Shown here in pieces: positions 1 through 45,543 of a stretch of DNA of 45,543 nt. Position numbers and translations under genes: made by a program. The stretch covers positions 1 through 45,543 of the forward strand of contig JAJPHE010000080.1 of assembly GCA_021325435.1 (NCBI GenBank), in the 5' to 3' direction. Position 1 is the stretch's first letter. Every line of letters starts with the position of its first letter. This DNA is from Actinomycetota bacterium. Lineage in GTDB: Bacteria > Actinomycetota > Acidimicrobiia > Acidimicrobiales > JAJPHE01. The notes under the pieces were generated by a model. It did not search any database. It worked only from the letters and a program-made list of their open reading frames with translations, and was not told the origin of the DNA.

Positions 1-1
1 C

Positions 2-70
2 CTCGACCGCATCGGCAGCGACCACCAGCTCTGCCTCAACTTCCTCCGCCACGCCGGCCTACAACTATGA
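2..70 (+). CDS. C-terminal fragment of an unidentified protein
   Basis: An open frame enters from the left edge and ends at TGA 68-70, giving the last 22 residues (starting LDRIGSDHQL). High-GC codon use fits a real gene end. The fragment is too short to assign to a family. It is followed by about 57 bases without a coding signal. Confidence 0.4.
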   Translation, partial: LDRIGSDHQLCLNFLRHAGLQL

Positions 71-127
71 ACCCCGGCAGCGCGGTATTACACGAAACTC
101 TTTAGGTTCCTGTAGCTAGCTGGTTGG

Positions 128-319
128 TCAGCCTCCGTGGCCGGACGGGTCAGGATGGGGGTCCTGTCTCACTCCCTTTACCGCCCACTCGGTCCGGGTA
201 ACCGGCTCGACCAGCGTGGCCCGGTACGGCACGGCGCCGAGCAGGTAGACCTGACCCAGGGAGGATCTGGCCCGCTCCTCGTCGGGGGTGGTGAAGATCT
301 CCACTTCCTCGCCGGTCAT
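128..319 (-). CDS. Small protein under a LexA-type SOS promoter, unknown function
   Basis: A 63-residue protein starting MTGEEVEIFTT. It is acidic at the N-terminus, has a hydrophobic core (QVYLLGAVPYRATLV) and a His/Pro/Gly-rich tail, with no membrane helix or signal peptide. Third codon positions are almost all G or C, better than the competing plus-strand frame over the same bases. The ATG overlaps the stop of a 12-codon leader ORF (ATGA), suggesting coupled translation. A near-perfect actinobacterial LexA box and a -10 (TATACT) lie 42-61 bases upstream, so DNA-damage induction is predicted. I do not recognise the family. It could be a small SOS checkpoint or stress protein, but that is a guess. 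Confidence 0.6.
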   Translation of the reverse strand: MTGEEVEIFTTPDEERARSSLGQVYLLGAVPYRATLVEPVTRTEWAVKGVRQDPHPDPSGHGG

Positions 320-354
320 GGGAGGAGGCGGGGCTTGGCGGCGGCGACGGTCAT
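316..354 (-). CDS. 12-codon leader ORF upstream of the SOS-controlled small protein
   Basis: ATG at 354 opens a short frame (MTVAAAKPRLLP) ending in TGA that overlaps the ATG of the 63-residue gene by the ATGA arrangement. It begins 6 bases after the TATACT hexamer (361-366), the spacing expected of a leaderless start, so the transcript may begin at this codon. Its likely role is to deliver ribosomes to the next start, since no Shine-Dalgarno precedes that start (the minus strand there reads CCTCC). This is an inference from layout; the peptide itself may do nothing. Confidence 0.4.
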   Translation of the reverse strand: MTVAAAKPRLLP

Positions 355-360
355 CACCCG

Positions 361-380
361 AGTATACGAACACACGTTCG
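361..380 (-). promoter_or_regulatory. LexA (SOS) box overlapping a -10 element
   Basis: Bases 367-380 read CGAACACACGTTCG, matching the Gram-positive/mycobacterial SOS box (CGAAC-N4-GTTCG, GAAC/GTTC arms intact). On the minus strand the box is directly followed by TATACT (361-366), a strong -10, so bound LexA would sit in the promoter spacer and block the minus-strand promoter. The plus-strand gene starts 49 bases away with its own -10, so control of that gene is less certain. Confidence 0.8.
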
Positions 381-416
381 AGTAGGTCGAGGAGTTTTTT
401 GCGAGGGGGGAGTCGG

Positions 417-431
417 TACGGTGGCCAGGTG
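417..431 (+). promoter_or_regulatory. Predicted leaderless promoter of the EcsC-like gene
   Basis: TACGGT (417-422), six bases, then GTG at 429. This fits the TANNNT-N6-8-RTG layout of leaderless actinobacterial genes and decides the start codon. No Shine-Dalgarno is seen at 429. Confidence 0.5.
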
Positions 432-1109
432 ACCGCACGCCGAGGGCGAGTAGGCGAGGTGCTGATGGCCGCCGTCAATCGCTCGATCACCGTGCGGTGG
501 AGCGCCGCGGTGGAGCGGGCGGCGGCGGCCGAGGGGGAGGACGTTGGCGCCAGGGTCAGGTCGGTGAGAGCGTCATTCGTCCGGGAGCTGGCCGCCGTGG
601 GCGGCGTGAGCGGGGGTGTTGCCGCCGTGCCGGCAGCGGGCACCGCCACGTCGCTGGCGGTGGCGGCCGCCGAGCTGGGTTGGATCACCGTGCGTCTGGC
701 CGACATGATCCTGACGATCGCCGCCGTCCACGGACTGACCGAGTCGTCGGTGGAGGAGCGCCGGGCATGGGTCCTGGCGGTATTGGTCGCCGGCGACAAT
801 GCCGCACTGGTCATGGCCGAGGCCGCCCGCGGCGCCGGCAAGGGCATCGGGCGCAGAGCCGGAAGGGCTGTGCCCGTGACGGCCCTGCGGGGACTGAACC
901 GAACGCTCGCTCAGTCCTTCGTCACCAAGTACGGAGCGAGGCGACAGGCGATCGCCGTCGGCACCGCACTGCCCTTCGGCGTCGGGGCTGTTGTCGGCGG
1001 CGCCGCCAACGCGGCAATGGCGAGGACCATCGGCAGGCAGGCAGACCGGTTGTTCCGGTCGCTCAACCACTCAGCGCTCACGCAGCTTGACTCGACTCTC
1101 GCCGAATGA
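429..1109 (+). CDS. EcsC-like family protein
   Basis: A 226-residue protein. Residues 56-105 form a Gly/Ala-rich hydrophobic stretch (VGGVSGGVAAVPAAGTATSL) and residues 172-204 a second one (LPFGVGAVVGGAANAAMARTIG) followed by an amphipathic tail. This is the layout of EcsC-domain proteins, whose biochemical role is poorly known; Bacillus EcsC is linked to ABC-transporter function. GTG 429 was chosen for the leaderless promoter; ATG 465 is an alternative. The last 32 bases overlap the convergent Clp-N gene. It is divergent from the SOS-controlled small gene and shares its 110-base control region, so co-regulation is possible but unproven. Confidence 0.6.
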   Translation: MTARRGRVGEVLMAAVNRSITVRWSAAVERAAAAEGEDVGARVRSVRASFVRELAAVGGVSGGVAAVPAAGTATSLAVAAAELGWITVRLADMILTIAAVHGLTESSVEERRAWVLAVLVAGDNAALVMAEAARGAGKGIGRRAGRAVPVTALRGLNRTLAQSFVTKYGARRQAIAVGTALPFGVGAVVGGAANAAMARTIGRQADRLFRSLNHSALTQLDSTLAE

Positions 1110-1611
1110 CGTCGTAGTCGAGTCCCCACCCCGACAGCAGCGCCGACGAGCTCAGGCGTGAGTCCCGCGCCAGGGCGAGCAGTAGGTGCAGGGTTGTGAC
1201 CGTCTTGGCTTGTTCGAGAAGGCACTCTTGAACGGCTCCGGCCAGGACGCTCTTGGCGGCTTCGGAGAAACGTGGGCCCCCTCGAGGCGCCCGAACCCCG
1301 GCACCGGAGAGCGCCCCTTGACCGAAGGTCCGGTCGGCGGCCTCGGTGATGGCGGCCAGGTCGATCCCCACCGCGGCGAGCGCCTGCTCGTCTTCGTCCG
1401 TGAACCCCGCTGACGCCTTCTGCAGGGCCTGAACCACCTGCGACCGGCCGACTCCGTGGCGGCCGAGCAATCCGCCCGCCGGGGTGTTCGGGGCCGAGGC
1501 CAGCGCCATCAACATGTGCTCTGGCTCGATCGTCGTCGCCCCGCTGGCGGCGGCCTCCTGCGGCAACACGGTCAACACCGCCTTCACTTGTTTGTCCAGT
1601 CGTTCGAACAT
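1078..1611 (-). CDS. Clp N-domain (ClpA/ClpB N-terminal-like) protein
   Basis: A 177-residue protein with two Clp-N repeats: one around residues 1-70 (EPEHMLMALAS, then GGLLGRHGV) and one around 110-170 (LHLLLALARDS, then ALLSGWGLDYDVI). It has no Walker motifs, so it is the substrate- or adaptor-binding N-domain without the ATPase. Such stand-alone Clp-N proteins are common in actinobacteria, often beside a small HTH gene, as here. It is predicted to be cytosolic, possibly binding unfolded proteins or modulating a Clp chaperone. It lies 13 bases downstream of the HTH gene, in one operon. Its 3' end overlaps the EcsC-like gene. Confidence 0.8.
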   Translation of the reverse strand: MFERLDKQVKAVLTVLPQEAAASGATTIEPEHMLMALASAPNTPAGGLLGRHGVGRSQVVQALQKASAGFTDEDEQALAAVGIDLAAITEAADRTFGQGALSGAGVRAPRGGPRFSEAAKSVLAGAVQECLLEQAKTVTTLHLLLALARDSRLSSSALLSGWGLDYDVIRRESSQAA

Positions 1612-1624
1612 CGTCGATCCCCTT

Positions 1625-1834
1625 TCAGCGTGGCTGACCGTGCTTCTGATGGACGCTCTGACGGGTGACGCCGAGGGTCTCGGCGATCGCCTGCCAGGAC
1701 CATCCGAGCTGGCGGGCCCGCTCGACGTGAAGCGCCTCGAGCTTGTCCGCCAAGCGACGGAGGGCGCCCACCGCCCGGAGCCCGACGGCCGGGTCGACGC
1801 TGGTGAGCGAGTCGAGCTGGCCCGGTTCCGTCAC
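1625..1834 (-). CDS. Small helix-turn-helix protein paired with the Clp-N protein
   Basis: A 69-residue protein with an N-terminal helix (AVGALRRLADKLEALHVERA) and a C-terminal HTH (GWSWQAIAETLGVTRQSVHQKHG), the arrangement seen in small partners of actinobacterial Clp-N proteins. It starts at GTG 1834, six bases after a TATCTT -10, predicting a leaderless mRNA. Two copies of a 15-base operator lie across its promoter, so it probably represses itself and the downstream Clp-N gene. The inducing signal is unknown; protein damage or heat is a reasonable guess given the partner. Confidence 0.8.
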   Translation of the reverse strand: MTEPGQLDSLTSVDPAVGLRAVGALRRLADKLEALHVERARQLGWSWQAIAETLGVTRQSVHQKHGQPR

Positions 1835-1869
1835 GGCGTCAAGATAACCTGAAGTAGCCCTGGTGTCAA
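1835..1869 (-). promoter_or_regulatory. Near-consensus promoter of the HTH/Clp-N operon
   Basis: On the minus strand: TTGACA (1864-1869), 17-base spacer, TATCTT (1841-1846), six bases, GTG at 1834. The -35 is perfect, the spacing optimal and the start leaderless. It is the strongest promoter seen in the window. Confidence 0.75.
1838..1852 (-). promoter_or_regulatory. Operator copy 1 (TCAGG-N4-CTTGAC)
   Basis: Minus strand TCAGGTTATCTTGAC. It covers the -10 element and is an imperfect palindrome (TCAGG against CTTGA). It matches the copy at 1865-1879 at every position outside the four A/T-only central bases. Probable binding site of the adjacent HTH protein. Confidence 0.55.
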
Positions 1870-1879
1870 GTATTCCTGA
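1865..1879 (-). promoter_or_regulatory. Operator copy 2 (TCAGG-N4-CTTGAC)
   Basis: Minus strand TCAGGAATACTTGAC, covering the -35 hexamer. It is 27 bp from copy 1, start to start. Together the two sites occupy both promoter elements, the classic arrangement for repression. Confidence 0.55.
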
Positions 1880-1888
1880 CGCCGGCGG

Positions 1889-2275
1889 TCATCGGACACC
1901 GAGGAGGTTGCCGTCGTCGCCCACCTGGTAGCGGCCCTTGGTGGAGTCCAGCACGACCAATGGGTTGCCGAACGGGTCGCGCACCACGGCCAGCCGGCCG
2001 ATGGGGATGTCGTGGGGGCCGGCGATGACCTCGGCGCCGTGGGAGGTCAGTTTGCGGGTGGCGTCGTCCGCCGAGGCGACCTTCCAGTTCGGTTCGTAGG
2101 CATGACGAACGGTGAGGACCAGCTCGGTCTCGGCGTCGGGCAAGGCGAGGCCGGCGGCCCCCTCGTGGCGCCAGAGCAGACGATGACCGAGCCGGTCGCG
2201 GCAGAAGGCCAAACCGGAATCCAGATCGGGCACCGGCATGGTGACGGCGTCCACATAACGCAGGAGAGGCTCCAT
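1889..2275 (-). CDS. VOC (glyoxalase/bleomycin-resistance) family protein
   Basis: A 128-residue protein with the beta-alpha-beta-beta-beta VOC fold in two halves: VDAVTMPVPDLDSGLAFCRDRLGH at the start, and AEVIAGPHDIPIGRLAVVRDPFGNPLVVLD near the end. The DPFGN motif is typical. The substrate cannot be told; family members include metal-dependent lyases, dioxygenases and drug-binding proteins. The ATG at 2275 is preceded at six bases by TATGCA, a weak -10 match. It appears to be monocistronic. Confidence 0.8.
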   Translation of the reverse strand: MEPLLRYVDAVTMPVPDLDSGLAFCRDRLGHRLLWRHEGAAGLALPDAETELVLTVRHAYEPNWKVASADDATRKLTSHGAEVIAGPHDIPIGRLAVVRDPFGNPLVVLDSTKGRYQVGDDGNLLGVR

Positions 2276-2384
2276 TCCAATTGCATAGCCGCGGTTCGGG
2301 CTCCGCCGTAGGGTGCGAGGATGACGGCGTTGCTGCCGGCCCCCCCGCCCCGGGTCACGGCGTCGCCTGGGCGGGTTAGGGAAG

Positions 2385-2921
2385 ATGATCCTGCGACCCC
2401 GGTCGTCGTCCGATCTCGATCAGTGCGTCGAGATGATGCGGGAGGCCTACGACGCCGACGGGTATCCGGCTCACTGGCCTCGGAACCCGCGAAGGTTCGT
2501 CGCCCCGCCCTACGAGTTGAGGGCCTGGGTGGCGGTGGAGCCCGATCTCGTCGTCGGTCATGTGGCCCTGCACGATGGCGGGCAGGACCCGGCCTTCGCC
2601 GTCGCCCGGTCGGTGGCGGCCGTGCCCGATGAGGCGCTGGTCGCGGTGGGCCGCCTGTTCACCCGGCCCGGCTTTCGGGGTGAGGGCCTGGGGAGTCGAC
2701 TTCTCGCCGCCGCGGTCGAAGCTGCCCATGCGGCAGGTGGGCAGCCTTTCCTGAATGTCCTCACCCATCTGGGCCATGCCGTGTCCTTGTACCGGCGAGA
2801 GGGGTGGAAGGACCTCGGGCCGCTGAGCATCGACCTGGGTGGTGGAGATCTGATCCAGGTGCTGGTGTTCCTGGGACCGCCGCCCCCCAGCCCTCGGGTC
2901 AGCGCCGGGCGAGAAGGCTGA
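2385..2921 (+). CDS. GNAT family N-acetyltransferase
   Basis: A 178-residue single-domain GNAT. The acetyl-CoA-binding motif A is at roughly residues 90-108 (GRLFTRPGFRGEGLGSRLL, containing the R-G-x-G-x-G/S signature), and the C-terminal GHAVSLYRREGW motif is also present. N-terminal MILRPRSSSDLDQCVEMMREAY is the usual beta1-alpha1. The acceptor substrate is unknown. Its 3' end overlaps the convergent methyltransferase gene by 23 bases. Confidence 0.85.
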   Translation: MILRPRSSSDLDQCVEMMREAYDADGYPAHWPRNPRRFVAPPYELRAWVAVEPDLVVGHVALHDGGQDPAFAVARSVAAVPDEALVAVGRLFTRPGFRGEGLGSRLLAAAVEAAHAAGGQPFLNVLTHLGHAVSLYRREGWKDLGPLSIDLGGGDLIQVLVFLGPPPPSPRVSAGREG

Positions 2922-3705
2922 AGGTGAGCGGAACGGACGGGCGGTCCGCCGGCAGGCGCCAGCGCCCGTCACCAGTCGGCTCCAGGAAGGGCCATCGGCG
3001 CCACACGGTCCAGTCGTGTTCGGCGAGCCACACCAAGGAGAGGCCGTGGCGAATCAGAGCGGTGACCACCTCACCGATGCCGTGGTTCCACTCGTAGGAC
3101 CGGACGCTGGTCAGCCGGGCCTCGCCGTCGGCGTAGGTGACGTCTGAGTCGTCGACGAACGGCTCGTCCTGCTCGAAGTAAGTGTGGGCGATCTCCAGCT
3201 CGTCATCGGCCATGGCCCACGCCAGCGGGTGTACGTCGTGGATATAGAAGCGGCCGCCCGGTCGGACCAGTTGGCCGACCTGCCCGGCCCAAGCATCAGC
3301 GGACGGAAGCCAACAGAGGGCGCCGAGGCTCACGTACACCACATCGAATGTTTCCCCGCCGAGCACCTCCACCGCCCGGTGGACGTCGCTGCACACGAAA
3401 CGTGAGCACCGGTCGAGTCCGGCCCGCCCGGCGATGTCGCGGGCTGCTTCGATGGCCCGCGGGGAGAAGTCCAGGCCGGTGACCGAGGCCCCGGCCCGGG
3501 CCCATGCGAGTGTGTCCAGTCCGATGTGGCACTGGAGATGGAGCAGGCTTAGCCCGCCCACGTCGCCCAGCGCCTCTACCTCCCAATGACGTGGACCCCG
3601 GCCGTCGGCGATCCAACCATCGATGTCATAGAACTGGGAGGCGAGGTGGATGGGGGTTCGCTCATCCCAGTTGGCCCGGTTCGCCTCCAAGGCTTCCTCG
3701 CGCAC
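2899..3705 (-). CDS. Class I SAM-dependent methyltransferase
   Basis: A 268-residue methyltransferase. Motif I appears as LLHLQCHIGLDTLAWARAGA followed by VTGLDFSPRAIEAA, with the post-II region FDVVYVSLGALCWLP and motif III VRPGGRFYIHDVHPL. The N-terminus (NRANWDERTPIH) and the C-terminal RRWPFLEP region are typical of small-molecule methyltransferases in actinobacteria. The substrate is not known. GTG 3705 was chosen because TATCCT lies six bases upstream (3712-3717); longer starts would run into the divergent gene. Its 3' end overlaps the GNAT gene. Confidence 0.8.
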   Translation of the reverse strand: MREEALEANRANWDERTPIHLASQFYDIDGWIADGRGPRHWEVEALGDVGGLSLLHLQCHIGLDTLAWARAGASVTGLDFSPRAIEAARDIAGRAGLDRCSRFVCSDVHRAVEVLGGETFDVVYVSLGALCWLPSADAWAGQVGQLVRPGGRFYIHDVHPLAWAMADDELEIAHTYFEQDEPFVDDSDVTYADGEARLTSVRSYEWNHGIGEVVTALIRHGLSLVWLAEHDWTVWRRWPFLEPTGDGRWRLPADRPSVPLTFSLLARR

Positions 3706-3717
3706 CTCAGGAGGATA
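3703..3717 (-). promoter_or_regulatory. Predicted leaderless promoter of the methyltransferase
   Basis: Minus strand TATCCT (3712-3717), six bases, GTG 3705. It matches the recurring TANNNT-N6-8-RTG layout. Confidence 0.45.
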
Positions 3718-3790
3718 TGCGCCGAGGCCGAGCACTAGTCTGCCGTTGGGTGATCCGGTGCGACTGGTCAATTGACTGGCGCGGGCGAAG

Positions 3791-4078
3791 GTGATGGATT
3801 CCACCCCATCAGTTACTCCGAGCTCGCAGCCTCGGCGGACCAACCGGTTGGCCATCGCGTCCTTTGTCTCCGCTTTGGCCCTCCCAATACTGCCGCTCGG
3901 GTCCATCGCGGCCATCGTCCTCGGAATCCTGGCCCTCAACCGGATCGGACGTACGGGAGAGCGCGGTCAGGGACTAGCCACTGCCGGCATCGTCCTCGGC
4001 GCCATTGTCCTCCTCCTTGTCGCCCTGGCTCTCGTGCTGCTGGCGTTCGCCGGCTGGTCGTGCCGGAACGGCTGTTGA
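3791..4078 (+). CDS. DUF4190-type small membrane protein
   Basis: A 95-residue protein: a Ser/Thr/Pro-rich N-terminus, then TNRLAIASFVSALALPILPLGSIAAIVLGILAL (helix 1), a polar GRTGERGQG loop and helix 2 (LATAGIVLGAIVLLLVALALVLLAF). The layout N-x-L-A-I-A-S-F...G-x-x-A-I-V-L-G-x-x-A-L...G-x-G-L-A is DUF4190. It is an integral membrane protein of unknown function. GTG 3791 and ATG 3794 are both possible starts. Confidence 0.75.
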   Translation: MMDSTPSVTPSSQPRRTNRLAIASFVSALALPILPLGSIAAIVLGILALNRIGRTGERGQGLATAGIVLGAIVLLLVALALVLLAFAGWSCRNGC

Positions 4079-4089
4079 GCCGGGGGACC

Positions 4090-4485
4090 TCACAGCGCGG
4101 CCGTGTCGGGCGGGTGGGGTATCAGAGCGACGATCTTCCAGGCGCCGGCGACCCGCCGGCACACGTACAGCGCTCCCACCCGTTCCAGGGTTGACCCGTC
4201 ACTCCGACGACGGGTGAACGCCGCATCGACCAGGGCGAGGTCGTCGCCCAGCCTGCGAGTCCGGACCGTGTCCGCCGTTGTGCGCTCGAACCCCTTTTCG
4301 GCGAGAGAGCTGAACAGCGCTCCGAACATGGCCCCGGCCTGCGCCCGGTCGGCGAGGACCATCGTCCCCGCCGCACCGACCACTGTGACTGGAGCATCCC
4401 ACCCGTTCAGGAACAGGTCGAGGTCGCGCCCGAACCACTCCTCGATCCCGGCGATGACGCTCCGAAGCTCCGGGTCGAGGGTCAT
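4090..4485 (-). CDS. NTF2-like (SnoaL/DUF4440-type) protein
   Basis: A 131-residue NTF2-fold protein: N-terminal helices (RSVIAGIEEWFGRDLDLFLNGW) followed by curved-sheet strands (VTVVGAAGTMVLADRAQ, DLALVDAAFTRRRSDG, RVGALYVCRRVAGAWKIVALIPH). The W-K-I-V ending is typical. It may be a small-molecule-binding protein or enzyme; no catalytic residues can be assigned. It follows the membrane protein at 4498-4848 by 12 bases, so it is probably the third gene of the rlmN operon. Confidence 0.7.
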   Translation of the reverse strand: MTLDPELRSVIAGIEEWFGRDLDLFLNGWDAPVTVVGAAGTMVLADRAQAGAMFGALFSSLAEKGFERTTADTVRTRRLGDDLALVDAAFTRRRSDGSTLERVGALYVCRRVAGAWKIVALIPHPPDTAAL

Positions 4486-4497
4486 GGACCGCTACGG

Positions 4498-4848
4498 CTA
4501 GTGGAACCAGATCTTCTGGTACTCGCTGCTGTGGGGGTGGACCAGCAGCGCCACCAAGGCGACCTCGAACATCAGGGTCAGGAGGCTGACGCCCAGGACG
4601 CTGTGCAGGCCACCGACGAGCAGGAGGGCGAGCGGCAGGCAGGCCATGACCACCGACAAGATGTAGCCCCACTTGCGCTCGTTGGCGATACCGAAGGCGC
4701 CCGCCGCCTGGCCCACGATGATCGCCAGGCCGAGGGGCACCAGGATGCCGCCGGTCAGAGCAAGGAAGGCGGCGTTCAGGTACAAGAGCAGCACGGCGAT
4801 CTGGAGGGTCTGGGGCTGGCTGTTGTTGATCCAGCGGCGGTTGCTCAC
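4498..4848 (-). CDS. Four-helix membrane protein, unknown function
   Basis: A 116-residue protein beginning MSNRRWINNSQPQTLQIAV, with about four hydrophobic segments (residues 17-30, 33-55, 62-82, 85-104). It starts at GTG 4848, overlapping the rlmN stop by GTGA, so it is translated with rlmN. No family is named with confidence; similar short membrane proteins occur widely in actinobacteria. The link to RlmN is positional only. Confidence 0.7.
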   Translation of the reverse strand: MSNRRWINNSQPQTLQIAVLLLYLNAAFLALTGGILVPLGLAIIVGQAAGAFGIANERKWGYILSVVMACLPLALLLVGGLHSVLGVSLLTLMFEVALVALLVHPHSSEYQKIWFH

Positions 4849-5873
4849 CCTTCCAGTGTGCCCGACCGGGCCGCCAGTTGTCCGCAGGCCGCGTCGATGT
4901 CGGTGCCGCGATTCCGCCGGATGGTCGCGTTCACTCCCATACTGACCAGTCGGTCACGGAACAGACGGACTTCTTGGGGCCGGGTCCCCGTGGTCGGCCA
5001 GCCGGGGGTGGGGTTGAGCGGTATGAGATTGACGTGAGCGCCGAGGGGAACGGCGATCGCCGCCAGCTCCGCCACGTCGGTCGGACGGTCGTTGACTCCC
5101 TCGATGAGGGCCCACTCGATCGAGAGCCGCCTCCCCTTGGCGTCGACGTATGCCCGGCACGCCCTAACCAGCTTGGCCAGGGGATAGCGCCGGTTGATCG
5201 GCACCAGGCGGTCGCGCAGCTCGTCGTTGGCCGCGTGCAAGGACACGGCCAGGTTCACGGGGAGCGCCTCGGCGGTCAGCCGCCGGATGCCGGGGATGAT
5301 CCCGACGGTCGAGACCGTCAGATGGCGGGCGGACAGGCCCAGGTCGTCGTGGATCCGCTCGATGGCCGACCAGACCCGGGGGTAGTTGGCGAGCGGCTCG
5401 CCCATGCCCATGAACACCACATTCCCCAACCGGCGCTCCGACCCCTCGGCCTCGCGGCAGGCCATCACCACCTGTTCCACGATCTCGCCGACGGACAGGT
5501 TGCGCCTGAAGCCGGCCTGGCCGGTGGCGCAGAAGCCGCAGCCCATGGCGCACCCGGCCTGGGTGGACACACACACCGTGGACCGGTCCGGGTAGTGCAT
5601 GAGCACCGTTTCGATGACGGCTCCGTCGCCGAGACGCCAGACCCACTTGACCGTGGTCCCCCGGTCGGCGGTCTGGCGCTGGACCAGGTGAAGCGCCGGC
5701 GCCAGGGCCTCGCATTCCCCGAGGCGGGCCCGCAGGACCACGGGCAGAACGGTCAGCTCGGCGGGGTCGCGGTGCTGTCGGTAGAGGCCGTCCCAGACCT
5801 GGCCGACCCGGTAGGGCGGCTCCCCCGCCAGGACCTGGGCCAGCTCCGCCCGAGCGAGGTCGTAGCGGGCCAC
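4845..5873 (-). CDS. rlmN: 23S rRNA (A2503-C2)/tRNA (A37-C2) methyltransferase RlmN
   Basis: A 342-residue radical-SAM methyltransferase. The cluster motif CX3CX2C (CAMGCGFC, residues about 108-115) is followed by the RlmN-typical VFMGMGEPLANY, LTVSTVGI, NLAVSLHAANDELRD and EWALIEGVND. The C-terminal DIDAACGQL carries the conserved cysteine that forms the methylated intermediate. It methylates A2503 of 23S rRNA and A37 of some tRNAs. GTG 5873 is preferred over the upstream ATG 5954: TACCCT lies seven bases before it, and the first 27 residues of the longer frame look non-coding. Confidence 0.95.
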   Translation of the reverse strand: MARYDLARAELAQVLAGEPPYRVGQVWDGLYRQHRDPAELTVLPVVLRARLGECEALAPALHLVQRQTADRGTTVKWVWRLGDGAVIETVLMHYPDRSTVCVSTQAGCAMGCGFCATGQAGFRRNLSVGEIVEQVVMACREAEGSERRLGNVVFMGMGEPLANYPRVWSAIERIHDDLGLSARHLTVSTVGIIPGIRRLTAEALPVNLAVSLHAANDELRDRLVPINRRYPLAKLVRACRAYVDAKGRRLSIEWALIEGVNDRPTDVAELAAIAVPLGAHVNLIPLNPTPGWPTTGTRPQEVRLFRDRLVSMGVNATIRRNRGTDIDAACGQLAARSGTLEG

Positions 5874-5886
5874 CCCATGGAGGGTA
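5871..5886 (-). promoter_or_regulatory. Predicted leaderless promoter of rlmN
   Basis: Minus strand TACCCT (5881-5886), seven bases, GTG 5873. Confidence 0.45.
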
Positions 5887-5939
5887 CCCGGCCGGCTGGC
5901 GCGGCCGGCCCGACTGCTCGGCACCCTCAGGTCAGTTAG

Positions 5940-5955
5940 TAGTTTCGGTGCCATG
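5940..5955 (+). promoter_or_regulatory. Predicted leaderless promoter of the VIT gene
   Basis: TAGTTT (5940-5945), seven bases, ATG 5953. The rlmN promoter points the other way about 55 bases upstream. Confidence 0.4.
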
Positions 5956-6714
5956 AGCCAGCGCCGCCGGCGGGGGTCGTCGCTCCTAACCGATCGCCCC
6001 AGGATGGAGCCCGCAGCAGAGCGTCACCACCGCGACGTCCGCGGCGGGGCGGCCCGCGCCGCGGTGTTCGGTGTCAGCGACGGGCTGGTCTCGAACGTCT
6101 CGCTGATCCTGGGTGTCGCCGGGGCCCACCCGTCCTCTGCGATCGTGCGCCTGGCCGGACTGGCCGGCCTGGTGGCCGGCGCCTGTTCCATGGCGGCGGG
6201 GGAGTACGTGTCGATGCAAGCCCAAAGCGAGCTGCTCGAACGCGAGCTCGACATGGAGCGTCGCGAGCTGGCCCGCAACCCTCACCGCGAACAGCGCGAG
6301 TTGGCCCGCATCTACGAGTCGCGGGGCCTGGAGCCGGGTGCCGCCGACGAGCTGGCCAGCCACATGATGCGCGATCCGGAAACGGCGCTGGAGACCCACG
6401 CCCGCGAGGAGCTCGGCATCGACCCCGGCGAGCTGGGATCCCCTCGAAAGGCGGCGGCCGCGTCCTTCACGTCCTTCGCCCTGGGGGCGGCGGTCCCTTT
6501 GCTGCCGTGGTTCTTCGTCCGTGGCCTTCCGGCGGTGGTCACGTCCGGGGTGCTGGCGGCAACCTTGTCGGTGCTGGTGGGAGTGGCCCTGGCCTACTTC
6601 ACGGGGCGCTCGAGGGCCCGAACCGTCCTGCGCCAGGTGCTGGTGGCGGTGGTCGCCGCCGGGGTCACCTACGGGATCGGATCGCTCGTCGGCGTGGCCG
6701 GCGGGGTTAGCTGA
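5953..6714 (+). CDS. VIT1/CCC1 family iron/manganese transporter
   Basis: A 253-residue membrane protein. It has the family start (AARAAVFGVSDGLVSNVSLILGV), helix 2 with GACSMAAGEYVSMQAQSELLERE, a cytosolic helical metal-binding domain rich in Glu/Arg (residues 85-150, including ETALETHAREELG) and three more helices (SFTSFALGAAVPLLPWFF, VTSGVLAATLSVLVGVALAYF, VLRQVLVAVVAAGVTYGIGSLVG). Family members move Fe2+ or Mn2+ out of the cytosol. ATG 5953 fits the promoter; ATG 6004 is an alternative that removes an Arg-rich 17-residue N-terminus. Confidence 0.9.
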   Translation: MSQRRRRGSSLLTDRPRMEPAAERHHRDVRGGAARAAVFGVSDGLVSNVSLILGVAGAHPSSAIVRLAGLAGLVAGACSMAAGEYVSMQAQSELLERELDMERRELARNPHREQRELARIYESRGLEPGAADELASHMMRDPETALETHAREELGIDPGELGSPRKAAAASFTSFALGAAVPLLPWFFVRGLPAVVTSGVLAATLSVLVGVALAYFTGRSRARTVLRQVLVAVVAAGVTYGIGSLVGVAGGVS

Positions 6715-6715
6715 G

Positions 6716-7636
6716 CTACTCGACAGGAGCTACATCGGCGACGTAGGCCCGGTCGCTGTGGTCGACCTCGAAGCCGATCGCCTTGTACAGACCCACGGCC
6801 GGCTCATTGGTGGCGTCGACGTACAGCATGCCGATCCGCAGCCCCCGGGCGCCGAGCCAGTTGAGCCCGGCGAGCACCAGCGCCCGGCCCAAGCCGAGAC
6901 CCTTGAAGTCGGGGTCGACGGCGATGACGTAGATCTCCCCGACGGGGGGATCCTCGTCGGAGTGCACCTTGGTCCAGCAGAACCCGGCCAGGCGGCCGTC
7001 CCTTTCGTGGAGCAGGAAACCCTCGGGGTCGAACCAGGCCTCCGCTTCGCGTTGGACGATGGTGTCGAGATCCCAGCCCCCCTGCTCCGGGTGCCACGAG
7101 AAAGCCCGGTTGTTGACGTCCAACCAGCGACGCTCGTCCTGGCCGGGCACGAAAGGCCGAGTGTCCAGCCCGGCGTCGGCCAGGAGGTCGCCCTCGATAG
7201 GCAGCGGACGGCGCATCTGGTAGAGCTCGCGGCCGCGCACCAGGCCAAGCTCGGCGGCGATCCGGTCGTGCTCGGGACCCGGCTTGGGCACCCAGAGGTG
7301 GACGTGACCCCCGCCCTGGCGGCCCACGACCTGCAGGGCCTCGCGCACGAGGTCCAGGGCGACCGTGCTGTCGCCTCGGTGATGAGGGTCGACGACGAAC
7401 TCGAGGGCCCAGCTGCCCGATCCTCGGGTCACCTGGGCGTAACCGACCGGATGGTCGTGCCCGGGCTCCCATGCGACTAGGCCCGCGAACCCCTTGCGGC
7501 CCCCTTGAACCAGGTCGAGCCACTGGTGCTCACCCAAGGGCCGATGGTGGTCGGCGGCGGTGGCCACCTCCAGCAGCTCCGCCACCGCGGCGATGTCTCC
7601 CTTCCCCATCTGCCGCTTCACCTCGAGCCGGTGCAC
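6716..7636 (-). CDS. mshD: Mycothiol synthase (Cys-GlcN-Ins acetyltransferase)
   Basis: A 306-residue tandem-GNAT protein, close to the usual 300-315. The N-terminal half has HRPLGEHQWLDL and FVVDPHHRGDSTVALDLV; the C-terminal half has NNRAFSWHPEQGGWD, FCWTKVH and the acetyl-CoA motif VIAVDPDFKGLGLGRALV, ending with YVDATNEPAVGLYKAIGF. MshD adds acetyl to Cys-GlcN-Ins in the last step of mycothiol synthesis, a trait of actinobacteria. GTG 7636 was chosen for TACCCT seven bases upstream and because longer starts overlap the divergent nth. Its neighbours are unrelated. An Mca-type gene lies at 32270. Confidence 0.92.
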   Translation of the reverse strand: MHRLEVKRQMGKGDIAAVAELLEVATAADHHRPLGEHQWLDLVQGGRKGFAGLVAWEPGHDHPVGYAQVTRGSGSWALEFVVDPHHRGDSTVALDLVREALQVVGRQGGGHVHLWVPKPGPEHDRIAAELGLVRGRELYQMRRPLPIEGDLLADAGLDTRPFVPGQDERRWLDVNNRAFSWHPEQGGWDLDTIVQREAEAWFDPEGFLLHERDGRLAGFCWTKVHSDEDPPVGEIYVIAVDPDFKGLGLGRALVLAGLNWLGARGLRIGMLYVDATNEPAVGLYKAIGFEVDHSDRAYVADVAPVE

Positions 7637-7649
7637 CGGAAGGAGGGTA
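7634..7649 (-). promoter_or_regulatory. Predicted leaderless promoter of mshD
   Basis: Minus strand TACCCT (7644-7649), seven bases, GTG 7636. The divergent nth promoter lies 14 bases away. Confidence 0.45.
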
Positions 7650-7662
7650 GGCCGGCCGTCAC

Positions 7663-7679
7663 TAAGTTGTCGGCCCGTG
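7663..7679 (+). promoter_or_regulatory. Predicted leaderless promoter of nth
   Basis: TAAGTT (7663-7668), eight bases, GTG 7677. The spacing is at the upper limit of the pattern. Confidence 0.4.
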
Positions 7680-8384
7680 GCCCGACCCCGCAGCGCCCGA
7701 GGCCGGGCGGCCGAGACCCTCCGACGACTGGGCGACGAGTACCCCGGAGGCGCGGCCGAGCTCTGCGCCCTGCGCCACGACAGCCCGTACCAGCTCCTCG
7801 TCGCCACCATCCTCTCGGCCCAGACCACCGACGAGCGGGTCAACCAGGTCACCCCGCGCCTCTTCGCGGCCTACCCGGGGCCGGCTGAGCTCGCCGCGGC
7901 CGATCCGGCCGACGTCGAACAGATCGTGCACGCCACCGGTTTCTTCCGGAGCAAGACCCGCAGCCTGATCGGCATGGCCCAGGCCCTCGAGAACCGCTTC
8001 GGCGGCGAGGTTCCATCCGAGATGGAGGACCTGGTCACTCTGCCCGGCGTGGGTCGCAAGACCGCCAACGTGGTGCGCAGCGTGGCCATGGGGCTGCCCG
8101 GCCTGCCCGTGGACACCCACGTGGGTCGTCTGGCCCGCCGCCTCGGCCTCACCGACAGCTCGGACCCCGTCACGGTGGAGCTCGAGCTCAATGCCATGGT
8201 GCCCCCGCCCGAGCGGGGCGCTCTCAGCCTCCGGCTCATCTTGCACGGGCGGCGGGTGTGCCTGGCCCGCAAGCCCCGCTGCGAGCAATGCATCCTCAGC
8301 GATTTCTGCCCCTCGGCTGCCCTGCCTCAGCGTCCCGGCCAAGCCCACCTCCGGCGGCGGACGAAAGCCGCGAAAGCCACTTGA
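7677..8384 (+). CDS. nth: Endonuclease III (DNA glycosylase/AP lyase)
   Basis: A 235-residue enzyme with the helix-hairpin-helix LPGVGRKTANVVRS. The catalytic Lys lies in YQLLVATILSAQTTDERVNQ...TLPGVGRKTAN, the catalytic Asp in LPVDTHVGRLARRLGL, and the C-terminal Fe-S cluster cysteines fit CLARKPRCEQCILSDFC (CX6CX2CX5C). It removes oxidised pyrimidines and cleaves the abasic site in base excision repair. GTG 7677 was chosen; the frame continues upstream, but there it overlaps the divergent mshD. A second AP endonuclease (nfo-type) is at 24159. Confidence 0.95.
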   Translation: MARPRSARGRAAETLRRLGDEYPGGAAELCALRHDSPYQLLVATILSAQTTDERVNQVTPRLFAAYPGPAELAAADPADVEQIVHATGFFRSKTRSLIGMAQALENRFGGEVPSEMEDLVTLPGVGRKTANVVRSVAMGLPGLPVDTHVGRLARRLGLTDSSDPVTVELELNAMVPPPERGALSLRLILHGRRVCLARKPRCEQCILSDFCPSAALPQRPGQAHLRRRTKAAKAT

Positions 8385-8573
8385 TGGGCCCGCTGTAGGG
8401 GCCGGCGGCACCCCGCCCCCGGCCAGCCAGGAACAGGGAGCCGGCTGCCGCCGTTATAGGTGGTGCGGAAGCAGGTTCCCGCCACCTGGTTCCGACTAGA
8501 GCGGCCGTGGGATCCGCCGCCCCGACCGCTCCGCCGACGGCGCCTGTCACCAGGCGCCGTCGTGCGCGTCCGG
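8385..8573. other. Intergenic region with hairpins, no gene seen
   Basis: 189 bases between nth and the small ORF at 8574, which converge. The region holds a GGTGG...CCACC pairing near 8459-8489 and the strong hairpin at 8535-8562. No coding frame is convincing here. Confidence 0.5.
8535..8562. terminator. Hairpin between convergent genes, possible two-way terminator
   Basis: A 12-bp perfect GC stem (arm GACGGCGCCTG, 8536-8546, pairing with CAGGCGCCGTC, 8551-8561, plus one outer C-G) with a four-base loop TCAC. No T-run follows on either strand, so it is a stem-only terminator candidate of the type seen in high-GC bacteria. Confidence 0.5.
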
Positions 8574-8765
8574 TCAGGACTCGCTGGCCATCACCTTGGA
8601 GAGCCTCCGCCAGGCGGCGGTGAGGTTGCGCTCGGCGGCGTACAGGTCGGCGGCCACGTCCTCGCGATGGGCGGCGGCATAGCGGTCGGCAATCGAGGTC
8701 ACCCGTCTGGTGAGCTCCTCGAGACCGGTGGCGAGCGAGGAGATCTCGGCCGTGGATTCACCCAT
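8574..8765 (-). CDS. Small conserved-looking helical protein, unknown function
   Basis: A 63-residue, all-helical, Ala/Arg/Glu-rich protein (GLEELTRRVTSIADRYAAAH...LYAAERNLTAAWRRLSKVM). The ATG 8765 is preceded by GGGGG and, at six bases, CATGAT. The heptad-like spacing suggests a short coiled coil or helical hairpin. It is divergent from hisD by 85 bases. Codon use supports a real gene. No function can be named. Confidence 0.6.
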   Translation of the reverse strand: MGESTAEISSLATGLEELTRRVTSIADRYAAAHREDVAADLYAAERNLTAAWRRLSKVMASES

Positions 8766-8850
8766 CCCCCGATCATGGCGCGCCCGGCGGCATGGGGCGA
8801 AGCCCAGCGGCCGGGTAAAGCAGGAAGGAGCCCCGACACCGCCGTCTACG

Positions 8851-10146
8851 ATGGCCCGTCCGATGCTCAAGCGACTCGACCTTCGAGGCCGGGCCGGCGA
8901 TCTGACTGCATCCCTGCCCCGGCCGGCGGCGGTGACCGACCCGCCGGTCGAAGCGGTGAAGGAGATCATCGCCGCCGTCAGGGCTGGCGGCGACGACGCC
9001 CTGCGCGAACTGACGCTGCGTTTCGACAAGGTGAGCATCGACGAGCTGCGGGTGCCCCAGTCCGAGATGGATGCCGCCCTGGCGTCCCTGTCGCCCCTGC
9101 TGCGCGAGGCGATGGAGGCCGCCCGCTCGAACATCATGGCCTACCACCGCACCCAGCGGTCCGAGGACGCCCGCCACGAGAAGGACGGTGTCGTGGTACG
9201 GGAGCTGTTGCGCCCGGTCGCCCGGGCCGGCCTCTACGTCCCCGGCGGTCGGGCCTGTTACCCCTCGACGGTCCTCATGACGGCCGTGCCCGCCCGGGTG
9301 GCGGGCGTCGCCGAGCTCGTCTTGTGCGTTCCGCCCGGCCCCGACGGAAAGGTACCCCTGCCGACCCTGGCGGCGGCGGCTCTCGCCGGCGTCGACGAGG
9401 TCTACCGGGTCGGGGGCGCCCAAGCGGTCGCGGCCATGGCCTACGGCACCGAAAGCATCCGCCCGGTCGACGTGATCGTCGGGCCCGGCAACATCTACGT
9501 TTCGTTGGCCAAACGCGAGGTGGCCGGTGTGGTCGGCATCCCCTCGTCCTTCGCCGGGCCCTCAGAGGTGGTGGTGATCGCCGACGAGACCACCCCAGCT
9601 GACTTCGCCGCCATCGACGTGGTGGTGCAGGCCGAGCACGGCCCCGACGGGCTGGCCTGGCTGGTGACCTGGTCAGAGAAGGCCGCCGATGCGGTCACCG
9701 AAGCAGTCGACCGCATGGTGGAGGAGTCGCCTCGGCGGTCCGAGATCGCCTCCACCCTCGAGGAAGGTGGGTACGCCGTGGTGGTGGACGGCCCGGAAGA
9801 GGCGATGGCGGTCGCCAATGCCATCGCCCCCGAGCACCTCGAGCTGATGACCGCCGACCCCGAAGCGCTGCTTCCGATGGTCCGCAACGCCGGGGCCGTG
9901 TTCACGGGCGCCTATGCCCCGGCGAGCGTCGGGGACTACCTGGCCGGTCCCAATCACGTGCTTCCCACCTACGGCTCGGCCCGGTTCGCCAGCGCCCTGC
10001 GGGTCGACGACTTCCTCAAGCACATCCACGTGGTCACCTTGGACGAGGCCACCCTGGCCCGGGTGGCCCCCCACGTCGAGGCCATGGCCGAGGCCGAGGG
10101 CCTCCCCGCCCACGCCGCGTCGGTCCGTATCCGATGGGCTCCGTAG
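8851..10146 (+). CDS. hisD: Histidinol dehydrogenase
   Basis: A 431-residue zinc enzyme catalysing the last two oxidations, L-histidinol to histidine, with 2 NAD+. Visible motifs: YVPGGRACYPSTVLMTAVPA, GPGNIYVSLAKREV, SFAGPSEVVVIAD, VQAEHGPDGLAWLV (the Gln-Ala-Glu-His catalytic and zinc region) and AIAPEHLELM. First gene of hisD-C-B-H-A-F, overlapping hisC by 13 bases. ATG 8851 gives MARPMLKRLDLRG; ATG 8863 is an alternative, with TACGAT (8847-8852) ten bases upstream. Confidence 0.96.
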   Translation: MARPMLKRLDLRGRAGDLTASLPRPAAVTDPPVEAVKEIIAAVRAGGDDALRELTLRFDKVSIDELRVPQSEMDAALASLSPLLREAMEAARSNIMAYHRTQRSEDARHEKDGVVVRELLRPVARAGLYVPGGRACYPSTVLMTAVPARVAGVAELVLCVPPGPDGKVPLPTLAAAALAGVDEVYRVGGAQAVAAMAYGTESIRPVDVIVGPGNIYVSLAKREVAGVVGIPSSFAGPSEVVVIADETTPADFAAIDVVVQAEHGPDGLAWLVTWSEKAADAVTEAVDRMVEESPRRSEIASTLEEGGYAVVVDGPEEAMAVANAIAPEHLELMTADPEALLPMVRNAGAVFTGAYAPASVGDYLAGPNHVLPTYGSARFASALRVDDFLKHIHVVTLDEATLARVAPHVEAMAEAEGLPAHAASVRIRWAP

Positions 10147-11198
10147 TCCCCCTCCGCCCCGACCTGGTGAACATGGAGGGGTACCACTCCCCCCAGGTCG
10201 ACGTGGCGGTGAGGCTGAACACCAACGAGGCGCCGTTGCCGCCGCCCCAGGCATTTCTGGACGCCTTGGCGGAGGAGGTGCGGACCACCCCCTTCCACCG
10301 CTATCCCGACCGTCGGGCATGGGACCTGCGCCGGGCCCTGGCCGACCTGCACGGCGTCCGCCCGGAGCAGGTCTTCTGCGCCAACGGCTCCAACGAGGTG
10401 CTGCAGTGTCTGCTCCTGGCAGTGGGCGGCCCGGGTCGAACGGCGGCGGTGTTCGAGCCCACCTACCGGTTGCACAGCCACATCGCCCACATCACCGGCA
10501 CCGGGGTGGCCATCGGACAGCGCCACTCCGACTTTTCGCTGGACCTGCAGGAGGTCGCTCGGGTCACCACCGAGGCCGACCCTCAGGTGACCTTCCTGTG
10601 CTCGCCCAACAACCCGACCGGCATGGCCGAGCCGAAAGAGACCGTCGAGGCGGTGGCGGAGGCTGCCCCGGGTCTGGTGGTGGTCGACGAGGCCTACGGC
10701 CAGTTCGCGCCGTGGTCGGCGCTGTCGATGGTCTCCGACGACCGGGCGGTGGCCGTGGTGCGGACCTACTCGAAGACCTGGTCGATGGCGGCCAGCCGGC
10801 TGGGCTACCTCGTCGGGCCAGGGGACCTGGTCGAGGCGCTGGAGCAGGTGGCCCTGCCCTACCACCTCGACTCGCTGAAGCAGGCCGCCGGCCGAATCGC
10901 CCTGCGGTTCCGCGCCGAGATGGAGGCGAGGATCGCCGGGGTCGTCGAGGAGCGGGGAAGGGTGGCGGCCGCCCTGGCCGAGCTGCCGGTCGAGACGTGG
11001 CCTTCGGACGCCAACTTCATTCTGTTCCGGCCCCTTCGGGTCGAGGGGGCGAAAGTGTGGTCCGAGCTGGTAAAGCGATCGGTGCTGGTACGCGACTGCA
11101 GCGCCTGGCCCGGGCTCGACGGCTGCCTGCGGGTGACGATCGGCACCCCGGCCGAGAACCGCGCCTTCCTCGACGCCCTCACCGAGGTGCTGGGGTGA
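10134..11198 (+). CDS. hisC: Histidinol-phosphate aminotransferase
   Basis: A 354-residue class II PLP aminotransferase, converting imidazole-acetol phosphate and glutamate to histidinol phosphate. Landmarks: VRLNTNEAPLPPP, the PNNPTG motif (CSPNNPTGMAEP), VVVDEAYGQF and the PLP-lysine region RTYSKTWSMAASRLGYLVG. The C-terminus has LRVTIGTPAENRAFLDAL. Its stop overlaps the hisB GTG start by four bases. Confidence 0.95.
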   Translation: MGSVVPLRPDLVNMEGYHSPQVDVAVRLNTNEAPLPPPQAFLDALAEEVRTTPFHRYPDRRAWDLRRALADLHGVRPEQVFCANGSNEVLQCLLLAVGGPGRTAAVFEPTYRLHSHIAHITGTGVAIGQRHSDFSLDLQEVARVTTEADPQVTFLCSPNNPTGMAEPKETVEAVAEAAPGLVVVDEAYGQFAPWSALSMVSDDRAVAVVRTYSKTWSMAASRLGYLVGPGDLVEALEQVALPYHLDSLKQAAGRIALRFRAEMEARIAGVVEERGRVAAALAELPVETWPSDANFILFRPLRVEGAKVWSELVKRSVLVRDCSAWPGLDGCLRVTIGTPAENRAFLDALTEVLG

Positions 11199-11788
11199 GC
11201 CGCCGGGCCGAGAGGGTCAGGCGCACCCGCGAGACCGAGATCGCGGTGACCCTCGACCTCGACGGCAGCGGCGGCGGCGAGGCCAGCACCGGGCTGCCCT
11301 TCTTCGATCACATGCTGGCTCAGCTCGGGCGCCACGGCGGTTTCGACCTGACCGTGCGAGCGACCGGAGATCTCGACGTGGACGCCCATCACACCGTCGA
11401 AGACGTGGGGATCGTGCTCGGCGAGGCCCTGGCCGAGGCCCTGGGGGACAAGGCCGGGGTGCGCCGGTTCGCTTCCATCGCCCTGCCCCTCGACGAGGCG
11501 CTCATCGAGGTCGCCCTCGACTTGTCGGGGCGTGCCTACCTGGTCTACGAGGTGGAGGTCTCGCCCGACGCCGTCGCCCTCGGCAACCCACCGTTCGAAG
11601 CCCAGCTGGCCGAGGAGTTCTGGAGGGCCTTCGTCACCGCCGCCGGTGTCACCCTCCACGTGCGCATGCGCAGCGGCAAGAACACCCACCACATCCTGGA
11701 GGCGAGTTTTAAAGGTGTCGCTCGGGCCCTGCGCGACGCGGTGCGGGTCGAGGGAAGTGCGGTTCCGTCCACCAAGGGGACGCTGTGA
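11195..11788 (+). CDS. hisB: Imidazoleglycerol-phosphate dehydratase
   Basis: A 197-residue single-domain HisB (no histidinol-phosphatase domain, as in actinobacteria). Metal-binding histidine motifs are visible: FFDHMLAQLGRHGG, DAHHTVEDVGIVLGEAL, FVTAAGVTLHVRMRSGKNTHH and EASFKGVARAL. It dehydrates imidazole glycerol phosphate with Mn2+. The GTG start overlaps hisC and the stop overlaps hisH, both by GTGA. Confidence 0.95.
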   Translation: MSRRAERVRRTRETEIAVTLDLDGSGGGEASTGLPFFDHMLAQLGRHGGFDLTVRATGDLDVDAHHTVEDVGIVLGEALAEALGDKAGVRRFASIALPLDEALIEVALDLSGRAYLVYEVEVSPDAVALGNPPFEAQLAEEFWRAFVTAAGVTLHVRMRSGKNTHHILEASFKGVARALRDAVRVEGSAVPSTKGTL

Positions 11789-12390
11789 TCGCCGTCCTCG
11801 ACTACGGGATCGGCAACCTCCGTTCCGCCGAGAAGGCGCTCCAGAACGTGGGCGCGGACGCCAGGTTGATCACCGACCCGGCCGGGGCCCAGGACGCGGC
11901 GGGGGTGGTGCTACCTGGTGTCGGCGCCTTCGGCCGCAGCATGGAAGCCTTGCGGGCCTCCGGGCTCGACCGGGTCGCTCTCTCCGCCGTGGACTCGGGG
12001 ACGCCTTTCCTCGGCATCTGTGTCGGCCTGCAGATGCTCTACCGGTCCTCGGAGGAGGACCCAGGAGTGCCCGGTCTCGGCATCCTCGAGGGGGAGGTGC
12101 GGTCGCTGCCGGCGGGCGTCAAGCACCCCCAGATGCAGTGGAACCAGCTGCAGGTGGGGGGGCGGCCGTCGCAGCTACTGGCCGGCCTCGGCGAGGCGCC
12201 GTGGCTGTACTTCCTGCACTCCTACGCTCCCGAGACGACCGACGACGTCATCGCCACCTGCGACTACGGCGGCCCGGTGGTGGCCGCTGTCGAGCGCGAC
12301 AACGTCTGGGCCACCCAGTTCCACCCGGAGAAGTCGGGGACGACGGGGCTCGCCCTGCTGGCCAATTTCGTGGCCGCCTGCCAGCGCTGA
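11785..12390 (+). CDS. hisH: Imidazole glycerol phosphate synthase, glutaminase subunit
   Basis: A 201-residue class I glutamine amidotransferase. The nucleophile Cys lies in FLGICVGLQML, and the His/Glu of the triad in TQFHPEKSG. It supplies ammonia from glutamine to HisF through the HisF barrel. It begins IAVLDYGIGNLRSAEKAL, typical of HisH. Its TGA overlaps the hisA ATG by one base. Confidence 0.95.
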   Translation: MIAVLDYGIGNLRSAEKALQNVGADARLITDPAGAQDAAGVVLPGVGAFGRSMEALRASGLDRVALSAVDSGTPFLGICVGLQMLYRSSEEDPGVPGLGILEGEVRSLPAGVKHPQMQWNQLQVGGRPSQLLAGLGEAPWLYFLHSYAPETTDDVIATCDYGGPVVAAVERDNVWATQFHPEKSGTTGLALLANFVAACQR

Positions 12391-13133
12391 TGGAGCTCTA
12401 CGCGGCCATCGACCTTCGCGGCGGTCGCTGTGTCCGGCTCGACCAGGGTGACTACGCCCGCCAGACGGTGTACTCGGACGACCCGGTGGCGACGGCCAAG
12501 TCGTTCGAGGGCGCCGGCGCCCACTGGATCCACGTGGTCGACCTCGACGCCGCCCGCGACGGCCGGCCGACCAACCGCCAGGTGGTGGAGAGCATCGTGG
12601 CCGCAGTCGACGTTCCCGTGCAGTCCGGGGGCGGCGTCCGGGATGACGAGGCGGCTGCCGCTCTGATCCGGTCCGGCGTGGCCCGGGTGGTCGTCGGCAC
12701 CGCCGCCGTCGAGAACCCCGACCTCGTCGGCCGGCTGGCGTCGCGCCACCCTGGCCGGGTGGCGGTGGGGTTCGACTACCGCCGGGTCGAGGGTCGACGC
12801 CTGGTGGCGGTCCGGGGTTGGACCCGTACGTCCGAGCTGGCGCTGGAGGACGCTCTCCGGGCCGCCGAGCAGGCCGGGGCCGCCGCCGTGGTGGTCACCG
12901 ACATCGGCCGCGACGGCATGCTCGGCGGCCCCGACGTGGAGGGCCTGGCCGAGGTGGTGGCCGGCTGCGCCCTGGACGTGATCGCCTCCGGGGGGGTCTC
13001 GTCAGCGGCGGACCTGGAGGCGCTGTCGTCCCTGCGCGTCGGGCCGCGGGGGCTTTCGGGGGTCATCGTCGGAAAGGCCATCTACGAGGGTCGAGTCTCG
13101 GTCGAAGAGGCGGTGGCGGCGTGCGCACCGTAA
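12390..13133 (+). CDS. hisA: ProFAR isomerase HisA
   Basis: A 247-residue TIM barrel. The N-terminal Asp is in [14 protein letters not shown], the phosphate-binding loops are [10 protein letters not shown] and [13 protein letters not shown], and the second catalytic Asp is in [16 protein letters not shown]. It isomerises ProFAR to PRFAR. In Streptomyces and Mycobacterium the bifunctional PriA does this plus the TrpF step; here a separate trpF exists at 21558 and the N-terminus is of the HisA type, so single function is likely. hisF overlaps its 3' end by 13 bases. Confidence 0.93.
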
Positions 13134-13891
13134 GGGTGATTCCCTGTCTCGACGTCGACGCCGGCCGGGTGGTCAAAGGTGTCAACTTCGAGGGGCTGCG
13201 CGATGCCGGCGACCCGGTGGAGCTGGCCGCCCGCTACGACTCCGAGGGAGCGGACGAGGTGGTGTTCCTCGACATCACCGCCTCCTCGGGTAACCGCAAC
13301 ACCATGGTCGATGTGGTGCGGGCGACGGCCGAACAGGTTTTCATACCCCTGACTGTGGGGGGAGGTGTGCGCTCCGTCGAGGATGCCAGGGAGCTCCTCC
13401 GGGCCGGCGCCGACAAGGTGGGGGTGAACACCGCCGCGGTCGAGCGTCCCCACCTGGTCCACGAGATAGCCCGCGAGTTCGGCTCGCAGTGTGTCGTGGT
13501 GGCCATAGACGCCCGCCGCCGGGGCCCGGCCTTCGAGGTCTACACCCACGGCGGCCGCAAGCCCACCGGCATCGACGCGGTGACCTGGGCGATCATCTGC
13601 GAGCGGCTGGGCGCCGGTGAGATCCTCCTCACCAGCATGGACCGCGATGGGACCCGTGACGGCTACGACCTCGAGCTGACCGCGTCGGTGGCCCAAGCTT
13701 GCGGCATACCGGTCGTCGCCTCCGGCGGGGTGGGCACCCTGGAGCACCTGGCCGAAGGGGCCCTCGACGGAGGCGCCGACGCCGTGCTGGCCGCGTCGAT
13801 CTTCCACTACGGCGAACACAGCATCGCCGAAGCCAAGCGGTACCTGGCGGGCCGAGGGGTGCCGGTCCGCCCCGCCGGCTCAGTCGGTTGA
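13121..13891 (+). CDS. hisF: Imidazole glycerol phosphate synthase, cyclase subunit
   Basis: A 256-residue TIM barrel that turns PRFAR plus ammonia (from HisH) into imidazole glycerol phosphate and AICAR. Visible: [27 protein letters not shown] (catalytic Asp), [40 protein letters not shown] (second catalytic Asp) and [13 protein letters not shown]. It starts at GTG 13121 inside hisA. Last gene of this his cluster; its 3' end overlaps the convergent hydrolase by 12 bases. Confidence 0.95.
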
Positions 13892-14527
13892 GCCTCCGAG
13901 GGCGAGCTGGCGGGTCCAGTCCAGCACGGCGGCGGTGACCCGGTCGGTGCGGCCCACGAAGAAGTGGTCGGCGCCCGGCACCACCAGCACCTCGACCGAC
14001 GGCCACGACTCGACGATCGCCCTTGCCGAGCCGGGGTCGCGGAACTGGTCGTGCTCGGCGAGCACCACCAGCTTGGGGCGGGGATCGGTGGCGGCGACGG
14101 TGTCGGCCTCGTCGATGAACCGCAGCGGCGGAGCGACCGCGGCCCAGCCCGCCAGCCGGTGGTCGCCGACGGCGAGCGACGTGTCGGCGCCGAAGGACCA
14201 CCCGGACACGATCAAGGGCAGCTCGGAGAGCCCGGCCGTCGTGGCCAGGGTCTCGAGGGCGGCGGAGACGTCGCGCCGTTCCCCGCGGCCCTCGTCGTAG
14301 GAGCCCTCGGAGCCCTCGACCCCCCGGAAGTTGAAGCGCAGAGCGGCGACGCCGGAGGCGGGCAGGTCGGCGAAAAGGGCGCCGGTGACGATGGAGCGCA
14401 TGTTGCCGCCGAACTGCGGGTGGGGGTGGGCGAGGACGGCGCCAGCCCACGCGTCGGACGGCACCGACAGCTCGGCCTCCAGCCGGAGGCCATCGTCGGT
14501 CGTAAGGATTACCGGTTCGATCCCCAC
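13880..14527 (-). CDS. Alpha/beta hydrolase of the DUF-type small dienelactone/KANL3-like group
   Basis: A 215-residue alpha/beta hydrolase. Oxyanion region [36 protein letters not shown], nucleophile elbow G-W-S-F-G ([16 protein letters not shown]), acid in [14 protein letters not shown] and catalytic His in [14 protein letters not shown]. The H-P-H-P-x-x-G-G-x-M start is typical of small cytosolic hydrolases of unknown substrate. It starts at GTG 14527, eight bases after TACCGT in a palindrome shared with the divergent groES-like gene. Confidence 0.85.
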
Positions 14528-14553
14528 CGGCCGGCACGGTACCGTGCGGTCCG
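14527..14553. promoter_or_regulatory. Palindromic bidirectional promoter
   Basis: Bases 14534-14547 (GCACGGTACCGTGC) form a perfect 14-bp palindrome. It holds TACCGT on the plus strand (14540-14545, seven bases before GTG 14553) and TACCGT on the minus strand (14541-14536, eight bases before GTG 14527). A shared symmetric -10 for two divergent leaderless genes is predicted. A dimeric repressor site on the same palindrome is an alternative or additional reading. Confidence 0.55.
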
Positions 14554-14876
14554 TGGCCAAGGGCCAAAAGCAGCCGATCACCATGCTCGCCGACCGGGTC
14601 CTGGTGCAGATCCCCCAGGCGGAGGGGGAGCGCAGGTCGCGCGCGGGCATCCTCATCCCGGCCACGGCGCAGGTCTCCAAGCGTCTGACCTGGGCGGAGG
14701 TCGTGGCTGTGGGTCCCCACGTGCGCACGATCAAGGCCGGCGACCAGATCCTGTTCAGCCCGGAGGACCGTTACGAAGTGGAGGTGCAGGGAGAGGAGTA
14801 CCTGTTGCTGCGCGAGCGCGACATCCACGCCGTGGCGTCCGAGCGCATCGACGGAGGAACGGGGCTGTACCTGTGA
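14553..14876 (+). CDS. GroES-like co-chaperonin (Cpn10 family)
   Basis: A 107-residue Cpn10-fold protein: [11 protein letters not shown] (family IRPLHDRVVV), a mobile-loop equivalent [18 protein letters not shown] with the hydrophobic I-L-I tripeptide used to bind Gro[19 protein letters not shown] and [12 protein letters not shown]. It is probably a paralogue, not the main groES, because no groEL is adjacent and it heads a hisI-trpE operon. It overlaps hisI by GTGA. Whether it acts with GroEL or is specialised is unknown. Confidence 0.75.
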
Positions 14877-15253
14877 GCCCGACGACCACCCCGCTGCCTC
14901 TGGTGGACGAGGAGCTGGCCGCCGTCAAGTTCAACTCCGACGGGCTGGTCCCCGCCATCGTGCAGGAGATCCAGACCGGGCAGGTCCTGATGCTCGCCTG
15001 GATGAACGAGGACGCCCTCCGCAAGACGCTCTCGACCGGCCGCTCGTGGTTCTGGAGCCGGAGCCGGCAGGAGTACTGGTGCAAGGGTGAGACCTCGGGG
15101 GACCGCCAGTACGTGCGCCAGGCCTACTACGACTGTGACGGCGACGCCGTCCTGCTCGTCGTGGAGCAGGAGGGGCGGGGGGCGTGCCACACCGGCAACC
15201 GGTCCTGCTTCTACCGGCCGTTCGGCGGCGTCGATGCGGCTCCACCCGGATAG
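14873..15253 (+). CDS. hisI: Phosphoribosyl-AMP cyclohydrolase
   Basis: A 126-residue monofunctional HisI (no HisE domain). Visible: [38 protein letters not shown] and the metal-binding cysteines in [11 protein letters not shown] and [13 protein letters not shown]. It opens the purine ring of PR-AMP in histidine synthesis. It sits apart from the main his cluster, between the groES-like gene and trpE, and overlaps trpE by 20 bases. Confidence 0.95.
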
Positions 15254-16793
15254 GGAAGGCTTCCGGTCGCTGGCGGCCACCCACACCGTGGTCCAGGTGT
15301 GGGGCGAGCTGGTCGCCGACACCCAGACCCCCGTGGCCGCCTACGGGCGCCTCGTCGGGCCGGGCGAGGGCTTCCTCCTCGAGTCGGTGGAGCACGGCGA
15401 GCGCTGGTCTCGTTTCTCCTTCGTCGGCCACCAGCACCAAGCCCGCCTGATCGCCCGCGCCGGACGGCTCACCGTCGAGGGGCGGGTGCCCGACGCCATG
15501 CCCCGCGACCGCGGGGTGCTGGCCGCCCTCGAGGTGCTGCTGGCCGAGTACCGCTCGCGTCCGAGCGACGACCTGCCGCCGCTGCACAGCGGGGTCGTCG
15601 GCTACCTCGGCTACGACGTCGTCCGCGAGATCGAGCGACTACCTGACATCCCCCCCGACGACACCGGGCTGCCCGACGCCGTCCTGTCGGTGATCGGCCG
15701 GGTGGCGGCGTTCGACCACTGGCGCCAGCGCGTCGTGCTGATCGACAACGTGGTGATCGAGCCCGGGTGGGGACAATCTGACCTGGACGCGGCCTACGAC
15801 CGGGCGGCGGCCGCCCTCGACGCCATGGCCTCTGACCTCGGTCGGCCACTGCCCGAACCGCTGATCGAACCGCCCGACCCCTCGGAGGGGCTTCCGGAGG
15901 TGCGCCGCACCGTCCCGCCGGAGGCCTTCCGCAGGGCGGTGGAGGTGGCCAAGGACCACATCGTCGAAGGCGACATCTTTCAGGTCGTTCTCTCCCAGCG
16001 CTTCGATCTCGACCTCGGAGCCGAACCCTTCGACGTCTACCGGGTGCTGCGGCAGGTGAACCCCAGCCCCTACATGTACTTCGTACGTCACCCGGAGGTG
16101 ACGATCGTCGGCTCCTCGCCCGAGCCCATGGTGCAGCTTCTCTCGGGTCGGGTGATCTCGCGACCGATCGCCGGCACCCGTCGCCGGGGCCGGACCGAAG
16201 AGGACGATCGGCGGCTGGCCGCCGAGCTCTCCGAGCACCCGAAGGAGATCGCCGAGCACGTCATGCTGGTCGACCTGGCCCGCAACGACGTCGGTCGGGT
16301 GGTCAACTTCGGCACCGAGAAGGTCGACGAGCTCATGACTCTCGAGCGCTACAGCCACGTGATGCACCTCACCTCGCAGGTCTCGGGCCGGTTGGCACCC
16401 GGGCTCGGTCCCATCGACGTCCTGCGGGCCACCCTTCCCGCCGGCACCGTGTCGGGCGCGCCCAAAGTGCGGGCCATGGAGATCATCGACGCCCTCGAGC
16501 CCACCAAGCGGGGTCCCTACGCCGGTGTCGTCGGCTACCTCGACTTCTCCGGCAATCTCGACACGGCCATAACCATCCGCACCATGGTCGTGCTGCCCGA
16601 CGGACGGGCCATGGTGCAGGCCGGGGCCGGCATCGTCGCCGACAGCGACCCGGAGCTCGAGGACCTGGAGTGCCGCAACAAGGCGGCGGCACTGCTGGCT
16701 GCGGTGCCCGCCGCCCGGCGCATGTCGGCCGCTCGCCGGCTGACCTCGCCGGTCGACGGCGACGAGATCGCCGCCGTGGGACTGGGCGCCTGA
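15234..16793 (+). CDS. trpE: Anthranilate synthase component I
   Basis: A 519-residue chorismate-using enzyme. N-terminal tryptophan-feedback region ([18 protein letters not shown], with the L-L-E-S motif), then the catalytic domain: [84 protein letters not shown] and [14 protein letters not shown]. It converts chorismate to anthranilate, with ammonia from TrpG, which is not in the window. Translation is coupled to hisI by overlap. Confidence 0.95.
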
Positions 16794-16794
16794 G

Positions 16795-17691
16795 GTGAGC
16801 CTGGACAACGACTACCGGGTTCTACGCTCCGGCGTCGGGGCGGTAGTCCTCGATCGCGACGTGGTGGCGGTGTCCGGTCCGGACGCGGCCGAGTACCTGC
16901 AGGGCCAGCTGAGCCAGGACGTCGCCGGTATCGAGGTAGGCGGATCGGCGCTTTCCCTTCTCCTCGAGCCCCAGGGGCGCCTCGACGCCTTCCTGCGGGT
17001 CAGTCGGACCGACCAAGATCGCTTCCTGCTCGACGTCGACGGCGGCCACGGGGAGGCTGTCGCATCGCGGCTCGGCCGGTTCAAGCTGCGGACCAAGGTC
17101 GTCATCGCCCCGATCACCGGCTGGCGCTGTGTTGCGCTGCGCGGCCCGGCGGCCGCCGCCGCGGCCCAGGAGGGGCGGGCGGAGGTGCGAGCCCGATTCG
17201 ACTGGCCCGGGGCCGGGGGCGTCGACTTGATGGGGCCCGAGGCCGCCGCCGGCGCCGGCGTGCCCGAGTGCTCGCTCGACGCATGGGAGGCGGTGCGCAT
17301 CGAGGCCGGTCTGCCCATGATGGGGCGGGAGCTGGACGAGCGGACGATCCCGCACGAGACCGGTCTGGTCGAGCGCGCCGTCGACTTCACCAAGGGCTGC
17401 TACACCGGCCAGGAGCTGGTCGCCCGGCTCGACGCCCGGGGCGCCAACACCCCCCGGAGGCTCCGGGGCCTGGTCGCCGCCGAGGCGGCGCCGGTCGGGA
17501 GCGAGGTGGTGGCGACGGAGCGGGTCGTGGGATCGGTCACCAGCGCGGCGGTGTCACCGCGGCTCGGCGCCGTCGCCCTAGCGTATGTGCGCCGTGAGGT
17601 CGACCCCCCCGCCGACGTGATCCTCCGATGGCCCCACGGAGAGACCAGGGCCCGGGTGGAGGCGCTGCCGTTGTCGCCACTCGACCGGTGA
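16795..17691 (+). CDS. ygfZ: YgfZ/GcvT-like folate-binding protein
   Basis: A 298-residue protein of the T-protein fold with the YgfZ signature KGCYTGQE (FTKGCYTGQELVARLD). The N-terminal VSGPDAAEYLQGQLSQDV and LLLEPQGRLDAFLRV are also typical. YgfZ (human IBA57) uses folate to support assembly or repair of certain Fe-S clusters. GTG 16795 lies one base after the trpE stop. The next gene overlaps its end by GTGA. Its place in a his/trp operon is functionally unexplained. Confidence 0.88.
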   Translation: MSLDNDYRVLRSGVGAVVLDRDVVAVSGPDAAEYLQGQLSQDVAGIEVGGSALSLLLEPQGRLDAFLRVSRTDQDRFLLDVDGGHGEAVASRLGRFKLRTKVVIAPITGWRCVALRGPAAAAAAQEGRAEVRARFDWPGAGGVDLMGPEAAAGAGVPECSLDAWEAVRIEAGLPMMGRELDERTIPHETGLVERAVDFTKGCYTGQELVARLDARGANTPRRLRGLVAAEAAPVGSEVVATERVVGSVTSAAVSPRLGAVALAYVRREVDPPADVILRWPHGETRARVEALPLSPLDR

Positions 17692-18611
17692 GGCGACCCG
17701 ACCACCTGGGCGAGCGAGCTCGCCGCCGTGTCCTCTGGCTCGCCGGCGCCGCATCGCTGGGCCTGATCCCGGCCTGCGTCAGCGGTACCGTCGCCCCCTT
17801 GCCGCCACCGCCCACGACCATCCCCGGAGTCACCGCCACCACTGCCGCCGATTTCACCGGCGTCTCGATCGGCGGGGTCTCGGGTCAGACCACGACCACG
17901 ACCGTGGCGGTGGGCCCGGGCAACGCCACCATCAGCGGCACCGTCAACGGGCCCCAAGGCCCCGTCGCCGGGGCCACGGTCGACGCCCAGCGGGTCACCG
18001 ACGCCGGCACCGCCGACGCCACCGTCACCACCGCCGCCAACGGTGGCTTCACCATCGGCGGCATCCTCGGAGGCCGTTACCGGGTCAGGGCCTGGCGGGC
18101 GCCCGACATGGCCCTCACCAACCCGGTCGTGTTCTTCTTGTCGGACAACGAGAACCATCAGCTGCAGCTGCAGATGCAGCAGTACACGGGCACCCAGGTG
18201 CAGTATGCGCTGGCTCCCAGCCCGCCGGTCGTGGACCAGCCGGCGAATCTGGAGGTCCAGGTCACCCAGACCGCCGTGGGCAACGACGGCGTGGTTCGGT
18301 CCCAGGGCACGCCGAACGTCGGGGTGACCCTCACCGGGTCGAGCAACTGGACGGTGCAGACCCCCAACCCGGTGACGACCGACTCGAACGGCCAAGCCGG
18401 GTGGCAGCTGGTGTGCACCAGCGTCGGCTCACAGCCGATTTCGGTGCAGCTGGACACCGGCGCCGTCTACCCGCTGCAGGGGATGGCGCCCTGCGTGTAC
18501 CCCCCGCCGGCCACGACCACCACCACTTCGCCGTTCACCACCTCGACGACCTCGCCGGGCTCGTCGCCGCCGACGAGCACCACCACGACGACGCGGGGCA
18601 AACGGGGCTAG
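17688..18611 (+). CDS. Lipoprotein with a carboxypeptidase-regulatory-like (CarboxypepD_reg) domain
   Basis: A 307-residue secreted lipoprotein: Arg-rich start (ERARRRV), hydrophobic LWLAGAASLGLIPAC with a lipobox (L-I-P-A-C), a Pro/Thr linker, then a beta-sandwich region (NATISGTVNGPQGPVAGATVDAQ...GGFTIGGILGGRYRVRAWRAPDM), a second Ig-like segment with VTLTGSSNW and TDSNGQAGWQ, and a Thr/Ser/Pro-rich tail of about 35 residues. It is probably tethered to the outer face of the membrane. Function unknown. GTG 17688 overlaps ygfZ; its end overlaps the convergent kinase by four bases. Confidence 0.8.
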   Translation: MRRPDHLGERARRRVLWLAGAASLGLIPACVSGTVAPLPPPPTTIPGVTATTAADFTGVSIGGVSGQTTTTTVAVGPGNATISGTVNGPQGPVAGATVDAQRVTDAGTADATVTTAANGGFTIGGILGGRYRVRAWRAPDMALTNPVVFFLSDNENHQLQLQMQQYTGTQVQYALAPSPPVVDQPANLEVQVTQTAVGNDGVVRSQGTPNVGVTLTGSSNWTVQTPNPVTTDSNGQAGWQLVCTSVGSQPISVQLDTGAVYPLQGMAPCVYPPPATTTTTSPFTTSTTSPGSSPPTSTTTTTRGKRG

Positions 18612-19984
18612 TCGGAGCCGGCCGCCGGCAGCCTCACGACGATGCGTGTCCCGCGCCCGTCGGACGTCGGCGACTCAACGGCCACGTCACCGCCCATCGC
18701 CGCCACCAGCTCCTTGACGATGGTGAGCCCCAGGCCCGACCCCCCCTGCCGGGCCGGGGACCGGCCCGACTGGTAGAGGCGGTCGAACAGCCGGGGCAGG
18801 TCCTCGGCAGTCACCCCGGGGCCGTCGTCCTCCACCGCCACCACCACCCAGTCCCCTCGGCTCCGGGCGGTGACGGCCATCCGGTGGGAGGCGAATTTGT
18901 AGGCGTTCTCCACCAGGTTGGCCACCACCTGGGCCAGCCGGTCGGGGTCGGCCCGAGCCACCAGGCGAGCGTCGCCATCCGCGTGGACCGTCAGGGAGAG
19001 CCCGGCGTCGGCGGCGGCCGGCCGGAAGCTCTCGGCCGTGTCGGTGAGGACCTCAGCGACGTCGGTCGGGCGCAGGGCGAGCGAGAAGCTCCGGGCGTCC
19101 AGCTTGGCCAGGTCCAACAGATCCTGGACCAGGCGCTCGAGGCGGCGGGCCTCGGCCCCGATCACCTCGGCCGCCCGGCGGTCACTCACCGCCGCCCCGT
19201 CGGCGATCGCCTCCGCCCAGCCCCGGATGGATGTCAGCGGGGTGCGTAGATCGTGGGACACCGACATGAGGAACTGCCGTTCGAGACCCCGCGATCGGCT
19301 CAGACTGTCGGTCATGGTGTTGATCGACTCGGCCAGCGAGACCAGCTCCGGGTAGTCGGCCTGCGACACCTCGACCTTGCCGCTCAGGTCACCCCCGGCG
19401 ATGCGGCTGGCGTTCTCCTCCACCTGGGCCAGCGGCCGGGTGATGCGCCGACCGAGCCGCTCGGCCACCACGGCGGCGATCAGCAGGATCAGGGCCGCCG
19501 TCACCGCGAAGTAGGCGCCCCCGCCCGGCACCCCCGGCACCCGCCGGGTTAGGACGATGGCGGCGGTGACCGGCTGGCCGAGGGTCCGGCGGCGGGCTGC
19601 CAGCTGCGACGGCTGGATGACGACGGGGACGGCGGCGTAAGCCAGGCCGTGGCGGACGCCGGAAACCGTGGCTCCACCCAGTAGGACCAAGGGATGGGCC
19701 ATGGCTGGGGTCACCCCGGCAGGGAGCGGTCCGGTAATCGCCCCGTCGGTGCCGACCCGGACGATGCTCGCCCCTTCGAGGCGGGCGACCCGTTGGACCA
19801 GGGTCAGCACGCCGGGGCGGGCGATCTCCGTTACGCCCGCCCGCAGCTCGTCGGCTTGGCGGACGAGGTCGGACCGGGTGTCGTTGGCCATGGCGTGGCC
19901 GGCCAGGAGGAGGCTGCCCAGCCCGGCCAGGGCGAGGGCACCGGCGACGACGCCGACGATGGCGAGCGTCAGGCGCCGGCGCAT
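18608..19984 (-). CDS. Sensor histidine kinase
   Basis: A 458-residue membrane kinase. TM1 is at residues 5-30 (LAIVGVVAGALALAGLGSLLLAG), followed by an extracellular sensor domain of about 140 residues, TM2 (YFAVTAALILLIAAVVAERLG), HAMP (RRITRPLAQVEENASRIAGGDLS), HisKA with the phospho-His in SVSHDLRTPLTSIRGW, and HATPase motifs N (NLVENAYKFA), G1 (VEDDGPGVTAEDL) and G2 (GGSGLGLTIVKELV). It starts 22 bases after the response regulator stop, forming a two-gene system. The signal is unknown. Confidence 0.92.
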   Translation of the reverse strand: MRRRLTLAIVGVVAGALALAGLGSLLLAGHAMANDTRSDLVRQADELRAGVTEIARPGVLTLVQRVARLEGASIVRVGTDGAITGPLPAGVTPAMAHPLVLLGGATVSGVRHGLAYAAVPVVIQPSQLAARRRTLGQPVTAAIVLTRRVPGVPGGGAYFAVTAALILLIAAVVAERLGRRITRPLAQVEENASRIAGGDLSGKVEVSQADYPELVSLAESINTMTDSLSRSRGLERQFLMSVSHDLRTPLTSIRGWAEAIADGAAVSDRRAAEVIGAEARRLERLVQDLLDLAKLDARSFSLALRPTDVAEVLTDTAESFRPAAADAGLSLTVHADGDARLVARADPDRLAQVVANLVENAYKFASHRMAVTARSRGDWVVVAVEDDGPGVTAEDLPRLFDRLYQSGRSPARQGGSGLGLTIVKELVAAMGGDVAVESPTSDGRGTRIVVRLPAAGSD

Positions 19985-20006
19985 CAGTCGGATCCTGCGG
20001 TTCGGC

Positions 20007-20687
20007 TCATCCCAGCCGGTACCCCACTCCCCACACGGTGGAGAGCGGCAGCGAGTCGCCCAGCTTCTTGCGCAGCTGGCGCACATGCACGTCGACGGTG
20101 CGCTCGTCCCCGAACCAGCCGGGGCCCCAGACGCCGTCGAGAAGCTGGCGGCGGGAGAGGACCAGCCCGACGTTCTCGGCCAGGTAGGCGAGCAGGTCGA
20201 ACTCGCGGGTGGCCAGGGGCACGACCTCGCCTTCGACCCTGGCCTCCCTGCGGCCCCGATCGACCTCCACCCCGCCGGCCTGCAGGACCTGGGGGGACTC
20301 GCGAGGCTGGCCCTCCGACCGGCGCAGGATGGCCTTGACCCGGGCCACCAGCTCGCGAGGTGAGAACGGCTTGGTGACGTAGTCGTCGGCCCCCATCTCG
20401 AGGCCCAGCACCCGGTCGACCTCGGTGTCGCGCGCCGTCAGCATCAGGACGGGCACGGTGCCAGCCGCCCGGAGGCGGCGGCAGACCTCGATGCCGTCCA
20501 CATCGCCGGGCAGGCCGACGTCGAGGATCACCAGGCGGGGACGCTCGCGCTCCACCGCAGCGAGCCCGGAGGCGCCGTCGGCCGCCTGGACGACCCGGAA
20601 GCCGTCGCGCCTGAGATACAGGTCCACCAGGTCGGCGATGTTGTGGTCGTCCTCGACCACCACGATCGTCCCGCTGTCTCCGGGCAT
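20007..20687 (-). CDS. OmpR/PhoB-type response regulator
   Basis: A 226-residue regulator. Receiver domain with the acidic pair in VVVEDDHNI, phospho-Asp in LVILDVGLPG, the Thr in VLMLTARD and Lys in DYVTKPFSPREL. C-terminal winged helix: VPLATREFDLLAYLAENVGLVLSRRQLLDGVWG, and ERTVDVHVRQLRKKLG. Partner of the kinase just downstream. ATG 20687 gives the normal receiver start; GTG 20735 in frame is less likely. Divergent from trpC with 68 bases between them, so it could regulate trpC, but nothing shows this. Confidence 0.93.
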   Translation of the reverse strand: MPGDSGTIVVVEDDHNIADLVDLYLRRDGFRVVQAADGASGLAAVERERPRLVILDVGLPGDVDGIEVCRRLRAAGTVPVLMLTARDTEVDRVLGLEMGADDYVTKPFSPRELVARVKAILRRSEGQPRESPQVLQAGGVEVDRGRREARVEGEVVPLATREFDLLAYLAENVGLVLSRRQLLDGVWGPGWFGDERTVDVHVRQLRKKLGDSLPLSTVWGVGYRLG

Positions 20688-20738
20688 GGAAACAGGGTGG
20701 CACCCGGTAATGAGGAAAGTGTGAACCGGGGCCACCGG

Positions 20739-20758
20739 TAGGCTGGTCGGCGCCGATG
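20739..20758 (+). promoter_or_regulatory. Predicted -10 of the trpCFBA operon
   Basis: TAGGCT (20739-20744) lies 11 bases before ATG 20756, predicting a 5'-UTR of only a few bases. No leader peptide with tandem Trp codons and no attenuator hairpin is visible. Confidence 0.35.
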
Positions 20759-21553
20759 CCGACCTACCTCGACGCCATCCTGGCCGCCCACCGGAGGTCG
20801 GCCGAGGCCGACCAGCGCGATCTCGACGCCCTGGTGGGGGCGGCCCGGGCCGAGCCGCCCCCCCGCCCGTTCGCCGCGGCCCTCGCCGGCGACCGGCTGG
20901 CCGTCATCGCCGAGATCAAGCGGCGGTCGCCCTCCAAGGGCGACCTCGCGCCCCACCTTTCCCCGGCCAAGCTCGCCGCCGCCTACGCCGCAGGAGGGGC
21001 GGCGTGTCTGTCGGTGCTGACCGACGAGGAGTTCTTCTCCGGGTCACCGACCGACCTGGCCGAGGCCCGGGCCGCCGTCACCCTGCCCGTGCTGCGCAAG
21101 GACTTCACCGTGTCCCCGGCCGACGTCTGCGATGCCCGCTTGATGGGGGCCGACGCCGTGTTGCTCATCGTGGCCGCCCTCACCGACGCCGAGCTGTCGG
21201 AGCTGGGCCGGCTGGCGGCGGATCTGGGCCTGGCGGCCTTGGTGGAGGTGCACGACGAGCGTGAGGCCGAGCGGGCGCTGGCCGCCGGCGCCACCGTCGT
21301 GGGCGTGAACCAGCGCGACCTGTTCACCTTCGAAGTCGACCCGGCGCGGGCCGAGCGGGTCGCCGCCGCCCTGCCGGACGGAGTGGTGAAGGTGGCCGAG
21401 TCCGGCATCCGCCACGCCGAGGACGCGGCCCGGCTGGCCGGCGCCGGCTTCGACGCCGTGCTGGTCGGAGAGTCGCTGGTCCGCTCGGCGGACCCGACCG
21501 CAGCCGTGCGGTCCATGTCGGCGCTCGAGGCGGCGCCGGCCGGGCGAAGGTAG
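20756..21553 (+). CDS. trpC: Indole-3-glycerol phosphate synthase
   Basis: A 265-residue TIM barrel. Motifs: AVIAEIKRRSPSKGDL (catalytic Glu and Lys), CLSVLTDEEFFSGSP, PVLRKDFTVS (catalytic Lys), ALVEVHDEREAERAL, VVGVNQRDLFTFEVD and VAESGIRHAEDAARL. It converts CdRP to indole-3-glycerol phosphate. First gene of trpC-F-B-A and monofunctional (separate trpF follows four bases later). Confidence 0.95.
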   Translation: MPTYLDAILAAHRRSAEADQRDLDALVGAARAEPPPRPFAAALAGDRLAVIAEIKRRSPSKGDLAPHLSPAKLAAAYAAGGAACLSVLTDEEFFSGSPTDLAEARAAVTLPVLRKDFTVSPADVCDARLMGADAVLLIVAALTDAELSELGRLAADLGLAALVEVHDEREAERALAAGATVVGVNQRDLFTFEVDPARAERVAAALPDGVVKVAESGIRHAEDAARLAGAGFDAVLVGESLVRSADPTAAVRSMSALEAAPAGRR

Positions 21554-21557
21554 CCCG

Positions 21558-22214
21558 ATGTTCGTGAAGATCTGCGGCACCACCTCGGAGGAGGACGCCC
21601 TGCTGGCCGTGGCGATGGGGGCCGACGCCGTCGGGTTCATCTTCGCCCCCTCACCCCGTCAGGTGGCGGCGTCGCTGGCGGCGGACATCGCCAAGCGCCT
21701 GCCCCCGGAGGTCATCACGGTGGGGGTGTTCCGCGACGAGACCCCCCAGCGGGTCACGGAGGTCGTCAACCGTTCCGGGCTGCGGGCGGCCCAGCTGCAC
21801 GGCCACGAGACCCCCGAGCAGGTGAGATGGGTGGCCGAGCGGGTGGGGATGACCATCAAGGCCTTCGCGGCCGGTGACCGGCACGTCACCCGGGCCGCCG
21901 ACTACGGCGCCGACGTCGTCATGATCGACGCCCCCTCGCCCGGCTCAGGCCAGGTGTTCGACTGGCGGCTGGCCGAGGGGGTGCCCGACGGCCAGCGCCT
22001 GCTGTTGGCCGGCGGGCTGGACCCGGGCAACGTGGCCGAGGCCATCGGCCAGGTCCACCCCTGGGGCGTGGACGTGTGCACTGGAGTCGAAGCGTCACCG
22101 GGCCGAAAAGACCCCCGCAAGCTGCGGGCGTTCATCGCCGCGGCCAAGGGCGCCGAGGCGCCGGCCTACGAAGGCGGCGAGCACGTCCCCTACGACTGGC
22201 AGGAGGACGCCTAG
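21558..22214 (+). CDS. trpF: Phosphoribosylanthranilate isomerase
   Basis: A 218-residue TIM barrel. It begins [17 protein letters not shown] (catalytic Cys in K-I-C-G), with [56 protein letters not shown] (catalytic Asp), [16 protein letters not shown] and [17 protein letters not shown]. It isomerises PRA to CdRP. Its presence argues against a bifunctional PriA in this organism. The TAG overlaps the trpB GTG by one base. Confidence 0.95.
22201..22206 (+). promoter_or_regulatory. Ribosome binding site of trpB
   Basis: AGGAGG seven bases before GTG 22214. It decides the trpB start at the TAGTG junction over the downstream ATG 22226. Confidence 0.7.
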
Positions 22215-23383
22215 TGGCCTCCCTGATGGACGACCCTGCTGCCGGCGGCCGCTTCGGGGAGTTCGGCGGGGGCTACGTCCCGGAGTCGCTGGTGGCGGCG
22301 TGCACCGAGCTCGAGTCCGCCTTCCGGGCCGCCTGGGCCGACCCTTCCTTCGTCGACGAATACAAGGGGATCCTGGCTGACTACGGAGGCCGCCCCACCC
22401 CCGTCACCGAGTGCAACCGGCTCTCCGAGCAGCTGGGGGTGCGGGTACTCCTCAAGCGTGAGGACCTCGCCCACACCGGCTCACACAAGCTGAACAACGT
22501 CATCGGCCAGGCCCTGCTCACCCGGCGGATGGGCAAGACCCGCATCCTCGCCGAGACCGGCGCCGGCCAGCACGGGGTGGCCACCGCCACCGCCGCCGCC
22601 CTCTTCGGGTTGGACTGTGTGGTCTACATGGGCGAGGTCGACGTCGAGCGACAGGCTCTCAACGTGTTCCGCATGAAGCTGCTGGGGGCCGAGGTCCGCC
22701 CCGTCGCCGGGGGGAGTCGGACGCTCAAGGACGCGGTAAACGAGGCCCTGCGTGACTGGGTCGCCACCGTCGAGAACACCCACTACTGCATCGGGTCGGT
22801 GATGGGGCCCCACCCCTACCCCTGGATGGTGCGCGAGTTCCAGCGGGTCGTCGGCGAGGAGGCCCGCCAGCAGTGCCGGCGTCTCCTCGACGGGCGCGAC
22901 CCTGACTATGTGGTCGCCTGCGTGGGTGGAGGTTCGAACGCGGCGGGCACCTTCGCCGGCTTCGTCGACACCGAGGCCCGCCTGGTCGGCGTCGAGCCGG
23001 CCGGAGGGGCGGCCATCGGGCGCGGGGTACCGGGAGTGGTCCACGGGATGAAGTCCTTCGTACTGCAGGACGAGCAGGGCCAGATCCGCGAGGCCCATTC
23101 GATCTCGGCCGGCCTCGACTATCCGGGGGTGGGTCCAGAACACGCCCACCTGTCCGCCATCGGACGGGCCACCTACGCCCAGGTCGACGACGCCGAGGTG
23201 CTGGAGGCATTCCGGCTGCTGTCGCGGACCGAGGGGATCATCCCGGCCTTCGAGCCATCCCACGCGGTGGCGTTCGTCGCACGAGAGGCGGGCCGCTCCA
23301 TACCGGCAGGCTCGACGGTCCTGGTGACGCTGTCCGGTCGGGGCGACAAGGACGCGGCCCAGGCCATGGAGATGCTCGGTTGA
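22214..23383 (+). CDS. trpB: Tryptophan synthase beta subunit
   Basis: A 389-residue PLP enzyme condensing indole and serine. Motifs: [35 protein letters not shown] (PLP Lys in H-K), [80 protein letters not shown] and [14 protein letters not shown]. It is the TrpB1 type that pairs with TrpA. It ends in TGA overlapping the TTG start of trpA. Confidence 0.96.
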
Positions 23384-24153
23384 CCCTCGAGTCGCACCTG
23401 CGGGCCCGTCGCGACTCCGGGGCCAAGTTGCTGGTGCCGTACGTGACCGGTGGCCTCGGACAGGACTGGACGAGGATCATCCAGGCCGTGGTCGACGCCG
23501 GCGCCGACGCCGTCGAAGTGGGAATCCCCTTCTCCGACCCGATGATCGACGGCCCGACGATCCAGGAGGCGTCGAGCCGGGCGCTGGCCGCCGGCGCCAC
23601 TCCGACCTCGGTCATCGGAGGGCTGGCCGGCCTCGACGTGCCGGCCCCGCTCGCCGTGATGACCTACTACAACATCATCTTCCGGGGCGGCCATCGCCGC
23701 ATGGCGGCGTCACTGGTGAAAGCCGGCGTGGCCGGCGCCATCGTTCCTGACCTTCCGCTGGACGAGATCGGAGAGTGGGCCCGGGCGGCCGACGATGCCG
23801 GGGTCGAGACGGTCCTGCTCGCCGCGCCGACCACGCCCGACGAGCGGCTCGCTCCCATCTGCGACAGGTCGCGCGGGTTCGTCTACGCCGTCGGGGTCAT
23901 GGGCGTGACCGGCGAACGTCAGGCCCTGGCCTCCTCCGCCACAGTCATCGCCAAGCGGCTGCGGTCGGTCACCGACAAGCCGGTGCTCGTCGGCGTGGGG
24001 GTCTCGACCCCCGAACAGGCGGTCGAGGTGTGCACCGAGGCGGATGGCGTGGTGGTGGGCTCCGCTCTGGTGCGCCGCCTGCTCGAAGGCGCCGGCCCCG
24101 AGGGCGCGGCCGAGTTCGTCTCGACGCTGCGCGCCGCCCTCGACGCCGGCTGA
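23380..24153 (+). CDS. trpA: Tryptophan synthase alpha subunit
   Basis: A 257-residue TIM barrel cleaving indole-3-glycerol phosphate; indole is channelled to TrpB. Catalytic Glu in [19 protein letters not shown] and catalytic Asp in the same stretch; also [47 protein letters not shown] and [13 protein letters not shown]. It starts at TTG 23380, overlapping the trpB stop by TTGA. Confidence 0.94.
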
Positions 24154-24158
24154 AGCGG

Positions 24159-25031
24159 GTGTACTTCGGCGCCCACGTTGGTCGGTCGGGCGGCCTGGCC
24201 GCCGCTTTTCGCAAGGGGGCGGCGATCGGAGCCGAGACGGTCCAGCTGTTCACCCAGAGCCCCCGCGCCTGGCGGCCCAATCCCCACGGTCCCGAGGCGG
24301 TCGCCGAGTACCTGCAAGCCCGCCGGGAGCACCCGGCGGTGCGCTCCTCGTTCTGTCACGCCACCTACCTGATCAATCTGGCTGCCACCGACCCGACGGT
24401 GGGAGAGCGGTCACGTGACTGCCTGGCCCACAATCTGGCGGTCGCCGGGTCCATCGCCGCCGACGGCCTCGTGCTCCACTTGGGCAGCCACCTCGGGGCC
24501 GGTCTCGACGCCTGCGTCAAGGAGGTGGCCGGGGCTCTGCTCGACGCCCTCGACGCCCTCGAGCGGCCCTGTCGTGTCCTGCTGGAGAACACGGCGGGGG
24601 GCGGCGGCACCATCGGTCGCACCTTCGACGAGCTGGCCGCCGTGCTCGAGGCGGCGGGCGGGGACCCTCGCCTCGGCGTGTGCCTCGACACCCAGCACCT
24701 GTGGGCCTCCGGCGTCGACTTCTCCAGCGTCGACAAGGCCGACCGGGTGGTCGCTGACTTCGACGCCACCGTCGGCCTCGACCGCTTGGACTGCATCCAC
24801 CTCAACGACTCGAAGGTCCCCTTCGGGTCCCAGCGCGACCGTCACGACAACCTGGGCCAGGGGACCATCGGCGCCGGGGGACTGGCGCCGATGCTCGGCC
24901 ACCCCCGGCTTCAGGGACTGCCCGTCCTGCTCGAGGTGGCCGGGCCGGAGGGCAAGGGGCCCACCCGGGCGGACCTCGCCACCGCCCGCAGGATCCACCG
25001 GGTCGGGCTCCGCCGTTGGGCCGCCGGATGA
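24159..25031 (+). CDS. nfo: Endonuclease IV (AP endonuclease, nfo type)
   Basis: A 290-residue TIM-barrel AP endonuclease with zinc ligands visible: HLGSHLGAG, LLENTAGGG, VCLDTQHLWASG, IHLNDSKVPFGSQRDRHDNLGQG and LLEVAGPEGKGP. It cuts 5' to abasic sites in base excision repair. GTG 24159 (VYFGAHVG) is five bases after trpA. A CTG codon nine bases earlier and a long frame inside trpA were not accepted. Its TGA overlaps the next ATG by ATGA. Confidence 0.92.
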   Translation: MYFGAHVGRSGGLAAAFRKGAAIGAETVQLFTQSPRAWRPNPHGPEAVAEYLQARREHPAVRSSFCHATYLINLAATDPTVGERSRDCLAHNLAVAGSIAADGLVLHLGSHLGAGLDACVKEVAGALLDALDALERPCRVLLENTAGGGGTIGRTFDELAAVLEAAGGDPRLGVCLDTQHLWASGVDFSSVDKADRVVADFDATVGLDRLDCIHLNDSKVPFGSQRDRHDNLGQGTIGAGGLAPMLGHPRLQGLPVLLEVAGPEGKGPTRADLATARRIHRVGLRRWAAG

Positions 25032-25351
25032 ACGCGGGCAAGGTCTCGGGCTGCGAGTTGTGCGAGGCGGCCCGCATGACCCCCTGGCACCACGAGGACG
25101 AAATCTGCTGGGTGGCTGACTGCGAGGCCTGCGACGTGCCCATGGTGGTGTGGAACCGGCACGGGGCGGAGCCTCCCGACGACGAGGTCGGTCACATGCT
25201 CGACCAGCTGACGCGGGTGGCGACGGAGCTGTTCGGTGAGGGTCAGTTCACCGTGGACCGGGTGATGCGCCAGATTCCGGAGCACTTCCACGCCCACGCC
25301 CGCGACCACAACTGGTGGGCGAGGAGGCACTCGCGCCCGACCGGCTGGTAG
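25028..25351 (+). CDS. HIT-like protein with N-terminal cysteine pair
   Basis: A 107-residue protein. CELCEAAR near the N-terminus resembles the C-x-x-C start of many HIT proteins. A second Cys pair (ADCEACDVPMVVWNRH) lies at the position of the HIT beta-strand L-V-V-P-K-x-H, and HFHAHARDHNWW at the C-terminus resembles the H-x-H-x-H triad. Likely a divergent HIT/nucleotide hydrolase-like fold with possible zinc binding. It overlaps nfo by ATGA, so it is co-translated with the AP endonuclease; a role with damaged nucleotides or adenylylated DNA ends is speculation. Confidence 0.65.
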   Translation: MNAGKVSGCELCEAARMTPWHHEDEICWVADCEACDVPMVVWNRHGAEPPDDEVGHMLDQLTRVATELFGEGQFTVDRVMRQIPEHFHAHARDHNWWARRHSRPTGW

Positions 25352-25361
25352 AAACCGTCAT

Positions 25362-26750
25362 ATGTCGGATCAGCCCTGGCAGGAGGATTGTTGCTCTCTG
25401 GTCGACGCCTTCCGCGCCGGCCAGCGCAGCCCGGTCGAGGAGTTGGAGGCGGTGTTGTCCGCCATCGACTCGAGCGGCCTCAACGCCTTCTGCCACGTCG
25501 ACGCCGACGGAGCCCGTCGAGCGGCCCAGGAGGCCGATCCAGGCCTTCCCCTGGGTGGGGTGCCAGTGGCGGTCAAGGAGCTCGACCCGGTGGAGGGGTG
25601 GCCGGCGACCGAGGCGTCTCTCGTGTTCCGCGACCGGGTCGGCGTCCACGACGCCACCGTCATCACCCGGCTTCGGCGTGCCGGGGCGGTTCCGGTCGGC
25701 ATGACCACGGCCAGCGAGTTCGGGGGGCTGAACATCAGCGTCAGCCGGCTGCACGGTGTCACCCGCAACCCGTGGGGGGCCGACCGCACGACAGGAGGCT
25801 CCTCGGCCGGCAGCGCCGCCGCCGTCGCCGGCGGCATCGTCACCCTGGCCACCGGGGGGGACGGTGGCGGTTCGATCCGGATTCCGGCCGGCTTCACCGG
25901 CCTGCCCGGTCTCAAAGGCACGGCGGGGCGGATACCTCGGGGCCCCCGCACGGTCATCGGACCCCTGACCGTCGTGCTCGGCTGTCTGTCGCGCTCGGTG
26001 CGCGACATCGCCCGCTACTACGACGTGACCAACGGGTTCGACAGCCGCGACCCCTACAGCCTTCCCCGGGTCGACGGGTGGGAGGCGGGGCTCGGCACCC
26101 ACGAGCTCGCCGGCCGACGGGCGGTCATCGCCCCCACCCTGGGGTCGGCCGCGGTGCGGCCCGAGGTGGAGGCACTGGTCGTCGAAGCGGCCGAGGAGCT
26201 GGCCCGGTCGACGGGCCTGGTGCTGGTGGACGCGCCGGTGCAGCTGCCCTCGCTCGGCTTTGAGTGGGCCATGGCCAACCTGGCCACTCTCCTCGAGGAG
26301 CTCGGTGACCGCTACCCGGCGTGCGGCGAAGACCTGACGACCGAGATCGCCTTCGGCCTCAAGATGGCCTCCGAGATGTTCAACCTCCAGGTGGCGGCCC
26401 GGGGTGAGGCCGCCCGCACCCGGGCCAACGAGGCCATGGCCGACGTGTTCGACTCGGTCGACTTCGTCTTCTGCGCCACGAACCCTGACGTCGCCTTCGG
26501 CGCCGACGTGACCCTCAACACCAGGGTGGGGGACTTGACGGTGGGCCCGGAGAACAACGGCGCCCTGACCATCCCCGCCAACATCAGCGGCAACCCGGCC
26601 GTGTCCATCCCCGCCGGTACCGTCGATGGGCTGCCGGTCGGCCTGCAGGTCATCGGCCGCCACCACGAAGACGCCCTGCTCCTCGACCTTGCCCTTACGG
26701 CGGAGCGAGTTCGTCCGTGGCCTCTCGTCGCGCCCGGCGCGCCCTGCTAG
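25362..26750 (+). CDS. Amidase (amidase-signature family)
   Basis: A 462-residue amidase-signature enzyme. The Ser-cisSer-Lys triad is intact: Lys in VPVAVKELDP, the G-G-S-S-A-G-S core in TTGGSSAGSAAAVAGG, and Ser in GGDGGGSIRIPAGF followed by GLPGLKGTAGRIPRGP. The C-terminus has NISGNPAVSIPAG and GLPVGLQVIGRHHED. It hydrolyses an unknown amide. It is unlikely to be GatA, as no gatB or gatC is nearby and the N-terminus differs. It begins 10 bases after the HIT-like gene; its end overlaps the convergent cupin by 56 bases. Confidence 0.88.
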   Translation: MSDQPWQEDCCSLVDAFRAGQRSPVEELEAVLSAIDSSGLNAFCHVDADGARRAAQEADPGLPLGGVPVAVKELDPVEGWPATEASLVFRDRVGVHDATVITRLRRAGAVPVGMTTASEFGGLNISVSRLHGVTRNPWGADRTTGGSSAGSAAAVAGGIVTLATGGDGGGSIRIPAGFTGLPGLKGTAGRIPRGPRTVIGPLTVVLGCLSRSVRDIARYYDVTNGFDSRDPYSLPRVDGWEAGLGTHELAGRRAVIAPTLGSAAVRPEVEALVVEAAEELARSTGLVLVDAPVQLPSLGFEWAMANLATLLEELGDRYPACGEDLTTEIAFGLKMASEMFNLQVAARGEAARTRANEAMADVFDSVDFVFCATNPDVAFGADVTLNTRVGDLTVGPENNGALTIPANISGNPAVSIPAGTVDGLPVGLQVIGRHHEDALLLDLALTAERVRPWPLVAPGAPC

Positions 26751-27078
26751 TCGCCACCCGGCGGTGGACGGTCAGGAAGGACACCCCACCGGGGCCGGCC
26801 GTCACCTCTCTTCGCCGGCCCTTGGCCAGGTGGACCAGCACGCCCGGCGCCAGGTCGACCGCCCGATCCTCCACCCGCACGGTTCCTGACCCGGTCACCC
26901 CCACGATCAGCAGGTCGGCCTCGCGGTTCACGTGGCCGGGCACCGACTCACCCGGGCCCAGCAGGTAGAGGCCGGCGCCCAGATCCCCCGCGCCAGGCAG
27001 CGACCAGACCGCCCCGGTGCCGCCGGCGGCCCCGGCCAGCTCGGCGAGGCTCACCGCCGCCGGGGGCTGCTCGGTCAC
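26695..27078 (-). CDS. Cupin-domain protein
   Basis: A 127-residue single cupin barrel. Motif 1 is degenerate (GPGESVPGHVNREADLLIVGVTGSGTV) and motif 2 is weak (VDLAPGVLVHLAKGRRREV). The His in PGHVN and the acidic residues could bind a metal, but the usual H-x-H is missing. Start set at GTG 27078 (VTEQPPAAV); a longer frame to 27153 would overlap the divergent NFU gene. Small single-cupin proteins of this type often serve as sensors or isomerases; function unknown. Confidence 0.7.
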   Translation of the reverse strand: MTEQPPAAVSLAELAGAAGGTGAVWSLPGAGDLGAGLYLLGPGESVPGHVNREADLLIVGVTGSGTVRVEDRAVDLAPGVLVHLAKGRRREVTAGPGGVSFLTVHRRVATSRARRARREATDELAPP

Positions 27079-27167
27079 GGACCCATCCTCGCAGCCGCTG
27101 TCGGGGTCCTGCCGGGCTCCGGGCATCAGAACGGCCGCCCGGTTGTTGCACAATGGGTAGCCGCCCC

Positions 27168-27175
27168 GGAGGAGG
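27168..27175 (+). promoter_or_regulatory. Ribosome binding site of the NFU gene
   Basis: GGAGGAGG ending four bases before TTG 27180. It favours TTG 27180 over the in-frame ATG 27153, which has no Shine-Dalgarno. Confidence 0.55.
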
Positions 27176-27179
27176 ACCC

Positions 27180-27497
27180 TTGCTGACCGACGAGCAGCGC
27201 GCCCAGCGCTTGGCCGACCTGAACTCGCTCATCGAGATGATGAGGCCCGCCGTCCAGGCCGACGGCGGGGACCTCGCCCTGGTCAGCGCCGATGTCGAGA
27301 TCGGCGTGGTGGAGGTCGTGCTCCAGGGTTCGTGCAGCTCGTGCGCCATCAGCGCCACCACCCTGCAGGCGGGGGTGGAGCGCATCCTTAAGGACCGACT
27401 CGACTGGGTGACCGAGGTCCAGGGCGGCGTGGACGAGAGCGTGGACTGGGAGGACAGCTTCGCCATGGGGCGGGGCGGCTACGTGCCGAAGTTCTAG
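27180..27497 (+). CDS. NFU (NifU C-terminal domain) Fe-S scaffold protein
   Basis: A 105-residue protein with LNSLIEMMRPAVQADGGDLALVSADVEIGVVEVVLQGSCSSCAISATTLQAGVERILKDRL; the C-S-S-C in GSCSSCAIS is the cluster-binding motif. It carries or delivers 4Fe-4S clusters in the cytosol. The acidic C-terminal tail (GGVDESVDWEDSF) is unusual. A YgfZ-type protein, also linked to Fe-S assembly, lies at 16795. TTG 27180 was chosen for its strong Shine-Dalgarno. Confidence 0.88.
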   Translation: MLTDEQRAQRLADLNSLIEMMRPAVQADGGDLALVSADVEIGVVEVVLQGSCSSCAISATTLQAGVERILKDRLDWVTEVQGGVDESVDWEDSFAMGRGGYVPKF

Positions 27498-27505
27498 GAG
27501 GGGCG

Positions 27506-28336
27506 ATGGCGGGCGACGAGGTGGTCCTGCACCGGGTCGAGGACGGAGTCGCGGTCCTCACCCTGAACCGGCCGGACCGGCTCAACGCCTGGACGTCGGC
27601 CATGGAGCGGCGCTACTTCGACCTCCTCGCGCAAGCGGCGGGCGACCCTGAGGTGCGGGTGGTCGTGGTCACCGGCGCCGGGCGGGGGTTCTGCGCCGGT
27701 GTCGACATGGACGACCTCGACGCCATCGGGGAGGCCGGGTCGGTGCAGGGCGACTGGGACCGCCGGCCGCAGACCTTCCCGCTCTCGGTGCGCAAGCCGC
27801 TGATCGCCGCCATCAACGGGGCCTGCGCCGGCCTGGGACTGGTGCAGGCGCTCATGTGCGACCTGCGTTTCGCGGCCGCCGGCGCCAAGCTGACGACGGC
27901 CTTCGCCCGGCGGGGCCTGGTCGCCGAGCACGGAATCTCCTGGGTCCTGCCCCGACTGGTCGGCCCGGCCCGCGCCCTCGACCTGCTCCTCTCAGGCCGG
28001 GTGGTGCTGGCCGAGGAGGCCCTCGCCCTCGGTTTGGTCAACCGGGTGGTCGAGGCGGACTCGCTCCTGGCCACGGTCCTCGACTACGCCCGCGACGTGG
28101 CCGCCAACTGCTCGCCGGCGTCCGTGGCGGCGATGAAGAGCCAGGTCTACCGCCACCTGCAGACCGACCTGGCCACGGCCATGGACGAGTCCAACCGGCT
28201 CATGGCCGAGTCGCTGCGGGCCGCCGACTTCCGTGAGGGTGTGGCCAGCTTCGTCGAGCGGCGCCCGCCGAAGTTCGAGCCGCTGGACCCCGAACGGGGC
28301 CTGGGCCCCGACCCGGTGCCCGGGCGGCTGGTCTGA
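27506..28336 (+). CDS. Enoyl-CoA hydratase/isomerase family protein
   Basis: A 276-residue crotonase-fold enzyme. The oxyanion loops are GAGRGFCAGVDMDDL and INGACAGLGLVQALMCDLRFAA; then FARRGLVAEHGISWVLPRLVG, with one Glu at the usual catalytic position, and LLSGRVVLAEEALALGLVNRVV. This pattern fits an enoyl-CoA hydratase or isomerase. Shine-Dalgarno AGGAGGGG precedes ATG 27506. It lies next to the NFU gene and convergent with an SDR that may also act on acyl-CoA. Confidence 0.87.
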   Translation: MAGDEVVLHRVEDGVAVLTLNRPDRLNAWTSAMERRYFDLLAQAAGDPEVRVVVVTGAGRGFCAGVDMDDLDAIGEAGSVQGDWDRRPQTFPLSVRKPLIAAINGACAGLGLVQALMCDLRFAAAGAKLTTAFARRGLVAEHGISWVLPRLVGPARALDLLLSGRVVLAEEALALGLVNRVVEADSLLATVLDYARDVAANCSPASVAAMKSQVYRHLQTDLATAMDESNRLMAESLRAADFREGVASFVERRPPKFEPLDPERGLGPDPVPGRLV

Positions 28337-28371
28337 CGACGGGCTGACCGGCCGGCCGCGCCGGCTCGGGC

Positions 28372-29298
28372 TCAGCTGCGGCCGGGGATGCGACCGGACA
28401 TGTCGGCGTTGGGAGCGGCCTTGGCGACCAGGTCGGGCACGACCTTGCCCAGCTCGGCCGGATCCCAACGGTCGTCCTTGTCGGCGCCGGGGCCGGCGTG
28501 CCAGCCCTCGGCCACGCTGATGTGGCCGCCGACCACGTTGAAGACCCGACCGGTGATGTCCTTGGACTCGGGGCTGCCGAGCCACACCACGATCGGCGAG
28601 ATGTTCTCGGGAGCCAGCCGGTCGAACTCCTCCGGCTTGCGCTGGGCGGACGCCGCCCCCATGCCCAGGTTCTCGGTCATGCGGGTGAGGGCGGCCGGGG
28701 CGACGGCGTTGACGGTGACCCCGTAGCGGCCGAGCTCCTGGGCGGCAATGACGGTGAACGAAGCGATGCCGGCCTTGGCGGCCCCGTAGTTGGTCTGGCC
28801 GGCGTTGCCGTAGATGCCCGACGGGGACGTGGTGTTGATGATGCGGGCGTCGTTGGTCTGGCCCTCCTTGGAGCGCTCGCGCCAGTAGGCGGCGGCCCAC
28901 CGGGCCGGGCCGAACGTCCCCCGCAGGTGGACCTTGATCACCGCGTCCCATTCGGCGTCGGTCATGTTGACCAGCATGCGGTCGCGCAGGATGCCGGCGT
29001 TGTTGACCAGGACGTCGAGGCCCCCGAAGGTCTCGACCGCCGTGTTGACCAGGCGCTGGGCGCCTTCCCAGTCGGAGACGTCGTCGCCGTTGGCCACGGC
29101 CTCGCCCCCCATGGCCCGGATCTCGTCCACGACCTCCCCCGCCGGCCCGATCGAGCTGCCGGAGCCGTCGACCTCCGCACCCAGGTCGTTCACGACCACC
29201 TTGGCGCCCTGCCGGGCGAACTCGAGGGCGTGGGCCCGGCCGATTCCCCGCCCCGCCCCCGTTACGATGACGACCCGCCCCTCGCAGATACCGGCCAT
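28372..29298 (-). CDS. SDR family dehydrogenase, hydroxyacyl-CoA dehydrogenase-like
   Basis: A 308-residue classical SDR. Nucleotide motif VTGAGRGIGRAHALEFA, VVNDLG (NAD-type acidic residue), NNAGILRDRMLVNM, catalytic Ser-Tyr-Lys in INTTSPSGIYGNAGQTNYGAAKAG, and VNAVAPAALTRMT. The N-D-L-G and I-L-R-D-R features match the hydroxyacyl-CoA dehydrogenase part of multifunctional enzyme 2, so a beta-oxidation or hydroxyacyl role is likely. The Shine-Dalgarno GAGAAGG precedes ATG 29298, and a -10 TACTAT lies at 29350-29355. Confidence 0.88.
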   Translation of the reverse strand: MAGICEGRVVIVTGAGRGIGRAHALEFARQGAKVVVNDLGAEVDGSGSSIGPAGEVVDEIRAMGGEAVANGDDVSDWEGAQRLVNTAVETFGGLDVLVNNAGILRDRMLVNMTDAEWDAVIKVHLRGTFGPARWAAAYWRERSKEGQTNDARIINTTSPSGIYGNAGQTNYGAAKAGIASFTVIAAQELGRYGVTVNAVAPAALTRMTENLGMGAASAQRKPEEFDRLAPENISPIVVWLGSPESKDITGRVFNVVGGHISVAEGWHAGPGADKDDRWDPAELGKVVPDLVAKAAPNADMSGRIPGRS

Positions 29299-29406
29299 TT
29301 CCTTCTCCTCTTTGGTGCGATCTCTCGGATGTCCTTCTTTGGCGGCCGGATAGTAGGGGCCAGCACGCCCGGAACACGAAGTGGCCCCGAGCGGAAAAGG
29401 AGACCC

Positions 29407-30129
29407 ATGCCCGCCCAGGAGTGGCAGAAGATGTCCGCCGAGCTCACCTCTGCCCTTCATCTGGCCCACCCCCCGATCGGAATCACCTTCTCGACCGAGG
29501 CACCGGAGGGGGTCGCTCCCTTCGACGCGCCAATGGCTGAGCCGGCACCAGACGGGCGCACGGGCCGGGTGCCGGCCGGCTGCGTGTTCTGGATGCGGGC
29601 CGCCGAGTCAGCGTTCACCACCGAGGCCGCCGACCACGGGAACTGCAGCGTGGGCAGCCTCACCCACGGGTTGAAGACGGCCGAGGAGGTGGCGGGCAAC
29701 GGAGACGTGGCCGCCCTGGTCGAGTCGGGCTGGGCGCCTGAGGGCATGCTGTCGATGCTGCCGGCCGTCACCGGCCGCCCGACCCATGTGACCTACGGGC
29801 CGCTGGGGGCGACCCCGGTCGACCCGGACGTGGTGATGATCCGCATGAACGCCAAGCAGCTGATGGTGCTCTCCGACGCCGTGCCCGACCTGCGCATCGA
29901 GGGCAAGCCCCAGTGCCACATCATCCCGCTGGCGACCGAGGAGGGGGCAGTGGCCGCCAGTGTGGGCTGCATGCTGAGCCGGGTGCGCACGGGCATGTCC
30001 AGCCATGAGACGGCCTGCGTCATCCCGGCCGGTCGCCTCGGCGAGGTGCTCGAGCAGCTCGAGACCACTTCGAGGGCCGACGCCGCCGTCGCCGCCTACG
30101 CAGGCGAGGACGCCCGCCGGTTCCTGTAG
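29407..30129 (+). CDS. DUF169 domain protein
   Basis: A 240-residue DUF169 protein: [61 protein letters not shown] and [25 protein letters not shown]. Several conserved Cys and Gly-Asn-Cys motifs suggest a cofactor or metal site; the biochemical role of the family is unknown. Shine-Dalgarno AAGGAGA precedes ATG 29407. It is followed four bases later by dtd, so the two are probably co-transcribed. Confidence 0.8.
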
Positions 30130-30133
30130 AGGC

Positions 30134-30571
30134 ATGAGGGCCCTGGTTCAGCGGGTCAGCCGGGCCTCGGTCACGGTGGAGGGCGCCCCGGTCGGAGAAA
30201 TCGGCGCCGGACTCTGCGTTCTGGTCGGCGTCACCCATTCCGACACCGAGGCCGACGCCGACCGTCTGGCCCGCCGGGTGCACGGTCTGCGTGTCCTCGA
30301 CGACGCCAGCGGGCGGATGGACCTCTCGCTGGCCGACACGGGCGGGGCCGCCCTGGTGATCAGCCAGTTCACCCTGTACGGGGACACCACCGGAGGGCGC
30401 CGGCCGTCGTGGTCGGCCGCCGCTCCCGGCCCGGTGGCCGAACCGCTGGTGGAGCGGTTCTGCGCCGCCCTACGCCAGCTCGGCGTGGTGGTGGCCACCG
30501 GCCGGTTCGGGGCCTGGATGCGGGTCGAGCTGGTCAACGAGGGGCCGGTGACCGTCCTGGTCGAGACCTGA
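30134..30571 (+). CDS. dtd: D-aminoacyl-tRNA deacylase
   Basis: A 145-residue DTD. It begins [15 protein letters not shown] and has the two diagnostic motifs SQFTLYGDT (S-Q-x-T-L) and [10 protein letters not shown] (N-x-G-P-V-T, the cis Gly-Pro proofreading loop). It hydrolyses D-amino acids (and mischarged Gly-tRNA-Ala) from tRNA. The length is exactly typical. It follows DUF169 by four bases. Confidence 0.95.
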
Positions 30572-30681
30572 AGGCGCGGTCGAGCCACCGCGGGGCGCGC
30601 GATCCGCGTGGGGGACTGGCCCTCGGGGCGGCGGGGTAGTTCGATGTGGTTGGCAGCTCGTCGACAGCGCCCGGGGGTGTC

Positions 30682-32253
30682 ATGCAGAGACTGAGCGGAC
30701 TTGACGCGACGTTCCTCTACGTCGAAACGGCCACGAACCACATGCATGTGGCCTCCACGTGCATCTTCGACCCGTCGACGGTGCCCGGCGGGTACTCCTT
30801 CGAGAAGGTTCGTCAGCTGGTGTCGGAGCGGCTGCCGCTCCTGCCGCCTTTCCGGCGGCGGCTGGCGGAGGTCCCGTTCGGGCTCCATCATCCGCTCTGG
30901 ATCGAGGACCCGGACTTCGACATCGACTACCACCTGCGGCGGGCCGCCCTTCCCTCCCCAGGGGGCCCGGCCGAGCTGGCCGAGTTCTCGGCCGACGTGA
31001 ACAGCCGGCAGCTCGACCGCAGTCGGCCGCTGTGGGAGATGTACGTGATCGAAGGGGTGGAGGGCGGCCTCATCGCCACCGTCACCAAGACCCACCACTC
31101 GGCTATCGACGGGGTATCGGGCGCCGAGCTGACGGTCAACCTTCTCGACCTGCAGCCCGAGCCGAGCCCCGCCCCGCCGGATGACTGGGCCCCCGACCGG
31201 ATCCCCTCCGATCTCGAGCTCGTCGGCTACGCCCTCGCTTCGCTGGCCCGCCAGCCGTTACGGGCCATCAAGGCGACCCGCCGGACCGTCGAGATGGGCC
31301 TCAACCTGCGGCGTCGCAACCGACGGCCCGGGGTGAAGCCTCCGCCCGCCCCCTTCAGCGCCCCCCGCACCTCCTTCAACCAGAACATCACCGCCCACCG
31401 CACCATGGGGTTCGCCGAGGCCTCGCTCGATGACGTCAAGCAGGTGAAGAACGCCCTGGGGGGCACGGTTAACGACGTCGTGCTGGCGGTGTGCTCCGGG
31501 GCCCTGCGCCGCTACCTGAGCGACCGCAGCGAGCTGCCCACGAAGCCCCTGATCGCCATGGTGCCGGTGTCGGTCCGGGCCGAGAGCGAAAAGGGCACCA
31601 TGGGCAACCGGGTGTCGTCCATGCTGGTATCGCTGGCCACCGACATCGCCGACCCGGTCGAGCGGCTGCGGGTCATCACCGACAGCACCGAGCGGGCCAA
31701 GGACCAGGAGCGCGCCATCAGCGCCGAGACCCTGACCGACTGGACGGAGTTCGCCGCTCCCGCTCTGGCGGCCCGGGCCGCCCGGCTGGCCTCTTCGATG
31801 CGGGTGCTCGAGCGGCTCAATCCGGTCTTCAACGTGACCATCTCCAACGTGCCCGGGCCGCCGTTCCCGCTGTATTCGGCTGGCGCCCGCATGGTCGCCA
31901 TGTACCCGATGGGCCCGGTCAACGACGGCGTGGGTCTCAACATCACGGTCATGAGCTACATGGGCACGATGTTCTTCGGCCTGGTCGCCTGCCGCGAGGT
32001 GATCCCTGACATCTGGAACCTCGCCCACTACGTCGAGGAGTCCCTGGACGAGCTGCGCAAGGCGGCCGACGCCGCCACCGGCACCGAGCGCCAGACGGCC
32101 AGGACCGCCAAGGCCGTCCAGACGACCAAGACCGCCAAGCCGAACAAGTCGGCCAAGGCGACCACGGGGGCGGCCAAGTCGCGGGCGGCGGCGAAGGCGG
32201 CCAAGCCGGCCGAGACAGTGGGGGACGCGGGCTCGACGTCCGCCAGCGACTGA
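30682..32253 (+). CDS. Wax ester synthase/diacylglycerol acyltransferase with a lysine-rich tail
   Basis: A 523-residue WS/DGAT enzyme: MQRLSGLDATFLYVE start, active-site HHSAIDG (H-H-x-x-x-D-G), PLWEMYVIEGV, GTVNDVVLAVCSGALRRYL, VPVSVR, GNRVSSMLVSLATDIADPVERL, NVTISNVPGPPFPLYSAGA and GLNITVMSYMG. It makes wax esters or triacylglycerols from acyl-CoA at the membrane. The last 58 residues (from 466) are a low-complexity Ala/Lys/Thr tail with eight Lys, like histone H1 or PhaF tails. ATG 30682 fits the family start. The Mca-type gene follows 16 bases later. Confidence 0.92.
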   Translation: MQRLSGLDATFLYVETATNHMHVASTCIFDPSTVPGGYSFEKVRQLVSERLPLLPPFRRRLAEVPFGLHHPLWIEDPDFDIDYHLRRAALPSPGGPAELAEFSADVNSRQLDRSRPLWEMYVIEGVEGGLIATVTKTHHSAIDGVSGAELTVNLLDLQPEPSPAPPDDWAPDRIPSDLELVGYALASLARQPLRAIKATRRTVEMGLNLRRRNRRPGVKPPPAPFSAPRTSFNQNITAHRTMGFAEASLDDVKQVKNALGGTVNDVVLAVCSGALRRYLSDRSELPTKPLIAMVPVSVRAESEKGTMGNRVSSMLVSLATDIADPVERLRVITDSTERAKDQERAISAETLTDWTEFAAPALAARAARLASSMRVLERLNPVFNVTISNVPGPPFPLYSAGARMVAMYPMGPVNDGVGLNITVMSYMGTMFFGLVACREVIPDIWNLAHYVEESLDELRKAADAATGTERQTARTAKAVQTTKTAKPNKSAKATTGAAKSRAAAKAAKPAETVGDAGSTSASD

Positions 32254-32269
32254 TCGAGCGGCGGCGCCC

Positions 32270-33109
32270 GTGGCGACCTCCGGCCTCACTCTCATGGCTG
32301 TCCACGCCCATCCGGACGACGAGTCTTCGAGCACGGGCGGCGTGCTGGCCCGCTACGCGTCCGAGGGCGTGCGCACGGTCGTGGTCACCTGCACCGACGG
32401 AGCCCAGGGTGACGGGCCCGGGGGAGTGAAACCGGGTGACGCCGACCACGACGAGGATTCGGTGGTGGCGTGCCGGCGGCGCGAGCTCGACGAGGCTTGC
32501 GCTCTGCTGGGCGTCGGCGACCTGGAGGCGCTCGGCTACCGCGACTCGGGCATGCCGGGCTGGGAGGCCAATGGCCGGCCCGACGCCTTCGCCAACGTTC
32601 CCATGGAACAGGCGGTGGGTCGGGTCGCCGAGCTGATCGAGCGATACCGTCCCCAGGTTCTCGTCACCTACGACGAGGACCCCTCCGGCTACGAGCACCC
32701 TGACCACGTGAAAGCCCACCGGGTGGCCGTGGCCGCCGCCGACGCCACGGGGATACCGGCCCGAGTGTTTTACACGGCCATCCCCCGCTCGGCGGTGAAG
32801 GCCTTCGCCTCGGCCGTGCGCGCTTCGGGTGTCGACCTCGAGGAGATGGGGTTTCCGGCCATCGACGGGGAAGAGCCGAGCTTCGGCACGGCCGACGAGC
32901 GCATCGCCGCGGTGATCGACGTCAGTTCGGTCGTGGACAAGAAGCGGGCCGCCCTGGCCGCCCATGCCAGCCAGACCGACAACTCCTTCTTCCTGCGCCT
33001 GCCGGAGGAGTTCTTCCGGATGGCGTTCTCGTTCGAGTCCTTCGTGTTGCGTCACGGCCCAGTTCCGGTTGGCGAGGTCAGCGACGACCTGTTTGCCGGA
33101 CTCCGCTGA
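32270..33109 (+). CDS. mca: PIG-L/LmbE family deacetylase, mycothiol S-conjugate amidase-like
   Basis: A 279-residue zinc amidase. AVHAHPDDESSSTGGVLARYA holds the H-P-D-D zinc/catalytic motif; VTYDEDPSGYEHPDHVKAHRVAV contains the second zinc His (H-P-D-H). The L-M-A-V-H-A-H-P-D-D-E-S-S start and the T-Y-D-E-x-x-G-Y-x-H-P-D-H pattern are closer to Mca than to MshB. Mca cleaves mycothiol S-conjugates in detoxification, consistent with mshD in this genome. The GTG start is 16 bases after WS/DGAT. Confidence 0.85.
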   Translation: MATSGLTLMAVHAHPDDESSSTGGVLARYASEGVRTVVVTCTDGAQGDGPGGVKPGDADHDEDSVVACRRRELDEACALLGVGDLEALGYRDSGMPGWEANGRPDAFANVPMEQAVGRVAELIERYRPQVLVTYDEDPSGYEHPDHVKAHRVAVAAADATGIPARVFYTAIPRSAVKAFASAVRASGVDLEEMGFPAIDGEEPSFGTADERIAAVIDVSSVVDKKRAALAAHASQTDNSFFLRLPEEFFRMAFSFESFVLRHGPVPVGEVSDDLFAGLR

Positions 33110-33121
33110 GCCGGGCGCCGA

Positions 33122-36054
<2,933 letters not shown>

Positions 36055-36058
<4 letters not shown>

Positions 36059-36087
36059 CGGCGCTGGCTCGGTCGGGTGGCCCTCAT
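36055..36087 (-). CDS. Ten-codon leader ORF before thiO
   Basis: ATG 36087 opens MRATRPSQRR and stops at TGA overlapping the thiO ATG (ATGA). TAGCAT lies 12 bases upstream of it (36100-36105), giving a predicted 5'-UTR of about five bases. Layout matches the leader before the SOS gene at 354. Likely a translational coupler; unproven. Confidence 0.35.
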
Positions 36088-36099
36088 GTCGCGCCGCCG

Positions 36100-36105
36100 A
36101 TGCTA
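36100..36105 (-). promoter_or_regulatory. Predicted -10 of the thi operon
   Basis: TAGCAT on the minus strand, 12 bases before the leader ATG 36087. The same hexamer with the same spacing and very similar flanks precedes the gene at 37552. Confidence 0.4.
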
Positions 36106-36177
36106 ATTGACCCCCGTCGAAGGTCCGGGGGGTTCACCGATTGCCGCCAACGGGGCCGCCGACGCGATGCTGGCGCC

Positions 36178-36966
36178 ATGGCCTGGGAATGGAAGGACAA
36201 GGTGGCGGTGGTGACCGGGGCATCGTCGGGCATCGGCCGCCAGGTGGCGATCGACCTCGCCGACCGGGGGGCAACCGTCGTGGGCGTGGCCCGCCGCCAG
36301 GAGCGCCTCGACGAGGTGATCGCCCGATGCGCCACCGCTTCGCCCAGGAGCGTGGCCAAGTGCATCGATCTGTCGGACCCCGATGCCGCCGCTCGCCTGG
36401 TCGAGGACGTCGAAGCCGAGGTGGGTGGCATCGACGTGCTGGTGAACAACGCGGCGGTGCCGATGCGGGTCCACGCCATCCGGCTGACCCCCGCCCAGCT
36501 GGAGATGGCCATGGCCGTCAACTTCACCTCGCCGGTCCGGGCGACGATGGCCGCCCTGCCGGGCATGTTGTCTCGTGGCCACGGTCACGTGGTTAACGTG
36601 GCCTCGGTCGCCGGCCGGGTGAGCAGCCCCCGAGAGTCGGCCTACACCGCCTCCAAGTTCGCCCTGGTCGGCTGGACGGACGCGGCGGCCTCGGATCTGG
36701 TCGGCACCGGCGTGAGGCTGCACCTGGTGATCCCCGGACCGATCGCCACCGAGATCTGGGAGAAGCTGGACGAACCGGCCGCCTACCGGGGCCGCTTTCA
36801 GCCGCCGGAGAAAGTGAGCGCGGCGATCATCGAGTGCGTCGAACGCGGTAGCTATGAGCGCTGGGTGCCCCGCTGGCCGGCGGTGATGCCGCTGTTCCGG
36901 GCGCTCGCCGCCCGTGGATACGTGACGGCGGGAGGATGGTTCGACCGGCGGGCGGTACGCGACTGA
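36178..36966 (+). CDS. SDR family oxidoreductase
   Basis: A 262-residue classical SDR. VVTGASSGIGRQVAIDLADRG, VGVARRQERLDEV (NADP-type Arg), NNAAVPMRVHAI, catalytic NVASVAGRVSSPRESAYTASKFAL (S, Y-x-x-x-K), and VIPGPIATEIWEKL. The C-terminal part (REALEAR-like ALAARGYVTAGGWFDRR) resembles acyl- or lipid-modifying SDRs. Substrate unknown. ATG 36178 has GATGCT six bases upstream. Divergent from thiO. Confidence 0.85.
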   Translation: MAWEWKDKVAVVTGASSGIGRQVAIDLADRGATVVGVARRQERLDEVIARCATASPRSVAKCIDLSDPDAAARLVEDVEAEVGGIDVLVNNAAVPMRVHAIRLTPAQLEMAMAVNFTSPVRATMAALPGMLSRGHGHVVNVASVAGRVSSPRESAYTASKFALVGWTDAAASDLVGTGVRLHLVIPGPIATEIWEKLDEPAAYRGRFQPPEKVSAAIIECVERGSYERWVPRWPAVMPLFRALAARGYVTAGGWFDRRAVRD

Positions 36967-36997
36967 GTTGCATCCGAGGCGGGGTGGTTCCGGCGAA

Positions 36998-37552
36998 TCA
37001 TGTCTCGGAGCGTTGGAAGAGTCGCAGAACGACCCGGCAGCCCGACGACGCCGGCTCGACGGTGACCCCGACGTCCCAGGTGTAGCTGTCGCGGCTGAGC
37101 CGCTCGGCCACCACCTGGCGGCCGCGGCCGTCGCGGCTGACCGTCACCGACGCCACCCGCCATCCGAGCGCGGCCAGCCGCTGGGCGTAGAACGAGACGA
37201 CCTCGGTGAGCGGCTGAGGCACGGCCAGGGTCGCCTGGCGGTCGTACTGGCCCTCGGGCGTGTCCTGGCTGAGGTAACTGGCGGGGCGGGACCCGACCGG
37301 CACCACCAAGCGCGACAAGACGTCGTCCGGCGGGGCCCCGGGGCCGGTGATCGGCCGGAGCAGGGGAGCGGCGGCGGCGGCCGGCAGGGGCGGGGAGCCC
37401 GAGACGTGTACCGACCGGGGCTGACCCAGGGCGGCGACGATGAACACCGAGATGGCGGCGAGGACCATGGCCGCGGCGCCGATGACCACCCACTGTCCGG
37501 AGACGCTGCGGCGGGGGGCGGCCGGATGGGGGATGGCGGCTCCGTCGCTCAT
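36998..37552 (-). CDS. Membrane-anchored protein with an extracytoplasmic domain, unknown
   Basis: A 184-residue protein: Pro-rich cytosolic N-terminus, one TM helix (WVVIGAAAMVLAAISVFIVAALG), a Pro/Ala linker, and a C-terminal domain with ALAVPQPLTEVVSFYAQRLAALGWRVASVTVS and VGVTVEPASSGCRVVLRLF, which looks like the beta-alpha-beta fold of secreted small domains that follow a Y-x-x-x-L-x-x-x-G-W motif. It may serve as a substrate-binding or envelope protein. TAGCAT sits 12 bases before ATG 37552. No function can be named. Confidence 0.7.
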   Translation of the reverse strand: MSDGAAIPHPAAPRRSVSGQWVVIGAAAMVLAAISVFIVAALGQPRSVHVSGSPPLPAAAAAPLLRPITGPGAPPDDVLSRLVVPVGSRPASYLSQDTPEGQYDRQATLAVPQPLTEVVSFYAQRLAALGWRVASVTVSRDGRGRQVVAERLSRDSYTWDVGVTVEPASSGCRVVLRLFQRSET

Positions 37553-37599
37553 GTCTGGGCCGCGATGCTACCGGCGCCTGCCGCTGGCCCCGCCGCAGG

Positions 37600-38268
37600 T
37601 CAGGGCCGCGAGCGGGCCCAGCGCAGGGCGACGCCCTCGGCGCGGAGGGACCGCATGAACCACACGTAAGAGAGGGCGATGGCGCAGATCGTCAAGGTCG
37701 TCGACGAGACGGTGCGCATGACGAGAAAGGTCGGTAGGGATGACCGCAGGAGGAGCAGCAGGGTCGTCATCCCGTTCACCAGGTAGATGAACGCCCACAG
37801 CAGGGAGATGCGCAGGAAGAAGCGGCGCACGGCGCTGTTGCGGACCAGGGCGTCAGGCAGGGGACAGAAGTCGTGGGCCAACCGCTCGGCGAGGGGCTGG
37901 CCGACCCGAACAGAGGCCAGGAACAGCCCGGCGACCACGAACGTGCCCAGGGTCGGCTGCAGGAAGTAGATGAAGGTGCTGCCCGTCACCATGGCGATCA
38001 CGGTCCGCACGGTGAACAGGCCCGCCGCCATCAGCAGCAGGCCCGGCAGCCTCTGGCCGAGCACCATCCGCCGGATCACCGACGCATAGGACCAGGCCAG
38101 GGCGGCGATGAGGGCCCAGTGCAGCCCCAGCTGCGACATCACCAGGTAGAAGATGGCAAGGGGGGCGATGGTGGCCTCGAACAGGTGCGAGGCGGCAGTG
38201 CGGGCGATCACCAGCGGAGCCGGGAGGTGGATGGTGTGGCGGGGTGCATCGTGCACGGCAACCGTCAC
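37600..38268 (-). CDS. VC0807-type integral membrane protein
   Basis: A 222-residue protein with about six hydrophobic helices, including ATIAPLAIFYLVMSQLGLHWALIAALAWSYASVIRRMVLG, LLLMAAGLFTVRTVIAMVTGSTFIYFLQPTLGTFVVAGLFL and ISLLWAFIYLVNGMTTLLLLL. The R-M-V-x-G-x-R-x-P and H-D-F-C-P-L motifs resemble the VC0807 family. Function unknown. GTG 38268 has a Shine-Dalgarno TAGGAG seven bases upstream. Confidence 0.72.
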   Translation of the reverse strand: MTVAVHDAPRHTIHLPAPLVIARTAASHLFEATIAPLAIFYLVMSQLGLHWALIAALAWSYASVIRRMVLGQRLPGLLLMAAGLFTVRTVIAMVTGSTFIYFLQPTLGTFVVAGLFLASVRVGQPLAERLAHDFCPLPDALVRNSAVRRFFLRISLLWAFIYLVNGMTTLLLLLRSSLPTFLVMRTVSSTTLTICAIALSYVWFMRSLRAEGVALRWARSRP

Positions 38269-38407
38269 GGCGGGCTCCTAGGTCTGGCGGGGCAACTACT
38301 TGTGTCGGTCTCCACGCCGGGGCTCTTGAGGGCCGGAGCGGGAAGGGCGCACCATTCCGGGGCGGAAAGGTCCGACATGGAAGGATGAGGGGGGAGGTTC
38401 CGCACCC
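38269..38407. other. Divergent intergenic region, no gene seen
   Basis: 139 bases between the VC0807-type and PlsY-like genes. GGGGAGG at 38391-38397 acts as a ribosome binding site for TTG 38408. No clear promoter hexamers and no hairpin stand out. Confidence 0.4.
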
Positions 38408-39052
38408 TTGAGACGACTCGTCAGCCTTGCCCTCGCCTACTTGGCCGGGGCCATCCCCTTCTCGAACGTGCTGGCGGCGTGGATCTCGGGTGTGGACCTG
38501 CGCCAGGTCGGGTCGGGGACGGTCTCGGGCTCAGGCCTGTACCGGGTGGCGGGGTTCAAGCCGTTGGCGGTCGCCGGGTCGCTTGATGTGGCCAAAGGGG
38601 CCATAGTCGCCGCTTTCGCCCGGCGGCCGGCCCCGCGGGCGGCCGTGGGCGGCGGGCTGCGGTCCCCGACCGTCGATGAGGCCCTGGCCGCCGGCTTGGT
38701 GGTCGTCGGACACAACTGGTCCCCGTTCCTCGACGGCGCGGGGGGGCGGGGGGTGTCGCCGGCGCTCGGCGCCTACGGGGTGATCGCTCCGGAGGGGACC
38801 GTTCTCCTGCTCGCTGGGCTGGTCGCCGGGCGGCTCACCCACCAGACCGCTTTGGGCACCTTTGCCTCGCAGGTGGCCATCGTGCCTACCCTCGCCGCCA
38901 CCCGGGGGCGGCGAGGTGCCCTGGCCGGCGCGGCCGTGGTGGGGCCGATGCTGCTGAAGCGGGTCATGGGCAACGGTCCGCCCAAGCCCGGCTCCGGCCC
39001 CCGCGTCTATCTCGCCCGCCTCCTGTACGACCGCGACGACTGGGTGGCCTGA
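38408..39052 (+). CDS. PlsY-like acyl-phosphate glycerol-3-phosphate acyltransferase, divergent
   Basis: A 214-residue membrane protein with PlsY features: LALAYLAGAIPFSNVLAAWISG, motif 1 at residues 35-46 (GSGTVSGSGLYR), motif 2 SLDVAKGAIVAAF (D-x-x-K-G), and motif 3 VVVGHNWSPFLDGAGGRGVSPALGAYG. The second and third motifs fit PlsY; motif 1 does not (normally G-S-G-N-x-G-A-T-N). It may transfer acyl groups from acyl-phosphate to glycerol-3-phosphate or a related alcohol, or be inactive. Last base overlaps the MFS gene start (TGATG). Confidence 0.75.
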   Translation: MRRLVSLALAYLAGAIPFSNVLAAWISGVDLRQVGSGTVSGSGLYRVAGFKPLAVAGSLDVAKGAIVAAFARRPAPRAAVGGGLRSPTVDEALAAGLVVVGHNWSPFLDGAGGRGVSPALGAYGVIAPEGTVLLLAGLVAGRLTHQTALGTFASQVAIVPTLAATRGRRGALAGAAVVGPMLLKRVMGNGPPKPGSGPRVYLARLLYDRDDWVA

Positions 39053-40392
39053 TGCACCTACCCCGCGTCCTGCGCGCCAGCGATTACCGCGATCTTCTGA
39101 TCGCCGAGTCCGTTTCGGCGCTCGGGGACTGGCTGGGAACGGTGGCCTTCATCGCCCTGGTCTTCGACATCACTCACTCGGCCACGGCCGTCGGCGGAAT
39201 GCTGACCCTGCGCCTGGCCCCCGCCGCGGTAGCGGGACCGGTGGCCGCCCGGGTGGTGGCCAGGTGGAATCCCCGCCGGACGATGCTCGCCATGTCGGCC
39301 ATCCGAGCCCTGATCGTGGCGGTCATCCCATTGCTGTACACGGTCTGGTGGGTGTTCTTCTGGGCCTTCCTCCTCGAGCTGTGCAGCCTCGTGTTCCTGC
39401 CGGCGCGAGACGCCTCGATCCTCCATTTGCTCGACGATGAGGACGACCTGACCCTGGCCAACGGGCTGATCCTGGGATCCTCGTACGGCACCCTTCCGCT
39501 GGGTGCGGGATTGTTCGCCTTGGTGAGTGGCCTGGCGAGCGGAGCTCTGTCGTTCCTGCCCGGGGGCCGCTTCGCCCTCGCCTTCTGGGTTGACGCCCTC
39601 ACCTTCGTGGTGGGCTTCCTACTCATCGCCCGCATCACGTCGCTTCGGTCGGTGCACGTGCCGGGCGAGGAGGAGGGCGAGGAAGCGGAGCCAACGTCGT
39701 TCCTCCGGGCCCTGCGGATGCCCCTGGTGCGCTCGACGCTCCCACCCGTGGTGGGGGTGGCGCTGGGTCTTGGCTGTCTCTTCTCGTTGGGTATCGACTT
39801 CGTGAAACACACCCTGCGGGCCTCGGACAGCCAGTTCGGTGTGCTGGTCATCCTGTTCGGGGTCGGCGCGGCGCTGGGGATGGCCGTGCTCCAGATTCGT
39901 CGCCCTCCCCAGCCGCTGCGGGTGCTCAGGCCGGGTGTGACGACGATGGGCATCGTCCTGTCGGGCATGAGCCTGGCCCCGACCCTGTGGGTGGCCTTCG
40001 TCGGAGCAGTGCTCTTCGGCGGGTGCGCCAGCTACTCGATGGTGGCGGGCATGACCGGAGTGCAGAAAGCCCTGGACGACGACACCGAACGGCAGCTCGG
40101 TTTCGCTGCCTTCCATGTCGGGCTGCGTATCTCGTTGGTGCTCGGGGCCATCGGCGCCGGCATCGCCGGTGACGTCATCCGCAGCAACCGCTTCCCCCTC
40201 GTCGGTCGCCTTGACCCCCCCAGAACCGTCCTCTTCGTCTGCGGTCTGGTGATTATGTTCGGCGCCTGGGCCATCCGGGGCACGATCCGCAACGTGATCG
40301 ACCAGACTGAGGCGGACGAAGTCGCTCGACGCAGGTCACCGCCCGCCGAACAACCCAGACCTGCGCTGATCGAGCCCGAACCCGGCCAGTGA
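39052..40392 (+). CDS. Major facilitator superfamily (MFS) transporter
   Basis: A 446-residue transporter with about 12 helices. It starts RDLLIAESVSALGDWLGTVAFIALVFD, with VAARVVARWNPRRTMLAMSAIRAL (the loop 2-3 R/K motif), a central cytosolic acidic loop (PGEEEGEEAEPTSFLRAL) and a second half with GVLVILFGVGAALGMAVL. This is the MFS_3/enterobactin-exporter-like layout (N-terminal D-W-L). The substrate is unknown. Coupled to the PlsY-like gene by a one-base overlap, so a lipid-linked role is possible. Confidence 0.85.
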   Translation: MHLPRVLRASDYRDLLIAESVSALGDWLGTVAFIALVFDITHSATAVGGMLTLRLAPAAVAGPVAARVVARWNPRRTMLAMSAIRALIVAVIPLLYTVWWVFFWAFLLELCSLVFLPARDASILHLLDDEDDLTLANGLILGSSYGTLPLGAGLFALVSGLASGALSFLPGGRFALAFWVDALTFVVGFLLIARITSLRSVHVPGEEEGEEAEPTSFLRALRMPLVRSTLPPVVGVALGLGCLFSLGIDFVKHTLRASDSQFGVLVILFGVGAALGMAVLQIRRPPQPLRVLRPGVTTMGIVLSGMSLAPTLWVAFVGAVLFGGCASYSMVAGMTGVQKALDDDTERQLGFAAFHVGLRISLVLGAIGAGIAGDVIRSNRFPLVGRLDPPRTVLFVCGLVIMFGAWAIRGTIRNVIDQTEADEVARRRSPPAEQPRPALIEPEPGQ

Positions 40393-40396
40393 CGCC

Positions 40397-40891
40397 TCAG
40401 CGGGTCGAAGCAGTCCACTGCTCGAGGAAGGCGGCCTCCTGTTCCAGGTGCTCACGCATGCCGCTCAGGATGGCCCGCTCCACCAGGGGACCGACGATTG
40501 GGTAGCGGACGACAAGGTCGCCTTCGATCACCTGCACCGTGGCCGCGTCGACCTGCTCGAACCGGTAGGTGCCGCCGAAGCGGATGCGGTTACCGTAGTT
40601 GTCGGGCACCATGCGGAACTCGGTGCGATGCTCGGCCAGGTCGACCGTTGACTCGTTGACCCAGGTCAGCTTGTCGGGATCGAGCACCCGCCGGGCCGCA
40701 GGGGGCAGGTCACCGGAGAACCGGTACCTGACTTTCATGAGGATGACGTCGCCCTGTTCCTCGCGACCGACCACTTCGGGCGGGGAGATCTTGGGCATGT
40801 CGACCATCGCCGAGTAGAAGGCCGGGTCCAGGTAGGCGGCCTGTACGGCGTCGCGGTCGGCCAGGATGCGATTCTCCACGTGGAACTTCAC
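40397..40891 (-). CDS. DUF2505 (START-like) protein
   Basis: A 164-residue START/SRPBCC-type protein: HVENRILADRDAVQAAYLDPAFYSAMVDMPKI, VILMKVRYRFSGDLPPAARRVLDPDKLTWVNES and NRIRFGGTYRFEQVDAATVQVIEGDLVVRYPIVG. DUF2505 is found mainly in actinobacteria; the fold binds hydrophobic ligands. Function unknown. GTG 40891 is six bases after TAGCCT on the minus strand, so it is predicted leaderless. Convergent with the MFS gene. Confidence 0.85.
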   Translation of the reverse strand: MKFHVENRILADRDAVQAAYLDPAFYSAMVDMPKISPPEVVGREEQGDVILMKVRYRFSGDLPPAARRVLDPDKLTWVNESTVDLAEHRTEFRMVPDNYGNRIRFGGTYRFEQVDAATVQVIEGDLVVRYPIVGPLVERAILSGMREHLEQEAAFLEQWTASTR

Positions 40892-40903
40892 CGGGCCAGG
40901 CTA
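40889..40903 (-). promoter_or_regulatory. Predicted leaderless promoter of the DUF2505 gene
   Basis: Minus strand TAGCCT (40898-40903), six bases, GTG 40891. Confidence 0.45.
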
Positions 40904-40947
40904 GGCAGGCGCCGGAGCAGGGTGGCGCGACTATCGTGGGCCGTTCC

Positions 40948-41019
40948 GGCGGCGTGGCCGAGTGGCTTAGGCAAGGGCCTGCAAAGCCCTGTACACCGGT
41001 TCGATTCCGGTCGCCGCCT
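40948..41019 (+). tRNA. tRNA-Cys (GCA)
   Basis: The acceptor stem GGCGGCG (40948-40954) pairs with CGCCGCC (41012-41018). The anticodon stem AGGGC/GCCCT encloses CTGCAAA (anticodon GCA), and the T-arm ACCGG/CCGGT encloses TTCGATT. The discriminator is T, as required for Cys. CCA is not encoded. Its 3' half is a common integration target, and an integrase gene ends 17 bases downstream. Confidence 0.95.
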
Positions 41020-41036
41020 CTTCACAAAAGACCTGC
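40996..41036 (+). other. Probable attL of an integrative element (tRNA-Cys 3' end)
   Basis: Inferred from the tRNA-Cys 3' half followed directly by a tyrosine integrase pointing toward it. The core is expected to cover part of 40996-41019. No second copy of the tRNA 3' end occurs in the window, so the other end lies to the right of 45543 or has been lost. Confidence 0.5.
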
Positions 41037-42236
41037 TCAGAGGGCATTTCTGGACCTGCAGACGAGTCGCCGAGATGCGACTGGCCCACATTTGGCCCGC
41101 GGCAGAGAACGGATCGGTGTGACCTTCCCCGTTCGCAGCGCCGTCTGCGCGCTGGCGATCTCGCCGTCGAGGAACGCGGCGATGGTGCGGTCGCGCTCTT
41201 CGGTGGCGTGCTGGTAGATGAGCGCGGCGCGCGGCGAGGCGTGACCGATACGGGCCATCAGCTCCTTGGTGGTGATGCCCGGCATGCGAGCCATCGCCGT
41301 GGCGGCGTGATGTCGTAGGTCGTGCACCCTGATCCGCTCCAGGCCCACGGCGGCGCACGCCTCACGCCACTGCTTTGACAGGGTGGCCCGGCGCAGCGGC
41401 GTACCCAACGGCCCGGTGAACACCGCACCGTCGGGCCCCGGTTGGGCATAGGTGCGCAGGTGGTCTCCCAGCGCATCGACCACCAAGGCAGGAAGCACGA
41501 CCGTGCGCCTTCCGGCTTCTGATTTCGGGGCGGCGAGGACCCGGCCCTTGCCCTTCACCTCGTAGGACTGATGGCGCACGTGGACCAGGCCGCCCATCAG
41601 GTCGACGTCGCGGCGACTCAGCCCCAGCATCTCGCCGGTGCGCAGCCCGCCGAACCCGGCCAGCAGCACCAGTGCCCGATAGCGGGGGTCGACGGCGTCG
41701 GCCACGGTGAGCACGGTCGTTGCGTCGAGCATGGGTCGCTCGGCGCTGTGCTCGATCCCCCCGCCTCGGATGCGGCAGGGGTTCCGGGCCAGGATGTCGT
41801 CGGACACGGCGGTGTTGAGGACGGCCCGCAGGAGCCGGTAGCTCTTGGCCGCCGGGTCCTGGCCCGAGGTCTTGGCCAGCTCGGCGTACCAGTTGCGCAC
41901 GACGTCCGGGGTGATCTTGCGCAACGGTGTCCGGCCGAAGGCGGGGATGAGGAAGCGGCGCAACAGGCTCTTGTAACCAGCAACCGTGGTGGGCGACAAC
42001 GGCTTGCCCTTCACCCTCCGGGACTCGACCCATGCTTCGGCATAGGGACCGAAGGCCTGCTCACCGGCCCGAGGGTCGATCACCAGTCCGGCCACCTCGT
42101 CGGCTTCGATCCTGCGCTTGAACGCCTCGGCGTCCGAACGGCGCTTGAAGGTCTTCTCCCGAGGCTCTCCGTCGAGCCGGTAGCGGACGCTCCATCGAGG
42201 CCCGCTCGCCCTCGGCCGTCTTCTGATGCTGGCCAT
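41037..42236 (-). CDS. int: Tyrosine recombinase (integrase) of an integrative element
   Basis: A 399-residue phage-type integrase. N-terminal SAM-like region (RWSVRYRLDGEPREKTFKRR; core-binding SPTTVAGYKSLLRRF) and a catalytic domain with R199 (GGLRTGEML), H305-L-R-H (HDLRHHAAT), H332 (IGHASPRAALIYQHA) and Y341. All six catalytic positions look present. It ends 17 bases from the tRNA-Cys gene. Shine-Dalgarno GGGAGGA precedes ATG 42236. Its C-terminal 50 residues after Y341 are basic and unusual. Confidence 0.93.
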   Translation of the reverse strand: MASIRRRPRASGPRWSVRYRLDGEPREKTFKRRSDAEAFKRRIEADEVAGLVIDPRAGEQAFGPYAEAWVESRRVKGKPLSPTTVAGYKSLLRRFLIPAFGRTPLRKITPDVVRNWYAELAKTSGQDPAAKSYRLLRAVLNTAVSDDILARNPCRIRGGGIEHSAERPMLDATTVLTVADAVDPRYRALVLLAGFGGLRTGEMLGLSRRDVDLMGGLVHVRHQSYEVKGKGRVLAAPKSEAGRRTVVLPALVVDALGDHLRTYAQPGPDGAVFTGPLGTPLRRATLSKQWREACAAVGLERIRVHDLRHHAATAMARMPGITTKELMARIGHASPRAALIYQHATEERDRTIAAFLDGEIASAQTALRTGKVTPIRSLPRAKCGPVASRRLVCRSRNAL

Positions 42237-42517
42237 TCAGTCCTCCCTGCAGAGGCCCGGTCCTGCCGCCTCGCTGCTGGGCAGCGAGTTGGCGTCGATC
42301 TTCACGAGCTGGGCCATCCGCCACCCGACCTGACGAGGATGCCCGCGTGCGTCCAGCCGTCCTGCCGGACGGTAACCGCCCGATGTGACCCACTTTGCTG
42401 CCAGGACCGTCTGACCGACGGCCGGCCGACTCGCCGGGGACCGCCGGCCATCCCCTGCGGGGCGGCCGGCTCGCCCTGCGGGCGTCCCCGTCGTCGACGA
42501 GGTGGGCACCACTCGGG
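42237..42517. other. Int-xis spacer with three strong inverted repeats
   Basis: 281 bases without a gene. They contain CTCGCTGC/GCAGCGAG (42270-42288, loop TGG), a nested hairpin GCCGGCC (42443-42449) with GGCCGGC (42464-42470) around CCCC/GGGG, and the palindrome TCGTCGACGA (42491-42500). The region could hold the replication origin used by the Rep-like protein, an int control region, or an attenuator. Confidence 0.45.
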
Positions 42518-42733
42518 TCATCCGACGTTCCGTTCCCGCAGCAGCTGGTCCACGTACGCCTCGACCGCCCGGACCGGGACCCGCCGGCAGCCGTCGACCT
42601 TGACCGAGGCGATCACGCCTCTGGCGATCAGGCTGTAGAGCTTGGTCCGTCCGATGGCCAGCGCCCGAGCGGCCTGCTCCGGCGTCAGCAGCAGCTGGGT
42701 GCCGCTCCGATCGGAGGCGTCCGGCTCAACCAT
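42518..42733 (-). CDS. xis: Excisionase-like small DNA-binding protein
   Basis: A 71-residue protein with an excisionase-type winged HTH: LLLTPEQAARALAIGRTKLYSLIARGVIASVKVDGCRRVPVRAVEAYVDQLL. This is the MerR/AlpA/Xis helix-turn-helix-wing pattern. It lies between Rep-like and integrase genes, as in pSAM2-like elements. AGGAGG seven bases before ATG 42733 is a strong Shine-Dalgarno. It overlaps the rep 3' end by eight bases. Confidence 0.85.
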   Translation of the reverse strand: MVEPDASDRSGTQLLLTPEQAARALAIGRTKLYSLIARGVIASVKVDGCRRVPVRAVEAYVDQLLRERNVG

Positions 42734-43823
42734 GCTGGCCTCCTTCCAGCCGGCGGCGACGTATCCGCTCCGAGAAGGCCAGACCTCGAGCGAGCTCGTC
42801 CTGGCGGAGGTGGTGGCCCAGGGCGGACACGGTGTCGTCGATACCGCTGGTCCCCGAGAGCACGGCGAAGCTCACCAGATAGCCGGCCAGGCCGGGCGTC
42901 AGCTTGCGCAGCGAGCCGCACCTCAGCTGGCTGGTGATGCGATCGGCGCCGACCCGGCGCTGAGCCAGTGTCGCCCGTTGCACGCAGCACCACTCCGCCG
43001 ATGTCGGCCAGCGGGCCCGGTTCCCGTCGGCCGTGGGGGAGCGGTGGGTGAGCCATTCGGTCGTGCCGTACCTCCAGAGGTCCCCCGCGCTGGCCAGGGT
43101 CTCGGCCGGTCCCAGCAGACCGAACTGGGCAAGGCCTTTACGGTTCAGCTCGAACTCGACCCGGTGGATGGTGGAGGAGGACTGCCGGTCTTTGTCCCAG
43201 ACGTCAAACCACCAGTCGACGCCGGTGCGGGCGACGTGGACGGTCTTGTTGTAGATCCGGGCGGAGATGGTGCCGGTGTCACGCTTGCCGAAGTCGAAGC
43301 CGGTGAGACGCCCCTCCGCTTCGTAGGTGCGCACGGAGTCCGCCCGGCACACGAAGCGGGGACGGTCCTCGAGGCTCAGGTCCCAGCCCTCGAAATCGGC
43401 GTACAGGTCGATGCGACTGACCGAGAAGCTCAACTCACCGCACTCAGCGAGCAGCAGGGCATGGAACCGCTCGACGGCGCCGGCGGGGCCGGCAGTGTGG
43501 AGGAAGGCGCTGCGGAGCTGAACTCGGACAGCCGGCAGCTGCTTGGACGTGGTGAAGCCGACCCGGCCGTCAGGATGGTCGAGGCAGTAGCGGTACTTGC
43601 CCCACCCATGCGGTGCGAGATCGAACTTGTCGCCGCCGAGGTCGAACGGAATCGGCACGGTCGTCCCCTCCGCCAGCTGCCGGCCGTCCTCGAGTCGGTC
43701 CAGTAGCTCTCCCGGGACTTCTGGCCGCCCGGACAGGTAGAGAGCGTCGACCCCCGACGCCAGCTCCGTCAGAGGCAGATCTGCGACTGATGGACGCTGG
43801 TCGGGCCGGCACGGGGGATCCAT
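42726..43823 (-). CDS. Rep_trans-like replication initiator of the element
   Basis: A 365-residue protein with motifs of Rep_trans/replication initiation factor proteins: SRIDLYADF (136-144), GFDFGKR (175-181) and ARIYNKT (188-194), followed by WWFDVWDKDRQSSSTIHRVEFELNRKGLAQFGLL. Such proteins nick the double-strand origin and start rolling-circle replication of plasmids and conjugative elements; the Tyr in Y-N-K-T is a candidate nucleophile. It starts seven bases after the previous gene and overlaps xis. Confidence 0.75.
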   Translation of the reverse strand: MDPPCRPDQRPSVADLPLTELASGVDALYLSGRPEVPGELLDRLEDGRQLAEGTTVPIPFDLGGDKFDLAPHGWGKYRYCLDHPDGRVGFTTSKQLPAVRVQLRSAFLHTAGPAGAVERFHALLLAECGELSFSVSRIDLYADFEGWDLSLEDRPRFVCRADSVRTYEAEGRLTGFDFGKRDTGTISARIYNKTVHVARTGVDWWFDVWDKDRQSSSTIHRVEFELNRKGLAQFGLLGPAETLASAGDLWRYGTTEWLTHRSPTADGNRARWPTSAEWCCVQRATLAQRRVGADRITSQLRCGSLRKLTPGLAGYLVSFAVLSGTSGIDDTVSALGHHLRQDELARGLAFSERIRRRRLEGGQHG

Positions 43824-43830
43824 GGCACGC

Positions 43831-44400
43831 CTACTTCCTCGATCGGCTCCGCGGGCGGCGCCGGCGACTGCCGGATGCCTCTCCGATGGGGGTGACCTGG
43901 CTGCGCCGGGCGGCCGCCTCGGCCAGATGGTCGTACGCCTCGAGGTCGTGCGGGTCTGGTCTCACCGGGGCCCAGTGAGGCTGCCAGCGTTCGTCGTCCG
44001 TCCGGGAGGAGCTGACCTTCCGGGCCGGTTGCGAGGCCCAGTTGAGCGCGACCTGCTCGTCGCTCCTCCAGCAGCGCTCCCAGTCCGGGTCCAGCCAGGG
44101 GAAGCGGGCATGGTCGGGGTGGACGCCGTAGTAGGAGCGGAACCGGCGGATCTTGCGGAAGATGGTGGAGCGGTCCCAGCCGCCCCGCTCGAGCTCCGCG
44201 AACCCGCCTGCCCGGTGCCACGCCATCCAAAAGGCGATCAGCTCGGATTCACGGATGACCCGGGCCGCTATGGCGTCGCGGTCATCCTCGGCGAGGGTCG
44301 GGTCGAGGTTCTCCGCCCAGGTCGTCCAACGGGAGACGGCGATGGCGTCACCCTCGGGGGAGGGGCTGGGCTCGGTCCGGTAATCGGGCATCTCGGGCAT
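43831..44400 (-). CDS. Element protein of unknown function with an HTH-like segment
   Basis: A 189-residue protein. It has an acidic N-terminus (NLDPTLAEDDRDAIAARVIRESELIAFWMAWHRAGGF), a helical middle with GWDRSTIFRKIRRFRSYYGVHPD (HTH-like W-D-R-S-T-I-F-R-K), then a basic, low-complexity tail (RRRRPRSRSRK). It may be a replication or transfer regulator. ATG 44400 was chosen because it lies seven bases after AAGTAT with TTGACA 18 bases further up; GTG 44418 also keeps the frame. First gene of the element operon. Confidence 0.6.
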   Translation of the reverse strand: MPEMPDYRTEPSPSPEGDAIAVSRWTTWAENLDPTLAEDDRDAIAARVIRESELIAFWMAWHRAGGFAELERGGWDRSTIFRKIRRFRSYYGVHPDHARFPWLDPDWERCWRSDEQVALNWASQPARKVSSSRTDDERWQPHWAPVRPDPHDLEAYDHLAEAAARRSQVTPIGEASGSRRRRPRSRSRK

Positions 44401-44437
44401 CAGGCGCATACTTGCCACTGGCCTACCCGAATGTCAA
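44398..44437 (-). promoter_or_regulatory. Predicted promoter of the element operon
   Basis: Minus strand TTGACA (44432-44437), 18-base spacer, AAGTAT (44408-44413), seven bases, ATG 44400. Perfect -35, weak -10. Confidence 0.45.
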
Positions 44438-44495
44438 GAGAGTAATTCCACCTTTAGGATTCCGGTGGGCCCGTTGACCTCGGTCCACTGGAGGT

Positions 44496-44532
44496 TTGAC
44501 TCGTGGCTGATGTACTGCCAATGTGAGTACAT
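44496..44532 (+). promoter_or_regulatory. Toxin-antitoxin promoter with an inverted-repeat operator
   Basis: TTGACT (44496-44501), 17 bases, CAATGT (44519-44524), six bases, ATG 44531. The inverted repeat ATGTACT (44510-44516) and AGTACAT (44526-44532), nine bases apart, covers the -10 and the start codon. A binding site for the antitoxin, with or without the toxin, is likely. Confidence 0.55.
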
Positions 44533-44809
44533 GGGTTCCACCAAGGATGACCGCCTGCAGGTCCGGGTCGACCCGGCCGACAAGCGCCTGATCGAGCGGG
44601 CTGCCGCGGCGTCGCATCTCAACGTTTCGGCCTTTGTAGTCCAGTCGGCCGCCATGCGGGCCGAGGAGGTGCTGGCCGAGCGCCCGGTCATCGGACTGAC
44701 CCCCGAGGCCGCCCAGGCATTCAGCGAGGCGCTCTCACGCCCTGCCGCGGTTAACGAACGACTGGCCGAGGCCCTGCGGCGGCCACGCAAGTTCCGCTGG
44801 CTTGACTGA
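44531..44809 (+). CDS. DUF1778 (TacA-type) antitoxin
   Basis: A 92-residue antitoxin. It begins with a ribbon-helix-helix segment (KDDRLQVRVDPADKRLIERAAAASHLNVSAFVVQSAAMRAEEVL) and ends in a toxin-binding helix (LTPEAAQAFSEALSRPAAVNERLAEALRRP). This is the DUF1778 layout of TacA and AtaR proteins. Its 3' end overlaps the toxin by eight bases. It probably represses the operon through the repeat at 44510-44532. Confidence 0.9.
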   Translation: MGSTKDDRLQVRVDPADKRLIERAAAASHLNVSAFVVQSAAMRAEEVLAERPVIGLTPEAAQAFSEALSRPAAVNERLAEALRRPRKFRWLD

Positions 44810-45308
44810 GCTCCGTCGCCCGGAGCCCCTCGACACCCGGCGGCACGACCGGGCCGCTTTCGACTCGGGTGAGCCGGTCCTCGACGAGTGGATCCGGCGC
44901 TACGCCGGGCAGAACCGCCGAAGGCACACAGCCGCCACCTGGGTGATCGCCGACGCCGAGGACCGCATCGTGGCGTACGCCAGCATGTCCATTACGGCGA
45001 TTGACAGGTCGGCGGCCCCGGAGGAGGTCGTGAAAGGCGCACCCGATCCCGTCCCCGCCCTGCTGATCGGGCGACTGGCCGTCGACCGGAGCGGACTCGG
45101 AGTCGGAACGGCTCTGCTCGGTCATCTGCTCGCCACGGCGCTCGAGCTGAACCTTTCCGCCGCCTGCCGGGCAGTCGTAGTCACCGCCCTGACGCCAGCG
45201 GCCAGAGGATGGTGGGAGCGCTTCGGATTTCGCCCGCTCGACGGGGAGGACGGGCTGGACCTCTATCTGCTGACCCACGACATTGAGGTGACCCTGCGGA
45301 ACATCTGA
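44802..45308 (+). CDS. TacT-type GNAT toxin with Tyr-to-Trp at the catalytic position
   Basis: A 168-residue GNAT toxin: LDEWIRRYAGQNRRRHTAATWVIADAEDRIVAYASMS, then ALLIGRLAVDRSGLGVGTALLGHLL (acetyl-CoA site) and ARGWWERFGFRPL. TacT, AtaT and ItaT acetylate the amino acid on charged tRNA and block translation. Their catalytic Tyr lies in A-x-x-F-Y-x-x-x-G-F; here that position is Trp138 (W-W-E-R-F-G-F). TTG 44802 start, overlapping the antitoxin. Either an active variant or a weakened toxin. Confidence 0.85.
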   Translation: MTELRRPEPLDTRRHDRAAFDSGEPVLDEWIRRYAGQNRRRHTAATWVIADAEDRIVAYASMSITAIDRSAAPEEVVKGAPDPVPALLIGRLAVDRSGLGVGTALLGHLLATALELNLSAACRAVVVTALTPAARGWWERFGFRPLDGEDGLDLYLLTHDIEVTLRNI

Positions 45309-45543
45309 CCGGAAGCGGGTTCTAACTCCGTATTTTGCGGGTGCTGTGATACAGGGCACGCACCCGCCACGCTCCGACGCCGAGCGTTATGGTCCGGCCA
45401 ATCGGACAAACACCACTCGCCGATGCCACCCCACAGCCGGCAGCGAGGATGTGCGTGACGGCTTCGGGCACCATCCGCGGGTGGGGATTCGAGGGGCGTC
45501 ACTGTGTGGTGGGTTCCTCGAGTCCGGTCTGACCCACCGATTC
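45309..45543. other. Downstream of the toxin, no gene seen
   Basis: 235 bases. They contain the hairpin GCGGGTGC (45337-45344) with GCACCCGC (45360-45367), a terminator candidate for the TA operon with no T-run, and a second pairing GGTGGGT/ACCCACC (45508-45538). A minus-strand frame here is not convincing. Confidence 0.4.
45337..45367 (+). terminator. Hairpin after the toxin gene
   Basis: Eight-base GC stem with a 15-base loop, beginning 28 bases after the toxin stop. The T-run sits before the stem, not after it, so it is a weak terminator candidate only. Confidence 0.35.

Follow-up and report, generated by a model that had tools for sequence, protein, structure and literature searches.

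We analysed a window of 45,543 nucleotides, which is the entire contig C86 of an Acidimicrobiales genome of 4.0 Mb assembled in 160 contigs. The features at its start are as follows.

1..104, plus strand: terminal part of a repeated element, probably an insertion sequence, of which near-identical copies lie at contig ends
128..319, minus strand: P0001, an orphan 63-codon ORF with coding-like codon usage save in the last third
316..354, minus strand: 12-codon leaderless ORF MTVAAAKPRLLP, read from the sequence, with its ATG 6 nt past the −10 element and with a coding-like codon score
361..366, minus strand: −10 element TATACT, directly abutting the box
367..380, no strand assigned: LexA box CGAACACACGTTCG, an exact palindromic motif
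385..390, minus strand: −35 element TCGACC from the promoter scan, with 9 of 12 consensus matches together with the −10 element
417..1109, plus strand: divergent, weakly EcsC-like gene (GTG at 429; Pfam EcsC, E = 0.012) with its own −10 element TACGGT at 417-422

A consensus promoter scan of positions 1-500 returned a single site, located on the minus strand and composed of TCGACC (390-385), an 18-nt spacer and TATACT (366-361), compared to a mean of 0.0 sites in shuffled sequences. The LexA box (367-380) lies wholly within this spacer and, therefore, bound LexA would occlude the minus-strand promoter. Based on this arrangement, we consider LexA control of the promoter highly probable. The first-pass annotation of this DNA had proposed an SOS box joined directly to a minus-strand TATACT, such that LexA would cover the promoter, and both proposals are borne out: the box is exact, TATACT abuts it and no other promoter was found in the scanned region.

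The exact motif CGAAC-N4-GTTCG occurs at 14 sites in the 4.0 Mb genome, compared to one site for the reversed-pattern control. The remaining exact boxes include those of lexA, recA, dinB, ruvC, an exonuclease/GIY-YIG (UvrC-like) gene, an ImuA-like gene and two DUF222 genes. These identities were assigned by Pfam, except that the ImuA-like gene next to the LexA box has no Pfam match and is labelled by resemblance only. LexA and RecA are both encoded in the genome (L002 and L004), and both genes have a box of their own. A gene located about 2 kb downstream of the ImuA-like gene on the same contig is 71% identical to the DnaE2-like query; thus named, the ImuA-like gene and dnaE2 reside on contig C72 and dinB on contig C21. 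Because the sites fall at lexA, recA, dinB, ruvC and other such genes, the motif is, judging by its distribution, a marker of a genuine LexA regulon in this genome.

The two DUF222 genes behind exact LexA boxes (L006, C43:629; L009, C81:35996) are confirmed by Pfam, and in the relative G002 genes assigned to DUF222 by resemblance are found behind exact boxes at L090, L111 and L113. Contig C48 of G002, a genome of the same family, also carries an exact box (L107, positions 1252-1265) with a multiubiquitin-domain gene (Pfam Multi_ubiq) directly behind it, an arrangement which suggests that a bacterial ubiquitin-like system may be under SOS control.

Downstream of TATACT, an ATG (354-352) follows after six nucleotides. 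Given this short distance, the transcript is predicted to be leaderless. We searched 397 Acidimicrobiales genomes for the corresponding layout, namely, the box followed by TAnnnT, 4-9 nt and RTG, together with a control pattern. The layout was matched 54 times in 48 of the 397 genomes, compared to three control matches, and in the genome studied here it occurs once, in the window. Reading of individual loci, with gene names given by resemblance, placed it before ImuA-like ORFs (L054, L056, L057 and L066), DnaE2-like ORFs (L051, L060, L068 and L069), a radical-SAM-like gene, a DUF222-like gene and several small ORFs. By these sequence criteria, leaderless SOS promoters arranged as box/−10/RTG recur in the order.

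The predicted mRNA would have ATGACCGTC... as its 5′ end, which opens the 12-codon ORF. Hence, the first start codon of the predicted transcript is that at 354, not that at 319, a point overlooked in the first-pass annotation. The TGA of the 12-codon ORF (318-316) overlaps the ATG (319-317) of the 63-codon ORF, as ATGA, the two ORFs being in different frames. Within the predicted transcript, the 63-codon frame has no start codon other than ATG 319, and inspection of the sequence ahead of it revealed no Shine-Dalgarno sequence. As for coding signal, G+C content of P0001 at codon positions 1/2/3 is 0.70/0.52/0.83, in agreement with the first-pass description of a 63-residue gene with high G/C third positions. 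A codon score modelled on the other genes of the window gave 0.255 per codon for this frame, compared to a gene mean of 0.26; among real 63-codon pieces the value falls at the 35th percentile, and only 0.6% of wrong-frame pieces attain it. By thirds, the scores are 0.52, 0.34 and −0.09, so that the last 21 codons are not coding-like. The 12-codon leader scores 0.28, albeit over a very short length. Taken together, translation of the 63-codon ORF is plausible but not straightforward, because the leaderless start opens another frame and ATG 319 lacks a Shine-Dalgarno sequence. Thus, of the LexA-controlled 63-residue protein suggested in the first-pass annotation, control of the promoter is retained as a sequence-based prediction, whereas its translation would probably follow that of a 12-codon ORF. 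The single-sequence fold of P0001 is poor (pTM 0.14), and its sequence has no evident hydrophobic membrane segment.

Searches for P0001 homologues in 99, and then in 397, genomes of the order found none. P0001 and a 75-aa fusion with the leader produced weak scattered matches alone in the 397 genomes. The best of these (E-value = 5e−4) is interrupted by a stop and lacks a box in its vicinity, several others also contain stops, and the exact box was present in the retrieved DNA for none of the 11 best weak matches examined. Two other genomes of the same family contained neither relatives of P0001 nor, when their exact LexA-box loci were read, any such locus with a P0001-like gene. A search of GTDB genomes with exact short-peptide seeds, able to find close relatives only, returned no homologue; viral, phage and plasmid collections yielded nothing credible (empty or chance results), and no match was found in Pfam, NCBIfam, PHROGs, PADLOC or PDB. 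The label "unknown family" given at first is, therefore, accurate in that no known family was matched, but with no homologue found P0001 does not constitute a family at all. Likewise, homologues with the box upstream, whose absence from related genomes the first-pass annotation had named as grounds for refutation, failed to appear: with no orthologue in the 397 genomes or GTDB, there is no conserved pairing of box and gene. It follows that the function of P0001 has no comparative support, although LexA control in the window's own genome is not thereby refuted. Two candidate relationships were also discarded. A 72% match of P0001 residues 46-63 on contig C82 lies in a different frame of what appears to be another gene, and DUF6504, a possible mutasome-associated small protein, was rejected since P0001 has no PF20114 match, nor does any protein genome-wide at E = 1.

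On balance, we lean towards the view that the locus has a real SOS promoter with a single site, from which a short coding transcript peculiar to this lineage is made. When bound at 367-380, LexA would occupy the gap between the −35 and −10 elements and block RNA polymerase. Upon DNA damage, RecA stimulates self-cleavage of LexA, and, going by the sequence and general LexA biology, this would free the promoter. Transcription would then be expected to start at or next to ATG 354, giving a leaderless mRNA, on which ribosomes would translate the 12-codon ORF first and, at the overlapping ATGA, start again to produce the 63-aa protein. Alternatively, both ORFs may represent one protein of ~75 aa divided by a frameshift or assembly error. 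The likeliest role of P0001 is that of a small accessory SOS effector which binds another protein and was recently gained in the lineage, but this is a tentative guess, which we would not rate as probable. The analysis yielded no evidence for or against the cell-division or DNA-repair role suggested in the first-pass annotation.

Several other explanations have to be weighed against a coding SOS transcript. The most serious, although unlikely, is that the locus is a decaying remnant: an SOS gene or operon, formerly longer, would have been disrupted by a frameshift separating the two ORFs and by insertion of the downstream repeat, leaving the promoter live but the product non-functional. Coding-like scores of two ORFs in different frames, as well as the lack of P0001 homologues, are compatible with such decay. 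So is the neighbourhood: the repeat starts 24 bp beyond the P0001 stop and terminates the contig. Bases 1-104 recur in six more near-identical copies, each located at the end of a contig and diverging after about position 104. A repeat resembling a mobile element therefore closes the contig; it is probably the transposase end of an insertion sequence and the cause of the break in the assembly. However, the repeat does not reach into the ORF, whose 63-codon frame is unbroken and has coding-like usage along two thirds of its length, and a broken known SOS gene should still match its family, yet none does. Severance of P0001 from a mutasome operon by the repeat was specifically rejected, given the location of the ImuA-like gene, dnaE2 and dinB on C72 and C21. 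It is improbable that the LexA-controlled transcript is a small RNA with incidental ORFs: the orphan status of P0001 and the lack of a Shine-Dalgarno sequence at 319 would fit, but codon bias in the ORF frame is coding-like, no terminator was detected in the scan of positions 1-500 and the locus has no Rfam match. That the box is a chance palindrome without LexA action here seems very improbable; going by the control, chance would account for about one of the 14 sites, and several sites (e.g. L007 and L012) look intragenic or located in repeats, but the box falls exactly within the −35/−10 spacer and the box-plus-promoter layout far exceeds its control in the order. Finally, control of the divergent EcsC-like gene (429-1109, its Pfam score below the cut-off) can be given hardly any credence: the box does lie upstream of it and LexA sites are palindromic, but the box is upstream of the expected −35 element, the gene has a leaderless-looking promoter of its own (TACGGT, 6 nt, GTG), lying divergently next to the SOS promoter, and no exact box was present in the DNA retrieved around its homologues from 15 relatives (0/15). 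Because of this separate −10 element and the boxless homologues, the LexA box most likely serves the minus strand.

Similar-looking small ORFs directly behind box/−10 promoters were observed at three loci, L046, L050 and L055. A first profile built from these three seeds, without using the box, had matches in 30 of the 397 genomes of the order, and in 24 of the 30 loci returned, seeds included, the start codon is preceded by an exact LexA box at a distance of 4-21 nt. An alignment of seven members was used to scan GTDB; this second search, which shared some genomes with the first, identified 42 loci, whose record titles are Acidimicrobiia (or taxa within it) or unspecified Actinomycetota/Actinobacteria/Actinomycetes. 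Of these, 38 have the exact box within 130 nt upstream, compared to none for the control motif with one mismatch allowed. The proteins of this group, RRS-AML (L115-L131, L134, L135, L138-L140, L142, L143 and L145-L186; e.g. L145:2001-2198), are about 48-82 aa long and share the consensus ELExxRRSxAMLPPGxxALxRExAxxLL, with a short motif RRS-[LIV]-AML and a longer form ELExxRRS[LIV]AMLPPG...LxREEA. None of the members tested scored above the curated cut-offs in Pfam, and none matched NCBIfam, PHROGs or PADLOC. Gene neighbours varied. RRS-AML is a conserved, unannotated family that, from its sequence and promoters, seems to represent a core-type SOS gene not previously described in the order, and it is a more useful lead than the orphan P0001.

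The genome studied here has no RRS-AML member at E = 0.001. Like RRS-AML genes, whose starts are often near-leaderless, P0001 is short and follows a LexA box directly, but the two share no sequence similarity: P0001 has no significant domain and scored −0.6 bits against the family profile, and was rejected as a member. We regard it as a long shot that P0001, or its 75-aa leader fusion, is a newly arisen SOS effector in the small leaderless LexA slot filled by RRS-AML elsewhere in Acidimicrobiales; if so, one small SOS protein would have taken the place of another, non-homologous one, within a class of such proteins not described before.

We found almost nothing in the literature on the SOS regulon of this class, to which the LexA switch described here adds one believable target. 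The closest known system is the actinobacterial LexA regulon, for example, that of Streptomyces venezuelae, where LexA ChIP-seq defined the operator tCGAAC-N4-GNNCGa and included hypothetical proteins among the targets, one of which heads an operon with the DNA polymerase IV gene and has its SOS box at −14 (PMC9380542). The operator type is alike in the two organisms, whereas P0001 has no homologue and its LexA control is predicted from sequence. The P0001 gene is a new predicted LexA target with an orphan product. A small LexA-controlled product, as predicted for P0001, is likewise characteristic of the SOS division inhibitors SulA, YneA, ChiZ and DivS, but P0001 lacks LysM or any other Pfam/NCBIfam domain. 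Nor does it resemble any of the three components of the ImuA-ImuB-DnaE2 mutasome, whose ImuA-like and dnaE2 genes lie on a different contig of this genome; in relatives, however, ImuA-like and DnaE2-like ORFs follow the same leaderless LexA promoter layout as that predicted for the P0001 locus.
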